Source: Bacteroidetes bacterium GWF2_38_335 (lineage in GTDB: Bacteria; Bacteroidota; Bacteroidia; Bacteroidales; GWF2-38-335). Taken from it: a stretch of DNA of 64,000 nucleotides. How positions within the stretch are numbered: position 1 is the stretch's first letter; the number at the start of each line of letters is the position of its first letter. Where the stretch lies: NCBI GenBank assembly GCA_001769535.1, contig MEOH01000015.1:1-64000 (forward strand), in the 5' to 3' direction. The translations under genes were made by a program, and so were the position numbers. Below, piece by piece: positions 1 to 64,000 of the stretch. The notes under the pieces were generated by a model, which was not told the DNA's origin, did not search any database, and was given only the letters and a program-made list of their open reading frames with translations.

Positions 1-445
1 CTATGATGCAATTGCTAACCGTGTTGTAGGTCGTGTTGGTACCAAACTGTATCACGTTGGCATAGGCCGCACCTACTGCACGAAGGGTCATCTTGTCAAA
101 CCTGATATAATCACTTCCGTTAAAAAGAATTGTATAATTTGCTCCTGATGTTGGTGTATAATAAAGAGTAACCATTGTGTTATCAGCTGATTCGGACTGA
201 AATGTAACTGTATTGACTGCTGAAGTACCAGTTACAGATCCAATACTAATTTGTTCGTTATAAGTGCCATTTCTTACGTTAAAAACCACAGGACCCGAAA
301 CGCCCTGAGTATTAAGAGCAGACACTGCAGCGGAAAAAGTGGCATAATTCGGACTTGTTCCTCCGATTGTATAGGTTCCTGATAACTGGGAGTATGCCAA
401 TACTCCAAGAATCATAAAAATAAAAAGAACGAGATTTTTTTTCAT
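1..445 (-). CDS. Secreted repeat/beta-helix-like protein, N-terminal part (cut by window edge)
   Basis: The reading frame starts at the ATG whose complement lies at 443-445 and runs off the left edge, so only about 148 residues are visible. It opens with a Sec signal peptide (MKKNLVLFIFMILGVLAYSQ, cleavage after AYS or at Q). After this comes a Ser/Thr/Asn/Gly-rich region with strand-like segments such as TYTIGG, FNVRNGTYNEQISIG and YIRFDKMTLRAVG. This pattern is typical of parallel beta-helix or other secreted Bacteroidota surface proteins, which usually end in a T9SS sorting domain; that end is outside the window. The secreted nature is well supported. The beta-helix fold is inference, and no enzymatic function can be assigned. 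Confidence 0.75.
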   Translation of the reverse strand, partial: MKKNLVLFIFMILGVLAYSQLSGTYTIGGTSPNYATFSAAVSALNTQGVSGPVVFNVRNGTYNEQISIGSVTGTSAVNTVTFQSESADNTMVTLYYTPTSGANYTILFNGSDYIRFDKMTLRAVGAAYANVIQFGTNTTYNTVSNCII

Positions 446-724
446 TTTGCTGTTTATTTAGGTTTTTCAATTACTTCAAATTAAATGGGTATGAAGTGTA
501 ATATTTTAAATTAAGGTTGAAAAGGTACAAAAAAACAGGCTTAGGATTATTAATAAAATGTTAAAAATAAAATACTCAAATTCAAATTGATTCTGTAATA
601 GAATTTGGAGGTAAAAAAAGTAAGTAAGAAGTAGAATTTGAGAAACAAAAATGGATTAAACTTTCTTAATTAAACAAAAGGTTGACCACTTGTAATTATT
701 TGTTTTTCAATGATAAAAAAAGAA
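446..724. other. AT-rich intergenic region
   Basis: This is very AT-rich sequence between the divergent-looking start of the minus-strand secreted gene at 445 and the terminator at 725-758. I see no reading frame of useful size and no good TTG/TAnnTTTG promoter pair on the minus strand, although the promoter of the secreted gene must lie here. Confidence 0.5.
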
Positions 725-758
725 TTAATCCGCATTAAAGCAAATTAATGCGGATTAA
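725..758 (-). terminator. Strong hairpin terminator of the 781-1421 gene pair
   Basis: A perfect 14-bp inverted repeat (TTAATCCGCATTAA at 725-738, its complement at 745-758) encloses a 6-nt loop. Read on the minus strand, the hairpin begins 22 bases after the stop codon of the gene ending at 781 and is followed by TTCTTTTTTT. This is the layout of an intrinsic terminator for the minus-strand pair. Confidence 0.75.
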
Positions 759-780
759 ACCACATAAATTTCAATCAATT

Positions 781-972
781 TTAGTTATTGTCTCCAGAGA
801 ATATCAAATCCTCCTTCTTTTTTTTCAAATGCAAATAAAACGCATAGCTAATTATTACAACAATGGCAATAAAAAAAACCATAAGAAAGTAATTATTCCT
901 TTTTTCATGATTTGATACAAACCCATAATATTCTTCTGGTTTAGAAGGGTCAAGTCCTATAAATTCTTCCAT
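781..972 (-). CDS. Small single-pass membrane protein, unknown function
   Basis: A 63-residue protein with an acidic, aromatic N-terminus (MEEFIGLDPSKPEEYYGF). One hydrophobic helix follows at about residues 29-48 (FLMVFFIAIVVIISYAFYLH), then a Lys-rich stretch (KKKKED). The positive-inside rule predicts a cytoplasmic C-terminus. It begins 2 bases after the end of the upstream 148-residue gene, so the two are almost certainly co-transcribed and perhaps translationally coupled. A strong terminator follows. I recognise no family. The tight coupling and the terminator argue that this is a real gene. Confidence 0.6.
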   Translation of the reverse strand: MEEFIGLDPSKPEEYYGFVSNHEKRNNYFLMVFFIAIVVIISYAFYLHLKKKKEDLIFSGDNN

Positions 973-974
973 AT

Positions 975-1421
975 CTATTTTAATTTATATATATACATTT
1001 TGCCTTCCTGTACTCTGTATGAATATTGTCCGACTGCATACCATTCAACATTATTTTCTTTATTTTTGATGGGGTAAATAGGGGCATCAAACAAAAATCC
1101 ACTTTGTCGTATTAATGATAAATCAACAATCACAGTACCCTGATCACTCTCATTATGCTTTTTGTAAATAGAATCAAGGATCATTACATTTTTTCTATAT
1201 GCAGCCATTTGTTTTTTTACAAGATCATTTTTTTCACGTGCCAGATCATTATTAAGTTTTATTTTGCACTTTGGATGATATCGTTGGTTCCTTCTCCCAA
1301 TAAATTCTTTTTTACAAACAGGACAAATATGCGAATATGCATTTTCTTCGGGCAGGTATTTTCCGTTTTCTGGTTTTAAGAAATCGAAATAATTACTGAG
1401 TTTTTCTTTTTCGAATGCCAT
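975..1421 (-). CDS. Zinc-ribbon-like hypothetical protein
   Basis: A 148-residue soluble protein. Residues about 33-52 carry CPVCKKEF...RYHPKC, a Cys-x2-Cys...His-x2-Cys pattern that can bind one zinc ion and resembles short zinc ribbons. A Lys/Asn-rich probably helical segment follows (about 55-80). The C-terminal half is strand-rich and ends YSYRVQEGKMYIYKLK. No catalytic motif was recognised. The downstream membrane protein starts 2 bases after this gene. The ATG (complement at 1419-1421) is the only reasonable start. A nucleic-acid-binding role is possible from the zinc motif but is inference only. Confidence 0.6.
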   Translation of the reverse strand: MAFEKEKLSNYFDFLKPENGKYLPEENAYSHICPVCKKEFIGRRNQRYHPKCKIKLNNDLAREKNDLVKKQMAAYRKNVMILDSIYKKHNESDQGTVIVDLSLIRQSGFLFDAPIYPIKNKENNVEWYAVGQYSYRVQEGKMYIYKLK

Positions 1422-1475
1422 TTTATAATCCTTTCCCTTTTAGTTGAAGCAGAATCTTGATATCTGATTTAAGCA

Positions 1476-1570
1476 TTTCGGGGTTCGAAGAATATCCCCG
1501 CAGCTCCACCCTCGCCCCCCAATCCTCTAACCTGCGGATTTGGAGAGCGTTTTTTTTACTTAATTATTGA
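1476..1570 (+). pseudogene. Decayed copy of the GIY-YIG leader motif
   Basis: Bases 1481-1525 match 2622-2666 at 37 of 45 positions. In the matching frame it still reads SGFEEYPRSSTLAPQS, against SGFEEFHRRSIFAIQS in the copy at 2600. There is no start codon and the nuclease part is absent. It lies in the gap between the zinc-ribbon gene and the lipoprotein gene, so the two copies bracket the lipoprotein. I read it as an eroded remnant of the same gene family. Confidence 0.55.
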
Positions 1571-1653
1571 ATATTAAGACGTTGCATAATTACATAGAGA
1601 CTATTGTTGAAAAAAACAATATTATTTAGACCTGAGTATTTACCTGAGTTTTA

Positions 1654-1683
1654 TTGTGTGTTATTTTGAATTTCCTACATTTG
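1654..1683 (+). promoter_or_regulatory. Bacteroidota primary-sigma promoter of the lipoprotein gene
   Basis: A TTG at 1654-1656 is followed after 19 bases by TACATTTG at 1676-1683, an exact match to the Bacteroidota -7 consensus TAnnTTTG. Transcription would begin near 1690, about 30 bases before the ATG at 1722. Confidence 0.65.
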
Positions 1684-1721
1684 TACTAAATAAACTATTA
1701 ATAAATATTTAAATCAAAAAA

Positions 1722-2390
1722 ATGAAAAAATCTCTAATTATTTGCAGTATGTTTTCAGCTTTATTACTTGCTTCATGTGGCGGAAGCGGTAAAGAAGAAA
1801 ACAAAGGATCAGCCTGTAAAACCGGAAACGGTATTGAAATTAGTTGTGAAGACGGTGAAGCTTATAAAAAGCTAACTGACTTAACTGGTAAATTCGAACT
1901 AACGTTCCCTGAAAACAAAGAAGGTTACAACAAATTTATCGAGGTTAACGAACCAATTTTAAAGGAAATTGAACCACTTTGGGCTAGTATTGAGAATATC
2001 ATGAAAGCAGACCCCAAATTGATGAAACAACAGCCTTACAGCAAAACAATGGATTACAGAGCAAAAGTTGAAATGTACAAATCTGTACTGTCAGATCTTG
2101 ATAAAATTAGTGTGACCGGTGCTCAGGAAGGTGGTAAGTTTATAATCAGTATCAAAAACGGTGCTTCCAAGGATGTGAAAGAATTCAGAGGTCACTTACA
2201 GTATTTGGACGCTGCTGGAAGTGTGGTCTGTGAGAATGACTATGAACTATCTGCATCTACATTAGAATTAGAGAATGGTATCCCGGCAGGATTTGAAGGT
2301 AAAACAGAAAAAGGAATTTACTGTAAAAATACTGGTAAAGTAAAATCTGTTAAGTTTGAAATTCAAGGCTTGGATTATTTTGAAAAATAA
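1722..2390 (+). CDS. Secreted lipoprotein, unknown function
   Basis: A 222-residue protein with a type II signal peptide ending in the lipobox LLASC (Cys19). The GGSGKEEN linker after it is typical of exported Bacteroidota lipoproteins. A mostly helical region follows at about 45-125 (for example PILKEIEPLWASIENIMKAD). The C-terminal half (about 130-222) contains alternating strands and reads like a small beta-sandwich (GGKFIISIKNGASKDVKEFRGHLQYLD...GKVKSVKFEIQGL). Three Cys residues besides the lipid anchor could form disulfides. It has its own consensus promoter and appears monocistronic. I know no named family for it. Confidence 0.8.
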   Translation: MKKSLIICSMFSALLLASCGGSGKEENKGSACKTGNGIEISCEDGEAYKKLTDLTGKFELTFPENKEGYNKFIEVNEPILKEIEPLWASIENIMKADPKLMKQQPYSKTMDYRAKVEMYKSVLSDLDKISVTGAQEGGKFIISIKNGASKDVKEFRGHLQYLDAAGSVVCENDYELSASTLELENGIPAGFEGKTEKGIYCKNTGKVKSVKFEIQGLDYFEK

Positions 2391-2472
2391 TTGAAAATTT
2401 ATGAGGGTATCCAAAAAGCCGTAATTGCAAAAAAACGAAGCGTTTTCTATTTCTAAAACATTGATAATAAAT

Positions 2473-2506
2473 AGATTGTTTCGTCATTTACTTCTCACAA
2501 AGACGA
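2473..2506. repeat. Degenerate member of the AGATTGCTTCG...CAAAGACG repeat family
   Basis: AGATTGTTTCGTCATTTACT followed by TCTCACAAAGACGA resembles the repeat seen better preserved at 14727-14754 and 59004-59031 (GATTGCTTCGTTCCTCGCAA then AGACG or TGAACG). Such short elements are commonly dispersed in Bacteroidota genomes. The assignment rests on similarity by eye. Confidence 0.35.
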
Positions 2507-2599
2507 TTCCTTCGGTTTTTTGGAAACCCTCATTGCTTAGGCTTATAGAACCTATTCATTTACAGGATTTTTACTCTTAAATTTGACAACTGTAAAACC

Positions 2600-2840
2600 A
2601 TGGCAAAATTTTTCAGCAGTTCGGGGTTTGAAGAATTTCACCGCAGGTCCATCTTCGCCATCCAAAGCTTCAGCGCAGAAGGGCTTTTTATTTCTTTTTT
2701 TTATCTACGTTTTGAAGTCAGTTAGGTCCGATAAGTTTTATTACGGTCAGACTGAAAATCTGAACAACCGTCTTGATAAGCACAACTCAGGTGGTGTCAA
2801 ATCAACTGCGCCTTATGTTCCCCGGGAGCTTTTTGCATAA
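2600..2840 (+). pseudogene. GIY-YIG nuclease relic, frameshifted in a T8 tract and truncated
   Basis: An ATG at 2600 opens a frame reading MAKFFSSSGFEEFHRRS...SAEGLFISFF. It leaves frame at the T8 run at 2695-2702 and stops at 2725. Removing one T joins it to a second frame reading FFIYVLKSVRSDKFYYGQTE then NLNNRLDKHNSGGVKST, ending at the stop at 2838-2840. This second part has the GIY-YIG core: IYV and YYG as the two signature tripeptides, then the conserved Arg of NNRL and the HNSG loop. The domain stops after PRELFA, before the helix that normally carries the catalytic Glu. Both the frameshift and the missing C-terminus point to an inactive gene, unless slippage on the T tract restores expression. 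Confidence 0.65.
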
Positions 2841-2907
2841 AATCACTTTTTATATAATAAAAAAACAATAATCTAGTTATAGCATAGAAAATCGTAAAAC
2901 ATATTCT

Positions 2908-4323
2908 ATGAAAAAACATTTGTTCTTTTTCGCATTTTTAATTGCTTTATTTTCAGAGGCTCAAATTATAAACTTTCCTGACGCCAACTTTAAAACAGCT
3001 TTACTGAATCACTATTATCCTATTGACACTAACAGTGATGGTGAAATTCAGGCAAGCGAAGCATCAGCAGTTGATACCTTGCTGGTGTACACCAGTAATA
3101 TTTCGGACCTTACCGGAATTGCCGCATTTACTTCTCTTAAATACTTAGAATGCTCTTATAATCAACTGACTTCCCTGGATGTTTCAAATAACACTGATCT
3201 GACTGATTTGTATTGCAGCAACAATCAATTAAACACAATAAGCATAGGGAGTAGCGTGGTAAGGTTGTCAATTAATGAAAATCACTTTTTATCGATTGAT
3301 ATAAGCAATAATCCCGGTTTGGAATCATTTCAATGTGCCAATAATCTTCTTAGTGCGATTGACATTAGCAATAACAACTTATTAACCAGTTTAAACTGCT
3401 CAGCAAATCAAATTAGCTCATTAGATTTAAGTTCCAACCCTTCTTTGGAATACTTATTTTGTTCCAATAATCAAATAAACACGTTGGATATCAGTTTTAA
3501 TCCCAGTCTTATTTACTTCGATTGCCAAAACAACCTATTAAGTTCAATTGATGTAATAAATAATACTTTTCTTAAAGATTTCAGGTGCAACGGCAATTAT
3601 TTAAGCATTATTGATTTAAGCAACAACACTTCACTTGAAAAGTTGTATTGTTTTAATAATCAATTAACAACATTGGATTTAAGTAATAATGACTCTCTTA
3701 CTAATTTATCTTGTGGCTATAACCAAATAACATCATTGGATGTGACAGGTTGTACCGCCATTATTCAATTATTTTGTGAAAACAATCAATTGACTTCATT
3801 AAATGTAAACAATAATGTTGCACTTACATATTTCAAATGTAATAACAATCAGTTAAGTACTTTAGATTTAAGAAACAATGAATACCTCAACTTGTTTAAC
3901 TGTTATGGCAATTTATTGACAGAACTAAATATAAAGAATGGAAATAATTCCAATTTACCCTCTTTCAATTTTGTAGCTATCAATAACCCCGATTTACATT
4001 GCATTGAAGTGGATGATTCTTTGTGGTCAACAAATAATTGGACAAATATTGATACAATAGCCCATTTTAGTGAAAATTGCCATTATACAGGAATTTATGA
4101 CCTGACAACCAATGATCTACGGATTTTTCCAAACCCCACATCTGGCCTGATAACAATAGATGCTGAAAATATAGAAATGATAGAATTGACTGATTTAAAC
4201 GGCAGACCGGTTTATTCTGGTAAAAATTCTGTTATTGACATTAGCAAACAGCCACAAGGAGTTTATATCTTGAAAGTATATGCCAACAATAAAATAACCA
4301 TTAGAAAATTTGTTAAACAATGA
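2908..4323 (+). CDS. Secreted leucine-rich-repeat protein with T9SS sorting domain
   Basis: A 471-residue protein. A Sec signal peptide (MKKHLFFFAFLIALFSEAQ) is followed by a segment with an EF-hand/dockerin-like loop, DTNSDGEIQASEA (about 41-53), which could bind calcium. From about residue 70 to 350 there are roughly 13 repeats of about 21 residues of the form LTSLDVSNNTDLTDLYCSNN, an LRR type with Cys or Phe near the strand. Such LRR surfaces usually mediate protein or matrix binding. The last 75 residues are a type A T9SS sorting domain (LRIFPNPTSGLITID...GVYILKVYANN...KFVKQ). The protein should cross the outer membrane through T9SS. The ligand is unknown. Confidence 0.85.
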   Translation: MKKHLFFFAFLIALFSEAQIINFPDANFKTALLNHYYPIDTNSDGEIQASEASAVDTLLVYTSNISDLTGIAAFTSLKYLECSYNQLTSLDVSNNTDLTDLYCSNNQLNTISIGSSVVRLSINENHFLSIDISNNPGLESFQCANNLLSAIDISNNNLLTSLNCSANQISSLDLSSNPSLEYLFCSNNQINTLDISFNPSLIYFDCQNNLLSSIDVINNTFLKDFRCNGNYLSIIDLSNNTSLEKLYCFNNQLTTLDLSNNDSLTNLSCGYNQITSLDVTGCTAIIQLFCENNQLTSLNVNNNVALTYFKCNNNQLSTLDLRNNEYLNLFNCYGNLLTELNIKNGNNSNLPSFNFVAINNPDLHCIEVDDSLWSTNNWTNIDTIAHFSENCHYTGIYDLTTNDLRIFPNPTSGLITIDAENIEMIELTDLNGRPVYSGKNSVIDISKQPQGVYILKVYANNKITIRKFVKQ

Positions 4324-4477
4324 ATCTCCTCACAGTAAGTTGACAGATTATCTTGATGGCATTATTGAGTTTATTTTGAAGCTGGCTGAAGGGAACCGGG
4401 CCTGAAACAAATCCAAACATAAGGTATGCCTGTACATATAATCATCGCGGGATTCAATTGCTTGTTGAAAAATGATT

Positions 4478-7400
4478 TTATTCTAAAGCAATCCTTTTTA
4501 CACCCGAATTTTTAACTGTTATTACCTTCAAATAATATACCCCCCTCGCCAAATCCTTAAACTCAATCTCCTGAATGTTTCGCCGGGACTCATTTCTAAA
4601 CAAAGCAATTTTTCGGCCATCTGCGGAGAACACCTCTGTCATTAGTATTTCTTCTGTAGCGATGATTTTCACACTTGTTGTGGCGGGGTTCGGACTGATG
4701 GTTATTCTTTCGTTTTCAATTGTCTCTATCCCAACCGGTACCACCGTCACCAAAACCGATGCTGTATCAGAACATCCGTTTTCATCGGTAACCGTTACAG
4801 TATACAAAGTTGTTTCAGTTGGCGATGCCACAGGGTTTGAAACTGTGCTGCTGCTCAGTCCGGCTGACGGTGACCATGTGTATGTCACCCCTCCCGATGC
4901 ATTTAATATTGTGCTTCCTCCGATAGTTATTGTCACATCGTCTGAAACAGTAACAGCAGGCAAAGGATTTACTACAGCGGTAACCTCTGCTCTTAAACTT
5001 ATACAGCTTTTTTCTCTTACTTTCCAGTCAAAGAAATAATAATAGAAATCCAACTCCTGCCCTGCCACATTCGATCCCGTCAAGGAAACCAATCCGGGCA
5101 CCGTATACGGATAGGTCGGCGAGCCATCGTTGATTCTGAACAAGTCAATCAATGAACCGGTTACTTTTAAATAATACCCACTGTAGGGTGCTATGAAGAA
5201 GCCCAGCGGTACAACCTGCTCTCCTGAACCAATATAAACCGTGTACGAATGAATAACATTTCCTCCATCGCCGTCAAGAACCTCAATAGTCCTGTTTCCT
5301 GCCGATGCCGAATATACTTTCACTGATTCCAATGTAAAAAAGTCATAGGCATCAAAAAATATCCCGCGCAAATCATTGCTGTTGAAATTTCCTCCTGATC
5401 CGAAGGTATTGTCGGGCGGACCAACACTATATTGCATTCCAACAACCTCTTCTTCCACAAACCAGCTTGTGGTGTTATCCACAACCGGATTATATGCTCC
5501 TCCCGTTGCAACAACCATTCCGCCTGCCTCTGAGTCATACCATGAAAGTAATCCGGCGCTGCCACTTGTTGCTGATAAAAATGCCATCTCACCCGGACAA
5601 ACTTCATCTCCATTAACAAACGGGGCATCAGGACGATTAACGGTGACATAAGAATATTTTGTAATACTGTCTGCACCGGCGGCATTTTCTACTACAAGCT
5701 TTACAGTGTAAACACCGTTTTCACTGTAAACATGCAAGGGACTCTCAACATCCGAGGTGGTGCCATCGCCAAAATCCCATGTCCAGGTATCCGGACTAAA
5801 TACCGAATTATCGGTAAATGTTACCTGACCGGTGCAGGTTTCGGTTACATTGGCTGAAAAATTTGCTACCGGAGGAAATGATACTTCGTTTGCAGAACTC
5901 AGAATTATATCAGATATCATTATGGCTCCAACTGCCGACTGGTTAAACAAAAATCTGATCTGACTTACAGATGTCATGTCAATCCCCGTAAATGATGCCA
6001 GATCAATTTTAATGGTATTGTGAAGCAACTTTGGCAAAGTATTGTTTAAAGTGCCGGGAGGAGCAAAAAGCACTGAACTGTGACTGCTCACTGTTTGTGT
6101 GGCAGTGGCTCCGTAACTGTCAATCAATTGCACACTGAAATTCAGATCTGCCGTTGCGGTATAATCCTCAAAATTCACTCCTGCCCTGAACTGCAAAGCA
6201 TTAAACTGTGTAAGGTCATTAAACCCGTCGGGCAAGGTATTGGTATAATTGTCGGCTGCCGAATTCCATCCAATCTGCAACTGCGATAGACTTAACCCGC
6301 TTGATCCATGCGGTTCCTGAGCCGTTCCACCGCTCAGGCAATAACCACTGCAAATGCCGTAATTTACAAGTCCTGTTTGTCCGGCCGCACCCATAAGTGT
6401 GTTCTCTGTTTCGCAGGATGTACTTGTCATTCTATTCACATCCAACCGTTTTGAATTTGCCGGATGATAGGACATAAACACCTGATCAGAATTTAATAAT
6501 GATGATACCGGGGGCACAACATCATCGGTTTCCAAAATTGGAGCAAATTGAGTCTCCTCGCCTACGTACCTTCTGAAAAACGCACATAAATAGGCTGTTA
6601 ATGCTGCCTGCTGGGTTGGCGGATCAAGACGTCCGTTGCCCGATACACTTTCACTGCAATAGGGATCAGTTCCCATCCAGTCTTCATAATCCCAGTCATC
6701 TGCTGAGCCGGCAGGAAATGTTGCCGGAGTCCATACCGTGTTATAATAGTTATGATTTGCCCCCATCATCAGCACCGAGTGCTTGGGTGCTTCGTCATTG
6801 GGATCAAGATATCTTGTGTCGTCATAATAATGAATGCCCTGAAGGTTCGAAACATCTCCATCGCAGTATGGCGCTACGTTCATCAAAGGAATATTGACAA
6901 GGGTTTTTCTTGCAAAATCAACCGGAGCAAGGGTTAAAACTGCTTTTACTCCGTATGGGCTTCCCTGTTCAATATTCAGCAAGGCATGCTCAACAACCCC
7001 TTCGCCTCCTCTTGAATGTCCCATGGTTCCCACTCTGGAAAGATCAAGTTTTCCCACAAACAATGTTCCGAATGGTCCGCCACCCACAGTATTATATGTA
7101 TTCCACAAATCAAGATGGTGCTGCACCAATTCGCCCCTTGCGCGCATGCCGTAATCGGTTACATCATTATCTGTTGCGTTTATGGCATTGGCCGAAACTG
7201 ATATCACAATATAACCATGACTGGCCATTTTTTGAGCCAGATAGTCATATCCCTGATAACTTGGAATCATTTCATCTCCGCCTGAACATGGCCATGAACT
7301 GTTGGAACTGTTGTTCCCCGGGTCATAGCATGTTTCATGTCTGCCGTGAAGAAAAACAAGCACAGGAAAGGGACCTGATGACATATCCGAAGGATAATAC

Positions 7401-7597
7401 ACCCTGCCGATCACTTCCACATCATCGGGAAAAGTGGGCGGATCAAAAGCCAGGTCACCGAGATCATAATCCTGTTGCAACACGGTGTACGGACCGTTTA
7501 ATCCCGGGTCGGGTGTGGTTTGACTGAATGCAATATTACAAATAACGATTAAGCAAAATGTTAAAACATGTGCGCTTATATATGTGATTCTTTTCAT
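4478..7597 (-). CDS. Large secreted alpha/beta hydrolase (chlorophyllase/PET-hydrolase-like fold) with PKD and Ig-like domains and T9SS signal
   Basis: I chose the ATG at 7597 (MKRITYISAHVLTFCLIVIC), which gives 1039 residues and leaves a 10-base gap to the upstream gene; a TTG at 7633 would overlap that gene. After the signal peptide, residues about 40-350 form an alpha/beta hydrolase. It has an oxyanion-type segment (VLVFLHGRHE) and the nucleophile elbow GHSRGGEG; the serine is the predicted nucleophile. It resembles dienelactone-hydrolase/chlorophyllase-type esterases with Cys pairs. A C-terminal sandwich-like region follows, then a PKD domain (about 585-655, WTWDFGDGTTSDVESPLHVY), two Ig-like segments (VCPGEMAFLSATSG; ILNASGGVTYTWSPSAGL) and a T9SS sorting domain (ITISPNPATTSVKI...GVYYLKVITVK). 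Substrate is unknown; extracellular ester hydrolysis is inferred. Confidence 0.85.
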   Translation of the reverse strand: MKRITYISAHVLTFCLIVICNIAFSQTTPDPGLNGPYTVLQQDYDLGDLAFDPPTFPDDVEVIGRVYYPSDMSSGPFPVLVFLHGRHETCYDPGNNSSNSSWPCSGGDEMIPSYQGYDYLAQKMASHGYIVISVSANAINATDNDVTDYGMRARGELVQHHLDLWNTYNTVGGGPFGTLFVGKLDLSRVGTMGHSRGGEGVVEHALLNIEQGSPYGVKAVLTLAPVDFARKTLVNIPLMNVAPYCDGDVSNLQGIHYYDDTRYLDPNDEAPKHSVLMMGANHNYYNTVWTPATFPAGSADDWDYEDWMGTDPYCSESVSGNGRLDPPTQQAALTAYLCAFFRRYVGEETQFAPILETDDVVPPVSSLLNSDQVFMSYHPANSKRLDVNRMTSTSCETENTLMGAAGQTGLVNYGICSGYCLSGGTAQEPHGSSGLSLSQLQIGWNSAADNYTNTLPDGFNDLTQFNALQFRAGVNFEDYTATADLNFSVQLIDSYGATATQTVSSHSSVLFAPPGTLNNTLPKLLHNTIKIDLASFTGIDMTSVSQIRFLFNQSAVGAIMISDIILSSANEVSFPPVANFSANVTETCTGQVTFTDNSVFSPDTWTWDFGDGTTSDVESPLHVYSENGVYTVKLVVENAAGADSITKYSYVTVNRPDAPFVNGDEVCPGEMAFLSATSGSAGLLSWYDSEAGGMVVATGGAYNPVVDNTTSWFVEEEVVGMQYSVGPPDNTFGSGGNFNSNDLRGIFFDAYDFFTLESVKVYSASAGNRTIEVLDGDGGNVIHSYTVYIGSGEQVVPLGFFIAPYSGYYLKVTGSLIDLFRINDGSPTYPYTVPGLVSLTGSNVAGQELDFYYYFFDWKVREKSCISLRAEVTAVVNPLPAVTVSDDVTITIGGSTILNASGGVTYTWSPSAGLSSSTVSNPVASPTETTLYTVTVTDENGCSDTASVLVTVVPVGIETIENERITISPNPATTSVKIIATEEILMTEVFSADGRKIALFRNESRRNIQEIEFKDLARGVYYLKVITVKNSGVKRIALE

Positions 7598-7607
7598 GGC
7601 CTCAGTT

Positions 7608-8009
7608 TTATTTATCCAACATGTTTCTATCAAACTTCCCTACCCTCCAGTGCCTGCCTGCATAATCTCCGGACTGATCAGATTTCCTGCCTGTATTGGC
7701 CTCAAACAATCCGTAAACCAACACAAGGTCCTGCAAATTGCCCAAAGCATCAAACGCATCCTTATCGACAGTGAAAACTATAGAATGCTTATCTCCGGCA
7801 GGATGTTTACTGTGCGCGTTGTAATAATCGCCAATATGCAGAACATATCGCTCGGCTCCAACAATAAAACCCTTTTCGGATGAAAAAGATATTTCTATCC
7901 CTTTTTCACCGGTTTTCATAGAAACCAGCTTAACGGAATCGTCCTGAGAAAACAACATTCCGTTTAAAAAAAACAGAATCAGGACGCCAATAATTGATTT
8001 GTGACTCAT
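7608..8009 (-). CDS. Small exported protein, unknown function
   Basis: A 133-residue protein with a Sec signal peptide (MSHKSIIGVLILFFLNGMLFSQ). The mature part has strand-like segments (GIEISFSSEKGFIVGAERYV, HSIVFTVDKDAF, LVLVYGLFEAN) and no Cys. The large hydrolase gene starts 10 bases downstream, so the two probably share a transcript and both products are exported. I do not recognise the family. A role connected with the hydrolase is only suggested by the linkage. Confidence 0.65.
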   Translation of the reverse strand: MSHKSIIGVLILFFLNGMLFSQDDSVKLVSMKTGEKGIEISFSSEKGFIVGAERYVLHIGDYYNAHSKHPAGDKHSIVFTVDKDAFDALGNLQDLVLVYGLFEANTGRKSDQSGDYAGRHWRVGKFDRNMLDK

Positions 8010-8203
8010 AACAGTAAATAAAATGTAGTTGCAAGTGTAAAACTACCAAAAATGGATAAAGATGCCGCACTTATAGCTAAATATTATACATCAGCAGGAA
8101 TTTGACTGAAAAAAGACCATTTTTCCATGCTTTATAATACGAAAGAAAAGTGGAAATCAATTTTTGAATTGACTAATTTAGCTCATGATAAAATCAATAT
8201 TAT

Positions 8204-8881
8204 ATGAAAGAACAGAGTTTATATGTATTTAGGATCATAAGCATGGTATTTTCGGGAATACTGATGCTTGAGGCAATGATATTTATTGTTTTAATGATAC
8301 AACTTTCTGACTCCCAACTATTAAGGGTAACCATCGGGTTTATTGGTATTGCCATGGCTGTTTCCTCTATTGTGGTTGGGGGGTTCGTTGAGTCAAAATA
8401 TGAAAAGATTTCGCTTCCTCTTGCAGCGTTTCATCTGGCGGCGCTAATCTTCACTGCAGTAACCCTTGGACTTGATTTTTTTAACAATTTTGCTGTTTCA
8501 GAATCTGGTTATTCGTCCAGCATTTCCCCCGGAGTGATGTTTCTTGCAGCATCACTCATTGGAGGAACAATTGTCGGATTGAAAGTACTGATAATAAACC
8601 CGAAACATGACAAGATGGGGTTTCATGTTGCCCGAACTGTATTAATCCTGCTTTTTTTATGGATATTATATGAAATATATGCTGTGGTATTTTTAGCTCT
8701 CCTGGCAACGATTCTGAAAGATCCGGGGATAATGACATCGATAACACTCAATAATTTCAGGTATAATTTGCTGCTAAACCTTGGAAATAATTACCAATGG
8801 CATTTTTCATTCATCTTTGCTATTATTGTCCAATACAGATTCTTTAATAACTGGTGGTGGAAGGCCGCTTTAAAGAAATGA
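8204..8881 (+). CDS. Integral membrane protein with about six helices, unknown function
   Basis: A 225-residue very hydrophobic protein. Membrane segments are visible at about residues 11-32, 39-61, 67-90, 106-127, 145-172 and 195-213. No conserved charged motif of a transporter or enzyme family stands out. It stands alone: the neighbours on both sides are on the minus strand, and 193 bases of AT-rich sequence lie upstream. The start at 8204 puts the first membrane helix close to the N-terminus. Function unknown. Confidence 0.7.
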   Translation: MKEQSLYVFRIISMVFSGILMLEAMIFIVLMIQLSDSQLLRVTIGFIGIAMAVSSIVVGGFVESKYEKISLPLAAFHLAALIFTAVTLGLDFFNNFAVSESGYSSSISPGVMFLAASLIGGTIVGLKVLIINPKHDKMGFHVARTVLILLFLWILYEIYAVVFLALLATILKDPGIMTSITLNNFRYNLLLNLGNNYQWHFSFIFAIIVQYRFFNNWWWKAALKK

Positions 8882-8954
8882 TTTGTTGATGTTATGATAC
8901 AATGATGAGCAAATGTGCAAATGTTCATGATTTGCTTTGCAAATCATTCATCTG

Positions 8955-10268
8955 CTAATTTGCCATTGCTATTATAAATGGTAAAAAGCTAATCTCCTCA
9001 ATATTTTCCAGATCAGAGTAATCATATTGATACAAACCTTCTTCGCTGATGAGGATGAGGATATCATTGTAAGGAATCACGTCGAAAGCATTAATCCCGG
9101 GGAAACTTGAGATCAAATGATCATCCACGTTCATCGGGTCTGTTACATCGTATATTTTCAATCCTGCTGTACCGTCACATACAAAAAGTGTTTTTCCGTC
9201 AATGCCAAGTCCGTATGGCCCCGACATGGAATAAGTATTCATGACATATGGAGAGCTGATGTTATTAATATTTATCACCTCAAGCGAATTGGTTACACCG
9301 CCACAGGTATTTCCTGCACGCAGGGTCACATAGGCAGTTGTGCCATCAACAACAACGGGGTCGCAGCTTTGGAAATGATCTATTTCAGAAACATAGGCAG
9401 GATTTCCCGAATTGGACACGTCATATACCAGCATTCCTGTTGTTGTTCCCATAAAAAGATAATCATTATAAGTAAACAAAGTTTCGATTGTGCGTGATGT
9501 GGTTATAGTAGCAGAAGTGTGTACAGGTGAAGCAGGGTTGGCAATGTCAAACACTTCAACCTGGCTGGTGTTGACGGTGTACAGACTTCCCTCATGTGTT
9601 GCAAAGCGGGCCATACTGCCGGCAATTGCAATGGTTGAAGCTTTTCCACCTGAACCGCCGCTCTCAGCGTTGAGCATATCCACTCCTTCATTTTCGCCAA
9701 AATAAATCCATCCTCCATCACGACTGTCAATTTCATTGATTTCCTCCACCTCACTGATGGTCCATCCTGTAACAACACCCTGATTCATATCAACCGGACC
9801 AATCGGATAATTCTGGTCATATTCAGGAAAAGTGTATGAAAAGACGTTGTTGATTCTGGTTACCTCAGTAACATTATTCAGGTCACTGATATTCAAAACC
9901 ACCAAATCAACATAGCTGTCGGCATAAAGATAAGTGCCGCTGGTCGACATGTCAATGTTTCCGGGAATATCTATGAACCCAATATTCTGGGGATTTGTAG
10001 GATCAGAATTATCTATGATATGAATTCCTTCAAGCACTTCATTGATAAAAATATAATTGTTGTAAAAATATATCTTACCCGTATTCATCATGGCCACAGG
10101 CTCAACCGATTGTATTTCGGCCGATCGCAGGTCAGAATATGACATATAAACCGGCACATTGGCCGTATAAACACGCTTTTCAATTACCTTGTCTTTGCAA
10201 CCTGATAAGAAAATTACTAATAAAATTACTACGGGGAACAAAATAAATTTTACAGATTGTGGTTTCAT
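8955..10268 (-). CDS. LVIVD-repeat lipoprotein (beta-propeller-like)
   Basis: I chose the ATG at 10268 (MKPQSVKFILFPVVILLVIF), giving 437 residues; the TTG at 10304 would add 12 residues before the signal peptide. The lipobox is FLSGC (Cys at about 24). The body consists of repeats of the LVIVD type: GIHIIDNSDPTNPQNIGFID, LVVLNISDLNNVTEVTRI, VEVFDIANPASPVHTS, MLVYDVSNSGNPAYVSEI, LEVININNISSPYVMNTY and LKIYDVTDPMNVDDHLIS. This repeat is predicted to build a beta-propeller and is common in surface lipoproteins of Bacteroidota. No enzymatic motif was found; binding or a scaffold role is plausible but not shown. Confidence 0.8.
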   Translation of the reverse strand: MKPQSVKFILFPVVILLVIFLSGCKDKVIEKRVYTANVPVYMSYSDLRSAEIQSVEPVAMMNTGKIYFYNNYIFINEVLEGIHIIDNSDPTNPQNIGFIDIPGNIDMSTSGTYLYADSYVDLVVLNISDLNNVTEVTRINNVFSYTFPEYDQNYPIGPVDMNQGVVTGWTISEVEEINEIDSRDGGWIYFGENEGVDMLNAESGGSGGKASTIAIAGSMARFATHEGSLYTVNTSQVEVFDIANPASPVHTSATITTSRTIETLFTYNDYLFMGTTTGMLVYDVSNSGNPAYVSEIDHFQSCDPVVVDGTTAYVTLRAGNTCGGVTNSLEVININNISSPYVMNTYSMSGPYGLGIDGKTLFVCDGTAGLKIYDVTDPMNVDDHLISSFPGINAFDVIPYNDILILISEEGLYQYDYSDLENIEEISFLPFIIAMAN

Positions 10269-10340
10269 AGCAATGTATTTTTTACTTTTATAAAATAATT
10301 TCAAATTTAAAGAATAATTAACTAATTGTCAATAAAATCT

Positions 10341-11039
10341 ATGCATAAACGCAGAATTATATTTATTATTATTTTCTTTTTTATTTTAATCCAGGGATTC
10401 GGACAAAACGTAACCCATCATGTTTATTTGAAAAACGGAAGTATAATTAAAGGTAAGATCATTGAAAATGTACCCGGCGATCATATTAAAATTAAGTGCA
10501 AAGACGGCAATATATGGGCTTTCAAAGAATCGGAAATAGAAAAAACAGAAGATTATTCACCCCAGCTCAATTTTTTGTACACCGATTTAGGAATGGGCGT
10601 TACAATCAGCGATAATATAAACGGTGAAATAAACTTGTCGGTGGGGTATAAAATAAACAAAAGATTTTCAGCAGGCATTTCAACCGGTTATGACTGGATT
10701 TCCCAAAATTCACCTTTCATTAACCGTGGCGGGATGCCATTCCAGGCCGAAGGCCGGTTTAATTTCTTCCCCGAAAAATACTGGGATTTACAATTTGTTT
10801 TAAAAACAGGATATCTTTTACTTCGCCAGACTTACTACGACCGCCCTGATGTCAGTTTCTCACTTAATCCATGTCTTTATTTGCTGACAAACTCAACCGA
10901 AGGAAAAGGTCTGTATATCGGAGCCGGATATCGTTTTCAGTATATGAGAACCGAAGGCTGGTATTACTGGGAATCAAAAAAATCATCCGTCGAATATTAT
11001 TTCAACCGCGTCAACCTGAAAGTTGGTTATATTTTCTAA
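10341..11039 (+). CDS. Outer-membrane beta-barrel-like protein
   Basis: The ATG at 10341 (MHKRRIIFIIIFFFILIQGF) gives 232 residues; an in-frame TTG at 10326 is less likely. A signal peptide is followed by a short domain at about 30-75 (HHVYLKNGSIIKGKIIENVP...GNIWAFKESEIEKTE). This looks like the strand motif often found before barrels in Bacteroidota, in which a sequence is recognised as 'component to be tuned by a Lys-rich loop'; its role is unknown. The rest alternates polar and aromatic residues in strands (INLSVGYKINKRFSAGISTG, KGLYIGAGYRFQYM) and ends in a terminal Phe (NLKVGYIF), the classic signal for outer-membrane barrel assembly. It probably forms an 8-strand barrel of the OmpW/OmpA size class. 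Confidence 0.7.
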   Translation: MHKRRIIFIIIFFFILIQGFGQNVTHHVYLKNGSIIKGKIIENVPGDHIKIKCKDGNIWAFKESEIEKTEDYSPQLNFLYTDLGMGVTISDNINGEINLSVGYKINKRFSAGISTGYDWISQNSPFINRGGMPFQAEGRFNFFPEKYWDLQFVLKTGYLLLRQTYYDRPDVSFSLNPCLYLLTNSTEGKGLYIGAGYRFQYMRTEGWYYWESKKSSVEYYFNRVNLKVGYIF

Positions 11040-11040
11040 C

Positions 11041-11098
11041 GCCCGCGTGCGGGCTCTCCCAAGTTTGCAACTTGGGAGAATGTTTGCAACTTGGGGAA
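11041..11098. repeat. Tandem hairpin repeats after the barrel gene
   Basis: Immediately after the stop codon there is GCCCGC-GT-GCGGGC (11041-11054). Next is a perfect 11-bp inverted repeat (TCTCCCAAGTT at 55-65 and its complement at 69-79, loop TGC). A third partial copy of the half-site, GTTTGCAACTTGGG, lies at 11082-11095. The G+C-rich hairpins stand out from the AT-rich surroundings and may serve as a terminator or a REP-like element; no long T run follows. Confidence 0.6.
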
Positions 11099-11488
11099 AT
11101 TTTATTACTTGAGAGTAAGTTTGCAATTAATAAATAACCACCACAAACCACTGATAATAAGAATATTATCTTCCGTATTTTTCTTTCATCAAAAACATTT
11201 TGCTATATTAAAAAATAGACTAGTTTTTTATTAACTTTGCACTCTTTTGTAAAAAAAGAAAAAAAAATCGGGCCTCTAAAAAAGGCTATGTTCTTAAACT
11301 TAAAAAGTGTTAAATATTTTATTTTAATAAAAAAAAGTTGTAAATTTAGTAATCTGAAAATTCAATGAATTACTAAAAGGGTTTGACAGACTGTGAATCA
11401 GTCGGTAACGCACGATTTTTAATAAAACATAATAATTCACTGAAAAAAAAGTTAATATTAATTGTTCGAATAAATTGATTTGCCTGAA
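11099..11488. other. Long AT-rich leader region before recQ
   Basis: No reading frame of useful size. A TAACTTTG at 11232-11239 matches the -7 consensus but has no TTG at the right distance. Two inverted repeats lie nearer to recQ: TTTAGTAAT...ATTACTAAA (about 11345-11378) and GACTG-TGAAT-CAGTC (about 11389-11403). They could fold in a long recQ leader. No known riboswitch was recognised. Confidence 0.4.
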
Positions 11489-13669
11489 ATGGAAATAAGT
11501 GTAGATACATCTTTGTTGCCCTACTTAAAAAAATACTTCGGTTTCGATAAATTCAAAGGAACCCAGGAAGAAATAATCCGCAACGTATTAAATGGAAATG
11601 ACACTTTTGTGCTCATGCCTACGGGGGGCGGAAAATCGCTTTGTTACCAGTTACCCTCTCTCATATTGCCGGGTACTGCCATTGTTATATCGCCCTTGAT
11701 TGCCCTGATGAAAAATCAGGTCGACTCCATGCGCTCTTTCAGCACTGAAGATGGTGTAGCCCATTTTCTTAATTCCTCGCTCACTAAAACTGAAATTGCC
11801 AGAGTTAAAGAGGACATTGTCAGCGGTAAAACAAAACTTTTGTATGTTGCCCCCGAATCTCTTACCAAAGAAGAAAATGTTATTTTTCTTAAACAGGTAC
11901 AGGTTTCTTTCTATGCCGTTGATGAAGCACATTGCATTTCTGAATGGGGACACGATTTTCGTCCTGAATATCGCCGCATAAGACCTATTATCAATCAGAT
12001 CGGAACAGCTCCCATTATTGCCCTTACAGCCACCGCAACACCTAAAGTACAGCATGATATTCAGAAAAACCTGACCATGCTCGAAGCCAACGTGTTCAAA
12101 TCTTCTTTCCGAAGACACAACCTGTACTATGAAGTAAGGCCAAAAGTCAATGCCACTAAAGAGATTATAAAATTCATAAAAAATAACGAAGGCAAATCGG
12201 GTATTATCTATTGCCTCAGTCGCAAAAAAGTTGAAGAACTTGCCGAAACTTTACAGGTTAACGGAATCAGATGTCTTCCTTATCATGCCGGAATGGACTC
12301 CTCAACCCGTTCGCGCAACCAGGACATGTTCCTGATGGAAGAGGCCGAAGTGATCGTTGCTACTATTGCATTCGGAATGGGTATTGACAAGCCCGATGTG
12401 CGTTTTGTCATCCACTACGACATTCCCAAAAGTCTGGAAGGTTATTACCAGGAAACCGGTCGCGCAGGCAGGGATGGTGGCGAAGGCCGCTGCATCACTT
12501 TCTACAGCTACGACGATATCCAGAAACTTGAAAAATTCATGCAGGGCAAGCCGGTCAATGAACAGGAAATCGGCAAGCAACTGCTGCTTGAAACAGTTTC
12601 TTATGCCGAATCATCTGTTTGCAGGGTGCGTCAATTGCTCAACTACTTTGGGGAAATCCTTGAAGAAGGATGCGGCAATTGCGACAACTGCCTCAATCCC
12701 AAAGAGGAATTTGAAGGAAAAGATGATATCTGCCTGGCTCTCGAAACCATTCTCGATGTTAGTGAAAAATTCAAAGCCGAACATGTGGCCAATATACTTT
12801 CCGGAAATGCAACCCCTCAGGTAAAAACCTACAACCACCATATGCTTGATTGTTTTGGGTTGGGCAAAGATAAAGACAAAAAACACTGGACCATGGTTTT
12901 GAGACAGGCATTGGTTGCTCAAATGGTCTCCAAGGAAATTGAAAATTATGGTCTGCTCAAGCTCACCGACGAAGGACGCAGGTACCTCGAAAATCCACAT
13001 TCCTTTAAACTGACCAAGGATCATGACTACGATCAGGTTGATGAAGAAAACCGTTCGCAGGGCGGAACCAGCTCTGTTGATCCTGCTCTGTTCAGCATGC
13101 TGAAAGATTTGAGAAAACAAATCTCGAAGCATAAAAATGTTCCTCCTTTTGTGATTTTCCAGGATCCTTCGCTTGAAGATATGGCCATTCAGTATCCCAT
13201 CACCATGGAAGAAATGCAGCAGATTGTGGGAGTAGGTGCAGGAAAAGCCCAACGATACGGAGCCGAGTTCATTGAACTCATTAAAAAGTATGTTGTCGAA
13301 AATGAAATTGAACGCCCGCAGGACATGCTGGTGCGCTCAGTGGTAAACAAATCGGGAAACAAGGTTTACATCATCCAGAGCATCGACCGCAAAATGCCCC
13401 TCAACGACATTGCCGAAGCCAAAAACATGGATATGATGGATTTGATTTCAGAATTGGAAGCCATAGTGTATTCAGGCACCAAAATAGATATTGATTATTT
13501 TATCAAAGACACTTTCGACGAAGAAGCCTCTGAAGAAATTTATCAGTATTTCAATGAAGCCGAAACCGACGCAATTCCTGCCGCCCTTCAGGAACTTGGC
13601 GAGGAATATTACTCTGAACAGGAAATCAGACTGGTTAGGATTAAATTTATTTCGGAGATGGGGAATTGA
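11489..13669 (+). CDS. recQ: ATP-dependent DNA helicase RecQ
   Basis: A superfamily 2 3'-5' DNA helicase for recombination and fork repair. The ATG at 11489 gives 726 residues (a TTG at 11480 is an alternative). Walker A is PTGGGKS at 44-50, and the DEAH box lies in AVDEAHCISEWGHDFRPEY near 140. Motif VI is YYQETGRAGRDGG, with the Arg finger. The RQC zinc site follows (CRVRQLLNYFGE...CGNCDNC), then a winged-helix region and an HRDC domain at about 530-600 (LFSMLKDLRKQISKHKNVPP...GVGAGKAQRYG). A C-terminal extension of about 100 residues beyond HRDC is usual for the Bacteroidota form and looks helical/wHTH-like (MPLNDIAEAKNMDMMDLISE). All helicase motifs look intact. Neighbouring dapF is convergent. 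Confidence 0.95.
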   Translation: MEISVDTSLLPYLKKYFGFDKFKGTQEEIIRNVLNGNDTFVLMPTGGGKSLCYQLPSLILPGTAIVISPLIALMKNQVDSMRSFSTEDGVAHFLNSSLTKTEIARVKEDIVSGKTKLLYVAPESLTKEENVIFLKQVQVSFYAVDEAHCISEWGHDFRPEYRRIRPIINQIGTAPIIALTATATPKVQHDIQKNLTMLEANVFKSSFRRHNLYYEVRPKVNATKEIIKFIKNNEGKSGIIYCLSRKKVEELAETLQVNGIRCLPYHAGMDSSTRSRNQDMFLMEEAEVIVATIAFGMGIDKPDVRFVIHYDIPKSLEGYYQETGRAGRDGGEGRCITFYSYDDIQKLEKFMQGKPVNEQEIGKQLLLETVSYAESSVCRVRQLLNYFGEILEEGCGNCDNCLNPKEEFEGKDDICLALETILDVSEKFKAEHVANILSGNATPQVKTYNHHMLDCFGLGKDKDKKHWTMVLRQALVAQMVSKEIENYGLLKLTDEGRRYLENPHSFKLTKDHDYDQVDEENRSQGGTSSVDPALFSMLKDLRKQISKHKNVPPFVIFQDPSLEDMAIQYPITMEEMQQIVGVGAGKAQRYGAEFIELIKKYVVENEIERPQDMLVRSVVNKSGNKVYIIQSIDRKMPLNDIAEAKNMDMMDLISELEAIVYSGTKIDIDYFIKDTFDEEASEEIYQYFNEAETDAIPAALQELGEEYYSEQEIRLVRIKFISEMGN

Positions 13670-13721
13670 TGATATTTTAATGTGATTGTCCGATAATTCA
13701 AATCTTCAAACAATCAAACCA

Positions 13722-14498
13722 TCAAATCGTAACCACCCCTGTAAAAACCTCAGCAGCCGGACCGGTAAGCATGATATTACGGTAACCGTGCTTTGTTTTC
13801 TCAAAACTTACTTTCAGGATTCCGCCGGGTGCCTGTAACGAAAGTTCATTTATTCCGGGATGCACTGCTTCAGAAATAACCAATGCTGCAGCCACAGTGC
13901 CCGTTCCGCATGAGTAGGTTTCGTCTTCCACTCCCCTTTCGTAAGTCCGTATTTCGATTTGTTCCTTTGAATAGCTCACAAAATTGACATTGGTGCCACC
14001 GGGTGCAAATTCACTGCGATTGCGAATTTTTCTGCCCAATGATACCACATCTATACTTTTTACATTTTCAACAAACTCAATATAATGCGGAGATCCGGTG
14101 TTTACAAAGTAATTGTTCCCGATTTTTTTTATTTCAGAAACATCATTCATTTTCAAGCTGACAAGATTATCAGACATTTTGGCATAGTGCGGACCATCAA
14201 CTGCCAAAAAATTGGTTTCATTACCAATTATCCCCAGTTTTTTCGCAAAAGCAACAATGCATCTTCCACCGTTTCCGCACATGGTTCCTTCATGTCCGTC
14301 GGAATTATAATACTTCATCTCGAAATCCTGTGATTTTGAACTGTTCAGAAGCATCAATCCGTCACCCCCAATGCCAAACCTGCGGTCGCAGAGTTGTTTT
14401 ACGAGACTGCTGTTTGAACTGTCAAAAATGCCGCTGCGGTTGTCAATCAGCACAAAATCATTGCCCGCCCCGTGGTATTTTGTAAAAGAAATTGTCAT
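13722..14498 (-). CDS. dapF: Diaminopimelate epimerase
   Basis: Converts LL-2,6-diaminopimelate to the meso form for lysine and peptidoglycan synthesis, in the cytoplasm. The protein has 258 residues, slightly shorter than the usual 270-280. The two catalytic cysteines sit in the conserved motifs: Cys74 in CGNGGRC and Cys197 in SCGTGTVAA. The N-terminal FTKYHGAGNDFVLID and the FGIGGDGLML motif are also characteristic. The two mirrored half-domains are complete. The gene is alone on the minus strand and converges with recQ across about 50 bases. No clear promoter was found within 100 bases upstream. Confidence 0.95.
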   Translation of the reverse strand: MTISFTKYHGAGNDFVLIDNRSGIFDSSNSSLVKQLCDRRFGIGGDGLMLLNSSKSQDFEMKYYNSDGHEGTMCGNGGRCIVAFAKKLGIIGNETNFLAVDGPHYAKMSDNLVSLKMNDVSEIKKIGNNYFVNTGSPHYIEFVENVKSIDVVSLGRKIRNRSEFAPGGTNVNFVSYSKEQIEIRTYERGVEDETYSCGTGTVAAALVISEAVHPGINELSLQAPGGILKVSFEKTKHGYRNIMLTGPAAEVFTGVVTI

Positions 14499-14659
14499 GC
14501 TCTGTTAAGAAAAGTTAAACTTAATAATTCAATGCAACACAAATAAAACCTGTTCGTTTTCAATGGTAAAGCTACGAAATTAATTTTTAATGAGTAATTT
14601 TGATTTGAAAAATTGGTTTTGATCGGAATGAAATTTGAGGATGATTAGCAAATGTGATG

Positions 14660-14754
14660 TCCCGATAGCAATCGGGAAGCAGATGTGATGATGCAATCTC
14701 ATTAAAAACATCAGAAGGAGGAATAGGAGATTGCTTCGTTCCTCGCAAAGACGG
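14660..14754. repeat. Short palindromic repeat element before the HtrA gene
   Basis: This contains TCCCGAT-AGCA-ATCGGGA at 14660-14677. It also has a wider inverted repeat, GCAATCTC (14693-14700) with GAGATTGC (14727-14734). The right end, 14727-14748, is identical over 22 bases to 59004-59025 in the element near the saccharopine dehydrogenase gene, and ends CAAAGACGG. It lies 28 bases before the ATG of the HtrA gene and so inside its untranslated leader or promoter region. Confidence 0.6.
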
Positions 14755-14782
14755 TGTTATTAAAAAACTTTATTTAAGTTCT

Positions 14783-15943
14783 ATGACAACAAAAAACTTA
14801 ATCCTGACAATCGTGATTGCGGTGATAACCGGAGTGTCATCAGTGGCAATCTATTCAAATTATTTTGACAACAACACACAGGTAATACTAAAAGAAAATG
14901 ACGGTGCACCGGTCAAATATGTGAACCTGCCCGGGGGTGTTTCGGCTCCGGATTTTACCATTGCAGCCAAAACATCGGTCGATGCGGTGGTTCACGTAAA
15001 GACTAAGTTTAAAGGTGTTGTTTACGAATACAGCAATCCCATCACCGAATTCTTTTATGGAAGAGGCGACATGTATTACCAGCCGCCTACAACCTCAACC
15101 GGATCGGGTGTGATCATATCACCCGACGGATATATTGTCACCAACAACCATGTAATTGAAAACGCAGATGAAATTGAAGTGGTTCTAAACAACAACAAAT
15201 CATTCAAGGCTACTTTAACAGGGAGTGATCCATCAACAGACATAGCGGTTTTGAAAATTGATGGCAGTGGCTACCCTTTTATGGTTTACGGCGATTCAGA
15301 TGCCTTAAATATTGGAGAATGGGTTCTGGCTGTTGGCAATCCGTTTAACCTCACATCAACAGTAACAGCCGGAATTGTGAGTGCAAAGGCCCGGAATATC
15401 AACCTGTCGTCGAAGCAGTTTGCCATTGAATCATTTATACAGACCGATGCAGTGGTCAATCCGGGTAACAGCGGCGGGGCATTGGTTAATTCCAGAGGCG
15501 AGCTGATTGGTATAAATACAGCCATTGCTTCCAGAACGGGTTCGTTTATGGGCTATTCCTTTGCCATTCCGGTAAACATCGTAAAAAAAGTTGTTGATGA
15601 CATCAGGGATTACGGAAAAGTGCAGCGCGCTTACCTGGGAATAAGCATCATTGATATAAATTCAGATATTGCAAAACAGTTAAAAATTGAATCTGTCGAA
15701 GGAATATACGTGACGGCTGTAGCCGAAGGAGGATCTGCTGCCATGGCAGGTATAAAACCCGGGGATATTATCATTGGGTTTGGAGATATCAAGGTGAACA
15801 AAGTAGCCGAACTGCAGGAACAAGCATCCAAATACAGACCCGGTGATAAAGTTCAGATTACCTATGAAAGAAACGGAAAAGTTGAGACAGAAAAAATGAC
15901 CATGCAAAATGCAAATGGCAATACAAACCTAATCACAAAGTAA
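14783..15943 (+). CDS. HtrA/DegP-type periplasmic serine protease with one PDZ domain
   Basis: Envelope protein quality-control protease of family S1C. The 386-residue protein has an N-terminal signal sequence or anchor (about 5-25). The trypsin-like domain spans about 55-270, with the catalytic triad visible: His123 (TNNHVIENADE), Asp153 (STDIAVLKID) and Ser230 (NPGNSGGAL). One PDZ domain follows at about 280-370 (YLGISIIDINSD...GGSAAMAGIKPGDIIIGFG). DegP and DegQ have two PDZ domains, so this is closer to DegS-like architecture, although Bacteroidota DegQ homologues are often longer. It is next to rpoD but has its own gap. A repeat element occupies the leader. Periplasmic protease function is secure; the exact orthology (degP, degQ or degS) is not. 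Confidence 0.9.
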   Translation: MTTKNLILTIVIAVITGVSSVAIYSNYFDNNTQVILKENDGAPVKYVNLPGGVSAPDFTIAAKTSVDAVVHVKTKFKGVVYEYSNPITEFFYGRGDMYYQPPTTSTGSGVIISPDGYIVTNNHVIENADEIEVVLNNNKSFKATLTGSDPSTDIAVLKIDGSGYPFMVYGDSDALNIGEWVLAVGNPFNLTSTVTAGIVSAKARNINLSSKQFAIESFIQTDAVVNPGNSGGALVNSRGELIGINTAIASRTGSFMGYSFAIPVNIVKKVVDDIRDYGKVQRAYLGISIIDINSDIAKQLKIESVEGIYVTAVAEGGSAAMAGIKPGDIIIGFGDIKVNKVAELQEQASKYRPGDKVQITYERNGKVETEKMTMQNANGNTNLITK

Positions 15944-16007
15944 CATATTTTAATTCATTGATATATTGACGAATACCTATTATTTTACAATTATTTGACG
16001 TAATATA

Positions 16008-16038
16008 TTGACATGAGATACAAAATAGACTACCTTTG
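16008..16038 (+). promoter_or_regulatory. rpoD promoter, Bacteroidota type
   Basis: TTG at 16008-16010, a 20-base spacer and TACCTTTG at 16031-16038 match the Bacteroidota primary-sigma consensus exactly. The start of transcription would be near 16045, leaving a leader of about 15 bases before the ATG at 16059. Confidence 0.75.
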
Positions 16039-16058
16039 CGGAAATTTTTTCATTCGAA

Positions 16059-16919
16059 ATGAGACAATTAAAGATAACTAAATCGATCACCAACCGCGAA
16101 AGCGCTTCATTAGACAAATACTTACAGGAAATCGGAAAAGAAGACCTTATTACCGTTGAGGAAGAAGTGGAGTTGGCACAGCGCATCAGGAAAGGTGACA
16201 GACAGGCATTAGAGAAACTGACAAGAGCAAACTTAAGGTTTGTTGTTTCGGTTGCGAAGCAATACCAAAATCAGGGATTGAGTTTACCCGATTTGATTAA
16301 CGAAGGTAATCTTGGCTTGATTAAGGCAGCTGAAAAGTTTGACGAAACAAGGGGTTTTAAATTTATATCCTACGCAGTATGGTGGATTCGTCAGTCTATT
16401 CTGCAGGCATTGGCCGAGCAGTCAAGGATTGTAAGATTACCGCTTAACCAGGTAGGGTCTTTAAATAAAATCAACAAAGCATTTTCGAAGTTTGAACAGG
16501 AGAACGAAAGAACTCCATCACCCGAAGAACTTGCTGATTTGCTGGAACTGCCAAAGGATAAAGTTGCCGATACCTTAAAAGTATCCGGAAGGCATATTTC
16601 TGTTGATGCACCTTTTGTTGAAGGCGAAGACAACAGTCTGCTCGACGTACTCGAAAACCGCGACAGTCCAATTGCCGACGGAAAACTGATGTGCGAATCA
16701 CTTTCAAGGGAAATTGAAAGAGCATTGGCTACCCTTACAGAAAGGGAAAGAGACATCATTAAACTGTTTTTCGGAATTGGAATTCAGGAAATGACTCTTG
16801 AAGAAATCGGAGAAAAATTCGGTTTAACAAGGGAAAGAGTCCGTCAGATTAAAGAAAAAGCCATCAGAAGGTTGAGACATACTTCAAGAAGCAAGCTTCT
16901 GAAAACTTATCTTGGATAA
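16059..16919 (+). CDS. rpoD: RNA polymerase primary sigma factor RpoD (sigma-A)
   Basis: The housekeeping sigma factor. Its 286 residues are typical for Bacteroidota, which lack the long region 1.1 and the non-conserved insert of proteobacterial sigma-70. Region 1.2 is present ([20 protein letters not shown]). Region 2 follows ([20 protein letters not shown] and [14 protein letters not shown]), then region 3 (about 140-200) and region 4, with the -35 recognition helix [20 protein letters not shown]. It is monocistronic, with its own consensus promoter and a strong terminator shared with the convergent peroxiredoxin gene. The TAnnTTTG promoters in this window are its expected targets. Confidence 0.97.
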
Positions 16920-16940
16920 AACTAAAACGATATAAAATAA

Positions 16941-16967
16941 AAAAAGGGAAGTTAAACTTCCCTTTTT
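16941..16967. terminator. Bidirectional terminator between rpoD and the peroxiredoxin gene
   Basis: AAAAAGGGAAG-TTAAA-CTTCCCTTTTT is an 11-bp stem with a 5-nt loop, with A and T tracts on both sides. It lies 21 bases after the rpoD stop and 6 bases before the end of the convergent peroxiredoxin gene (stop at 16974), so it can serve both. Confidence 0.85.
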
Positions 16968-16973
16968 TATTTC

Positions 16974-17603
16974 TTAGTGTTCTGAAAGGTATTTTGAGAC
17001 ACCTTCAGCAGACGCATTCATGGCATCGTCGCCTTTATGCCAATTGGCCGGGCAAACCTCACCATGCTCTTCGAAATGCTGCAGTGCATCAACCATTCTG
17101 ATTGCCTCATCAACGCTTCGGCCCAGCGGCAGGTCATTTATTACCTGATGGCGAACGATTCCCTGTTTATCAATGAGGAACAATCCACGGTAAGCCACGG
17201 GAGCACCGTTAAAACATGACTCACCAATTTCATTATACTCATGTTCACCAGCCAGCACGTCATAATTTTCAGAGATGGTTTTAGAAAGATCAGCAACCAA
17301 TGGAAATTTCACTCCTTTGATTCCGCCCGCCTTTTGCTCGGTATTGAGCCAGGCCCAGTGAGAAAATTCAGAATCAACAGAACAACCCACAACAGCAACA
17401 TTCCTCTTCTCAAACTCATCTATTTTCTTTTGAAAAGCAATAATCTCTGTAGGACAAACAAAGGTGAAATCGAGCGGGTAAAAGAAAAATACCACATGTT
17501 TTTTACCAATAAATTGTTCCAGAGAAAAATTATCAACTATTTCATGTCCGTTTACAACGGCTTTTGCGCTGAATAACGGAGCTTTTTTTCCAACTAAACT
17601 CAT
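16974..17603 (-). CDS. 2-Cys peroxiredoxin (AhpC/Prx1 type)
   Basis: Thiol peroxidase that reduces hydrogen peroxide and organic peroxides in the cytoplasm. The 209-residue protein has peroxidatic Cys50 in DFTFVCPTE and resolving Cys184 in GEVCPANW, with the usual Prx1/AhpC spacing. A Trp-rich segment (SHWAWLNTEQKAGGIKGVKF) and the GLFLIDKQGIVRH strand are also conserved. The gene starts 31 bases after the ferritin gene on the same strand with no promoter in the gap, so the two probably form an operon joining peroxide removal and iron storage. An AhpF or thioredoxin reductase partner is not in this window. Confidence 0.93.
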   Translation of the reverse strand: MSLVGKKAPLFSAKAVVNGHEIVDNFSLEQFIGKKHVVFFFYPLDFTFVCPTEIIAFQKKIDEFEKRNVAVVGCSVDSEFSHWAWLNTEQKAGGIKGVKFPLVADLSKTISENYDVLAGEHEYNEIGESCFNGAPVAYRGLFLIDKQGIVRHQVINDLPLGRSVDEAIRMVDALQHFEEHGEVCPANWHKGDDAMNASAEGVSKYLSEH

Positions 17604-17634
17604 TTTTTGTACTTTTTAGATTAATCAATTCATA

Positions 17635-18141
17635 TTACGCAGTTGGACTTGCAGCAGCAGCTCTCAGACTCATAATGTCTTTATCAAACATATAAAGGTT
17701 GTCTTTGTTCAACATTTTCAGTTTGTCAATAACAGTACGTACCGAAGCTTCCTCTTCAACCTGTTCGGTAAGGAACCACTGAGCCCAATTGTAGGTTACA
17801 AAGTCTTTTTCATCAATGCAAACACTAGATATTTTACTGATCGATTCAGTAATATACTGTTCGTGTTTAAGCACCTCGTCAAAAAGAACTTTAACGTCTT
17901 TATATTCAACCGGAGGTTGTTTAAATGCAGGAATCACAGCATGACTACCACGTTCGCCAATATATGAAATAAATTTCTTCATATGCAGTCTTTCCTCTTC
18001 GGCCTGAGCATAAAGCCACTGGGCTATTCCGGGGAAACCATTTGCCTCGGCCCATGTAGCCATAGCAAGATACAGATTTGAAGAATATCCTTCTTTTTCA
18101 ATCTGTTCGATCAGTATTTTTTCAACTTTTTTCTTAAGCAT
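17635..18141 (-). CDS. ftnA: Ferritin (non-haem, FtnA type)
   Basis: Cytoplasmic iron-storage protein forming a 24-subunit shell with ferroxidase centres. The 168-residue four-helix protein has the expected ligands: Glu17 (IEKEGYSS), Glu50 and His53 (EEERLHMKKF), plus further acidic residues in the third and fourth helices (Glu at HEQYITES; QVEEEASV). It ends in a short AAAASPTA tail. A well-placed consensus promoter lies 43 bases upstream, and the peroxiredoxin gene follows after 31 bases. Peroxide is produced or used in iron oxidation, so co-expression makes sense. I found no Fur-like box with confidence. Confidence 0.93.
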   Translation of the reverse strand: MLKKKVEKILIEQIEKEGYSSNLYLAMATWAEANGFPGIAQWLYAQAEEERLHMKKFISYIGERGSHAVIPAFKQPPVEYKDVKVLFDEVLKHEQYITESISKISSVCIDEKDFVTYNWAQWFLTEQVEEEASVRTVIDKLKMLNKDNLYMFDKDIMSLRAAAASPTA

Positions 18142-18183
18142 AGCGTTAATTGTTTAATTAGGTATTTAATTACTAAATAATCA

Positions 18184-18214
18184 CAAATATATAAATTTAA
18201 TCTAAATAAAACAA
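18184..18214 (-). promoter_or_regulatory. Promoter of the ferritin-peroxiredoxin operon
   Basis: Read on the minus strand, TTG (18214-18212), a 20-base spacer and TATATTTG (18191-18184) match the Bacteroidota consensus. The -7 box lies 42 bases before the ATG at 18141. Confidence 0.7.
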
Positions 18215-18342
18215 AAAATGTTCCATAGGAAAAATACTGAAATTTTGTCATATATACAAAAAGCAGTCTGACAAAAAAAGAAACTGATAATTTATAAAAG
18301 AACCGAAGTATTCATTTTTTTCATATTTTTAGCAGAAAAAAG

Positions 18343-18801
18343 ATGAAGCATTTTGAGATAACCCATTTTCCTGAAATTGAGAAAATAATAAACTCTGTGG
18401 ATGTGTGCAATATTGCCATGGTTGACGGAGATAAGCCCTACGTCCTTCCTTTTAACTTCGGATACAGGGACAAAATTATTTACATACATTCTGGTCCGGG
18501 CGGCCGAAAAACAACTGTGCTAAAGAAGAACAATAATGTTTGTATTTCATTTGAACGCGACGGAAAGCTTCATTTTGTCAGCGAGGGGGTTGCCTGCAGT
18601 TACTCAATGAAGTTCAGATCAGTAATAGCAGAAGGCAAGCTACAATTTATTGAAGATTTCGATGAAAAAGTTGAAGCGCTAAACATCATCATGAAGCATT
18701 ATACCAAAAAAGAATTTGAGTATAGCAGTCCGGCTGTTCATGGAGTATGTGTGATGAAGATTGTTATTGAGAAAATTTCGGGACGGAAAAGGGGGTACTA
18801 G
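18343..18801 (+). CDS. Pyridoxamine 5'-phosphate oxidase-like FMN-binding protein (NimA-like)
   Basis: A 152-residue split-barrel flavoprotein of the PNPOx-like/nitroimidazole-resistance group. Characteristic segments are the N-terminal CNIAMVDGDKPYVLPFNFGY, the strand-turn IIYIHSGPGGRKTTVLKKNN, FERDG and the SVIAEGKLQFIED strand. Members bind FMN, and some reduce nitro compounds; the natural substrate is often unknown. It is monocistronic, with a terminator downstream shared with the Rnf operon. It lies between ferritin and Rnf, in a redox-rich neighbourhood. Fold assignment is firm; the reaction is unknown. Confidence 0.85.
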   Translation: MKHFEITHFPEIEKIINSVDVCNIAMVDGDKPYVLPFNFGYRDKIIYIHSGPGGRKTTVLKKNNNVCISFERDGKLHFVSEGVACSYSMKFRSVIAEGKLQFIEDFDEKVEALNIIMKHYTKKEFEYSSPAVHGVCVMKIVIEKISGRKRGY

Positions 18802-18810
18802 GGGGGGTAT

Positions 18811-18840
18811 GGATTATAGGTTATAGGTTATGGGTTATGG
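18811..18840. repeat. Short 7-bp tandem repeat
   Basis: Four consecutive copies of a heptamer of the form TTATAGG/TTATGGG lie between the FMN-protein gene and the terminator. Such tracts can change copy number by slippage; there is no coding consequence here. Confidence 0.6.
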
Positions 18841-18850
18841 CACAATAAAA

Positions 18851-18879
18851 AAAAATGGAACCGGTGGTTCCATTTTTTT
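18851..18879. terminator. Bidirectional terminator between the FMN-protein gene and rnfA
   Basis: A 12-bp stem (AAAAATGGAACC with GGTTCCATTTTT) and a 3-nt loop GGT, followed by T on one strand and preceded by A on the other. It lies 50 bases after the stop at 18801 and 17 bases from the rnfA stop at 18896, so it ends both transcripts. Confidence 0.85.
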
Positions 18880-18895
18880 GTTTATTGAGAGTTGA

Positions 18896-19474
18896 TTAGA
18901 TTTTAACCAATCCGGTGAAACCCTGGAAAGCGAGGGCAAGAATTCCTGCGACGATTAAAGCAATAGGCACACCTTTCATTCCTTTTGGTATTTTAACCAG
19001 TTCCATTTGCTCCCTGATGCCTGCGAACAAAACAAGAGCAAAGGCAAAACCTAACGATGTACCGACGGCAAAAACAACCGATTTCATCAGATCAAAATCC
19101 TTTTGAATCACTAAAATAGCCACACCAAGGATAGCACAGTTTGTTGTGATCAGAGGAAGATAAATACCCAATGCCTGATATAAAGGAGGACTCACCTTTT
19201 TAAGGATAATTTCCACCATCTGGACAAGGGCAGCAATAATCAGAATATAAGATATGGTTTGAAGATATCCTATTTCGAATGCATCAAGCACATATTTTTG
19301 CACGAGGAAAGTCATAATGGTTGCAAGCACCATAACAAACAACACAGCACCACTCATTCCAATTGCAGTAGATGTTTTATTTGAAACACCTAAAAAAGGG
19401 CAAATGCCGAGAAACTGCATCAGAACTATGTTGTTTACCAAAATTGCGGATATTATTAAATATAAATAGTCCAT
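18896..19474 (-). CDS. rnfA: Rnf complex subunit RnfA
   Basis: Integral membrane subunit of the ion-translocating ferredoxin:NAD+ oxidoreductase. The 192-residue protein has six membrane helices and the family motifs NNIVLMQFLGICPFLGVS near the N-terminus, with the Cys that helps bind the membrane-embedded iron-sulfur cluster. It is homologous to NqrE and paired with RnfE in inverted topology. It is the last gene of the operon, 23 bases after rnfE, followed by a bidirectional terminator. The order B-C-D-G-E-A is the usual one for this complex. Confidence 0.95.
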   Translation of the reverse strand: MDYLYLIISAILVNNIVLMQFLGICPFLGVSNKTSTAIGMSGAVLFVMVLATIMTFLVQKYVLDAFEIGYLQTISYILIIAALVQMVEIILKKVSPPLYQALGIYLPLITTNCAILGVAILVIQKDFDLMKSVVFAVGTSLGFAFALVLFAGIREQMELVKIPKGMKGVPIALIVAGILALAFQGFTGLVKI

Positions 19475-19497
19475 TTTATTTTTTCTTTAAGTTGTTG

Positions 19498-20085
19498 CTA
19501 TTTTAGTTTTTTGCTCAATTTATTCATTAATGCCATTAAAAAGCCATAGCATATAAAAGCACCAGGGGCAAGCACAAATACAAGCATGCCATCAGCTTCG
19601 ATGATTTTATGCCCAAAGATTGCATTACCACCAAGAAATTCTCTTACCGAACCGAGCATAACCAGGGCAATAGTAAAGCCAATGCCCATACCCAGACCGT
19701 CAATAAAAGATTTCAATACGTTATTTTTAGAAGCAAATGCTTCAGCTCTGCCAAGAACTATACAGTTAACAACGATCAATGGGATAAAAATACCTAGGCT
19801 TTTATGAAGGTCGTTAACATAGGCATTCATTGAAAGATCAATAATTGTTACAAACGATGCAATAATAACAACGAATGCAGGGATTCTAACTTTGTCAGGA
19901 ATAGCAGACTTCACCATTGAAATAACTATATTTGACATAAAGAGGACGAAAGTAGTAGCAAGTCCCATTCCAAGTCCGTTCATCGCAGAAGTGGTAACAG
20001 CAAGAGTAGGACAAGTTCCAAGGACTAAAACAAAAACCGGATTTTCCTTAACAAATCCATTGGTAAAAATTTTAAAGTTACCCAT
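19498..20085 (-). CDS. rnfE: Rnf complex subunit RnfE
   Basis: Membrane subunit homologous to NqrD; with RnfA it forms the core carrying the membrane iron-sulfur centre. The 195-residue protein has the family N-terminus (FKIFTNGFVKENPVFVLVLG then TCPTLAVTTSA), including the conserved Cys, and six hydrophobic helices. Its ATG overlaps the rnfG stop by one base (TAATG), so translation is coupled. A full AGGAGG sits 9 bases before the ATG. Confidence 0.95.
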   Translation of the reverse strand: MGNFKIFTNGFVKENPVFVLVLGTCPTLAVTTSAMNGLGMGLATTFVLFMSNIVISMVKSAIPDKVRIPAFVVIIASFVTIIDLSMNAYVNDLHKSLGIFIPLIVVNCIVLGRAEAFASKNNVLKSFIDGLGMGIGFTIALVMLGSVREFLGGNAIFGHKIIEADGMLVFVLAPGAFICYGFLMALMNKLSKKLK

Positions 20086-20663
20086 TATTCGATTCCTCCT
20101 TCATTTTTAAGATTCATAAATGCACTATAGGCTTTTGACAAAGCATCGCAATATCCTCTTGAAGAAATTGTTGCGGCAGTAATCGCATCAACCATGCCCC
20201 CATCCTTTTTTACGATAAGGGAGAATGTTGCAGGATCTTTTCCTTTAAATTGATCGTTCCAGGGAGAAACACTTTTTTGCATTTTATCTCCCAAACCAGG
20301 AGTTTCGTGATGTGTTAGCACATTTGAATCGATTATTTTGCCGTCATTATCGAAACCAACAATAATTTCAAAATGACCGCTAAACCCGGCATCTGTAAAA
20401 GATTTGATTGCTGTACCAATAACTTTACCATCTTTTTTTACAATATAAATTGTTAACCCATCTTTTTCAATTGGTTCAGAAACTTCAGCTTCAGCGGCAC
20501 CAGGAACAACAACTCCGATCTGTTCATTAAGAAATTTCTGTTTTGCTTCCTCAATAGGGCCTTTAGTTGATTCGTAAACAAACCCTAAGGCAGCAGCGGC
20601 TACAGCTGACACTATAAAAAGTGACAGGACCATATTTAATAAGTTTGATTCTTTCTTAGCCAT
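20085..20663 (-). CDS. rnfG: Rnf complex subunit RnfG, covalent FMN subunit
   Basis: Periplasm-facing electron-transfer subunit with a single N-terminal membrane anchor (about 8-28) and an FMN-binding domain. I chose the ATG at 20663 (MAKKESNLLNMVLSL), giving 192 residues; a TTG at 20699 would overlap rnfD. The flavinylation motif near the C-terminus reads DAITAATISS, with Thr at about residue 165 as the expected attachment site. The usual motif has Gly before the Ala (T/S-G-A-T), and here that Gly is Ala. ApbE, encoded at 51865-52902, is the enzyme that attaches the FMN. The coding end of rnfG also contains the Shine-Dalgarno sequence for rnfE. Confidence 0.93.
   Translation of the reverse strand: MAKKESNLLNMVLSLFIVSAVAAAALGFVYESTKGPIEEAKQKFLNEQIGVVVPGAAEAEVSEPIEKDGLTIYIVKKDGKVIGTAIKSFTDAGFSGHFEIIVGFDNDGKIIDSNVLTHHETPGLGDKMQKSVSPWNDQFKGKDPATFSLIVKKDGGMVDAITAATISSRGYCDALSKAYSAFMNLKNEGGIE
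20095..20100 (-). promoter_or_regulatory. Strong Shine-Dalgarno sequence of rnfE
   Basis: AGGAGG on the minus strand, 9 bases before the rnfE ATG at 20085 and inside the end of rnfG. Bacteroidota genes usually lack a clear Shine-Dalgarno sequence, so this one and the one before rnfC are notable. Confidence 0.7.
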
Positions 20664-20673
20664 AATACTTTTT

Positions 20674-21720
20674 TTAAGTTGTTGATTTTGGTTCACCAAA
20701 ACGTTTTGGTTTACATCCTTTGTTTATTAGCGGTACAAATGCATTCATAATTAATATAGCAAAAGAAACACCCTCCGGATAAACTCCGAAAACTCTTATA
20801 ATTACAGTTAGCATTCCAATTCCAATTCCAAAAATTATCATTCCAAGAGGGGACATTGGTGATGTCACCATATCCGTAGCCATGAAAACTGCACCAAGCA
20901 TAACGCCGCCGGTACAAAGGTGGAAAATAGGATCTGCATAAGCGTCAGGATTGGCCAAATGTAATATACCTGCAAAAGCAAAAATAGTTCCAAGCATTGT
21001 AACTGGTATGTGCCAGGTAATTATTTTTCTTAACAGCATGTACAAACCACCAATAAGAATTGCAATAACCGAAACTTCACCAAGAGAACCTCCCAAGTCA
21101 CCCATCATTTGTTGCATGTAATCAGGAAATTGGTAAAGTCCGTCCTGAGAATTAATGCCATTTTCAAGAATATCGGAGACCGTTCTTTCGCCCTTTGATA
21201 ATTCTGTTTTAAGAGCACCTAAAGGGGTTGGACCAGTAACAGCATCGGTATAGCCGGAAAAAGTAAAATTAAACTTATCGGGTTTGGGCCATGAGGTCAT
21301 CTGTACCGGATATGAAAGTAATAAGAAAACCCTGCCAACCAAAGCCGGATTAAATGGATTATTACCTAAACCGCCAAATGGCATTTTTGCAACTCCAATT
21401 GCAAATAAACTACCAAATACCACAATCCACCAAGGAATATTACTTGGTACGTTAAAAGCAAGCAACATACCTGTTATAATGGCGGATCCGTCAAAAATTG
21501 AAACCGGACCCTTTAGTAAAAATTTTTGAATCAGGGATTCAAAAACCAGGCAAGCAACGACTGCAGTCAATGTGGTGACAAGTGCCCCCAATCCGAAGTA
21601 ATAAACTGACACTGCAAAAGCCGGAAGCATTGCAATAATAACTCCATACATGATTTTCTTTACAGAATTACTGCTGTAATCATGAGGAGATGGTGCGACG
21701 AAAAATTTATTTGTGCTCAT
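20674..21720 (-). CDS. rnfD: Rnf complex subunit RnfD, covalent FMN membrane subunit
   Basis: Membrane subunit homologous to NqrB, 348 residues with about nine to ten helices. The N-terminal FVAPSPHDYSSNSVKKIMYG and the NPFNPALVGRVFLLLSYP segment are family signatures. The flavinylation site reads YTDAVTGPTPLGAL, with Thr at about 165 as the expected FMN-phosphate attachment site; most relatives have T/S-G-A-T rather than T-G-P-T. The ATG shares one base with the rnfC stop (TAATG) and so is translationally coupled. Confidence 0.94.
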   Translation of the reverse strand: MSTNKFFVAPSPHDYSSNSVKKIMYGVIIAMLPAFAVSVYYFGLGALVTTLTAVVACLVFESLIQKFLLKGPVSIFDGSAIITGMLLAFNVPSNIPWWIVVFGSLFAIGVAKMPFGGLGNNPFNPALVGRVFLLLSYPVQMTSWPKPDKFNFTFSGYTDAVTGPTPLGALKTELSKGERTVSDILENGINSQDGLYQFPDYMQQMMGDLGGSLGEVSVIAILIGGLYMLLRKIITWHIPVTMLGTIFAFAGILHLANPDAYADPIFHLCTGGVMLGAVFMATDMVTSPMSPLGMIIFGIGIGMLTVIIRVFGVYPEGVSFAILIMNAFVPLINKGCKPKRFGEPKSTT

Positions 21721-23054
21721 TATTTTTGATTTCTAGCTCTGATTATTTTATTAACTTCTGATTTACCTAGTCTGATATAGTCTAAAAGTGGTCTGGCAGC
21801 CGGACAAGTATATGCGCATGAGCCACATTCGATGCAATCCAGCGCCCCTTCGCTTTCAACCATGTCCCATGTAGTGTTTTCAACCAAAGGCATAAGCAAA
21901 TAAGGTTCGAGTCCCATTGGGCATACAGAAAGACATTTAGCACATCGGATACAATTTTGAATTTCTTCTCTTTTTGCATTGTTTTCAGGCAAAATTAGAA
22001 TACCTGATGTTCCTTTTGTTACGGGAACTTCAATTGTATTTAGTGCTTTCCCCATCATTGGTCCGCCATTTACAACCTTTGCAGTATCTTCAGGTAATCC
22101 GCCTGCTGCTTCAATTAGTTGGGCTACAGGAGTTCCGATTCTTGTAAGAAAGTTTGATGGTTTTTTTACAGATTTTCCAGTAACGGTGACCACCCTTTCG
22201 ATGAGGGGCTTATTTTTTTGAACAGCTTCATAAACAGCAAAGGCAGTTCCAACATTATGAACCACTGCGCCAACATCAATAGGAAGGCAGCCAGACGGAA
22301 CTTCTCTGTTAATTAATGCTTTAATAAGTTGTTTTTCACCACCCTGAGGATACTGAACTTTACAGGCATGAACAGTGATACCTGAGAATTCTTTGGATAT
22401 TTCGGTAAAGAGGTTGATGGCATCGGATTTATTGTTTTCAATTCCGATCATTCCCTTTGAAACACCAAGCGCTTTCATAAGGATTTGTGTTCCAACCATT
22501 ATCTCTTTTCCCTTTTCCATCATTAGCTGATGGTCAGATGTGAGGTAAGGTTCACATTCAACAGCATTAATGATAAGCAAATCAGCCTTTTTGCCTTGTG
22601 GAACGGAAAGTTTAACATGAGAAGGAAATGTAGCCCCGCCCAATCCAACAATACCTGATTCGGCAATTTTCTTAATAATTTCTTCACCTGAAAGGGTAAT
22701 GTCCTTTTTAAGATCTTTACTGGTATCTATTGCTGGTTCCCATTCGTCACCTTCAACATCAATAACAACAGCCTTGCGTTTATAACCGGTTGAATCCATC
22801 ATATCATCTATTTTAGAAACGACGCCTGAAACAGAAGAATGGATGTTTGCAGAAACGAATCCGGAACTTTGGGCAATAATCTGACCAACCTTAACCTTAT
22901 CACCTTTTTTTACTATTGGTGCAGAGGGAGCACCAATGTGTTGTGCTATTGGAATTGACACTGTTTTGGGCAGCGGTAATTTTTCAATAGCCACACCTGC
23001 AGAAAACTTATTCTCTGCAGGGTGAATACCACCTTTTGGAAATGTTTTTAACAC
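21720..23054 (-). CDS. rnfC: Rnf complex subunit RnfC
   Basis: Peripheral cytoplasmic subunit that exchanges electrons with NAD(H). It carries FMN- and NADH-binding regions and two [4Fe-4S] clusters. The 444-residue protein has an N-terminal biotinyl-like/barrel segment (HIGAPSAPIVKKGDKVKVGQ), a Rossmann-like GLGGATFPSHVKL region, and ferredoxin motifs CIRCAKCLSVCP and CIECGSCAYTCP. The start is a GTG at 23054, fixed by a perfect AGGAGG 5 bases upstream. It is short compared with proteobacterial RsxC, which has a long repeat tail. The rnfB gene ends 43 bases upstream. Confidence 0.95.
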   Translation of the reverse strand: MLKTFPKGGIHPAENKFSAGVAIEKLPLPKTVSIPIAQHIGAPSAPIVKKGDKVKVGQIIAQSSGFVSANIHSSVSGVVSKIDDMMDSTGYKRKAVVIDVEGDEWEPAIDTSKDLKKDITLSGEEIIKKIAESGIVGLGGATFPSHVKLSVPQGKKADLLIINAVECEPYLTSDHQLMMEKGKEIMVGTQILMKALGVSKGMIGIENNKSDAINLFTEISKEFSGITVHACKVQYPQGGEKQLIKALINREVPSGCLPIDVGAVVHNVGTAFAVYEAVQKNKPLIERVVTVTGKSVKKPSNFLTRIGTPVAQLIEAAGGLPEDTAKVVNGGPMMGKALNTIEVPVTKGTSGILILPENNAKREEIQNCIRCAKCLSVCPMGLEPYLLMPLVENTTWDMVESEGALDCIECGSCAYTCPAARPLLDYIRLGKSEVNKIIRARNQK

Positions 23055-23059
23055 TTTTA

Positions 23060-23065
23060 CCTCCT
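23060..23065 (-). promoter_or_regulatory. Shine-Dalgarno sequence that decides the rnfC GTG start
   Basis: AGGAGG on the minus strand followed by TAAAA and then GTG at 23054. Spacing and sequence are ideal and support GTG initiation of rnfC. Confidence 0.75.
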
Positions 23066-23097
23066 GGTTTTATAATTATTAATAGTTTGAATCTATA

Positions 23098-23967
23098 TTA
23101 GCTTACTTCAACTTCATTTTTTTCTGATACTTCCTCTTTTGCTTTCCTTGGGGGGAAGTTCAGTTCATGAATTGCATGAGTATCGCAAACAGCAACACAT
23201 TTGCGACAAAGTTTACATTTTTCAAAATCAATATAGGACAAGAAATTGGTGATGGTAATTGCATCGTATGCACATTCCTTCACACATTTTGTGCAACCGG
23301 TACAGGCAACCTCACAAGCTTTTTTAGCAGTACCGCCACGATCCTGATTCATGCAGGAAACAAAAATTCTTCTATCCTTTTTACCTTTGTTCCTTAATTC
23401 AATAATATTTTTCGGACAAGCAGTGACACATGCGCCACAGGCAACACACTTTTCATTTGACACCACAGGCAACTGAGATTTTTTGTCAATATAGATGGCA
23501 TCAAAATTGCATACAGTAACACAATCGCCCAATCCAAGGCAGCCAAATGAGCAACCAGTTTCACCGCTGTAAAGGTTGGCAGCAATTTTACAGGATGTTG
23601 CACCATCGTACACATTTATCCTTGCAGTTCTTTCAGGAGTGCCTGAGCATCTAATTACAGCAATCTGCGGTTCCTTTTCGGCAGCTGCCATTCCAAGAAT
23701 TCCGGCTACATTTTTCATGCAGTCATTGCCTCCTACCGGGCAGTTTAGCTTGTCGAGCGATTCAGCCTTTACACAGGCTTCCGCAAATCCTCTGCAACCG
23801 GGATATCCACAACCGCCACAATTTGCACCCGGAAGTGCTTCAGCAACCTGGTCGATCCTGGGGTCTTCAATTACCTTAAATCTTTGCGCAATTACATAAA
23901 GAATAACGGCAGAAAAGATACCCAGTGCCGCCATGGTAATAATTGTATACAAAACAATATCGCTCAT
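23098..23967 (-). CDS. rnfB: Rnf complex subunit RnfB, polyferredoxin
   Basis: Entry point for electrons from ferredoxin. The 289-residue protein has one N-terminal membrane helix (about 4-24). Next is the 4Fe-4S domain with the motif LPGANCGGCGYPGCRGFAEA (about 47-66). A series of Cys-rich ferredoxin motifs follows (CSFGCLGLGDCVTVC, CVACGACVTACP, CTGCTKCVKEC, CKLCRKCVAVC), giving several clusters. The C-terminus is acidic and Lys-rich. It starts 10 bases after the RseC-like gene, whose product may act on the same redox system. Confidence 0.95.
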   Translation of the reverse strand: MSDIVLYTIITMAALGIFSAVILYVIAQRFKVIEDPRIDQVAEALPGANCGGCGYPGCRGFAEACVKAESLDKLNCPVGGNDCMKNVAGILGMAAAEKEPQIAVIRCSGTPERTARINVYDGATSCKIAANLYSGETGCSFGCLGLGDCVTVCNFDAIYIDKKSQLPVVSNEKCVACGACVTACPKNIIELRNKGKKDRRIFVSCMNQDRGGTAKKACEVACTGCTKCVKECAYDAITITNFLSYIDFEKCKLCRKCVAVCDTHAIHELNFPPRKAKEEVSEKNEVEVS

Positions 23968-23977
23968 ATTGAAATAA

Positions 23978-24415
23978 TTAAAATTGTTTTACAGTAAATA
24001 TAAATTTCTTTTTTAAATAACCGTTAAATAAAAATAATCCGAAATAATAAGGAATCAGAATGCCCAATGAAGCAAGCCCTGCCAAACCCTGATTGCCTGT
24101 TATTTCATAAGTAATAAAAAGGGCTATCATTACAAAAACAAATGGAAATAAATAACCATAAAATAGAGCCCAAAAACCCATGGATTTTTGCATTGTTATA
24201 TTAACTTCCTGATTTAACTGATGATTCCATTCTGGCCTGCTAACTTCAATGATTTTTTCCTGAACATCTGAAAGAGTACATGCGCTTTTACTGTGGCATT
24301 GTGCGCATGCTGAAACTGAGGTAACCGACACTTTCATCGTGTTTAGTCCTATTTCTTTAATAAAGCCTTTATGTTCTATTCCTTTTTCCAAAAAACAGCA
24401 TTTTTTTTCAGTCAC
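23978..24415 (-). CDS. RseC/MucC-family protein (SoxR-reducing system)
   Basis: A 145-residue protein. The soluble N-terminal part has a four-cysteine pattern CAQCHSKSAC (about 37-46, with more Cys at 6-7), and two membrane helices lie at about 82-103 and 108-130. RseC-family proteins act with Rsx/Rnf complexes; in E. coli RseC and RsxABCDGE keep SoxR reduced. First gene of the rnf operon. The start is uncertain: a GTG at 24415 coincides with a TACATTTG box (24422-24415), so if that is a promoter, translation may begin at the TTG at 24391 instead. Family assignment rests on Cys pattern, topology and position. Confidence 0.82.
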   Translation of the reverse strand: MTEKKCCFLEKGIEHKGFIKEIGLNTMKVSVTSVSACAQCHSKSACTLSDVQEKIIEVSRPEWNHQLNQEVNITMQKSMGFWALFYGYLFPFVFVMIALFITYEITGNQGLAGLASLGILIPYYFGLFLFNGYLKKKFIFTVKQF

Positions 24416-24563
24416 AAATGTATAACTGATGATAATAATAAATGTTGCTGAAAATCATATTTTCGGGTAAACTACTGTAATTTAGATTGCTTTTAAATAA
24501 TTGATCATTTTTTAAGGGTTGTTAATATCATAATTTTGAATGGTAAACTTCACCATTAGAATT

Positions 24564-24590
24564 AAAAAAAGCTGTCAGTTGACAGCTTTT
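24564..24590 (-). terminator. Terminator of the ankyrin gene
   Basis: A perfect palindrome with 11-base arms (AAAAGCTGTCA and its complement) around a GT centre. On the minus strand it lies 2 bases after the stop of the ankyrin gene and runs into a T7 tract. Confidence 0.8.
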
Positions 24591-24592
24591 CT

Positions 24593-25003
24593 TTATTCAT
24601 AGGCGCATTCTGCTTCTTCAAGAACTTGTATTTCATTATTACTAATAAGTTCTGCCTTACCTGAATGATTTACATTGGCATATTTATATACATCCAAAGC
24701 GCCCATTTCAATAAGGCATTTTACCAGTTCGAATTGTTCATTTATCAATGCACACTGAAGCGGGGAAAAACCATCACGGTCGGTTTTATTAATATCCGCC
24801 CCTAAATTCAAAAGAAATCTTACCATCTGTTCATCACCCAATTCAATTGCCTCATTTAATGGCGTGTAATCAAATTGCGTGTTGTTGATATCGACTCCGT
24901 TTTTTACAAGATCTTCAATAACCTTGAAGCTTTTAAAACCCCTTTGGACTGCATTGTGCAATCTAAGGTTTTTCACATAGATTTTTTCAATCGGATTTTT
25001 CAT
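24593..25003 (-). CDS. Ankyrin-repeat protein
   Basis: A 136-residue protein without signal peptide or membrane helix. Two clear ankyrin repeats are visible: TPLNEAIELGDEQMVRFLLN then LGADINKTD (about 47-75), and FSPLQCALINEQFELVKCLI then EMGALDVYKY (about 79-109). A degenerate N-terminal repeat (LHNAVQRGFKSFKVIEDLVK, about 15-34) precedes them. Ankyrin repeats mediate protein binding; the partner is unknown. The gene is single, with its own terminator. Confidence 0.85.
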   Translation of the reverse strand: MKNPIEKIYVKNLRLHNAVQRGFKSFKVIEDLVKNGVDINNTQFDYTPLNEAIELGDEQMVRFLLNLGADINKTDRDGFSPLQCALINEQFELVKCLIEMGALDVYKYANVNHSGKAELISNNEIQVLEEAECAYE

Positions 25004-25314
25004 TGTTTAAATTAAAAGTTAGAAATATTAAGTTTAATAACAGACAAAATTTTATATAATATAATTGCCTGATGAAGGCATTTTGTTACTGATTTTCTTT
25101 AAAATTTTGATCAATGAATTATTAACATTCAATAAATACGCCATCTCTATATAATATCGCTAATTTGATATAATTATCATTCGTATATATTTGTTGTCAA
25201 ATAATTATTTTTATTGTTAAACTTAAATTCAGGTAATGTTAACAGTACCGCGTAAAAAAATTAAGGGCAACATTTCTGTCACCCCTAATTAAGAAAACAA
25301 ACCTATTACTACAC
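25004..25314. other. AT-rich intergenic region, nothing recognised
   Basis: Between the end of the giant secreted gene and the start of the ankyrin gene. A small imperfect hairpin (GCCTGATGAAGGC near 25066) is the only local structure noticed. No reading frame, promoter pair or RNA motif was recognised. Confidence 0.4.
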
Positions 25315-28300
25315 TTATTTCCTGATTATGATTTCGTTTTGAAGTATTTTACCTTGATAGTCAGACACCTGCATCAAGTAAATTCCGGGAGAATACGTAC
25401 TCAAATCAATCTCGGTTTTTGCTGAACTGGTAAAGGGAACCGAATAGAGTATCTCACCCAATGAGTTGATCAACTGAATTTTAATACCCGAATCGGTATT
25501 TATTTCACAAGTAATTACCCCATCGGTTGGATTTGGGTAAACTCTGAAATTAAATTCATTGTCATTACAATGTGAAAAAACAATTCCTGAGTATTCATAT
25601 TTACCGTCAAAATCAATTTGTTTGAGGCGGTAATACGCATTCTCATTATTATTATCAATAAAACTATAATCTGACTTTTCAGTGGTATTACCCTGGCCAT
25701 TGACAGATCCTATAGTTGACCAAGTAGAACCATCCATACTTTTTTCTATCAAAAACCTGTCGTTGTTTTCCTCACTAAGAGTTTTCCAAATTAATTCAAT
25801 ATATGAATCAAAGCATTTGGCTGAAAAATCAGTAAGTTCAACAGGCAAAGGAGAAGTACCAAAAATTGTTATTACCATATCATCAAAAGTCTGATTGCCA
25901 CAAGCATCTGTTATAGTTAAATAGTAAGTTGTTGTAACTGTTGGAGTAAAAGTGGGCTGGGCAATATTAACGTTACTGCAACCAGTTGAAGGTGACCATA
26001 AGTAGCTTGCTCCTCCTTCGGCAGGAGTTGGAACATGTGAACCACCCGACAATATTGTAACATCAGTGAGAGAAGAAGATGATGATACAGAAGGATATGT
26101 AATCATTTTTACCCTATGATGATTGGTTGATTCACCTGTACCACCTGTAAAGCCCCAGAAAACATCCTGGACGCCACCAAAAACATTATTCAGCAAATCA
26201 CCTGTGTAAGTAAGTATTTGTGTTGTATTATTATAAACTTTCAATGTTTGGGTACCGGCATTCCATTCAATGGTAAACTGATGATAAGCGCCATCGGCAA
26301 GTGTATAAGGGAAAGTGTAAGCCGATGCCAGCAAATATGTCGGGTCAAAATGGTCATTTCTTCCATTTTTAAATATTGCTGCATGGTTGCTGTTCGGATC
26401 ACTGTTTGTATAAGTATCAAATTCGACTGCAACTGCAGGTGTAATTCCAAATGCGGGTGCTTCGGAAGCATAACCCAATCCACTCCCTGTGGTACCTGAA
26501 CTCAGACACTGGGTTTGAAGCACAAAACAAATACCATCGGCGCCACCGAAAGGTCCGACTCCTGTTCTGTCACCAAGGTTCAAATCAAATTTTATGGTAA
26601 AATTTGTTGTCAGGTCAACCTTGGTGTTGTACCAGGCAGAAGCATATTGTCCCTGAATTTCATCAGTCAGGGTGATATTGTTTCCTGTAACATTCGATTT
26701 TGCAGTGGGTTCACCATTAAAATAGCCATTGCCGTTAATGGTAAATTTCGGGATGAAAACACAAGATGCCCTTCCTGTTTTTCCTGTGGGGATTGTCCAT
26801 TCAGTACCATCATCCATCACCCAGTCGCCATAAGCACCTGTGATTACATATTTTGAGTTTGCACTTGTTCCGGTGTAAGTTGTGATAATTGTTTGACCTT
26901 CGGATGCAGTAAAAGTGTAAACTTTTCCATTTGCATCGGCAGCCCCAAGGGTTGCTCCTGCAATAACCTGAACACCATCAACATATACATCTAAAAAGTC
27001 AGTTCCCCAATTACTTGTTGGATTTGAGGCTTTATAGAAATCATATAATTTCAAAGTATGGACACATCCAACCAGATCAATAATTTTTCTTCTTCCGCTA
27101 GGAGCCAATGGAGAAGGAACTTTATTTCCAACGCCATTATCAAAGGTAATCTGTGTGCATTGAGCATCCACGTAATTATTCAATGTTGCAGTGGGTTTGA
27201 TGTCGTAGGCAATCCAGAAATAGTTTGTTCCGGTAAGCAATAACTGAGATCCACTAACTGTTAAAGATCCTGCAGCAGGGGCAACTGACCCGAACAGTCC
27301 GGTTGCTGAAAAAGTTGAATTGCTGCCGGTATAATAAATCCTCACATTTGAAACATCGGTGGTTAAATTTGTGGAACCGTTCATATTAATGACAAATGAG
27401 GTAATATTAAGCGGAGCGATAATTCCTGTGTTTTCCACTTTCATACAGAAAATTTCCTGCTGGTTTGTTCCTCTTGGAACCTGTTGCACATTTGGCTGAA
27501 GGTTGGTACAGGTAACCACATCGGCAATTTTACGAACCCCGGCAGGAGCAGTAATTGCAGGTACTTGTGGAGTACCACCAATTGAAACTGAAGTGCATTG
27601 TGCGTCAACATTGTTATTGGTTGTGGCTGTAAGGGGAATATCATAAGTAATCCAAAAATAATTCGTGCCTGCCGAAAGAGTATAAGGCAGTCCGGCTCCC
27701 ATTGCAAAAGAATACACTCCGTTTGGAGCAGCAATTGTATTACCCAGTTGTGTTGATGTGGCAAAAGTGCTGCTGGTTCCTGTAGTCCAGAGTTTTGCAT
27801 TTGTGATATCTGTCAATGGAGCTGATGTTCCTGTGGTATTAAAAATAAAATTGGTTGCAGTCAGGGGCGAAAGAGTTCCTGAGGTTACTATTTTAACACA
27901 AATAATTTCCTGAGAATTTGTACCCTTATTTACAGTTGAGATGTTATTTTGCTCTGTGGTGCAGGAAACTAATGACATAGCGACTGGTGGCTGAATGTTT
28001 ATTGTATAATCTTCAGTTTCTCCCCAGGTATATGATGCACAAGGGTCTGCAGGAATCGTAGATTCAATACACATTACTCTCATTCTTGTGTTTCCGCTGG
28101 TTGCGGTAACAGGGATAACAATGTTTCCGGTTTCAGTATGGGCACCTGAAGTAAGAGCCGGGGAAGAATAAACCTGCTCTCCTGCATCTGAAAAATCACC
28201 ATCAATATTATAGTCAATCCAAATTCCTACTGCATTTGAATAACTACCACCACATGTTCCGACCTGAACCGAAAATGAAACTGTTGCTCCGGTAGCAACG

Positions 28301-30399
28301 CTTGGGGCAGCAAGAGCGGTATAATTAGAATAGCAGTTTAACACCGACCCTGCTCCACCTGTTATTGCACAACTTGATGTATTATTAAGGGTACCGAATG
28401 TAACATTAAAAATTTCTTCATCTCCAGTACTTGTTGCAGATGACGAACAATATACAATGTTAATTGGTCTTGATCCGGCAGGGTTTGTTGTTGCAGGTGT
28501 TCTTGCTATACCGTTTGCTGTAAGGGATGTACATTGGGCATCAATTACATTTCCCAATGTTGCAGTGCCCTGAACATCATAGGTAAGCCAGAAATAATTT
28601 GTGCCATTAGATAATGTATAAGGCATGTTTGCCCCACCGGTCACGGTGAAAGATCCATTAGGTGCAGCAACAACGGTTCCAAGTTGGGTGGTAGTTGCAA
28701 ATGTGCTGCTGGTGCCTGTTGTCCATAATCTGGCATTTGAAATATCGGTAAGCGGGGAAGATGTACCAGTTGTGTTAAAAGTAAATGATGATGCAGTAAA
28801 GGGAGAAATTGTACCTGATGTAACAATCTGTATTCCTATTACTTCAGCATTTGTTGTACCCGGTACCACACTTGAAGTATTTGACTGAGTTGTTGTGCAG
28901 GAAACATATGACATGAGTCCGGGACAACTTCCTACAGCATTATTGTTTGTTGGTTCTGTAAGTGCAAGAATTGTTGCGCCTGAGCCATCAAGAATTTGCA
29001 CCCTCATTTCACCCGGATAAGTTCCCGGTGCTGTCCTTGTAACATTAATGGCACTGCCAGAAGAAGCAGAAAATGTAAAATCCTGCGGACCAGTTCCTGC
29101 ACCTAAAGTAATATTTGTAAGTACAGGCACACCTCCAACAGTAACAGTAACAGTTCCACCATTCCATCCGTCACCAAAAGTATCTGTAAGCCGGATAGTA
29201 TGAGTGCAAGAGTTTGAAATGGGTCTGGAACCAACAGGAGCATTGGTTACGGGTGTTCTTGAAACACCGCCAACAACAGCCGATTGGTAATATCCATCAA
29301 TCACATTTCCTACGGTAGCACCAGCTGTTACATCATAAGTCAGCCAAAAATAATTTTTTCCACAACTTAAAGCCTGAGTGCCTGAAAAAACCATATCCAC
29401 TCCGGCAGCCGGAGGAACAGCAACAGTAGATCCAAACTGTGTTGTAGTTGCAAAAGTACTGCTTGCCCCGGTATACCATAATTTAGCATTGGTAATATCT
29501 GCAATATTTGTTGTACCATCTGTGCGCAATCTGAATTCAGTTGCATTGATTGTACTATAAACCTCAACTTCAATTTTCAAAACCTCAACAGAAGTAGTGC
29601 CCGGGGAAACACCTGCAGTATTTGGCTGAGAAGCAGTAGTCTGCTGAAAACCAGTTACAGAGGCAATTCCCGAAGAACTTGCTATGTAAGAAGCGCCACT
29701 AACAGAAGTACTGGCATCGCTTAAAGCTTTTGTGTCATACATTACATTTGTTGGCGAATTGTCATTAAGCTCAAAATATGCAATCATATTTGCCCACTGC
29801 GGATGACAAGAAGTAATTGTTTTGTTTTTCCAGCTATCAATAATTCCCTGATCAAGATCTGCATGCCACAGTCTCACTTCATCAATTTTACCATCGAAAT
29901 ATCTATCGGTCCATTGCGGACCCCTACCTATTTCAAAATTATTTGTTGAAGCCACAATGGCACCGGTTATGTTTGTTGAAGCAACTTGTGTTCCATTAAT
30001 ATATAATTTGATTGTTGAACCATTATAAACCCCTGCAACATGGTACCATGTTCCTGTTGACATAGGATTTGTTGTTGTTTGAGCTTCAATCCATGCTCCA
30101 CCAATACATAAAACAAAAGAAAGATTACCATTATTGCCGCAGCGCAGAGCATAACCTTTTCCAAATCCGACATCTCCATCTGTAGCAACAATTGAACCCT
30201 CAAAAGTACTTGTTCTCCATGTGTCGGCATTAATCATTGCTTCGACAGTTATTACATCAGTGGGATTAAAAGATGCCTGATAATTTCTTGATGCCACATC
30301 CGTTAAAACTGAATGGAATTCAAGGCAGTTATTCTGTGAATAGCCCTTTATGGCAAAAAGAAATAAAACGAATAAAAATAATTTAGTTTTCATGGTCAT
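25315..30399 (-). CDS. Giant multi-domain surface protein (LamG, BNR-associated repeats, GEVED, lectin) with T9SS signal
   Basis: 1694 residues; ATG at 30399 or 30393. A signal peptide (LFLFVLFLFAIKGYSQ) is followed by a LamG/concanavalin-like domain (about 30-215, ending FEIGRGPQWTDRYFDGKIDE). Then come four related repeats of about 130 residues containing P/KGTxxxEV...NAKLWTTGTSSTFATxTQLG and GTNYFWLTYDV. These resemble the domain found N-terminal to BNR neuraminidases (family identity from memory). Between them lie two TLKLYDxxGDGWNG-type domains and a GEVED domain (IWIDYNIDGDFSDAGEQVYS...GETEDYTI). Near the C-terminus there is an L-type lectin-like domain (GGADGICFVLQTQ) and an Ig-like segment, ending in a type A sorting domain (FRVYPNPTDGVITC...GIYLMQVSDYQG). 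It is probably a surface adhesin or glycan-binding protein. No catalytic site was recognised. Confidence 0.88.
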   Translation of the reverse strand: MTMKTKLFLFVLFLFAIKGYSQNNCLEFHSVLTDVASRNYQASFNPTDVITVEAMINADTWRTSTFEGSIVATDGDVGFGKGYALRCGNNGNLSFVLCIGGAWIEAQTTTNPMSTGTWYHVAGVYNGSTIKLYINGTQVASTNITGAIVASTNNFEIGRGPQWTDRYFDGKIDEVRLWHADLDQGIIDSWKNKTITSCHPQWANMIAYFELNDNSPTNVMYDTKALSDASTSVSGASYIASSSGIASVTGFQQTTASQPNTAGVSPGTTSVEVLKIEVEVYSTINATEFRLRTDGTTNIADITNAKLWYTGASSTFATTTQFGSTVAVPPAAGVDMVFSGTQALSCGKNYFWLTYDVTAGATVGNVIDGYYQSAVVGGVSRTPVTNAPVGSRPISNSCTHTIRLTDTFGDGWNGGTVTVTVGGVPVLTNITLGAGTGPQDFTFSASSGSAINVTRTAPGTYPGEMRVQILDGSGATILALTEPTNNNAVGSCPGLMSYVSCTTTQSNTSSVVPGTTNAEVIGIQIVTSGTISPFTASSFTFNTTGTSSPLTDISNARLWTTGTSSTFATTTQLGTVVAAPNGSFTVTGGANMPYTLSNGTNYFWLTYDVQGTATLGNVIDAQCTSLTANGIARTPATTNPAGSRPINIVYCSSSATSTGDEEIFNVTFGTLNNTSSCAITGGAGSVLNCYSNYTALAAPSVATGATVSFSVQVGTCGGSYSNAVGIWIDYNIDGDFSDAGEQVYSSPALTSGAHTETGNIVIPVTATSGNTRMRVMCIESTIPADPCASYTWGETEDYTINIQPPVAMSLVSCTTEQNNISTVNKGTNSQEIICVKIVTSGTLSPLTATNFIFNTTGTSAPLTDITNAKLWTTGTSSTFATSTQLGNTIAAPNGVYSFAMGAGLPYTLSAGTNYFWITYDIPLTATTNNNVDAQCTSVSIGGTPQVPAITAPAGVRKIADVVTCTNLQPNVQQVPRGTNQQEIFCMKVENTGIIAPLNITSFVINMNGSTNLTTDVSNVRIYYTGSNSTFSATGLFGSVAPAAGSLTVSGSQLLLTGTNYFWIAYDIKPTATLNNYVDAQCTQITFDNGVGNKVPSPLAPSGRRKIIDLVGCVHTLKLYDFYKASNPTSNWGTDFLDVYVDGVQVIAGATLGAADANGKVYTFTASEGQTIITTYTGTSANSKYVITGAYGDWVMDDGTEWTIPTGKTGRASCVFIPKFTINGNGYFNGEPTAKSNVTGNNITLTDEIQGQYASAWYNTKVDLTTNFTIKFDLNLGDRTGVGPFGGADGICFVLQTQCLSSGTTGSGLGYASEAPAFGITPAVAVEFDTYTNSDPNSNHAAIFKNGRNDHFDPTYLLASAYTFPYTLADGAYHQFTIEWNAGTQTLKVYNNTTQILTYTGDLLNNVFGGVQDVFWGFTGGTGESTNHHRVKMITYPSVSSSSSLTDVTILSGGSHVPTPAEGGASYLWSPSTGCSNVNIAQPTFTPTVTTTYYLTITDACGNQTFDDMVITIFGTSPLPVELTDFSAKCFDSYIELIWKTLSEENNDRFLIEKSMDGSTWSTIGSVNGQGNTTEKSDYSFIDNNNENAYYRLKQIDFDGKYEYSGIVFSHCNDNEFNFRVYPNPTDGVITCEINTDSGIKIQLINSLGEILYSVPFTSSAKTEIDLSTYSPGIYLMQVSDYQGKILQNEIIIRK

Positions 30400-30721
30400 A
30401 ATTGGTGGTGAATTATGACTCTAATTTCTATTATAAAACTTTAACTAAAAAAAATATAATGCAATATGATTAGGTTATTGATATATTACACACCTAAACT
30501 TAAAAAGTCAATTTTTACTATGACTAATTGATGAAAATATTGACAAAAACCTATCGTGAAATTCACTTATCACACATCCGTTTCAATACGTACATAACAA
30601 ACTTAATTTATTGAATTTTAATTATTTAATTAAAGTAGATTTACTAATTCAAAGAATAATCAAATAAAACGGGGGTTTTTATTGTTTTGACGAGAGGTAA
30701 ATCATTTTTTTTATAAAAAAC
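30400..30721. other. AT-rich divergent intergenic region
   Basis: Separates the giant secreted gene (minus) from the TetR gene (plus). No reading frame. The TetR promoter lies at its right end. A TetR-type operator would be expected near it, but I could not identify a convincing palindrome. Confidence 0.4.
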
Positions 30722-30752
30722 TTGACTTAAGTTAATATATTTTGTATCTTTC
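30722..30752 (+). promoter_or_regulatory. Promoter of the TetR-hydrolase operon
   Basis: TTGAC beginning at 30722, a 20-base spacer and TATCTTTC at 30745-30752, one mismatch from the TAnnTTTG consensus. The ATG lies 29 bases downstream. Confidence 0.6.
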
Positions 30753-30781
30753 GACCAATTTACTTATTTGTTCTAATAATA

Positions 30782-31366
30782 ATGAAACAAGAAAACAGTA
30801 CCTATAATATTATAATTGAATCCGGGCGAAAGATTTTCGGGAAGTTCGGATATCGCAAAACAACATTGGATAATATTTCTGAAGATGCAAATCTCAGCAA
30901 AACAGCTATTTACTATTATTTTAAAAACAAAGAAGAAATTTTTACGGCTGTAGTAACAGAAGAAGCTGAAATTTTAAAGAAAAACATTCTTCAATCGGTT
31001 GCCAATTTTTCAGACCCAAAAGGAATGCTTAGGGCTTATATCAGCTCAAGGATGAACACATTAAAAAGTGTTTCGCTTTATTATGAAGTTTTCAAAAATG
31101 AATTGCTTGATCATTTATCGTTTATAGATCAGATTAGAGAAAAATACCATAAGGAAGAAATAATGCTCGTTTCAAGAATTCTCAGCGAAGGTAATGAAGC
31201 CGGGGCTTTTAATGTCTCCAACATTGAGTTGACAGCCGAAACAATTGTAACTATACTTAAAGGCAGCGAGATTCCCTTATTTCTAAATTCCAATCCTGAT
31301 GATCTGGACAACAAACTTAACAACCTAATACACTTAATAATACACGGAATATCAAAACCCATTTAA
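30782..31366 (+). CDS. TetR/AcrR-family transcriptional regulator
   Basis: A 194-residue repressor-type protein. The N-terminal helix-turn-helix is characteristic (IIESGRKIFGKFGYRKTTLD, NISEDANLSKTAIYYYFKNK, EEIFTAVV). The C-terminal ligand-binding half (about 65-190) is helical and variable. The secreted hydrolase gene begins 11 bases downstream, so the regulator and hydrolase are co-transcribed; autoregulation of both in response to a lipid-like or ester ligand is plausible but inferred. Confidence 0.92.
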   Translation: MKQENSTYNIIIESGRKIFGKFGYRKTTLDNISEDANLSKTAIYYYFKNKEEIFTAVVTEEAEILKKNILQSVANFSDPKGMLRAYISSRMNTLKSVSLYYEVFKNELLDHLSFIDQIREKYHKEEIMLVSRILSEGNEAGAFNVSNIELTAETIVTILKGSEIPLFLNSNPDDLDNKLNNLIHLIIHGISKPI

Positions 31367-31377
31367 CACTTAATTTT

Positions 31378-32520
31378 ATGAAAAAGACACATTTACTATT
31401 TATTTTAATGTTATTAACATCCTTAATAATGCATGCACAGCATCAAATAGGGCACACTACCATTTATTTTACGGATCCTGACAGAGGTGACCGAGAAATT
31501 CAAACAGAAATCTATTACCCGGCAACAACAGCCGGTGATGATGTTGCTGTGGCAACAGGTTCGTTTCCCGTGATTATTTTTGGTCATGGCTTTGTAATGG
31601 CCTGGGATTCCTACGCCAATTTCTGGGAAGAATTTGTTCCCAAGGGATATTTTATGGCTTTTCCGCGTACCGAAGGCGGAATCCCTCCAGATCATGGCGA
31701 GTTTGGTATGGATTTGGCCTTTCTGACAGACGCTATGCAGGCCGAAAACACCAGTTCCGGGTCGCTCTTCTTTGGCAAAGTCACTAATAAAACCGCTGTA
31801 ATGGGGCATTCCATGGGCGGGGGTTCTTCTTTTCTGGCTGCTGAAGCCAACCCTAACATTACTACTCTAGTAAATTTCGCAGCTGCAGAAACTGATCCGT
31901 CTTCAACAACTGCAGCAGCTAATGTAACCATTCCGGCTGTTGTATTTGCGGGCGCAGAAGACGGAGTAGCTCCGCCTGCCGAAAACCAGATTCCTATGTA
32001 CAACGCACTGGCAAGTAATTGTAAAACTTACATCGGTATTCTTGAAGGAGGTCATTGTTATTTTGCCAATTACAATTTTAATTGTTCTCTTGGAGAAATG
32101 GTTCCTCCTCCGTTACCAAGAGATGAGATGCATGAAATTATTTTCAATTTTCTTAATCCATGGCTAAACTATCAGCTAAAAGGTGATTATCCTTCATACC
32201 TGGCCTTTAACGATTCTCTCCAAAACTCTGACAGAATTACCTATGAGCAGGACTGTGATTTGACAACAGCTGAATTGACTGAAAAACAACATCTTGATTT
32301 CTACCCTAATCCCGTAAAGGATATACTTTATATTGATTTTTCAGATCAAAAAAACAAGGAGGCTATTGAAATAACCGATGCCACAGGCAGAGTCATTATG
32401 AACATTCTGGTTACTGAAAAATCTTCACAAATAGATGTTTCAAACCTGAAACCGGGATTATACTTTTTAAAATTCAAATCAGAAAACAAAACAAATACAA
32501 ATAAGTTTATAAAATTATAG
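31378..32520 (+). CDS. Secreted alpha/beta hydrolase (PAF-acetylhydrolase/chlorophyllase-like) with T9SS signal
   Basis: A 380-residue protein: signal peptide (HLLFILMLLTSLIMHAQ), then an alpha/beta hydrolase at about 20-275. The oxyanion segment is FPVIIFGHGFVMAWDSY, and the nucleophile elbow is GHSMGGGSSFL, with Ser at about 145. An acidic residue lies in FAGAEDGVAPP, and the probable catalytic His is in LEGGHCYFANY. The last 80 residues form a T9SS sorting domain (LDFYPNPVKDILYIDFSDQ, GLYFLKFKSEN). The protein is extracellular or surface-attached. Its architecture resembles the larger hydrolase at 4478-7597, without the PKD part. Esterase activity is expected; substrate unknown. Probably controlled by the TetR gene upstream. 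Confidence 0.88.
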   Translation: MKKTHLLFILMLLTSLIMHAQHQIGHTTIYFTDPDRGDREIQTEIYYPATTAGDDVAVATGSFPVIIFGHGFVMAWDSYANFWEEFVPKGYFMAFPRTEGGIPPDHGEFGMDLAFLTDAMQAENTSSGSLFFGKVTNKTAVMGHSMGGGSSFLAAEANPNITTLVNFAAAETDPSSTTAAANVTIPAVVFAGAEDGVAPPAENQIPMYNALASNCKTYIGILEGGHCYFANYNFNCSLGEMVPPPLPRDEMHEIIFNFLNPWLNYQLKGDYPSYLAFNDSLQNSDRITYEQDCDLTTAELTEKQHLDFYPNPVKDILYIDFSDQKNKEAIEITDATGRVIMNILVTEKSSQIDVSNLKPGLYFLKFKSENKTNTNKFIKL

Positions 32521-32546
32521 TTGGTTGATTATTATATTACTATATT

Positions 32547-32580
32547 AAAAGATGCCTGTCGCAAACAGGCATCTTTTTTT
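32547..32580 (+). terminator. Terminator of the TetR-hydrolase operon
   Basis: A 13-bp perfect stem (AAAAGATGCCTGT and its complement) with loop CGCAA, running into T7, 26 bases after the hydrolase stop. Confidence 0.88.
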
Positions 32581-32656
32581 TATCTGACAATCCTCCTTAA
32601 ACATAAGGGTAAACAATTTTTCATGTGTATTTATTAAAACCAAAAAACAAATTAAT

Positions 32657-34063
32657 ATGAAAAAAATTACTTTTATTTTTATTTCATTCTTGATTTTCAA
32701 TCACATAGCATCGAGCCAGGCTATTTTAAACAGTGGATTTGAAAATTGGAGTACAGTAGATGTTTTTGAAGAACCCGACGGTTATTTCACTTCTAATTTC
32801 CAGTCGTATTTTTCAATGGGGATTGTAAATGTGGAAAAAATTTCTGAAAGTTACAGCGGCAGTTATGCTGCCCGGCTCACATCAATTACCAATGGTGTTG
32901 ATACTCTTGGGGGCGGCATGTATATTATGGATGTTTCAGGCGGCGGATTAAACGGAGGTATTCCTTATGATGACAGGCCCGATTCCCTTGGAGCATACCT
33001 GCAATTCGACATTGAACCGAATGACACAGCTGCTATTATTGTGTTTTTTAAAAAATTGGGAAATCCTCTTGGTTACGGAAGTATGACTTTAACAGGCAGT
33101 GAAACAGGTTATACCCTGCATAAATCTCCCATAACCTGGTTGATTCCAATGGTTACTCCTGATTCAATGATTGTAATTGTTTCTTCATCAAACATCAACA
33201 GTTCACCCTTGGCGGGAAGCACTGTTACCATTGACAATCTGCATTTCTTTGGATCGGGTACCTATGCTGAATTTCCCAATGGTGACTTCGAAAACTGGAC
33301 AACGGTTTCTTATAGCGATCCCGAAAATTGGACATCTCTTAACCAATATTCACATATAACCGGACAAACATCCGTAACTTCATCAACCGACAGTTATGAG
33401 GGAACCTACTCAGCGCGTATTGAAACAATCGAACTATTTGACGATACACTGGGAATACTCACAAACGGAGTTTTGGGTGCAGACGGAGTAATGGGAGGAA
33501 TGCCCTGTATTCAGAATCCCCAAACCATTTCCGGATATTATAAATATGAACCGGTTGGTGCAGACTCAGCCATGCTTGCCTGCATGTCATTCTTTGAATC
33601 TGTGATGCTGGACAGTATGCTTGTAAAACTTCCTGCTGCAGCCGACTGGACTTATTTTGAACTTACCATGAACTATAACGATGAAATAATCATTGCCGAT
33701 ACCGTAAATATTTCATTTGCATCATCCAATATGGAAGACTCAACCAGTTATACCGGATTGGGAAGTGTTTTATATGTTGACGGACTTAATATCACCTATT
33801 ATCCTCTTAGTATAGAAACAAATAATGAATCTCAGGAAATTTCAGTTTATCCCAATCCATCCAAAACTTTTGTAAATATCAGCATACCAGGATCAGAAAG
33901 GGCTGATGTAATTATTATTAATAGTCAGGGTAAAACAATTTCACAAAAACATACTGAATCAGGCTATATTTCAATCAATACAGCCGACTTTAACCCCGGC
34001 TTCTATTTTATACAAATTAATACAAAAACAAGCAGAAGCATTCACAAAATAGTGGTTGAATAA
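32657..34063 (+). CDS. Secreted protein with two tandem carbohydrate-binding-like modules and T9SS signal
   Basis: A 468-residue protein with a signal peptide (ITFIFISFLIFNHIASSQA). Two homologous modules of about 185 residues follow, each opening with GFENWSTVD...EEPDGYFTS or GDFENWTTVSYSDPENWTS. Each contains a GSYAARLTSI/GTYSARIETI strand, a DTLGGG/DTLGI segment and a final YVD/TIDNLHF strand. This resembles the PCMD (putative carbohydrate metabolism) type jelly-roll modules of Bacteroidota. The C-terminus is a sorting domain (ISVYPNPSKTFVNIS...GFYFIQINTKTS). A surface role in glycan binding is plausible. No catalytic residues were recognised. Confidence 0.82.
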   Translation: MKKITFIFISFLIFNHIASSQAILNSGFENWSTVDVFEEPDGYFTSNFQSYFSMGIVNVEKISESYSGSYAARLTSITNGVDTLGGGMYIMDVSGGGLNGGIPYDDRPDSLGAYLQFDIEPNDTAAIIVFFKKLGNPLGYGSMTLTGSETGYTLHKSPITWLIPMVTPDSMIVIVSSSNINSSPLAGSTVTIDNLHFFGSGTYAEFPNGDFENWTTVSYSDPENWTSLNQYSHITGQTSVTSSTDSYEGTYSARIETIELFDDTLGILTNGVLGADGVMGGMPCIQNPQTISGYYKYEPVGADSAMLACMSFFESVMLDSMLVKLPAAADWTYFELTMNYNDEIIIADTVNISFASSNMEDSTSYTGLGSVLYVDGLNITYYPLSIETNNESQEISVYPNPSKTFVNISIPGSERADVIIINSQGKTISQKHTESGYISINTADFNPGFYFIQINTKTSRSIHKIVVE

Positions 34064-34084
34064 CCAAACCCTGTTTACACTTAA

Positions 34085-34117
34085 AAAAAAAGGCCGCACA
34101 TGCGGCCTTTTGATTTT
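34085..34117. terminator. Bidirectional terminator between two convergent genes
   Basis: AAAAGGCCGCA and its complement (34088-34098, 34101-34111) with A tract on one side and T on the other. It lies between the stops at 34063 (plus) and 34130 (minus). Confidence 0.85.
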
Positions 34118-34129
34118 TGTACTTATTTA

Positions 34130-37100
34130 TTACTTAGTAACTTTTACTCTTACGCCTTCTGAATGAGAAGTAAACTCCGGTGCATACATACACTGAATGG
34201 TAGTTATTCCGTTTGAAAAATCACCCTCATGAGTCACACGCAACGGGTATTCAAAAACATACGTTCCTTTCGGTAGCAAGCCAAAGAAAAAGTTTGTCGA
34301 AACATCGCGGGTGCTTTCATAATAACCCAGTCCATCCTGATATTTGTACCTTGAAATAACATTAATCGGTTCAAATCCTGAAGACCTCATATCCTTCATG
34401 TGGACATACTCCATATCTCTGTCAACTCGCAGTTCAATGCGCACAACAACTTTATCTCCAATTTTCAGATCCGATTTTTCAACCGGCTCCAAACGGCTTC
34501 CTGAAAGAGTTGTTCTTTCAACAAACAGTTTTTTATTCAGTTTCAAAGGTGTTTCGTGCGGGGTAATTTTATCTAGCTGCTCAAAATACTGCCAATATAG
34601 GGCACCCCAACTAACACCTTCATCTTTTTTAGTAATGGTAACATTGCCCATTTCCTGTTTGATATCGCTTCCCATCCAGGAAGTTTTAAAATAACCGGTT
34701 CCAGCTTCAACTGTAACATCAGAGAGTTTTTTCGGGTCAATTATCTGATTATCCAACTTGATTTCAACCTGTGATTCGGTTGCAAGCCAATCGGTGCCTT
34801 TCAATAAAAGTGCATAAACTGCCTCGGTAGTTGCTTTGGTGGTTTTCCAGTCTTGTGTTTGTTTTTGTTTCAATAACCAAACCTTCAGGTCATCAACCTT
34901 TTTCTGGTCACCTGTTATTTCGTCGAATGCTTCAATCATGAGTGCCTGAGTTTCAATTGGTGCTTCGTACCAATAGAATCCGAGGGTATTTTCCTTCCAA
35001 TACATACCAAGTTCTTCATGTGAAAGTGAATGCTCATCAAGAGAAGTCATGATTTTCTTTGGAATAATTTCATCCTTAAACCTGAAAAGAGCCAATGCAA
35101 TCTGAGCCTGTGAATACTTATTCAGTTGCAGCCAGTATTTCCTTGCCTGACCTTTGTAATATTCAAAAGCTTCTTCATACCTCGAAGGAAGTTTCAGATC
35201 ATCCATAAAATAACTGCGGGCATATAGATATTGTACCTGCAAATAGCTGATATGCATAAGTTCCATTTCTGCCTTGCTGTAAAAGCGCTTCAGATATTCA
35301 TAATCTTTGTAAATCTGTCCGTCAAGATAATTTACTCCGCCTTTTACCATCTTCCAGATTCGACTGTCAGATTTAATTGCAGTTACGCCAAGATGATCAA
35401 GATGACCAAAGCCGGTGACAATATGCTGAGTCATGTATCTGTCAACAGGCATGCCATCGAACCAGCACCAGCCGCCGCCCGGAGCTTGCATTTTATCAAG
35501 TTTTCTGATGGCACTTTCAAGATTGTTGGCCATGTGGTTGAGGTCAAAAAGCAATCCAACGCGGTGTTTTCTTTCAGTTTCATCCTGAGCATCCAGCACC
35601 CAGGGAGTTTCTTCCAGAAGAAGTGATTTCAGCTCCTGATTTTTCTCGAGGTTTGATAACAGAGCTTTGGAGCCCGGTGTATCTCTCCAAGCATCAAAAA
35701 CTTTCTTGATTTTGGGTGATGAATTGGCTATATGCGAAGCTATGCTGTTGGCATAAAACCTTGAGAACACCTGTTCGGCACATTCATAAGGATACTCAAT
35801 AAGGTAAGGAAGTGCCTGAACTGCGTACCATGCAGGATTTGCTGTAAATTCAAGTGTAAGTTTATGGTGACGCAGGGTTTTAGACTTATTATTTACCAGC
35901 TTGGTAAAAGTAAAGTTTTTAGTCTGCTTGCTCCTTATTGGCAAAGGAAGTGACTCGGTAACCAGCATGCTGTTGGTAAGAACAGGAATTGTATTTTCCT
36001 CCCCATCAGAAAACTTATCAGTTTGGGCAGTAATACGGTATGTAACAGCCTGAATACCTTCGGGAATTTCAATTTCCCAGGCAACATTAACAGAAAGACC
36101 TTTTTTAACCGAAAAATCTTTTGAATTTGATCCGTTTTTCAATTTGGCATCAATTGGTTCCATTGTCAATGCATCAAAAAGAAGCAGTTTAGCTTTACCG
36201 TTCAAATCATTTTCACCAAGGTTTGTAATCTTGGAGGTGATGGTTATTTTATCATTTTCTCTCAGGAATCTTGGAACATTAGGCATAACCATAAGCTCTT
36301 TCTGGGTCACCAGTTCATTTTGCACAAAGCCATACTTAAGATCTTTGGTATGAGCCATTCCCATCATTTTCCATTTTGTAAGTGCTTCGGGAACAGTGAA
36401 CTCAATAATTACCTCCCCGTTTTCATTGGTTTTCAGACTTGGGTAGAAAAAGGCAGTCTCAGCAAAATTAGTACGTGCCTTGACCGGCATCAGGTTTGCC
36501 TGTTCGTTTCTTCCTGTTGCCTCTCCTGCCGAAATTCTGCTGTCGACAGTTGTAACATCTGAAATACCGGCAAGCATTCCTGTGGCAGTAGTCTGTGCGG
36601 CCGATGAAGGATACACTGATTTTTCAGCAGATTTTTTATCTGCCACTTCCATTTCATCCATTTCTTCCATATCTGCCCTCATGGGAGCATCTTCGGAAAC
36701 TCCGCCACCATCAAGATAATAATCAGCATCGCCGTCTTTGTACCTTCCACCACGATTATATTCATACCCATAGTAATTGTACCCAACATAATAGTCAAAC
36801 CAGTTCATGGCTTCATAGGTCTTGCTAACAGGATAAACATAATCGTTCCACTCAGGCTGGATCAGATACCCGCTGGTAAAAGTAAAAGCACTTGAGGCAG
36901 ACCAGTACATAGATGAATAATAGTAAGGATAAATATTCAGATACCAATAATTTGATCTGAAAGCATCCAGAGAGGCGTCATAAAGAGTGGCCATCATTTC
37001 GGCAGCAACCTTTTCACCTTTTTTGCCCTTAATTTTTATTTTCCATGTTTCCTTTTCGCCGGGGAGCAGTTTATTTCTGAAAGTTTCAAAAGTAATATCC

Positions 37101-40100
37101 AGTTCCTTATTTGTATACGGAACAGAAATCATATCAGAATAGGTAAAGCTGCGGCTGTGTTTCACAAAAGCAAAATGTACCGAAAAGTTTCCGCGGTGTT
37201 TTTCAACCACCGGAATTTCAATCAGTTTTTGTTCTTTGTTGAGGGTAATAATCTCTTTTGATACTATTTTACCTTTATGTTCAACCTCATAAATTACTTT
37301 AACATTTTCATCGGCCGAACCGATTAAATATTTTGCAGTTTCACCGGGTTCGCACTTGTTTTTTACCGGAGTAAACCATCCTATTTCATTAACAGGCATG
37401 GTTTTTTCGTTTTCTGAAAATACAGTAAAATAATATTTGTATTCAACAGCAGATCCAAACTCGTCTTTTGATTTTATTTCAATAAGATATTCTCCCTGCG
37501 GCCAGGATTTGATGTTATCAAGTTTTACTTTTTTATTTTTTTCTGAATCAAATTCAGCAGAAAAGACTTTTTTCTCAATTCCACGTTTATGAACAGCGTT
37601 TTCATCTTCATAAACCATAAAGGGGAAAGTTTTATTAAGCTCATCTTTTGTGAATCCCTTATAATCAGGAGCAGCCCACAACCTGGAAACAAACAATTTC
37701 TCATTTGGTTTTATTTTGCTTATGGAAATTGTACCCTTAGCATTTACATGTTCACCCGAAAGATTGTTAGTGAATAATTCCAGTTCTGAAACAGTCTCCT
37801 TTGAAATTTTATCAGTCAGATCGGTCGATACAGTCATTGCCGTATAGCCAACATAAACAGTTTGAGTTGAGCTGCGGGTTTCACCATTGATATCGGTAAC
37901 ATCAGCAACAATTGTATAAATAAAGGATGGTTTCCATTTTTTCTCAATGGTTTTATCAGGAATGGCTTCAAATTCAATTTCAAAGGTACCTGTTTCGTCG
38001 GTTTTTGTATTTCCGTTTGCAATAACTGTTTCCGAAGCACCATAAGGATAGAAAGAATAGTAATTCCAGCTGTCCCACCAGCAATAATAAGGGAAGTAGG
38101 CTGATCTTTTGATTGTATACTTCACATCTGCATTATCAATATTTGACCCTGCATAAGCCTTGGCTTCTCCCTTCACTTTAACTTTTTGCTCAAGTTTATA
38201 GCTACCCTGAACAGGTAAAAATTCAACTTCAAATTTCGGACGTTTGTATTCCTCAACTGAAAAATAAACCGAACCTGTTCCGTTTGTCAAATACATTTGT
38301 CCATTCAAAACACCTTGAGGTGCAGTAAAAGAGCCGGTAATTGAGCCATACTCATTTGTTGTGAGGGTGGTTTCGGCAACCTTTTGATAATTAGCATCAT
38401 AAAACAAAACCGTAGTACTGTAATTAGCTTTAATCGAAGATGTTTCGCCATCGGAGTCAATCATTATTCCTTTGAAATAAATGGTTTGTCCGGGACGATA
38501 AATGCTGCGATCGGTATAGAAATAGGTATTTGTCCTGTTTTTATCATATTCATAAGGCCTGTATTGATAAAAGTACTCATTGGATATCAGATTATCAGAA
38601 CCGTTATCAAGTTCCAGATAAAAATTCACACTATATTCGTTTACAGGAGGTTCCACTTTAAAATAGCCATTAACATCGGTTTTAAAGGTTTTATATTTCA
38701 CATATTTGTATCTCTGCAGGAGGTAATCCCATTTTTCCTGCCACAGTGTGGCATCAACATTGGCAAGCGGCTGTCCTTCATCACGGCTGAACACGTAAAT
38801 ATCATATTCACTTTCGGCATTTTTTCTTTGCACATAGCTCAAAGAAGTTGATTGGGTATAAGAATATGAAACCGAGTTTTTCTGATATTTAAAATCCTGA
38901 TTAGCAGAGGCAAGAACAAGATAATATCCTTTTTCAAGTTCGGGCATTTTTATTTCAGTGGAGTGAGTCTGGTAATCGCCTTCATTTTTAAGTGAAACGG
39001 ACCATTCCTTAACCGGTGAAAGTTTCCTGAAATAGTTTACCAATTCTTCGTTATACAAATTACGTATTTCATTTTGATGTTTTTTCTTATCAATTTTTAT
39101 TACCCTGAAATACAGTTTATCTATATTTCGGTATGTAACTGAAGCCAATGAAGATTTTAAAGGTTCCACATAGGCCTCATTATAGACGTACATGGATTTC
39201 ATTTTGATCTGATTTTGCAGATACCGGCAATTATCAGCACCGTAGCCTACTGAGTTCCTTTTAATGCCATCTTCACAAATTTCATAGGCTTTTTTAAGGT
39301 AATCCTTCATTTTTTCATCGCCACCGGGCTTATACTGCATTCCTTTTGTATAATAGTAACTGGCAATAAGATAGGTTACTTCATTTGACATTTTTTCATT
39401 GATGTATTTATCTTCCAGAAGGTTCAGCGCTTCAAGATAAAGAGAATCTTTTCCCGGCACCACCGAGTAATTCCAGATGAAGCCCAAGCGTTTCATTTCA
39501 ACATCAATCAGGGCTTCGGGATCTTCATCAGCCATGTGGAATTTGGTGAGCTCCTGAAGCAGTTTGAGTGCATAAAACTTCAGAGATAATGTATCATCAG
39601 TTTTAAGGTCCTGTACAATAAAAGTGCCGCCCAATTTGAAATAATCAGGGTTATCCAACTGGAAGCTGGCTGCGGGACGGGTAATTTCAGATTCTGAGTT
39701 CATGAAAAAATCCACTGCACGGTGGCTTAGGAAATCATAAAGTGTTGGTCTGAATTTTCTGGTATACGTATTTTGGATCAGAATGTCGTCATAAACATCA
39801 ATGCGTGTCCGTTTCAAACTATCGGCATTATTCAGAGAAGCCATATAATTTTTGATGGTTTCGTCAATAATTTTTTCAAGCGACCAGGTGTTGATGTCGC
39901 TGTAATCAAATCCAACCGTTTCGGTACGGTTGTAATATTGCCAGCGGTTATTCTGGTAGAAACCCCAATAAGTTTGAGCCAGCATTGATTGAAGTACCGG
40001 TTTGAGGGGATATTTTGCCTTAGAAATTTCTGATACCAGAAAATCAACATTTTTCATAAACGCATCTTCCTCGATAAGCATGGTGTACTTTTGCTTATGG

Positions 40101-40417
40101 ATAATGGCTTTTACAATTTGCGCATAGTTTTCGCCTTTTTTTGCCATTTCATAAATCTGGTCCACCACTTCGAGAGCAGATTTTGGCTGGCCTTCGTTTT
40201 CAAACTTTTTAACCTTTTCCCACATTTCGGCATAGGATTCTCCTTTCGGATACTCTATAAATGATTTGTCTTTTTCACCCTGAATGCGCAGTGAAAAGGA
40301 AAAGAAAACCGCTGAAGCAGACAATATGCCTGAAATCAGCAGTACAACCAAAAATAAATTCTTACGTTTCATGTTTTCAAGTTTTTGAATTACCGGATCT
40401 AAAAATTTGTCAATCAT
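34130..40417 (-). CDS. Bacterial alpha-2-macroglobulin with thioester motif
   Basis: 2095 residues, a broad-spectrum protease trap of the envelope. The N-terminus has one hydrophobic segment (NLFLVVLLISGILSASAVFF), either signal or anchor; an ATG at 40372 (MKRKNLF) is an alternative start. The first 400 residues are helical/TPR-like, as in many Bacteroidota members. MG domains follow, with the family motif FYTDRSIYRPGQTIYFKG near 640. A low-complexity Tyr/Asp/Glu/Met-rich segment at about 1180-1260 (YYLDGGGVSEDAPMRADMEE) may be the bait region. The thioester site is YPYECAEQVFSR with Cys at about 1544, followed by an alpha/alpha toroid and a C-terminal receptor-like sandwich. The thioester should covalently trap attacking proteases. 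Last gene of a five-gene cluster, with a terminator downstream. Confidence 0.9.
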   Translation of the reverse strand: MIDKFLDPVIQKLENMKRKNLFLVVLLISGILSASAVFFSFSLRIQGEKDKSFIEYPKGESYAEMWEKVKKFENEGQPKSALEVVDQIYEMAKKGENYAQIVKAIIHKQKYTMLIEEDAFMKNVDFLVSEISKAKYPLKPVLQSMLAQTYWGFYQNNRWQYYNRTETVGFDYSDINTWSLEKIIDETIKNYMASLNNADSLKRTRIDVYDDILIQNTYTRKFRPTLYDFLSHRAVDFFMNSESEITRPAASFQLDNPDYFKLGGTFIVQDLKTDDTLSLKFYALKLLQELTKFHMADEDPEALIDVEMKRLGFIWNYSVVPGKDSLYLEALNLLEDKYINEKMSNEVTYLIASYYYTKGMQYKPGGDEKMKDYLKKAYEICEDGIKRNSVGYGADNCRYLQNQIKMKSMYVYNEAYVEPLKSSLASVTYRNIDKLYFRVIKIDKKKHQNEIRNLYNEELVNYFRKLSPVKEWSVSLKNEGDYQTHSTEIKMPELEKGYYLVLASANQDFKYQKNSVSYSYTQSTSLSYVQRKNAESEYDIYVFSRDEGQPLANVDATLWQEKWDYLLQRYKYVKYKTFKTDVNGYFKVEPPVNEYSVNFYLELDNGSDNLISNEYFYQYRPYEYDKNRTNTYFYTDRSIYRPGQTIYFKGIMIDSDGETSSIKANYSTTVLFYDANYQKVAETTLTTNEYGSITGSFTAPQGVLNGQMYLTNGTGSVYFSVEEYKRPKFEVEFLPVQGSYKLEQKVKVKGEAKAYAGSNIDNADVKYTIKRSAYFPYYCWWDSWNYYSFYPYGASETVIANGNTKTDETGTFEIEFEAIPDKTIEKKWKPSFIYTIVADVTDINGETRSSTQTVYVGYTAMTVSTDLTDKISKETVSELELFTNNLSGEHVNAKGTISISKIKPNEKLFVSRLWAAPDYKGFTKDELNKTFPFMVYEDENAVHKRGIEKKVFSAEFDSEKNKKVKLDNIKSWPQGEYLIEIKSKDEFGSAVEYKYYFTVFSENEKTMPVNEIGWFTPVKNKCEPGETAKYLIGSADENVKVIYEVEHKGKIVSKEIITLNKEQKLIEIPVVEKHRGNFSVHFAFVKHSRSFTYSDMISVPYTNKELDITFETFRNKLLPGEKETWKIKIKGKKGEKVAAEMMATLYDASLDAFRSNYWYLNIYPYYYSSMYWSASSAFTFTSGYLIQPEWNDYVYPVSKTYEAMNWFDYYVGYNYYGYEYNRGGRYKDGDADYYLDGGGVSEDAPMRADMEEMDEMEVADKKSAEKSVYPSSAAQTTATGMLAGISDVTTVDSRISAGEATGRNEQANLMPVKARTNFAETAFFYPSLKTNENGEVIIEFTVPEALTKWKMMGMAHTKDLKYGFVQNELVTQKELMVMPNVPRFLRENDKITITSKITNLGENDLNGKAKLLLFDALTMEPIDAKLKNGSNSKDFSVKKGLSVNVAWEIEIPEGIQAVTYRITAQTDKFSDGEENTIPVLTNSMLVTESLPLPIRSKQTKNFTFTKLVNNKSKTLRHHKLTLEFTANPAWYAVQALPYLIEYPYECAEQVFSRFYANSIASHIANSSPKIKKVFDAWRDTPGSKALLSNLEKNQELKSLLLEETPWVLDAQDETERKHRVGLLFDLNHMANNLESAIRKLDKMQAPGGGWCWFDGMPVDRYMTQHIVTGFGHLDHLGVTAIKSDSRIWKMVKGGVNYLDGQIYKDYEYLKRFYSKAEMELMHISYLQVQYLYARSYFMDDLKLPSRYEEAFEYYKGQARKYWLQLNKYSQAQIALALFRFKDEIIPKKIMTSLDEHSLSHEELGMYWKENTLGFYWYEAPIETQALMIEAFDEITGDQKKVDDLKVWLLKQKQTQDWKTTKATTEAVYALLLKGTDWLATESQVEIKLDNQIIDPKKLSDVTVEAGTGYFKTSWMGSDIKQEMGNVTITKKDEGVSWGALYWQYFEQLDKITPHETPLKLNKKLFVERTTLSGSRLEPVEKSDLKIGDKVVVRIELRVDRDMEYVHMKDMRSSGFEPINVISRYKYQDGLGYYESTRDVSTNFFFGLLPKGTYVFEYPLRVTHEGDFSNGITTIQCMYAPEFTSHSEGVRVKVTK

Positions 40418-40487
40418 AGTTTTTTATTTTTAATGACCTTTACCAGTAAGATACACAGATGATAAAATTCCACAAAAACGGATAGTA

Positions 40488-41987
40488 TTATTTGCGGAAA
40501 ATCCATGCATTTGCCCCACAATCCTTTGGCATTCGGCCAATTTCGGCCTGAGCCTCAGATTCTGAATCGAATGACTTATAGGAAACAGCGTGAAATCTGC
40601 CAATTTTTCCGAAAAACTGTCCTTCGCAACCTTTCTCACTTAATTCCTTCAAAAATTTATCGACATTTTCCTTGATTTCAAAACACCCAAGAATAATATG
40701 GTAACTTTTTTCGGATCCTGAATTTTCGTTTACAGCAAGCTGTTCGGTCTCCTGTTGAGTATTCAATTGTTGCTCTTCAACCTGTTCCTGCTGAATGGTA
40801 TCTGACTCGGTTATTTGCTCACTGACAACAACTTGTTCAGTTTTAATTGCCAGAGTTTGCATTACCATATTGGAGAAAATTAAAGAGTCACCGGGGGTAT
40901 CGGTTGAATTTTTTACTTCTTCATCTTTTGGTTCATCCCCGGCATTTTCATTAATAAAAGGTATGTTTTTCTTCAATTCTTCAAACTGTTCGGGAAAAAG
41001 GAATACCCCGGCAACAGCTGCACCTGCGAGAAAAATGAATATCCATAGAACAATAAATTTCTTTCTTTTCTTCTTAGGTTTTTCCAAGGCAACTTCACCT
41101 GATTCAACTTTAGTTTTTTTATTGTTTTTTTTCAGCGCTCTTTTCTCTTCTTTTAATTTCTTTTTTTCAAGTTTTTTTCTCTCTTTTTCTTCTTCCTTAT
41201 TTTTTTGCTGCTGCTTCTTTTCCTCTTTGCTTTGCTTTTCTTTTTTCTTGCTATCCTTATGTTTTTCCTTTTTTTCGACTTTTTTCTTCTCTTCTTTTTT
41301 TATGGTCTTGGACGGTTTGTTTTCAACCTCTTTTAATTTTTCAGGTATTTCTTTTTCAACAGGGGTGGAAATGTTTTCTTCGGACGGTTTTTCAACCTCC
41401 TTTTCAACTGAGACATCTTCATTCGGCTGTGCAATTAAAGGAGCAGGTTCAGAAACCGGCATCTCCGGTTCCGATTCAATTGCAACCGGTTCCTGGAATG
41501 ATTCTGCAGGCTCAGGGTCAACAGCAACCGGTTCCTGAGCTAATTCTGCAGGTTCCTTTTCAACTGCAGGCGGTTCTTGAAATGATTCTGCCGGATTCGG
41601 TTCAATTGCAGGTAGTTCGGGAGTTGATTCTATCGGTTTTTCCTGAAATTCAGTAACCGCAGGTATTTCATTCTCCACAAATTGTGTAAATTTCAATTTC
41701 CCTGAATGTAAAGCAAAAACACCTACCTGTTCAATTTCATAGGAACCAGTAATAATTGTTTCTTTAATTTTATCAATATAGGCGGATATTCTGCTTGCAG
41801 CTTCTTCAATGGTAATAGATTCAGTTTTACTGATAAGATTTTCAAGCAATCCGTCATTAAACTTGATGTATTCATTAAAAAAAAAGGTGTTATTTTTCTT
41901 ATTTGCGAGGATTGCACCAAAACCCGGGATAATTGCCCTGTCGGATGAATCAAGTATTTCCCTTATATATTTATTCATGGTAAGCAT
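40488..41987 (-). CDS. HU-CCDC81-like and SPOR-domain envelope protein
   Basis: A 499-residue membrane protein. The N-terminal region (about 1-110) matches the prokaryotic CCDC81-type HU-like domain (YIREILDSSDRAIIPGFGAI, GVFALHSGKLKF). A repetitive Pro/Glu-rich segment follows (about 115-200, repeats of ESFQEPxAxExEPAE), then a Lys/Glu-rich stretch of about 100 residues likely to be helical. One membrane helix lies near 320-340 (KFIVLWIFIFLAGAAVAGVF). A periplasmic linker and a C-terminal SPOR domain follow (about 425-499, YHIILGCFEIKENVDKFLKE ... FHAVSYKSFDSESEAQAEI). SPOR domains bind septal glycan strands lacking stem peptides, so a role in division is likely. The cytosolic HU-like domain may bind DNA or self-assemble; that is inference. 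Confidence 0.85.
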   Translation of the reverse strand: MLTMNKYIREILDSSDRAIIPGFGAILANKKNNTFFFNEYIKFNDGLLENLISKTESITIEEAASRISAYIDKIKETIITGSYEIEQVGVFALHSGKLKFTQFVENEIPAVTEFQEKPIESTPELPAIEPNPAESFQEPPAVEKEPAELAQEPVAVDPEPAESFQEPVAIESEPEMPVSEPAPLIAQPNEDVSVEKEVEKPSEENISTPVEKEIPEKLKEVENKPSKTIKKEEKKKVEKKEKHKDSKKKEKQSKEEKKQQQKNKEEEKERKKLEKKKLKEEKRALKKNNKKTKVESGEVALEKPKKKRKKFIVLWIFIFLAGAAVAGVFLFPEQFEELKKNIPFINENAGDEPKDEEVKNSTDTPGDSLIFSNMVMQTLAIKTEQVVVSEQITESDTIQQEQVEEQQLNTQQETEQLAVNENSGSEKSYHIILGCFEIKENVDKFLKELSEKGCEGQFFGKIGRFHAVSYKSFDSESEAQAEIGRMPKDCGANAWIFRK

Positions 41988-42002
41988 ATTCAGTGTTAAA
42001 CA

Positions 42003-42362
42003 TTATTGTGCCAATCTGTCAATCAATTCATCTGCCAGAATATTTTTTTCAGACAGATCATTGCGCAAATCATATAAATATTGATCAAGTTCCGATTTCA
42101 ACAATTTAAATTGGTATTCCCACATTTCCTTTGCCTTAACTTTCATTTCCTGATCATGTCGTATAAGTCGATATGTTCCGGAAATTTCAAGAAATTTTTT
42201 CAGCAAGACTGCTGTAGTTTCACTTTTTTGCCTGATTGCTTCAATCAGTTCGTTTCTGGAATAAAAATCAAATTGGTCAGGGTTTTCGACACCTACTCCC
42301 CCGGCAACTTTTTTTATCAGGGATATGATCAGATCCCTTTCGTCAGTTTTTGTTATATCCAT
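42003..42362 (-). CDS. Coiled-coil hypothetical protein
   Basis: A 119-residue soluble, charged and almost entirely helical protein; the C-terminal half (about 65-119) looks like a coiled coil (KAKEMWEYQFKLLKSELDQY LY). No signal peptide, membrane segment or known motif. It sits 3 bases after yaaA and 15 bases before the HU/SPOR gene, so it is part of the same transcript. The position suggests a partner of the envelope or division protein, but this is only context. Confidence 0.65.
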   Translation of the reverse strand: MDITKTDERDLIISLIKKVAGGVGVENPDQFDFYSRNELIEAIRQKSETTAVLLKKFLEISGTYRLIRHDQEMKVKAKEMWEYQFKLLKSELDQYLYDLRNDLSEKNILADELIDRLAQ

Positions 42363-42365
42363 AAT

Positions 42366-43130
42366 TTATCTTGTAAAAACCCATTCATCATTTTTTGACA
42401 ATCTGTTGTTAAAATGGTATCCTTCATAATCAAAGGCTTTGATATCTTCAACCTTTTTAATGTCATTTTCAAGCACAAACCGCGTCATCAGACCTCTGGC
42501 CTTTTTTGTATAAATGGTAATCATTTTATATTCATCCTGCCTGTCTTCCAAAAAAACGGGTGTGATGGTCCGATACTTTATTTTTGATGGTTCCATTGCC
42601 CTGTAGTATTCGGCAGAAGCCAGATTTACCAGTGTTTTTTCTTTTGATCTGACCAATTCTTCTGCTATGGAACGGCTTATTTTATCACCCCAATAGCTGT
42701 AGAGATCTGAATGATTACCCATTTTAAATTTAATTCCCATCTCGAGCCGGTAAGGCATTATGAGATCAAGTGGTTTTAAAACACCATATAATCCTGAAAA
42801 TATCCTTAAAATATCTTGTGATTTTTTGATTGCTTTTTTATCCAGGGAGTTTGATTTCAACCCATTATACACTTCTCCTTTATAGGCAAAAATTGCCTGT
42901 CTCGATTCATTCACAGGGTGCTTTTTATTCCACATTCCAAATCTTTCGGCATTAAGCAGGGCCAATTTTGAGTTTATTCCCATTAATTGCTGAAGTTGTG
43001 CCGGACTATATTTTTTTAATTCAGCTACCAATTCACCTGCTTCCCTGATAAAAAAAGGCAAAGAATGTTCCTGCTCCGTTATTTTTGTTTTAAAATCAAG
43101 CGTTTTAGCCGGTGATAATATGAGAATCAT
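42366..43130 (-). CDS. yaaA: YaaA family peroxide-stress protein
   Basis: A 254-residue cytoplasmic protein of the YaaA/DUF328 family. In E. coli YaaA lowers free iron during peroxide stress and binds DNA. Family motifs visible are the N-terminal ILSPAKTLDF, the central ALLNAERF and AIFAYKGEVYNGL, SGLYGVLKPLDLIMPYRLEM, NLASAEYYRA and the C-terminal ARGLMTRFVLEN. Length equals the family norm. The gene begins 17 bases after the C25 peptidase and the next gene starts 3 bases after its end. Confidence 0.93.
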   Translation of the reverse strand: MILILSPAKTLDFKTKITEQEHSLPFFIREAGELVAELKKYSPAQLQQLMGINSKLALLNAERFGMWNKKHPVNESRQAIFAYKGEVYNGLKSNSLDKKAIKKSQDILRIFSGLYGVLKPLDLIMPYRLEMGIKFKMGNHSDLYSYWGDKISRSIAEELVRSKEKTLVNLASAEYYRAMEPSKIKYRTITPVFLEDRQDEYKMITIYTKKARGLMTRFVLENDIKKVEDIKAFDYEGYHFNNRLSKNDEWVFTR

Positions 43131-43147
43131 TTATTCATTTTTTTGAA

Positions 43148-46100
43148 TTAACGCATGAGGTACATTTTACCGAATCCCTTTTTAAAATAGCTTTCTGCGC
43201 CGGTTTTTCTTTTCTCAATACTCTCACCATTCAATTTGGTGAAAACGCGATAAAAATAAACCCCGTTTGCCAGTTGGTCGCCATACATATCCTTACCATC
43301 CCAGGCAAATTGTGAAATGTTGCGGCCAATATTTACCGGACCAATCTCATCGAGTGTAATTTCCCTTACCAGCTTTCCTGTCACGGTGGTAATCTGAATC
43401 CTCAGATCATCCGGAATCTCTGAACCAGTCAGCACAAAAACAAATCGTGTTGAGGTTGAAAATGGATTTGGATAGTTAAAAATGTCGGTGATTGTAGATT
43501 GATTGATAATCTCAAAATCAATTCGATAATCATTATCTCCGGATTCATTACCCGAACGATCAAGAGCCTGCACCTGAATCTCATACAAACCGTCGGTTGC
43601 AAAAACCGGGTTGTAGATAATTTTACAACTGTTGTTGGGAAGATCGGCCGGAACCCATTCCATAATTTCACTTCCGGAAATATCGTTGAACCATATTCTT
43701 TGAGCTTCGCCCTCAGGCAATTTCTTTAAAAATACTGCAAACAATGACGTATCATTTAATGCAAGATATTTATTTTCATCCTTAAGCTGAATCACAACCT
43801 GGGGTTTTGCAGAAACAATATCACCATTAAGGATATGCACCCCGTCAAAAGTAACATCAAGCAGGGGGTTTTCATTATCTGACCTCACATAGAAAAATTT
43901 CTGTGTAATGTTATTGAAGTGGTACATTTCCGTTTGATCATAATCGCCGGTTAAAGCATCAATTGGATTTACTTCCATCCAGATACTGTTCAGCCCCGAC
44001 AGTCCAAGTGTTGAAAACGAAATGGTATCGATAAGCACATCACCAGCAGGATGAGTTCTGCACCGTTTTAACGCAAGGGTATCAATATTGTAATTTCGGT
44101 CCATGAGCATGTACAAAATCAAAACGCTGTCCATGTCGTAAGAACTGATATTGCGGGTTGCCAGAGAGAAAGTAATCTGGTCGCCTTCGAAAACAGTATC
44201 CCGCTCAAAAAAGTATCCGCCGTTTGGATCAAGTGCTGTTTCAGGAGCACCATCATAGGTAAGTTGCCATTTCGAAAGTTGCGGAGGTGTTTTCAATGTG
44301 TCATCGCGGGTTTCAAGAACAAATTTCAGTTTGGAATAATTATCCGCCGAAGCAGGAATATCCAGAATATCGTAATCGGGTGGAGTCAGTCCCGAAATAA
44401 TGGTATCTTCCGAAAGATCACTGTTTATGCCGAGCAGACTAAGTCGGGCCTCATCATAAGTCAGTAACTCCGAAGCATTCTGCCGCCAGTGAAGGGTTTG
44501 CCAGTTGGTGCCCGGACCAATTATTTCAGAAGTAATATCACCCTGGGTATAATCCGAAGGCAAATCCGCAAACAAATCAATTTCATCGGTTGGTGAGTCA
44601 CCAATAATTTCCTGAACCGTTGAAGGATAACCCTTGCGGAAAAACAAAATATATGGATTATTTTGCGGGACATCCCTGATGTTGGCAGCTCCATAGCTTT
44701 CGAAAGCCAGCAGAATTGGTTCTTCCCAGTCATCAAATAATCCGCTTCTAAAAGAATAAACCAATACATAGTTGCCATCGGGAACAGAATTTATAAATTC
44801 AACCATGTCTTGTCTTGCTGTTGGGTAATCAACCCATGAATAATAATCAGGATATTTCATATACAAATCAGGACGATGTCGTCCAGAACAAGTGTCATAT
44901 TGCCAAAACGTATGCGAAAAACCGTCGATTACAGCAACATGCATTTTAAAATTTGTATAACAACTAGAATAATCCATTCTGAAATCATTCAGAAAAAAGG
45001 CCACTCTTGTATAATTATAATAAGTTAGATCACCATCGGAACTAACCGATCCAATATTGTGACAATACAAGCCATCAGGAGTATTTATATAATCAAAGCT
45101 TCTTTCATCTCGATTATATTCAATGTATTTAAAATCATCGTTCTTAAACTGTTGGAAATGTGCCTGCGACCAACCGGTTTTTCCCGGAATATAAATAAAT
45201 GAACTCTCTTTCCACTTTGGCGTTTCATCTCCGGTTGGAGTTTTGCAAACGCGCCAGAAATAAATCATTGAATCCTGCAGGGTAAATGGAAGCTCCCAGT
45301 TAATTACTCCTCCGGTTGAATTGACTGTTGTTGTCAAAAATGCCGGACTGGAAGTTGAGAATGCATCGGAAGTATCCACCTCAAAAGTGAAAGAGGTTTC
45401 ATCAAGAAAAACATCCTCAGTGGATGCTTTAAGTGTAACATGTTCATCGGGGTAAATGGCATATTTATATGGCCAAATAGGACTAAGATCTCCGGAAAGA
45501 ATAAGTTTATCAACATTAAGTTCATTATTGAATTCATTATTCTCATCAATTTCTCCAAGAACATCAACACTAATTTCAAAAGTATTCAAACCTGGTCCAT
45601 TCAACTTATTTACCGGCATTTTAAAACTAATGGTATCCCTATACATCAATCCCGGTTTTTGAAAATAAAGTGTGGTATCCTGAAGGTTGGGCAACGTTCT
45701 TTTCACCTGCACCAGGAAGGTATCAAGTGTGGCTCTTCCAAGGTTTGAGATACCCAGAAAAACTTCGAAGGAATCCAATTCTGAAGTAATAACAGAGGGA
45801 ACAAAATACACATCAGAAGGTGTGATTGCCAGGTCAGGTTTATTAAATGAAGATACTTTCACAGCGGGATCGCCATGCAGGGAGAATTCATAGCAGGTAT
45901 TTCTCACATAATTGTTTGTGAGATAATCTTCCTGATAAGCTTTTACAGTGTTTTGCATTTGTTCTCCAACACTCAGGCCATAAGAGTTATAAGCAATCTG
46001 TTGATATAAATTTGTGGAATAGCCATGCAAATATTGCTTGAAAGCTTCACCCGTTGATGCGAGAAAAGCAATACACCCCTTTTCATTGAATACCCATGTT

Positions 46101-48109
46101 TCGTTGATATTTGAGTTTAAAATATGAATGTCACCTGACAAACAGGAGTTGGCAATAATCATGGGATATTTGCCCTCATTATTATACACACTTGGATTAT
46201 CAATGCTGATGTCAAATCCTGCCGTAGAGCCATGACCAAAGAAAGTCAGCAGGGAAACGCCATTGCTTATAAGATCGGTAATTGAATCGGTTGTGGAAAT
46301 TTCAATAGGATCAGAACTTGTTTTTCTGAAATCAAAAACCCTGGCGCCATAATGGATACCTTCAATCTGATCTTTATACATATTTAAGTAAGAATCGATT
46401 TCCGCCTGCTCCGCAGTACTTCCGCCCCCGCCGAAATGAATCACATTTTTCTTCCATGGATCATTGATTTCCGATTCAAAAACCATGAGTTTGTTGAGAT
46501 AAATTTCCACCTGTCCGGGGTTTCTGGCACCGATGCGTCCTGTTGGTATCGCCGACTCGAAATTGGTGCCATTCAATCCGGCTGTAAAAAGGTTGTCAGT
46601 TGCAGGAGAGCCAAAAGAAGGCACAGTTGTAATTGAATAAGCAACTGAGTCAGAATAAGTATTTTTTCTTGCATCAGAAAACTTGACTGATTTACCAATA
46701 AGCAGCATATATTTGGGGATGCTGTCATAATTATCAATAAGAAATCTGGTAAAATTCCTTATTCCGGCAGGATGTTTTTGAACTCCAAAAGCAAATTGGT
46801 CGTAAAGTTGGTCAACATCCACCACGAGTGTTGAAAAACCTGTAGAATTCCTATAAGCTTTATATTCGTTTGCTTTTGACATCAAGGAACTGTGGGTAAC
46901 AATAATATAATCGGAATTAAATCCTGTTGCGCTGTAATCAATAAAACTAACCCGTTCAATTCCACCGGTCACAGGTGTTACACCCTCCGAAGAAACCATT
47001 ATACATTTCCGGAATGAATCACCGGTATCCGGAATAAGTGCTTTGTAGGTTCCGGATTCATTAACAACAGTTATCACCTTTGAATTGGTGATGTCGTACA
47101 AACGGGGCAATCCTGTGGATGCAGTAAAATTTGTAACATCAATCCTTGTTTTTGAACTACCCGAATTTGGCAGATCAAACTCAAATATACTTTTTCCTTC
47201 AAAATCAAACGAATGAGGATAGCGTAATTTAATCCATGAAAGAGCATTTTTATCAGAAGTAATGCCAAGATCGTTGACCACACTGAAAGTAAGATCAAGA
47301 GCAGAACCCAAAAGAGATGAAGAAAAACTGAAACTTTTCTTCACCGATACTTTTCCAAGAAAAGCCGTATCCAGTTGAACACCTCCCAAAAATGCAATTT
47401 GAACGTGGTGGTTTACCGATAATCCGGAAGCCATATTTGAATTGCTCACAAACATAACCTCCAGTTCAGCGTTTAATCCGCCAACAGCTTTTCCAGTTGA
47501 CAGGGATTTCGTTGTACTGGGCGTTGCAATATCCACATAACTATCAAACCAACCTTCATAATTGCTTACTTTTGGTCCGTACATCTCAAAATATTTGTTG
47601 GTTGTATAGGTAGTAAGCACCTCCCTGACGCAATGGGCAGCGGAAGTATAAGCCGAAAAATTAACATCCGTTTCGGGTTGAAACCTCAGTCCTGAAGTGG
47701 TAATATCGTATGTAAGAAAATAGGAAGATTCATCATTGATCAGACTGTAATAGGAATTTGTATGTTGTGTGATGTCGTCGAGCAATATTGTATCAATGGT
47801 GCCATCATTGCGCCTGCCATAAAATTCAAAATAGTCATTGTTATCAAAAAAATTATCCCCATCGGCATCATAAACTAAAATTGGTTGTTCCACGCCTCTG
47901 TAAAAGAGCCTGTAACTGCTGAGTGGAGCAATCAAAATATCGCTGAAGGAAGAAAGCGCTGAATGATTCACTCTGTACATGCCGTCAGTGCTTACCGGAA
48001 TGCGATAATAATCATATTCATAATTAATCCATTCATTCCCATAGTTCTGTGCGTTTGAAAAAGCACATAGAACCATTAATATCAGTGAAAAAAGAAAGTT
48101 TTTAATCAT
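43148..48109 (-). CDS. porU2: C25 (gingipain-type) cysteine peptidase, PorU2-like T9SS sortase candidate
   Basis: 1653 residues with a Sec signal peptide (MIKNFLFSLILMVLCAFSNA). The peptidase C25 domain spans about 380-740. The catalytic His lies in LTFFGHGSTAGFD (about 625), and the catalytic Cys in MIIANSCLSGDIH (about 655). The N-terminal prodomain-like part (about 20-370) contains the YYRIPVSTDGMYRVNHSAL type seen in PorU proteins. CARDB/Ig-like domains follow (about 760-1500), and the C-terminus is FlgD-like (NPFSTSTRFVFVLTGSEIPD...ANGVYFYRV). PorU removes the sorting domain of T9SS cargo and attaches it to A-LPS; the long form is usually called PorU2. Classical PorU is about 1150 residues, so whether this one is the main sortase is uncertain. 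First gene of a five-gene cluster. Confidence 0.85.
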   Translation of the reverse strand: MIKNFLFSLILMVLCAFSNAQNYGNEWINYEYDYYRIPVSTDGMYRVNHSALSSFSDILIAPLSSYRLFYRGVEQPILVYDADGDNFFDNNDYFEFYGRRNDGTIDTILLDDITQHTNSYYSLINDESSYFLTYDITTSGLRFQPETDVNFSAYTSAAHCVREVLTTYTTNKYFEMYGPKVSNYEGWFDSYVDIATPSTTKSLSTGKAVGGLNAELEVMFVSNSNMASGLSVNHHVQIAFLGGVQLDTAFLGKVSVKKSFSFSSSLLGSALDLTFSVVNDLGITSDKNALSWIKLRYPHSFDFEGKSIFEFDLPNSGSSKTRIDVTNFTASTGLPRLYDITNSKVITVVNESGTYKALIPDTGDSFRKCIMVSSEGVTPVTGGIERVSFIDYSATGFNSDYIIVTHSSLMSKANEYKAYRNSTGFSTLVVDVDQLYDQFAFGVQKHPAGIRNFTRFLIDNYDSIPKYMLLIGKSVKFSDARKNTYSDSVAYSITTVPSFGSPATDNLFTAGLNGTNFESAIPTGRIGARNPGQVEIYLNKLMVFESEINDPWKKNVIHFGGGGSTAEQAEIDSYLNMYKDQIEGIHYGARVFDFRKTSSDPIEISTTDSITDLISNGVSLLTFFGHGSTAGFDISIDNPSVYNNEGKYPMIIANSCLSGDIHILNSNINETWVFNEKGCIAFLASTGEAFKQYLHGYSTNLYQQIAYNSYGLSVGEQMQNTVKAYQEDYLTNNYVRNTCYEFSLHGDPAVKVSSFNKPDLAITPSDVYFVPSVITSELDSFEVFLGISNLGRATLDTFLVQVKRTLPNLQDTTLYFQKPGLMYRDTISFKMPVNKLNGPGLNTFEISVDVLGEIDENNEFNNELNVDKLILSGDLSPIWPYKYAIYPDEHVTLKASTEDVFLDETSFTFEVDTSDAFSTSSPAFLTTTVNSTGGVINWELPFTLQDSMIYFWRVCKTPTGDETPKWKESSFIYIPGKTGWSQAHFQQFKNDDFKYIEYNRDERSFDYINTPDGLYCHNIGSVSSDGDLTYYNYTRVAFFLNDFRMDYSSCYTNFKMHVAVIDGFSHTFWQYDTCSGRHRPDLYMKYPDYYSWVDYPTARQDMVEFINSVPDGNYVLVYSFRSGLFDDWEEPILLAFESYGAANIRDVPQNNPYILFFRKGYPSTVQEIIGDSPTDEIDLFADLPSDYTQGDITSEIIGPGTNWQTLHWRQNASELLTYDEARLSLLGINSDLSEDTIISGLTPPDYDILDIPASADNYSKLKFVLETRDDTLKTPPQLSKWQLTYDGAPETALDPNGGYFFERDTVFEGDQITFSLATRNISSYDMDSVLILYMLMDRNYNIDTLALKRCRTHPAGDVLIDTISFSTLGLSGLNSIWMEVNPIDALTGDYDQTEMYHFNNITQKFFYVRSDNENPLLDVTFDGVHILNGDIVSAKPQVVIQLKDENKYLALNDTSLFAVFLKKLPEGEAQRIWFNDISGSEIMEWVPADLPNNSCKIIYNPVFATDGLYEIQVQALDRSGNESGDNDYRIDFEIINQSTITDIFNYPNPFSTSTRFVFVLTGSEIPDDLRIQITTVTGKLVREITLDEIGPVNIGRNISQFAWDGKDMYGDQLANGVYFYRVFTKLNGESIEKRKTGAESYFKKGFGKMYLMR

Positions 48110-48462
48110 AGGTTAAAATTAAACATTTTGCAGCTATTTTCATCAAAAATAAAAAAGAGGAATTTTCATTTCTGCTTTTTTTGATAAACAATAGCATTTA
48201 TATTACTAAAACATCAATTACTTGTTTCTAATAGTTATTACCTATATGCCGGTAAAAATTGCCAAACATGAATCTCAGCTGCAAAAACCGCAATATGTTT
48301 AACAACAATGTACTTAAAAGACATCTAGTTATAACCTGTTAATAGATAAGAATTTGAAAAAAGTATAATTTCTTGATAAAATACTATAATCTGACTTTTT
48401 TTTTTGATATTTGCATAATTCATAAATATTATCTAATATTATGTTGCAAATTGTACACTAAT
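48110..48462. other. AT-rich divergent intergenic region
   Basis: Separates the C25 peptidase (minus) and the universal stress protein (plus). On the minus strand, TATTTTTG (48151-48144) is a -7 candidate for the peptidase cluster, without a well-placed TTG. GATATTTG near 48408 is a weaker candidate for the stress gene. No other structure was recognised. Confidence 0.35.
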
Positions 48463-49233
48463 ATGGAAGAATTTAAAAAGACTATCGTTGTCCCATGGGA
48501 CTTCAGCGAAAAAGCAGAATTTGCTTTAGCACATGCATTTTTGTTAAAGCAAGGACAAGTGGGTATAACCCTTGTTCACATTGTTGAAAAGACTAATCAG
48601 ATTGCAGAAATGCAAACTAAATTAGGCGAAGTAGTTGATAGAATTGAGAAAGAAAAGGGCTTTAAGCCCAAGGTTGAAGTCAGAAAAGGCAATATCTTCA
48701 AAGATCTTGGTCGCGTTGCCGAAGAGTTAAATGCAATCCTTGTTGTTATGGGGGTGCATGATGTCAAGCTGAAAAGGGGTTTAAAAGTAGTTTTAAAATC
48801 TCCTGTTCCCTTTATTCTTGTTAAGGAAACTCCTAAACATGGAATTTATGACGAAATTGTAGTTCCGATGAACGAAGACAAGAAAAACAGGGTCTTGCTG
48901 AATTGGGTAATTATCCTTTCAAAATATTATAATTGTAATGTTGATATTTTAAAACCATTTATCAGCAGCAGCGTTAAAAACGAAAAGATGAGGGGTCAAA
49001 TGTTTTTCATCAGGAAAAACCTCGATTCGAACGGTATTGTTTACGGGATAAAAACAACAAAAAGGGATACTGATTTTTATGAAGAATCGTTTAAATTTCT
49101 TGATGAAATAGGTGCTGATATGATGCTACTTATGTCTCATAGTTTTAAGAAATTTGTTCGCAAAGTAGGAAACAACAATACTCCTATTCTTGTTTTGAAC
49201 CCTATGAAAGCAAAAATGGGCGGATTCAACTAA
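48463..49233 (+). CDS. Two-domain universal stress protein
   Basis: The ATG at 48463 (MEEFKKTIVVPWDFSEKAEF) gives 256 residues; an upstream in-frame ATG at 48373 would add a non-homologous tail. Two tandem Usp domains are visible. The first is about 6-125 (IVVPWDFSEKAEFALAHAFL ... ILVVMGVHDVKLKRGLKVVL KS). The second is about 130-250 (EIVVPMNEDKKNRVLLNWVI ... MMLLMSHSFKKFVRKVGNNN TPILVLNP). The classic ATP-binding G-x2-G-x9-G(S/T) motif is not clear in either half, so it may not bind ATP. Cytoplasmic, monocistronic, with a terminator downstream. Confidence 0.88.
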   Translation: MEEFKKTIVVPWDFSEKAEFALAHAFLLKQGQVGITLVHIVEKTNQIAEMQTKLGEVVDRIEKEKGFKPKVEVRKGNIFKDLGRVAEELNAILVVMGVHDVKLKRGLKVVLKSPVPFILVKETPKHGIYDEIVVPMNEDKKNRVLLNWVIILSKYYNCNVDILKPFISSSVKNEKMRGQMFFIRKNLDSNGIVYGIKTTKRDTDFYEESFKFLDEIGADMMLLMSHSFKKFVRKVGNNNTPILVLNPMKAKMGGFN

Positions 49234-49254
49234 CAGAATTAAATTTTCATATAG

Positions 49255-49283
49255 AAGCTGCTTTTCAAGGCAGCTTTTTTTTT
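49255..49283 (+). terminator. Terminator of the universal stress gene
   Basis: AAGCTGC and GCAGCTT (49255-49261, 49270-49276) with an 8-nt loop, followed by a T9 tract, 22 bases after the stop. Confidence 0.8.
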
Positions 49284-49328
49284 GCTGTTCATCAAACCAA
49301 ATGATGTTTCTGAAAAACTTAAATCATA

Positions 49329-49477
49329 TTAATTCTACTTTATAGACTAATAAATCAACCTGTTTTTACCCTTAATCCCTAAAGGGAACAGGTTGATTTT
49401 TCAGGATTCACCCTTTAGGGTTGGGGCAAAAATGCTGAAAAATAAAAGGAAACTTAAATGTGTTAAAGTAGAATTAA
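49329..49477. repeat. MITE-like palindromic element with 14-bp terminal inverted repeats
   Basis: TTAATTCTACTTTA at 49329-49342 is repeated in perfect inverse at 49464-49477. Inside are a 13-bp inverted repeat (AAATCAACCTGTT at 49352-49364, complement at 49387-49399), the palindromic pair CCCTAAAGGG / CCCTTTAGGG (49377-49386, 49411-49420), and ATTTTTCAG / CTGAAAAAT (49396-49404, 49435-49443). There is no reading frame. The right end touches the TATTTTTG box (49480-49487) of the following gene. Confidence 0.65.
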
Positions 49478-49517
49478 ACTATTTTTGCGTTGAATTATAC
49501 AATGAAATTATAAAAAG

Positions 49518-50354
49518 ATGAAAAAAATAAAATCCATAAAAACACAGTTTTCCAATAAATTTGGTAAAAATAAAGATTTCATTAATTCAATTATTATCTA
49601 TAATGAATCGGGAAGCATCACTGAAGAATCACATTTTAGCGGTCCTGATGAAATCGAAAGCAGGGTTGAATACAAATACAATGACCAGGGAAAAGTCGTT
49701 GAGGAAACAAATTACATGGAAAATAATGAATTTACCGAAAAAGTCAGATACACCAGAAACGATGAAGGTGTTGCGGTAAAAATTGAAATTGATTATTCAG
49801 ATGGTTCAAAATCTGTCAAAATTATTGAAAGAAACGACAACAGCGAAATTGTCACAACCTATGATGAAGAAAACCAAATAGAAGCAAAAGAAATAAGAGA
49901 ATACAACGAAAAAGGCAAACTAATTGCAAAAACTTCATTTGATGAAAACGGAGAAATTGAGGAAAAAGAGTTGTATGAGTATGACGAGAATGAAAATCTT
50001 GTACAGAAAACAGAATTAAATGAGGAAGACAAGCCAGAAATAACAAGCCGGTATTTCTATAATGAAAAAAATGAGCCTGAAAGAATTGTCAGTCTGAATT
50101 CTGCCGGTCAGCGCATCGATGAAATAAAAATCATGTACGATGAAACCGGAAGGGTAACTGAACAAATATACGGAACCCGGTTTATAATCAGGAATGAATA
50201 CAACGATGAGGAAAAAACCAGAACAGAAAGCAGATATATGTACTCCGGTGAACTTGATCATCAAACAATATATAAGTACAACGAAGATGGAACCATCGCA
50301 AGTGAAGACAGCATTCTTAACTCCCTCACTTATATTTATGAGTATTTTGATTAA
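49518..50354 (+). CDS. YD/RHS-like repeat protein, unknown function
   Basis: A 278-residue acidic protein made of about ten degenerate repeats of about 20 residues of the form YNEKGKLIAKTSFDENGEIE or YDENENLVQKTELNEEDKPE. They resemble the YD/wall-associated or toxin-antidote 'YxYDExGN' repeats. It has no signal peptide (MKKIKSIKTQFSNKFGKNKD), so it is probably cytoplasmic. RHS cores and toxins are much longer and lack this high acidity. It precedes mqnE by 17 bases on the same strand, so the two are likely co-transcribed. A TATTTTTG box lies 31 bases upstream, at the edge of the MITE-like element. Function unknown. Confidence 0.7.
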   Translation: MKKIKSIKTQFSNKFGKNKDFINSIIIYNESGSITEESHFSGPDEIESRVEYKYNDQGKVVEETNYMENNEFTEKVRYTRNDEGVAVKIEIDYSDGSKSVKIIERNDNSEIVTTYDEENQIEAKEIREYNEKGKLIAKTSFDENGEIEEKELYEYDENENLVQKTELNEEDKPEITSRYFYNEKNEPERIVSLNSAGQRIDEIKIMYDETGRVTEQIYGTRFIIRNEYNDEEKTRTESRYMYSGELDHQTIYKYNEDGTIASEDSILNSLTYIYEYFD

Positions 50355-50371
50355 AAAGAATCTATGCTGAA

Positions 50372-51460
50372 ATGGATATAAAAACTCAGAATATATTTGA
50401 AAAAATCAAAACCGGCAAAAGAATTAATGCCGACGAAGGTTTATTTTTATATGAGCACGCCGATTTGGCTGAACTGGGATTAATGGCAGACTTTATAAAA
50501 AGACAAAAATTTGAAAATAAAGTTTTTTTTAACCGGAATTTCCACCTTGAGCCAACAAATGTATGCATTCATGGTTGCAAGTTCTGTTCATATTCAAGAA
50601 AACAGGGTGAGCAGGGTTCATGGGAGCTTTCAATGGAAGAACTGCTGGAAACTGTAAAAAAATATGCCGACAAACGCGTTACAGAAGTTCATGTTGTCGG
50701 AGGCGTGCACCCAGATCGCGATCTGAATTATTATTGCCAATTAATTGCCGGAATAAAATCCATTTTGCCTGAAATTCATATTAAGGCCTTTACTGCAGTT
50801 GAATTAGACTATATGTTTAAAAAAGGAAAAATTTCAGCAGAGGAAGGACTGAAAAAGTTAAAAAACTGCGGATTAAATTCAATTCCGGGCGGAGGTGCCG
50901 AGATTTTCGATCCACAGATAAGGAAAAAAGTCTGTCATGAAAAATCCGATTCCACCACATGGCTTGCAATACATCAAAAGGCACATTTATTAGGAATACC
51001 ATCAAATGCCACCATGCTTTACGGTCATATTGAAGACTATTCTCACCGCATTGACCATCTCCAAAAATTAAGAGAACTTCAGGACTTAACTAATGGGTTT
51101 AATGCATTTATTCCATTAAAATTCAAAAATAAAAACAACCTGCTATCGGGTATTAGGGAAGTAAATTACACAGAGGAGTTAAGGAATTATGCTGTTTCGA
51201 GAATTTTCCTTGACAACATCCCTCACATTAAAGCATACTGGCCAATGTCGGGTAAGGATTTAGCCCTGCTTTCCTTATCATTTGGAGCAGATGATATGGA
51301 TGGAACCATTGATGACTCAACCAAAATTTATTCAATGGCAGGTTCAGAGGAGGCGAAACCCACATTGACAAGCAGTGTAATGATAAGGATTATTAAGGAT
51401 GCAAGGCATACACCTGTAGAAAGAGACTCGGAATACAATGAATTACAGATTTTTAGCTAA
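50372..51460 (+). CDS. mqnE: Aminodeoxyfutalosine synthase (radical SAM)
   Basis: Radical SAM enzyme of the futalosine pathway of menaquinone synthesis; it joins the enolpyruvyl ether of MqnA's product with S-adenosylmethionine-derived adenosine. The 362-residue protein carries the cluster motif CIHGCKFC (Cys65, Cys69, Cys72) after FHLEPTNV. The GGVHPDRDLNYYCQL segment and FTAVELDYMFKKGKISAEEG also match the family. The end QIFS and the SFGADDMDGTIDDSTKIYSM motif distinguish MqnE from MqnC and CofH. The first open frame upstream is the YD-repeat gene. MqnA, C and D are not in the window. Confidence 0.92.
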   Translation: MDIKTQNIFEKIKTGKRINADEGLFLYEHADLAELGLMADFIKRQKFENKVFFNRNFHLEPTNVCIHGCKFCSYSRKQGEQGSWELSMEELLETVKKYADKRVTEVHVVGGVHPDRDLNYYCQLIAGIKSILPEIHIKAFTAVELDYMFKKGKISAEEGLKKLKNCGLNSIPGGGAEIFDPQIRKKVCHEKSDSTTWLAIHQKAHLLGIPSNATMLYGHIEDYSHRIDHLQKLRELQDLTNGFNAFIPLKFKNKNNLLSGIREVNYTEELRNYAVSRIFLDNIPHIKAYWPMSGKDLALLSLSFGADDMDGTIDDSTKIYSMAGSEEAKPTLTSSVMIRIIKDARHTPVERDSEYNELQIFS

Positions 51461-51572
51461 AATGATTTTTGAATTTGCATGATTTTTAAACTCAATAATC
51501 CAATAAAAAACCATATTCAATGGGTAAAAAAAGATTATTAGTCACTTTTTTGATTTTTTTAACAATTAAGAC
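51461..51572. other. AT-rich gap between mqnE and the non-coding unit
   Basis: No reading frame, and no T-rich hairpin of terminator quality was seen for mqnE. The region ends at the promoter of the non-coding transcription unit. Confidence 0.4.
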
Positions 51573-51603
51573 TTGCATATCCGTTTTTTATTTCTTACAT
51601 TTG
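51573..51603 (+). promoter_or_regulatory. Consensus promoter of an apparent non-coding transcript
   Basis: TTG at 51573-51575, a 20-base spacer and TACATTTG at 51596-51603 exactly match the Bacteroidota consensus. It is one of the best promoters in the window, yet no significant reading frame follows. Confidence 0.7.
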
Positions 51604-51608
51604 TCATG

Positions 51609-51804
51609 TAATCATCATTGATTTTTTTAAAATTATTTCGTTAGTCAATTTAATTGATTATTATTCGGGCGAAAGCCACAAAATATTAAAACACACGTTC
51701 TTTTAAAAAATGTTCTCTTGCGGCGTACCTCTCTTTAAAGACTGACACTATTCTCTCTATTATTCTACATAGCTATTTATTTGCCGCAAGGGGACTTTTT
51801 TTTT
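51609..51804 (+). ncRNA. Candidate structured non-coding RNA (6S-like or novel)
   Basis: Bounded upstream by a consensus promoter and downstream by an intrinsic terminator. The 3' hairpin pairs GTTCTCTTGCGGC (51712-51724) with GCCGCAAGGGGAC (51783-51795): 13 bp with two G-U pairs, a 58-nt C/U-rich internal region, then T9. The 5' half has a small GGC-GAAA-GCC tetraloop hairpin (51668-51677). The longest open frames are short (for example 11 codons from 51710, MFSCGVPLFKD), so protein coding is unlikely, though a leader peptide is possible. Length about 196 nt fits 6S RNA, but I could not confirm the 6S central bubble. The mature RNA might begin later. It lies downstream of mqnE and opposite to apbE. 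Confidence 0.55.
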
Positions 51805-51864
51805 GTAGCAAGTCCTTGTTACGAAAACAAAATGAAATATCACTAAAGAAAAACAATCAGATTA

Positions 51865-52902
51865 TTACTCCTGTTTCAGCATTTTTTTAATGCCATCAGT
51901 CATAAAAACTTCATTTTTTGACTTTTCAGAATAAATTAGGTACACCTCAATGCCTTTATGATTTTTCACAAACTCCCTGGTTTTTTCAAGTCCCAATACC
52001 ATAAAGGCTGTTGCGTATGCATCAGCAGACATGCAATCTGCGATCATAACAGTTGCGCTTAACAAATTGTGCTTCACAGGGTAGCCGGTAGCCGGATCAA
52101 TGGTATGGCTGTACCTGATGCCGTCTTTTTCATAAAACTGACGATAATTCCCGGAAGTTGCTATTGACACATCGGTCAAAGAAAGAATGGCCTGGGTTTG
52201 TCGGTTTTCATAACCTGAGTTGTCAAGGGGTTTATCTATTCCAACCGACCATTTTGCCCCACCCGGTTTTGTTCCCGATGCCCTAACCTCTCCTCCTATT
52301 TCAACAATAAAATCTTTAATGTCATTTTCCAGAAGAAAATCTGAAATCACATCTACGGCATAACCCTGGGCAATTGCATTGGCATCAAGTTTCATTTCAG
52401 GTGTTTCTTTGGTAATTTTCCCATTTACCTCCTTGATTTTTTTGTAACCCACCAGTCCCTTTAAACTATCAATATTTAATCTGTCAACATCTACACTATC
52501 AATGTGTTTTGTTTTTTTTGCTCCAAAATTCCATGCATTGACAAGCGGTGCAACGGTTATATCAAATGCGCCATTTGTTTTTTCTGAAATTTCCATTGAT
52601 TTTCTGAAACAAACCAGAAAATAATTGTCTGAAGTTTGATCAAGTTCATTGCGGTTGATTTTTGATATCACAGATGCTGAATCATAGACAGAAAGAGATT
52701 TGTTAAAATCATCAAGAATGGAATTTATCTCTTTTGAAAAATTTCTGTTTTCCTTATCGAAATATTTAACATGCAGCTGAGTACCCTGAGCAAAACCATC
52801 AATTACTATTGGATTCAAAGTTTCGCTTTCTTTATTAGCATTTTGGCTGCATGAAAAGAAAAACAGCGAAATGAAAAGTGACAGAAGAATTTTATTGATC
52901 AT
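51865..52902 (-). CDS. apbE: FAD:protein FMN transferase ApbE (lipoprotein)
   Basis: Attaches FMN through a phosphoester to Thr/Ser of Nqr/Rnf subunits in the periplasm. The 345-residue protein has a lipoprotein signal peptide ending FFFSC (Cys at about 18). The ApbE motifs are visible: FAQGTQLHVKYF, FDITVAPLVNAWNFG, LDANAIAQGYAVDVISDFL, VEIGGEVRASGTKPGGAKWS, SHTIDPATGYPV and MSADAYATAFMVLGLEK. Those surrounding SADAYAT and the Asp/Thr bind Mg and FAD. The obvious targets in this genome are RnfG and RnfD encoded 31 kb away. It has its own consensus promoter 18 bases before the ATG. Confidence 0.94.
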   Translation of the reverse strand: MINKILLSLFISLFFFSCSQNANKESETLNPIVIDGFAQGTQLHVKYFDKENRNFSKEINSILDDFNKSLSVYDSASVISKINRNELDQTSDNYFLVCFRKSMEISEKTNGAFDITVAPLVNAWNFGAKKTKHIDSVDVDRLNIDSLKGLVGYKKIKEVNGKITKETPEMKLDANAIAQGYAVDVISDFLLENDIKDFIVEIGGEVRASGTKPGGAKWSVGIDKPLDNSGYENRQTQAILSLTDVSIATSGNYRQFYEKDGIRYSHTIDPATGYPVKHNLLSATVMIADCMSADAYATAFMVLGLEKTREFVKNHKGIEVYLIYSEKSKNEVFMTDGIKKMLKQE

Positions 52903-52920
52903 GCGTTTTTATTTTTGTTG

Positions 52921-52950
52921 CAAAGATAGTTTTTTGGAATATAAGCTCAA
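52921..52950 (-). promoter_or_regulatory. Promoter of apbE
   Basis: On the minus strand TTG (52950-52948), a 19-base spacer and TATCTTTG (52928-52921) match the consensus; the ATG is at 52902. Confidence 0.7.
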
Positions 52951-52967
52951 AGCTTTGCTCATTGATG

Positions 52968-53861
52968 TTATTCTGCAGTAATGTATGGTTCCAGTTTTTT
53001 AAATATTTCCTCATCAACAATGTTATCTTTAAGCAATGATTTTACCTCTTTCACTTTTCCGGTAATTTTCACATATTCAATAAAATCGCGGGCGGTTTTT
53101 TTATTAAAGTAAGGCATTCTGATCAAATCCTTATATGTTGCATTATTGATGTTTATTTTATTGATCTGAGCCGGGTCGGCTTTAACCTGATCTTTTATGC
53201 TACTATACTTTTCTTCGTCAATTCCATATACTTCCTTTAACTGCTCACAGCTTATGAACCCTCCCAACAAATCTCTGTACCTGATGATGCGGTTTGCAAA
53301 CGAAGGTCCAATTCCTCTTATTTCAAGCAAATCTTCATAGGTCGCAGAATTTAAATCGACCATTACAGGTTCCCTTTTTGCCGTTGTATATTTTTCCTTA
53401 TAATCCTGTTTTTTAAAATTTGGATACCTGGTGTTCTCAATCCTCACATAATTTTTAAGAAATTCAAACTGTTCGGGTGATATCCCGTAAATATTACCCA
53501 AATCTTCAGCATCAAAGAATTTTCCTCCCTTTGCCCTGAAATTTAGTATGGTTTTTATCTGCCTTTCCGACATTCCAAGTTTTTTCCATTCATCGGCTCC
53601 GATTTTGTTCGGGTCAAAATAAAAAAGGTCCGATTCTTTAATCCGCCAATTATCATTGTTTTCACCAAACTCATTTTGCAATGACATCTGCGCATAAAAA
53701 TCATCCACTTCTTTTTCAAATTCCGTAAAATCCGCATGGTTTTTACTTTCACCCAAAAACTCTGGAAGGATGATCATTACTGTTATTGCAGCAATCAGAA
53801 AAATTATTCCCGATTTTTCGCCACGGGTAAAATTGAGCCAGTCTCTGAGATAAGAATTCAT
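52968..53861 (-). CDS. Membrane-anchored helix-hairpin-helix protein (ComEA-like repeats)
   Basis: A 297-residue protein. One hydrophobic segment near the N-terminus (SGIIFLIAAITVMIILPEFL, about 17-36) suggests an anchor facing the periplasm. Three or four helix-hairpin-helix units follow: MSERQIKTILNFRAKGGKFF DAEDLGNIYGIS; MVDLNSATYEDLLEIRGIGP SFANRIIRYRDLLGGF; INKININNATYKDLIRMPYF NKKTARDFI. These are the DNA-binding type found in ComEA, and GIGPSFANRIIRYR is a classic one. A role in DNA binding or uptake is possible; many Bacteroidota carry this gene without a complete competence system. No competence genes are nearby. Confidence 0.85.
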   Translation of the reverse strand: MNSYLRDWLNFTRGEKSGIIFLIAAITVMIILPEFLGESKNHADFTEFEKEVDDFYAQMSLQNEFGENNDNWRIKESDLFYFDPNKIGADEWKKLGMSERQIKTILNFRAKGGKFFDAEDLGNIYGISPEQFEFLKNYVRIENTRYPNFKKQDYKEKYTTAKREPVMVDLNSATYEDLLEIRGIGPSFANRIIRYRDLLGGFISCEQLKEVYGIDEEKYSSIKDQVKADPAQINKININNATYKDLIRMPYFNKKTARDFIEYVKITGKVKEVKSLLKDNIVDEEIFKKLEPYITAE

Positions 53862-53945
53862 TTTGCTACATAATACATTACTTTGTAAATATATTACGTT
53901 AGTTTTAAATCTGCAAAAGAAACCCGGTTTTTATTTCTGAAAAAA

Positions 53946-54227
53946 TCAGTTGGTATCGTGATGAGGCCTGCTGTTTTCTGCAAGTTTGGCAATCATTGAG
54001 GCCATTTGCTGATTGGTTCTCACCACTTGTTCAGCAAACTGATTGAGTTCATTAATCTTACGCTCCTGATTTTTTACATCATCAGCTAGTTTCATACTTG
54101 ATTTAGCGAGATGCTCTATTGTTTTGGCTGCAACTCCAAGAGTTTTTTCAAGTCCGATGATTTTTTCGGCTATTTCTCTATTGTTCTTACCAATCAATTC
54201 TTCAATTTTATTTATTCTTTCTTCCAT
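53946..54227 (-). CDS. Coiled-coil hypothetical protein
   Basis: A 93-residue protein, helical along nearly its whole length with a heptad-like pattern (MEERINKIEELIGKNNREIA, GLEKTLGVAAKTIEHLAK, MKLADDVKNQERKINELNQF). It has no signal peptide or membrane helix and ends in a His-rich tail (SRPHHDTN). It probably forms an oligomeric coiled coil. It is a single gene between two AT-rich gaps. I do not recognise a family. Confidence 0.55.
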   Translation of the reverse strand: MEERINKIEELIGKNNREIAEKIIGLEKTLGVAAKTIEHLAKSSMKLADDVKNQERKINELNQFAEQVVRTNQQMASMIAKLAENSRPHHDTN

Positions 54228-54329
54228 TATATATAATTTACAGGTATTTAATCACATTTTTAACAAACAGTAAGATATATGTGTTAAGTTTTTTTTATAT
54301 TTGGTTTCTTAAATATTAACTATTGATCT

Positions 54330-55928
54330 ATGAATAAGTTCATATTACTTTTTACAATATTAGCCATTTCCTTTCTAAATATTGATGCCCAGAAAGTAAA
54401 TAAAAAGAAAGAATTTAAAGAAGCGACCCGTTTGATAGGGCTGAAAGACTATAAATCAGCTCAAAAGCATGCGAATCGATTATACCTTTTGGAAAAATCA
54501 AATGCAAATTTCAATTACCTTCTGGGTCTTTGTTTGTTAAACTCAGATCTTGAAAAGCCCCAGTCCATTCAGCATCTTGAAAGAGCTTCAGCAAGTGTTA
54601 CAAAAGATTATATCTTTGAAGATCCCAGTGAAAAAAAGGCTCCTGTAATTTCTGTATATTACCTCGGCATGGCTTATCATTACAATAATGAATTTGATAA
54701 AGCAATTGAAACTGCCAATAAATATAAATCTCTGGTTAGTGATGAGGCAGAAAAACAGAATGCTGACCAGATAATCAGTTATTGCCAGAACGCCAAAAAC
54801 TTCATCAAGGATCCCATTGATATTACCATTGAAAACCTGAAAGGAATCAATTCGGAATATGATGAGCACACACCTATAATTGCCGGAAATGAAGACCTGA
54901 TGATATTTACATCCCGCAGACCGGGTTCAACCGGCAACCTTATTGCTGACGATGGCAAATACTTTGAAGATATTTATTTTTCCAGATTTGAAAACGGCAG
55001 TTGGTCGGCTCCTCAAAAGATCAGCAAAAACATCAACACTGATGCTCATGACGCGTCAGTTTGTATTTCCCCAGACGGTCAGGAACTTTTTATTTTTCGT
55101 GATGAAGATGGTGTTGGTAATTTATTCCATTCTTTTTATGACAGCACTGATTGGACAATCCCCAAAAGACTTGAATCAAATATAAATACTCAGTTCCGCG
55201 AAACACACGCGTCCTTCACATCCAATACTTTATACTTTACCAGCGACCGCAAAGAAGGTTCAGGAGGAAAAGACTTATATGTTGTTAAAAGACTTCCCAC
55301 AGGGGAATGGAGTTTAGCCCAAAACATGGGAGAAACAATCAACACTCCATTTGACGAAGAAGGTCCGTTTATCCATCCCGACGGCCAAACACTGTATTTC
55401 AGCAGTAAAGGTCACAATTCAATGGGCGGATACGACTTATTTTTCTGTCAGCTGCAACCCGACGGGACATGGTCGAAGCCTCAGAATCTGGGATATCCTA
55501 TCAATACCACAGGCGACGATGTTTTTTATGTGCTTTCAAATGATGGAAAAAGAGCGTATTATTCTTCCATAAAAAAGGAAGGACTTGGCGGAAGGGATCT
55601 TTACATGATGAACCTGCTTTCGTTGCCTGAGAGGTCAACCGTGGTTATCAAGGGTGTTGTCAGAATGGCCGGATCAGCTGATATTCCAAAGGATATTACC
55701 ATTACAGTAACTGAGGTAAAAACAGGTGTGTTAATTGGCAAGTACCGCCCCAACTCATCCACCGGAAAATACACCATAATTTTAAGAAACGGCAGGGAAT
55801 ATAAACTTGCCTGCGAAGCCGACAATTGTAAATTCAAGGAAGAAATTTTAAAAGTTCCGGATGACGCTTCCTATTTCGAGCTAAGCAAACCAATTTACAT
55901 GGATCCGCTGGGTATTATTGAAAAATAA
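54330..55928 (+). CDS. Secreted TPR/PD40 (TolB-like propeller) protein
   Basis: A 532-residue protein with a signal peptide (MNKFILLFTILAISFLNIDA). Residues about 22-155 form TPR-like helices (ATRLIGLKDYKSAQKHANRL, YYLGMAYHYNNEFDKAIETA). PD40 repeats at about 170-430 build a propeller: DEHTPIIAGNEDLMIFTSRR, DASVCISPDGQELFIFRDED, GKDLYVVKRLPTGEWSLAQN, PFIHPDGQTLYFSSKGHNSM. The C-terminal 100 residues look like a carboxypeptidase-regulatory-like strand domain. The architecture resembles OmpA-family TPR/PD40 proteins (such as PorE) but lacks the C-terminal OmpA peptidoglycan-binding domain. A TATATTTG box lies 27 bases before the ATG. Confidence 0.82.
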   Translation: MNKFILLFTILAISFLNIDAQKVNKKKEFKEATRLIGLKDYKSAQKHANRLYLLEKSNANFNYLLGLCLLNSDLEKPQSIQHLERASASVTKDYIFEDPSEKKAPVISVYYLGMAYHYNNEFDKAIETANKYKSLVSDEAEKQNADQIISYCQNAKNFIKDPIDITIENLKGINSEYDEHTPIIAGNEDLMIFTSRRPGSTGNLIADDGKYFEDIYFSRFENGSWSAPQKISKNINTDAHDASVCISPDGQELFIFRDEDGVGNLFHSFYDSTDWTIPKRLESNINTQFRETHASFTSNTLYFTSDRKEGSGGKDLYVVKRLPTGEWSLAQNMGETINTPFDEEGPFIHPDGQTLYFSSKGHNSMGGYDLFFCQLQPDGTWSKPQNLGYPINTTGDDVFYVLSNDGKRAYYSSIKKEGLGGRDLYMMNLLSLPERSTVVIKGVVRMAGSADIPKDITITVTEVKTGVLIGKYRPNSSTGKYTIILRNGREYKLACEADNCKFKEEILKVPDDASYFELSKPIYMDPLGIIEK

Positions 55929-56359
55929 TCGGGAATTTCGGAGAGAAATGAATATTTTTTTTCTTTGAGGTCCAGTTTGCAACAATAATGCTCCAAACCA
56001 TTTGTTACAATCAGGTATTCAACTTGTAATTTAATATTATATCCGGCAATCTGTTCAAAAACTTTGTCGGTGATTTTTATTTCAGGAGCTTTGCATTCAA
56101 TGATCATTATGGGAGCCGGACTTTTATCAAAAACCACGACATCAAATCTTCTGTTTAATCCGTTATATCTGATTGATCCCTCAACTGTTATGAGTTGCTG
56201 TGGGTAAGATTTCATTTCAGTGAGAAACCGCACAAAATTTTGCCTGACCCATTCCTCCGGGGTTAACACAACAAACTTTTTCCTGGATGAATCAAATATT
56301 AATTTTTTTCCATCCTTTTCAATAATTCTGAATTCAAATTCGGGCAGGTTTAACCGCAT
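55895..56359 (-). CDS. HsdR N-terminal-like PD-(D/E)xK domain protein
   Basis: A 154-residue protein matching the type I restriction enzyme R N-terminal domain family (HSDR_N_2). The nuclease-fold core is visible: strand NRRFDVVVFDKS with the Asp, and PIMIIECKAPE, the E-x-K motif. A preceding helix (VRQNFVRFLTEMKSYPQQLI) is also typical. It is not part of a restriction system: there is no HsdM or HsdS and no helicase part. In Bacteroidota this small gene is commonly linked to holA and AMP nucleosidase, as here (both follow in the opposite direction). Its 3' end overlaps the convergent PD40 gene by 34 bases. Function unknown. Confidence 0.85.
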   Translation of the reverse strand: MRLNLPEFEFRIIEKDGKKLIFDSSRKKFVVLTPEEWVRQNFVRFLTEMKSYPQQLITVEGSIRYNGLNRRFDVVVFDKSPAPIMIIECKAPEIKITDKVFEQIAGYNIKLQVEYLIVTNGLEHYCCKLDLKEKKYSFLSEIPDYFSIIPSGSM

Positions 56360-56467
56360 ATTTTTCTTTTTACGGATGGTAAGATAGTAAAATTTTATCA
56401 GATTTATATTGTATTTATATCTTTAAAAACAATAATAACTCAGTTTTCCAATCCTTTTATTTTTTAG

Positions 56468-56475
56468 TAAATTTG
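56468..56475 (+). promoter_or_regulatory. Candidate -7 box before the AMP nucleosidase gene
   Basis: TAAATTTG matches the -7 consensus, 29 bases before the ATG at 56505. The upstream TTG is not clear, so this is a partial promoter. Confidence 0.4.
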
Positions 56476-56504
56476 CGCTATATTTAAGGATTAATTTTTC
56501 GTGT

Positions 56505-57275
56505 ATGAAAACAAAAAAGGAAATTGTTGAAAATTGGCTCCCACGTTATACTGGCAGACCATTAGAGGAGTTTACAGATTATATCCTGCTTACAAATTTT
56601 CAACTGTATGTTGAACTTTTTGCGGAAAAATTCAATGTCCCGATGTACGGACAGCATGCCAATATGCCCAACGCTTCTGCTGAAGGCGTTACCATAATAA
56701 ATTTCGGGATGGGCAGTCCAAACGCCGCAACCATTATGGACCTTTTGAGTGCCATAAAACCAAAAGCGGTATTATTTCTTGGCAAATGTGGCGGATTGAA
56801 AAAGAAAAATGACCTAGGTGATTTTATTTTACCCATCGCAGCCATACGTTCCGAAGGTACTTCAAACGACTACCTTCCTCCCGAAGTCCCTGCCCTTCCG
56901 GCATTTATGCTTCAGCGTGCCGTTTCAACCAGCATCCGTGATTACCAAAGGGACTATTGGACAGGAACAGTGCTGACAACAAATAAAAGAGTGTGGGAGT
57001 ATGATACCCGATTTAAAAAATATCTGATGAAAACCAGAGCCATGGCCATTGATATGGAAACAGCCACCATTTTTGTTGTGGGTTTCGATAACGGAATTCC
57101 TAGCGGCGCACTGCTTTTGGTTTCAGACCAGCCAATGATTTCAACCGGAATTAAAACTTCAGAAAGCGACAAAAAAATCACCCATAACTTTGTTGATGAC
57201 CACATCCAGATTGGTATAAATGCCCTTAAGCTGATAAAAAATGAAGGCAAATCGGTTAAACATCTGAGATTCTGA
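56505..57275 (+). CDS. amn: AMP nucleosidase
   Basis: Hydrolyses AMP to adenine and ribose 5-phosphate. The 256-residue protein is a single phosphorylase/nucleosidase-type domain: IINFGMGSPNAATIMDLLSA, LFLGKCGGLKKKNDLGDFIL, SEGTSNDYLPPEVPAL and the nucleoside-site motif MAIDMETATIFVVGF. E. coli Amn is about twice as long; the short Bacteroidota form lacks its N-terminal regulatory domain. It precedes holA by 2 bases, so they share a transcript. Confidence 0.88.
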   Translation: MKTKKEIVENWLPRYTGRPLEEFTDYILLTNFQLYVELFAEKFNVPMYGQHANMPNASAEGVTIINFGMGSPNAATIMDLLSAIKPKAVLFLGKCGGLKKKNDLGDFILPIAAIRSEGTSNDYLPPEVPALPAFMLQRAVSTSIRDYQRDYWTGTVLTTNKRVWEYDTRFKKYLMKTRAMAIDMETATIFVVGFDNGIPSGALLLVSDQPMISTGIKTSESDKKITHNFVDDHIQIGINALKLIKNEGKSVKHLRF

Positions 57276-57277
57276 TT

Positions 57278-58279
57278 ATGACACACGAAGCAGTATTAAA
57301 AGACCTCAGGGATAAAAAATATCATCCGGTTTATTTTCTTTCAGGTGAAGAGCCATATTATATCGATGTAGTTTCGGATTTCATTTCAGCCAATGTTCTT
57401 AATGAAGCTGAAAAATCTTTCAATCAAACTGTATATTATGGCAAGGACACTTCCATTGAAAATGTGATTACCACTGCCAGGCGATTTCCAATGATGGCCA
57501 GTCATCAGGTTGTGATCGTAAAAGAAGCGCAGGATCTGAAAAAGATTGACATCCTTGACAAATACCTTGATGCCCCGTTAAAATCAACTATACTGGTTAT
57601 CTGTTATAAGAAAAAACTTGACGGCCGGACAAATTTCGCCAAGTCTTTGCAAAAGAAATGCATTTATATGGACAGCGAAAAAATCAGGGATTACAAGTTG
57701 CCTGATTGGATTGTTGGTCATGTAATGTCTATCGGTTATGAAATTGATATGAAATCAGCGGTATTGCTTGGCGATTATCTTGGTGCCGATCTTGGAAAGA
57801 TTATCGGAGAGATCAACAAGCTAAAAATTGTGTTGGAAACAAAAAAAACCAAAAAGATAACCCCCGAGCTTATAGAGCAAAACATAGGAATCAGCAAGGA
57901 GTATAATCCGCTGGAGCTTAACAATGCTCTTATGAAAAAAGACGTGCTAAAGGCCAATACAATCATCAGGTATTTTGGCAAGAATCCACGGGAATATCCG
58001 ATGCCATTAATCATCGGTTTTTTATTCAATACTTTTTCAAAATTGCTGATATATTATTACGTGGAAAATAAAACCGATAAAAAAGTTTTGGCCGACTCCA
58101 TGGGAGTTCCTCCTTTTTTTCTGAACGATTATATTGATGCTGCAAAAAGATATCCTGCAAGAAAACTTGTAGAAATCATTTCAGTAATCAGGGAATATGA
58201 TCTTAAATCAAAGGGAGTAAATGCGGATACCGACGACGGAGAATTGATGAAAGAGCTTGTATATAAAATATTGCATTAA
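57278..58279 (+). CDS. holA: DNA polymerase III subunit delta
   Basis: Clamp-loader wrench subunit of the replicase. The 333-residue protein has the N-terminal motif YHPVYFLSGEEPYYIDVVSD, the VIVKEAQDL strand, and the domain III helices ending YDLKSKGVNADTDDGELMKE. A central helical domain contains LNNALMKKDVLKANTIIRYF. Length is typical for the family. It is co-transcribed with the AMP nucleosidase gene, and a terminator follows. Confidence 0.93.
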   Translation: MTHEAVLKDLRDKKYHPVYFLSGEEPYYIDVVSDFISANVLNEAEKSFNQTVYYGKDTSIENVITTARRFPMMASHQVVIVKEAQDLKKIDILDKYLDAPLKSTILVICYKKKLDGRTNFAKSLQKKCIYMDSEKIRDYKLPDWIVGHVMSIGYEIDMKSAVLLGDYLGADLGKIIGEINKLKIVLETKKTKKITPELIEQNIGISKEYNPLELNNALMKKDVLKANTIIRYFGKNPREYPMPLIIGFLFNTFSKLLIYYYVENKTDKKVLADSMGVPPFFLNDYIDAAKRYPARKLVEIISVIREYDLKSKGVNADTDDGELMKELVYKILH

Positions 58280-58281
58280 AA

Positions 58282-58310
58282 AAAAAAAGCTGCTCACCGC
58301 AGCTTTTTTT
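58282..58310. terminator. Bidirectional terminator after holA
   Basis: GCTGC-TCACC-GCAGC with A tract before and T7 after, between the convergent stops of holA (58279) and the membrane-protein gene (58319). Confidence 0.85.
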
Positions 58311-58318
58311 AAATCTTT

Positions 58319-58759
58319 TTAACCAAGATGCTTTAGCTTAGTCGCATACCCGATGATAAACAAGAGAGAAATCAAACCCAATACAATACCGGCAGGAGTT
58401 CCGCCTAAAACCATCAGAATAACCCAAATACCATTGCAGGCAGCATAGATGTAAAAACCAACTTTTTTGCCTTTTTGCATCATTGCCGGACCAATTATTG
58501 TCCCAATATTCAGAACCAATAAAATTACAATTGTAATCCTGATGATATTCAATGCAGCCTCTCCTTCACCAAATTTACTAAAAGCTTCTTCAAGATCAAT
58601 TGTATCAAGAACTGATTCAAAAGCAACAAGAAACCATAGAAATAGTAGGGCTAAGATTCCTGATCCAATGTAAGAAAAAACAGCCAGAGTATTTACCATT
58701 CCCGGTACTTTCTTTTTACCAACAGTTGTTTGCGAATCTAATACATCATTTTGTTCCAT
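58319..58759 (-). CDS. Small four-helix membrane protein
   Basis: A 146-residue protein with four hydrophobic helices at about 22-45, 72-95, 98-117 and 119-140. The N-terminus is hydrophilic (MEQNDVLDSQTTVGKKKVPG). The sequence has no recognised motif; helices 3 and 4 carry Gly-rich patterns (GGTPAGIVLGLISLLFIIGY). Monocistronic; convergent with holA. Function unknown. Confidence 0.7.
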   Translation of the reverse strand: MEQNDVLDSQTTVGKKKVPGMVNTLAVFSYIGSGILALLFLWFLVAFESVLDTIDLEEAFSKFGEGEAALNIIRITIVILLVLNIGTIIGPAMMQKGKKVGFYIYAACNGIWVILMVLGGTPAGIVLGLISLLFIIGYATKLKHLG

Positions 58760-58864
58760 AGTTATTATTTTTGGTTAATATTAAACAACTTTATTTTATA
58801 CACATTTTTCAAAAAAAAGTTTCAAAAAAAAGAACACATAATAATTATATGTGTCCTGTATAAA
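58760..58864. other. AT-rich gap with small inverted repeat
   Basis: Contains ACACATAATAATTATATGTGT (58835-58855; written here as one near-palindrome of 21 bases split by its A/T centre is ACACATAATA-ATTATATGTGT) and poly-A tracts. No coding frame. Confidence 0.4.
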
Positions 58865-59078
58865 AATATGACTATCGGTTAAGATTAATAATAAAAACCC
58901 TTAATAAACACAGTTCATTGCGAGACACTTCTGAAAATTAATTACTTAATTGAATGTTTGTATGTCGAAGCAATCTCTCTATTTAATTCGGGTATTTAAT
59001 AAAGAGATTGCTTCGTTCCTCGCAATGAACGATCAATAATAGGTATCTCAATTATTAATGTTTTCCGATAGTCATATT
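58865..59078. repeat. MITE-like palindromic element of 214 bp
   Basis: AATATGACTATCGG at 58865-58878 is perfectly inverted at 59065-59078. Within it, TTCATTGCGAG (58914-58924) and its complement (59019-59029) lie at equal distance from the ends, and GAAGCAATCTCT (58967-58978) pairs with AGAGATTGCTTC (59003-59014). The left half carries an extra roughly 40-bp stretch between the inner pairs. No reading frame. The right half contains the 22-base sequence shared with 14727-14748. Confidence 0.7.
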
Positions 59079-59094
59079 AAAAAATAAAACTATC

Positions 59095-60432
59095 TTAATC
59101 AATATCTTTTTCTTCTTCAATAAACCTGATTCCATATTCCTCAAGTTCCTTGAGAATTGGCTCATACATAAAGGGTTTAGTGGGAACATGGACACCCTCC
59201 GCTTTAATTTCTCCGGTCATAAACAGGCGGGTGGCAATGGCAAGGGGCAGCCCAACAGTAATAGACATTGCTGTATGGGTATTGTCCTGACCTTTGATCA
59301 CCATGGAAGAAATAATTTCCTTTTTAACACCATTTAATTCATAATCAATCTGGTGCTGCATTACAATCATATCTTTATCACCGGGTTCAAGAGTCCATTT
59401 TTCCTCTAAAAGTTTTTGAAGTATCTGGGCCGGAGTGGCATTAGACATGCCCACAGGTTTGTTTTCAAAAACACCCAGCCATTCCAGTTTTTTCATTACT
59501 GAACCATTTCTTTCAAGATTCAGATATTCACAAAGTTTTTCTTCAACGGGTTTAACGCGGTCGTATTTCAGAAACGAATTAATATAATCGCGGTAAGTCA
59601 TATTTTCTGAATTCTCAACCACATAGGTATCGTCAGTTGCACCAAGCTGAACAAAAACATTCCATGCTTCACAATATCCCGGACGGCGCATTGTTCCCCT
59701 GAACATTGTTGGAATATCCTGTAAATCATACGTTTCACGGTATGAAAGAGAATCTCTGTTGGCATAAATTTCAAATTCTCCGTAATTAAGAACGGTTGTT
59801 GTCTGTAACCGTCTGTATAATTGATGATAAGGGATATACTTATATCTTCCATCCCTGATGAATCTTGAAACACCTTGTCCGGCCAGCACAACATTCCTTG
59901 GGTTCCATGTAAATTTGTAGTTCCATGGATTATTATCATATTCAGGGGCAACCAATCCGCCGGTATTTGATCTGAATGCCAAAACCTTACCTCCTTTAGC
60001 CCTGATTCCGTCGATGATTTTCATTGCCGACATATGGTCAATTCCAGGATCAACGCCCAGCTCATTTAAAAGAGCAACACCTTTAAGTTTTGCTTCTTCA
60101 TCAAGGGCTTTCATATCTGGCGAAACATAACTGGCAGTAATCATATGGGTTCCTGTTTTAACACAGTCAACTGCCACCAGCGGGTGCATTTTTGCCGGAA
60201 GCATTGAAATGACCACATCAGCCTGTTCAATTTCTACAAACCTAAGGTTCTCGTTATTGATGTCAAACTTTATGGCTTTTCCATTTGGATGCCCGTTGAC
60301 TTTTTTTGCGGCAAGATCAAGATCCATATCTCCCACAACAATTTGCCATTTGTTTTCTTCAGAATGGTCAAGCAGGTATTTGATCATGGTTGATGATGAC
60401 AAACCTGCGCCTAATATTAATATTTTTTTCAT
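59095..60432 (-). CDS. Saccharopine dehydrogenase-family protein
   Basis: A 445-residue NAD(P)-dependent protein of the saccharopine-dehydrogenase/Lys9 type. The N-terminal Rossmann motif is KKILILGAGLSSSTMIKYLL, with ADVVISMLPAKMHPLVAVDC. The C-terminal catalytic region includes GVALLNELGVDPGIDHMSAM, FRSNTGGLVAPEYDNNPWNY KFTW, and the GQDNTHTAMSITVGLPLAIA segment. In other organisms the family makes glutamate from saccharopine in lysine metabolism; bacteria with dapF do not need it for synthesis, so here it may act in lysine breakdown. The MITE-like element lies 17 bases beyond its stop. The reaction is uncertain. Confidence 0.85.
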   Translation of the reverse strand: MKKILILGAGLSSSTMIKYLLDHSEENKWQIVVGDMDLDLAAKKVNGHPNGKAIKFDINNENLRFVEIEQADVVISMLPAKMHPLVAVDCVKTGTHMITASYVSPDMKALDEEAKLKGVALLNELGVDPGIDHMSAMKIIDGIRAKGGKVLAFRSNTGGLVAPEYDNNPWNYKFTWNPRNVVLAGQGVSRFIRDGRYKYIPYHQLYRRLQTTTVLNYGEFEIYANRDSLSYRETYDLQDIPTMFRGTMRRPGYCEAWNVFVQLGATDDTYVVENSENMTYRDYINSFLKYDRVKPVEEKLCEYLNLERNGSVMKKLEWLGVFENKPVGMSNATPAQILQKLLEEKWTLEPGDKDMIVMQHQIDYELNGVKKEIISSMVIKGQDNTHTAMSITVGLPLAIATRLFMTGEIKAEGVHVPTKPFMYEPILKELEEYGIRFIEEEKDID

Positions 60433-60692
60433 CTTTGAATTATTTGATGGGCGAAATTACAACTAATATATGTTTTCATTTATGTCAAAGAAATATTTGA
60501 GAAGAGTTTTACAGCAGAAAAATTCATGACAAAAGCATGAATTTGTTGTTCATCCGTCAAATGTTCAGTTGTTTGGCAACATATGCAGCCCCGAACAGTT
60601 GCCCTGACTTTTCAATACAACAATAAAAAAAAAATTCTAAGTAAGGGTAAAATAATTCTGTTGTGTATAAAGATCAGAAATCAATTAAAAAA
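60433..60692. other. Divergent intergenic region
   Basis: Lies between the saccharopine-dehydrogenase gene and the lipoprotein gene. It contains an inverted repeat AAATTCATG...CATGAATTT (about 60519-60544) and a second one, GGCAAC...GTTGCC (about 60575-60604). No consensus promoter was recognised. Confidence 0.4.
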
Positions 60693-61817
60693 ATGAAATA
60701 CAATATGAAAAAGAATTTATTTTTTATCCTCGGAATTCTGGTAATGGCTTCACTGGTATTGGTAAGCTGTAAAAAAAACAACGACGATGAAGATGAAGAT
60801 CAGAGCAAACTTCCCACAAGTTTCAAAGTAGACATACCCAGCTCCATCAGTCAGCCCTTTACCGGCAAAGGCACAAAAGATGTTGCCACCGACACCATAC
60901 CCGGAGACGATCTTTACAGACATCTGGGAACATTTATTTATGTAGGTGAAGAGGCAGCAGAAATTGTTCAGCACATAATCACTTTTATTGCAGTATACAA
61001 CATCAACCATGCAATGGACCTCACTTATGTAAGCAATGATGACGGAAGAGACAAACATTTGGTAGTAGTTGAAAATTCAACATACGATGGACAAACATGG
61101 GAATTTCAGCTGACAATAACTGATTCAGATTCAGAATCTGCAGCGGATGGAGGAAAAGGAATACAGATTTTCTGGAATACCGATCCTGTTAAAGGAATTG
61201 CAATTTTAAAACCTTACAACCTTGACCGAGATGAACATCTGGGCTATCCTGATGCTATGTACCGCGTTGATTACAGCGAAGCCGGCGAATACGGATACGA
61301 GAAGCATATGATTGTTTACATTGCCAACTTGCCACTTGCCGATCCTTTGGTTAACCCATATTCAATGAAAACATTAAAAATGTTTGCAGGCAAATCAGGA
61401 AATGTTGTGGATGTTTACGGAAATTCTGACCATCCCAATGCAAAATTTTACAATGCCGACACTGGTTTTAACTGGGCCTTTGCTGCATCTGCAAAATACA
61501 CCGAAAACATTGGCGTAGCCGAAGTGGGTTTGCCAAGAAGCACCTCAACCGCAACCGACCGTGAAAACCTGTTGGTTACCAATTCCATGAGAAATGTGTT
61601 AAGCAATCAAATTTATGAGGTATGGCCGACAATCAGCACCGAATCGGTAAATGCGTATCTTTTCAACACTCAGGCACCTGGATATTTCAACAACGGCGGT
61701 TTTGTTGCTGCAGGAACATCCCCAGGCACACAATATGATGATATTGACACAAGGAAAGACAATTTGACTCCTTACTGTCCGGTTACTGTTACAAACCTTA
61801 CAATTGAGTTCAAGTAG
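60693..61817 (+). CDS. Secreted lipoprotein of LruC/DUF4842-like type, unknown function
   Basis: The ATG at 60693 gives 374 residues; a second ATG at 60705 (MKKNLFFILGILVMASLVLV) is as likely. The lipobox is VLVSC. An acidic stretch follows (KKNNDDEDEDQSK). The mature protein has strand-rich segments (HLVVVENSTYDGQTWEFQLT, KGIQIFWNTDPVKGIAILKP YNL, MIVYIANLPLADPLV). No catalytic motif was recognised. It lies upstream of an ECF sigma/FecR/TonB cassette but is separated from it by a terminator. The family suggestion is tentative; the lipoprotein nature is firm. Confidence 0.72.
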   Translation: MKYNMKKNLFFILGILVMASLVLVSCKKNNDDEDEDQSKLPTSFKVDIPSSISQPFTGKGTKDVATDTIPGDDLYRHLGTFIYVGEEAAEIVQHIITFIAVYNINHAMDLTYVSNDDGRDKHLVVVENSTYDGQTWEFQLTITDSDSESAADGGKGIQIFWNTDPVKGIAILKPYNLDRDEHLGYPDAMYRVDYSEAGEYGYEKHMIVYIANLPLADPLVNPYSMKTLKMFAGKSGNVVDVYGNSDHPNAKFYNADTGFNWAFAASAKYTENIGVAEVGLPRSTSTATDRENLLVTNSMRNVLSNQIYEVWPTISTESVNAYLFNTQAPGYFNNGGFVAAGTSPGTQYDDIDTRKDNLTPYCPVTVTNLTIEFK

Positions 61818-61842
61818 TAACCTGTTTTTTTGGTTAGTTTTC

Positions 61843-61872
61843 AAAAACCGCCACTCCAGGCGGTTTTTTTTT
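61843..61872 (+). terminator. Terminator of the lipoprotein gene
   Basis: AAAAACCGCC and GGCGGTTTTT (61843-61852, 61859-61868) with loop ACTCCA and a T tract, 26 bases after the stop. It argues against starting the sigma-factor gene at the in-frame codon 61830. Confidence 0.88.
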
Positions 61873-61919
61873 GCATTTACAATTATAAAATGTATTTTTA
61901 CCATGCAAACGGAGCAACC

Positions 61920-62498
61920 ATGGCATTGCAGCTAATACATAAAAAATTTGACAAACAGGATTTTGAAAAACTGTTCAGGGAATGGTTTGTCCCCCTCACT
62001 GCCTATGCTCACAAATTTATCAACGACCACGATTCATGCAAGGAAATTGTGCACGATGTTTTCATTAACCTCTGGGAAAAAAAAGACAGCATAGATCTTG
62101 ACAAATCTGTGAAATCGTACCTATACACTTCGGTGCATAACAGGTGTCTGAATCACATCCGCGACAATAAAAAATTTGCCAGGGAAACCATTGAACCTGA
62201 AAAAATCGAAGACGGATACAATTGGGATTCCTCTGACCATCTTGTAGAAAGCGAACTCCAGCTGAAAATAAAAAATGCCATTGACCAACTTCCCGAAAAA
62301 TGCCGTGAAGTATTTTTGCTCAGCCGGTTCGAGGAACTTAAATACAATGAAATTGCTGCAAAACTTGATATCTCGGTAAAAACAGTTGAAGCCCAGATGT
62401 CTAAGGCATTAAAAATAATGCGTGAAAAACTTTCAGAATACGTAACAGTTTTTTTTATATCATTTATTAAAAAAATAATGAATACACATAGGGGTTAA
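61920..62498 (+). CDS. ECF-family RNA polymerase sigma factor (FecI type)
   Basis: A 192-residue sigma factor that reads signals from a TonB-dependent receptor. The ATG at 61920 (MALQLIHKKFDKQDFEKLF) is preferred; longer starts (61890, 61830) run through or abut the terminator. Region 2 is FVPLTAYAHKFINDHDSCKE IVHDVFINLWEKK, with the short linker; region 4 is KCREVFLLSRFEELKYNEIA AKLDISVKTVEAQMSKALK. FecR follows 27 bases after its stop, and the TonB receptor after that. It should activate transcription of the receptor (SusCD-like utilisation locus), probably beyond the window edge. Confidence 0.93.
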   Translation: MALQLIHKKFDKQDFEKLFREWFVPLTAYAHKFINDHDSCKEIVHDVFINLWEKKDSIDLDKSVKSYLYTSVHNRCLNHIRDNKKFARETIEPEKIEDGYNWDSSDHLVESELQLKIKNAIDQLPEKCREVFLLSRFEELKYNEIAAKLDISVKTVEAQMSKALKIMREKLSEYVTVFFISFIKKIMNTHRG

Positions 62499-62525
62499 GA
62501 CAAACTATTGTGTATTAACAACAGA

Positions 62526-63509
62526 ATGGAAGAAAATAATTTAAATATTGAAGTTTTAATAAGCAGGTATCTCTCGGGCGAGGCCAACCACAGCGAGACA
62601 GAAATCGTTGACAAGTGGAAAGCCGAAAGCGAAGAGAATTTTCTTCTTTTCAGGGATTATAAAAAAATCTGGGATAACTCACGCAATTTAAAACCCCTGC
62701 TGTCAATTAATATTGACAATGAATGGGAAAAGCTTTCAGGAAAAATAAATTTCAATGAAGTAACGCTCGCAAACAAAAAAAGATCTTTCCCGTTAATGAA
62801 AATTGCAGCAGTACTTTTATTCCTTGCAGTAACTGTATTTGTTGCAAATTATTTTCTGAACACAAACGGCACCAATAAAATGAATGTTGAGGAAGGTCCA
62901 AAAGAGGTAATGCTTGCCGACGGAACCAAAATTACATTGAATAAAAACTCATCCATTGAATATCCCGATAAGTTTGATGATGACATCCGGTCAGTGCAAA
63001 TTGATGGAGAAGCTTATTTTGAAGTGGAAAAGGACAAGAAAAAACCGTTTATTGTTAAAGCCGAGGATCTTAATATCAGGGTTACCGGAACCTCCTTTTA
63101 TGTTAATACTGGCGAAAATAATCAGATTGTTGTAATCGTAAAAGAAGGACAGGTTGAAGTTTATAAGGATGAAAACAGTAAAATTAAAGTCGGGCCAAAT
63201 GAAAGAGCCAGCTTTGACAAAACCCGTAAAGAAATTATCAAAGAAGGTATAGAAGACGATAACTACCTTGCATGGAAAACAAAAAAGCTCATTTTCAAGG
63301 ATAAAAAACTTGAAAAAGTGATTCAATCTATTAACAAAGCATATGATTGTGAAATAGTTCTGGCCAACAAAGAAAACAGCAACTGCAGGTTTACAGATAC
63401 TTTTGATAATCTTTCACTTGACGCAATACTTAATCTGCTTAAAGCCAACTTCGATTTTCAGGTTTCAAAAACAGGATCAAAGATTGAGCTTAAGGGTGGG
63501 GGTTGTTAG
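62526..63509 (+). CDS. FecR-family anti-sigma factor
   Basis: A 327-residue inner-membrane protein that controls the FecI-type sigma factor. ATG at 62526 (MEENNLNIEVLISRYLSG). The cytoplasmic N-terminus carries the sigma-binding FecR_N part with an RYLSGEANHSETE motif and a KKIWDNS segment. One membrane helix lies at about 88-110 (FPLMKIAAVLLFLAVTVFVA). The periplasmic FecR domain follows (GPKEVMLADGTKITLNKNSS ... DGEAYFEVEKD). It ends with the DUF4974-type STN-like domain (KDKKLEKVIQSINKAYDCEI ... LNLLKANFDFQ). It receives a signal from the STN domain of the receptor encoded next. Confidence 0.93.
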   Translation: MEENNLNIEVLISRYLSGEANHSETEIVDKWKAESEENFLLFRDYKKIWDNSRNLKPLLSINIDNEWEKLSGKINFNEVTLANKKRSFPLMKIAAVLLFLAVTVFVANYFLNTNGTNKMNVEEGPKEVMLADGTKITLNKNSSIEYPDKFDDDIRSVQIDGEAYFEVEKDKKKPFIVKAEDLNIRVTGTSFYVNTGENNQIVVIVKEGQVEVYKDENSKIKVGPNERASFDKTRKEIIKEGIEDDNYLAWKTKKLIFKDKKLEKVIQSINKAYDCEIVLANKENSNCRFTDTFDNLSLDAILNLLKANFDFQVSKTGSKIELKGGGC

Positions 63510-63602
63510 TTCCCAATGAATATCATGACAGTAAATTCAGAATATTTAACTTTAAATAATCAATCTGAATCCATTCATATTTTTTTTTATCTTTACCTTT
63601 AA

Positions 63603-64000
63603 ATGTATAGAGCATTCTTTATATCAATTCTTATTATTTTCTCGGCACTGCTGCTGTCTGAGTCAGCAAATGCGCAAGGCTTGCTTGAGAAAAAGGTAAG
63701 CCTTGATATGGAAAATGTGACTGTTGAAATTGTATTGAATGAAATTACCAACCAAACAGGAGTTCATTTTTCCTTTTCAAACAACCATGTTAATGCAGGT
63801 GATATTGTATCTGTAAAAGTTCGCAACAAGTCAGTTAAAACCGTTCTTGAAAAAGTATTCGATGGTAAAAAACTTCATTTTACTGAAGTAGAAAGCCAGA
63901 TCGTAATAAAAAAGAAAAAAGACTATGAAGTAACGTACAAAAACGGCAAATTCACCGTTTCCGGATTTATCAAGGACAAGACTGCTGGTGAAACACTTAT
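63603..64000 (+). CDS. TonB-dependent receptor with STN domain (SusC-like), N-terminal part
   Basis: The frame starts at the ATG at 63603 and continues past the edge; about 132 residues are visible. A signal peptide (MYRAFFISILIIFSALLLSE SANAQ) is followed by an STN (secretin/TonB N-terminal) domain at about 30-105 (SLDMENVTVEIVLNEITNQT, VSVKVRNKSVKTVLEKVF). A carboxypeptidase-regulatory-like domain begins with FTVSGFIKDKTAGETL. This architecture is the transducer-type SusC/TonB receptor of Bacteroidota, in which the STN domain touches FecR. It lies 94 bases after the fecR stop. A TACCTTTA box just before the ATG is too close to be its main promoter. Confidence 0.85.
   Translation, partial: MYRAFFISILIIFSALLLSESANAQGLLEKKVSLDMENVTVEIVLNEITNQTGVHFSFSNNHVNAGDIVSVKVRNKSVKTVLEKVFDGKKLHFTEVESQIVIKKKKDYEVTYKNGKFTVSGFIKDKTAGETL

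Follow-up and report, generated by a model that had tools for sequence, protein, structure and literature searches.

What, if anything, is transcribed from the gap between two converging genes at positions 51461-51864 of the 64-kb window, that is, of the whole stretch of DNA that was analysed? Upstream of the gap, on the + strand, lies a gene for a radical SAM protein with a CofH/MqnC C-terminal region (50372-51460), and downstream, on the − strand, a gene of the ApbE family (51865-52902); both were assigned using the ORF list and Pfam, and both converge on the locus. A Peptidase_C25 gene is also present in the window (Pfam); together with the promoter type and the Por_Secre_tail domains of several scanned genes, it is the basis for assigning the lineage to Bacteroidota. 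A sequence-only reading of the gap had pointed to an exact TTG-N20 promoter, the lack of a useful reading frame and a 13-bp hairpin with T9 around a C/U-rich, mostly unpaired interior of 58 nt, and had proposed either a divergent 6S RNA or an undescribed structured RNA.

The elements themselves are as described. On the + strand, TTG at 51573-51575 is followed after a 20-nt spacer by TACATTTG at 51596-51603, which makes a candidate promoter of the sigma-ABfr type (TTG-N20-TACATTTG, 51573-51603), recognized from the sequence, motif statistics and the Bacteroidota consensus TAnnTTTG and TTTG as given in excerpts of PMC7366714. The predicted transcript of ~195 nt would run from 51609 to 51804, its start placed by the −7 box and its end by the T-run. 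Behind the promoter comes an AT-rich part with small hairpins (51604-51694; folding, blastn and flank comparison), and then a 3′ module of ~110 nt (51695-51804; blastn, alignment and covariance model). The module comprises ACGTTCTTT ahead of the stem (51695-51703), the left arm GTTCTCTTGCGGC (51712-51724), the 58-nt C/U-rich loop (51725-51782; folding and alignment), the right arm GCCGCAAGGGGAC (51783-51795) and T9 (51796-51804), which closes an intrinsic-terminator-like hairpin (sequence and hairpin-pattern scan). The stem has 13 pairs, two of them G-U (sequence, folding and pair counts); the centroid structure keeps the loop interior mostly open, and the minimum free energy (MFE) structure puts two small helices there. 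The gap holds no ORF of at least 40 aa starting from ATG, GTG or TTG.

The hairpin is far beyond chance, whereas the promoter motif alone is not. A search of both strands of the 64 kb for a hairpin followed by T (core of 11 bp including 6 or more G-C pairs, loop of at most 80) finds a single place, in four overlapping registers, against 0.05 hits per 64 kb in 20 simulations of Markov-1 sequences. The motif TTG-N19-21-TAnnTTTG occurs 11 times on both strands of the window (6.9 ± 2.4 expected), and TAnnTTTG by itself is unenriched (86 versus 88 expected); by arithmetic from these statistics, the ~235 bases that separate the module from the upstream gene should hold ~0.01 full promoter matches on the + strand. 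Folding of 51610-51805 gives z = −3.1 and folding of the module (51695-51806) z = −3.8, with none of 200 shuffles equally stable in either case. A GC-rich stem followed by a T-run is what defines an intrinsic terminator, and the hairpin has both, with an unusually long loop.

6S RNA is characterized by a closing stem formed by its 5′ and 3′ ends, with a central bubble. In both the MFE and the centroid structure the 5′ ~90 nt of the unit is unpaired with the 3′ end, and the terminator is the sole long stem; the ends form no closing stem, and there is no central bubble of the 6S type. Searching the locus with Rfam models, as the sequence-only reading had suggested, did not bring out a 6S RNA: no family reaches its gathering score anywhere in the window, and none of the nine matches at E up to 10 in 51500-51870 is to a 6S model. 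One Rfam match, to Lnt (51787-51853; 23.7 bits, gathering score 55, E 0.25), reaches no further into the hairpin than its end and was set aside. The 6S and 6S-Flavo models (RF00013, RF01685) find nothing elsewhere in the genome that carries the locus either; the single 17-bit match to a 6S model lies inside a gene that, going by a motif, we take to encode uracil-DNA glycosylase. This absence proves little, since the named controls detected in the genome-wide 6S searches include no Bacteroidota. 6S RNA has been reported in Bacteroides (PMC7366714, in excerpt). Nor can it be argued against the 6S reading that another locus already supplies the genome's 6S; the empty search with two Rfam models counts for this reading, as do a promoter, a terminator and a length near 195 nt. 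The likeness to 6S (RF00013, RF01685) is one of approximate length, but the architecture differs, no Rfam 6S model matches the locus, and the copy number differs as well, with three copies that share their 3′ part only. We therefore abandon the divergent 6S RNA, which we consider extremely improbable.

The new result of the follow-up is that the 3′ ~110 nt is a repeated module. Using 51595-51815 as a blastn query against the own genome (G000), we found two further full copies; the genome also holds one remnant of the 3′ half and one 25-nt fragment. The first full copy, C16a (C16:247553-247665), is 86% identical over C16:247559-247665 (query bases 101-210), and the second, C2a (C2:354834-354951), 80% identical over C2:354839-354951 (query bases 101-213), so that the matched part of the window runs from 51695 to 51804 or 51807. 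The alignment of the three full copies has in common ACGTTCTTT, identical in all of them, the inner part of a GC-rich stem, most of the loop (57-62 nt long across copies) and a T-rich tail. Each of the three folds more stably than nearly all or all of its shuffles: 200 of 200 are beaten by the window copy and by C16a, 199 of 200 by C2a. The 5′ ~90 nt of the window copy is absent from the other copies, and comparison of its flanks with theirs gives scores at shuffle level; its homology to them stops at the module edges. The flanks of C16a and C2a (L021, L022) resemble each other in loose scoring only: 8/300 shuffles score as well upstream and 1/300 downstream under loose scoring, and 71/300 and 63/300 under strict scoring. 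Over the 220 bases upstream, C16a and C2a have partial promoter matches at best, covering 6/9 positions at C16a and 7/9 at C2a, and C2a has a complete −7 box without TTG. A full sigma-ABfr promoter match is thus seen at the window copy only.

C16a sits in a region without a listed ORF of at least 80 aa. C2a (L022:6835-6952) is flanked by divergent genes and shares 30 bases with the beginning of a minus-strand ORF that was called from a TTG start. That ORF has no in-frame ATG for ~90 residues, and its match to Por_Secre_tail stays below threshold (22.6 bits against a cut-off of 27). Among the scanned genes this domain exceeds its curated cut-off in two (L022:2986-4569 and L023:1120-3522) and falls below it in three others. 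The remnant, C16b (C16:246058-246095, BLAST E 2.6e-6), corresponds to the 3′ half of the module. On the minus strand of the same contig, around L021 ~6108-7520, ~560-base repeat units starting GCGCACTGGCCCATAATAAAAAATTTCCC were noticed by eye; they run head to tail after C16a, with a short N run inside the array, and end at the truncated C16b. The 25-nt fragment (C2:213813-213837, or L023:3814-3838) is 96% identical to the left arm and loop start. It precedes by ~290 bases a minus-strand gene that carries a Por_Secre_tail domain; among 60 relatives, only the own genome matches the surroundings of this stretch, which may be a fragment, a target site or a chance match. Rfam models gave no gathering-level match in the three further stretches that surround this fragment and the other copies.

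A covariance model, R1, was built from the three full copies and scores 129-141 bits on them, by construction. C16b reaches 22.4 bits, which is no better than the antisense strands of two full copies (22-23 bits), and its assignment therefore rests on BLAST. A fourth R1 match in the own genome lies at C1:198525-198579 (27.4 bits).

How has the module changed between copies? Counted over the three full copies, 35/36 stem cells pair, and of 12 stem pairs seven are invariant, three vary on one side and two have changed on both sides. When the partner is slid by 1-3 columns, 42-67% of the cells pair in place of 97%, a control biased towards the structure, which was read from these same sequences; with three sequences only, between 54 and 144 of 500 shuffles do as well on the pair measures. 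The stem changes are mostly pairing-preserving. Between the window copy and C16a, the stem differs at 7/24 positions and the loop at 2/57 (Fisher p = 0.002). The corresponding figures are 7/24 and 8/58 for the window copy and C2a (p = 0.12), and 3/24 and 6/57 for C16a and C2a (p = 1.0); gapped columns (one, four and five in the loop, none in the stem) were excluded. Only one of the three comparisons clearly shows the loop changing less than the stem, which is suggestive of a constrained loop without making the case firm.

Inspection by eye of both strands revealed no frame that is open in all three copies. The window copy has one frame open across the hairpin, with no ATG, GTG or TTG start there. 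We rejected a small protein encoded by the module: 14 residues common to the window copy and C16a lie in a frame that has no start codon and that C2a breaks.

Outside the own genome we found no convincing homologue. R1 was run on four overlapping genome sets (149, 395, 393 and 41), all with stricter filters that lose weak matches. Among the 149 order genomes, only the own one has a match at E ≤ 0.1; at the same threshold the set of 393 order genomes yields two, the own one and G591 (29.5 bits). At E ≤ 1, matches occur in 27 of the 395 class genomes and in 10 of the 41 relatives, the own genome included in both counts, and none outside it convinces. The best outside match, in G374 (C29:19763-19834, locus L027; 38.5 bits), has an E of 4.8e-4 per genome, and with 395 genomes ~0.2 such matches are expected by chance. 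The matching sequence, from a distant member of the class, is a short terminator that resembles the left arm and loop start of the module. Some likeness is seen at TCTCTTTgAAaG, no 9-mer is shared with the loops, and we rejected it as a homologue, although this does not disprove it. Twenty-six candidate loci were inspected (L033, L042, L044 and L050 left out) and 13 compared by 9-mers (L173 and L174 left out). Five of the 13 (L028, L167, L168, L171 and L175) have 9-mers in common with the loops, and the shared runs were judged too short for homology.

A blastn search with 51595-51815 gave some match at E ≤ 1 in 59 of 60 relatives; outside the own genome the best one (G051, E 8.9e-5) covers 37 nt within the AT-rich 5′ part. 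By blastn, the module matched no phage or plasmid record. Exact patterns hit 17 stretches of genome_contigs (GTDB species; one pattern) and, with two patterns, one and 75 stretches of viral_contigs, all dismissed by eye as chance in collections that may omit the own genome; the 17 and the single viral one score at best 18.5 bits with R1, and the 75 were only read. The same-genus genome G001 has no module copy at E ≤ 1; the genes there that are related to the upstream gene (62%) and to apbE (57%) lie on different contigs. With no convincing homologue in another genome, there is no cross-species evidence of selection. Conservation in relatives, whose absence the sequence-only reading had accepted as refutation, is thus lacking in other genomes and is found among the own-genome paralogues only. 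In the literature searched, by description since the sequence itself is not searchable there, we found no account of the hairpin element.

The window feature is a real one, a lineage-restricted family either of hairpin RNAs, with expression predicted, or of terminator repeats. The main rival to an RNA family is a MITE- or REP-like repeat, small and non-autonomous, which would have spread in the genome and would terminate transcription wherever it landed, the loops being alike only because the copies are young. Copies at unrelated places, flanks of the window copy unrelated to the others, the truncated C16b adjoining a repeat array, and the restriction to one genome among those searched all fit such a repeat, as does C2a overlapping a called gene start as if inserted. 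Repeats of the MITE and REP type have terminal inverted repeats and target-site duplications. By eye, no terminal inverted repeat was seen outside the stem, and the one candidate for a flanking duplication was CCCTTTAT, which stands both before and after C16a. Also against a repeat are the lack of any transposase domain in the 19 ORFs scanned with Pfam, a subset drawn from the window and the other loci, the mostly pairing-preserving stem changes and the one comparison in three in which the loop evolves more slowly than the stem. We regard a spreading repeat as a serious possibility, but would not bet on it.

The hairpin could also be an ordinary bidirectional terminator between converging genes, the promoter match arising by chance or driving a short non-functional transcript. 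Its position between convergent genes agrees with this, as does the lack of any other terminator-like site in 51400-52000 (the scan was limited to loops of 3-8 and so did not list the long-loop hairpin itself). Read on the minus strand, the hairpin has A and T6 behind its stem and folds at z = −2.6, with 4/200 shuffles equally stable. But a terminator has no need of a 58-nt loop, the same loop and ACGTTCTTT recur at two other loci, and C2a lies between divergent genes. A plain bidirectional terminator would explain the window copy alone and not the shared loop, and we think it improbable.

The reading we favour, at about even confidence, is a lineage-restricted, multicopy paralogous sRNA family predicted to carry a single-stranded C/U-rich terminator loop. 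The undescribed structured RNA of the sequence-only reading thereby gains partial support, from the recurrence of the 3′ module, the mostly pairing stem changes and the lack of a frame open in all copies. In the window copy, the putative sigma-ABfr-type promoter would start an intergenic RNA of ~195 nt, which would end at the strong intrinsic terminator, whose stem would hold the 58-nt loop open. The parts kept would be the loop and ACGTTCTTT ahead of the stem. By analogy with known sRNAs, the loop would most likely act in trans, pairing with A/G-rich mRNA or docking an RNA-binding protein, and the differing 5′ parts may give each paralogue its own expression control. The full promoter match before the window copy speaks for an sRNA family. 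Against it, C2a overlaps a called gene start, which is odd for a free-standing sRNA, and paralogues in one genome can be alike merely through youth. A crude target search with the reverse complement of one loop segment (up to 3 mismatches) found the three copies and three other sites, no excess over the 11 of the control. One short stretch complementary to the loop lies at a start codon (L157; 88% of 24, E 0.2), a match no better than chance.

More tentatively, and with rather more doubt than trust, we suggest an undescribed class of Bacteroidota sRNAs in which a C/U-rich terminator loop of 57-62 nt might serve as the regulatory surface, the stem being kept for pairing only and the 3′ module spreading onto different promoters and 5′ parts.

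Two known systems are comparable in kind, and we claim homology to neither. According to excerpts of PMC11697453, FopS of Bacteroides thetaiotaomicron, which blocks translation starts, forms with GibS a paralogous, multicopy non-coding family in Bacteroidota with sigma-ABfr promoters; 9 of its 14 members are intergenic, like the window copy. Several similar copies without a conserved frame mark families of this kind, and the module has three full copies with, by eye, no such frame. In the same excerpts (compared by description, not sequence letters), FopS RNAs are ~65-70 nt long with a 5′ seed and 14 members; here the RNA would be ~195 nt, the terminator hairpin and loop are what is kept, and there are three full members. 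A second Bacteroides paralogous family described there (BTnc020, BTnc054 and others; six members, likewise compared by description) is also a small sRNA family, but adjoins transposases or invertases, whereas the ORFs scanned here include no transposase domain. LhrC1-5 of Listeria monocytogenes is a multicopy sRNA with C/U-rich single-stranded motifs that bind the target, one of them in the terminator loop (PMC4132741, in excerpt). It belongs to an unrelated phylum and, as described there, has UCCC motifs at three sites, two stem-loops and a shown target.

If expressed, the module would add a small paralogous sRNA family in a lineage with few close relatives (the analysis covered a single genome of the same genus), and would provide a case in which conservation falls on a long terminator loop and not on the 5′ end. 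As a repeat, the module would show how ready-made terminators spread in a genome and can mimic sRNA genes to a reader of the sequence.
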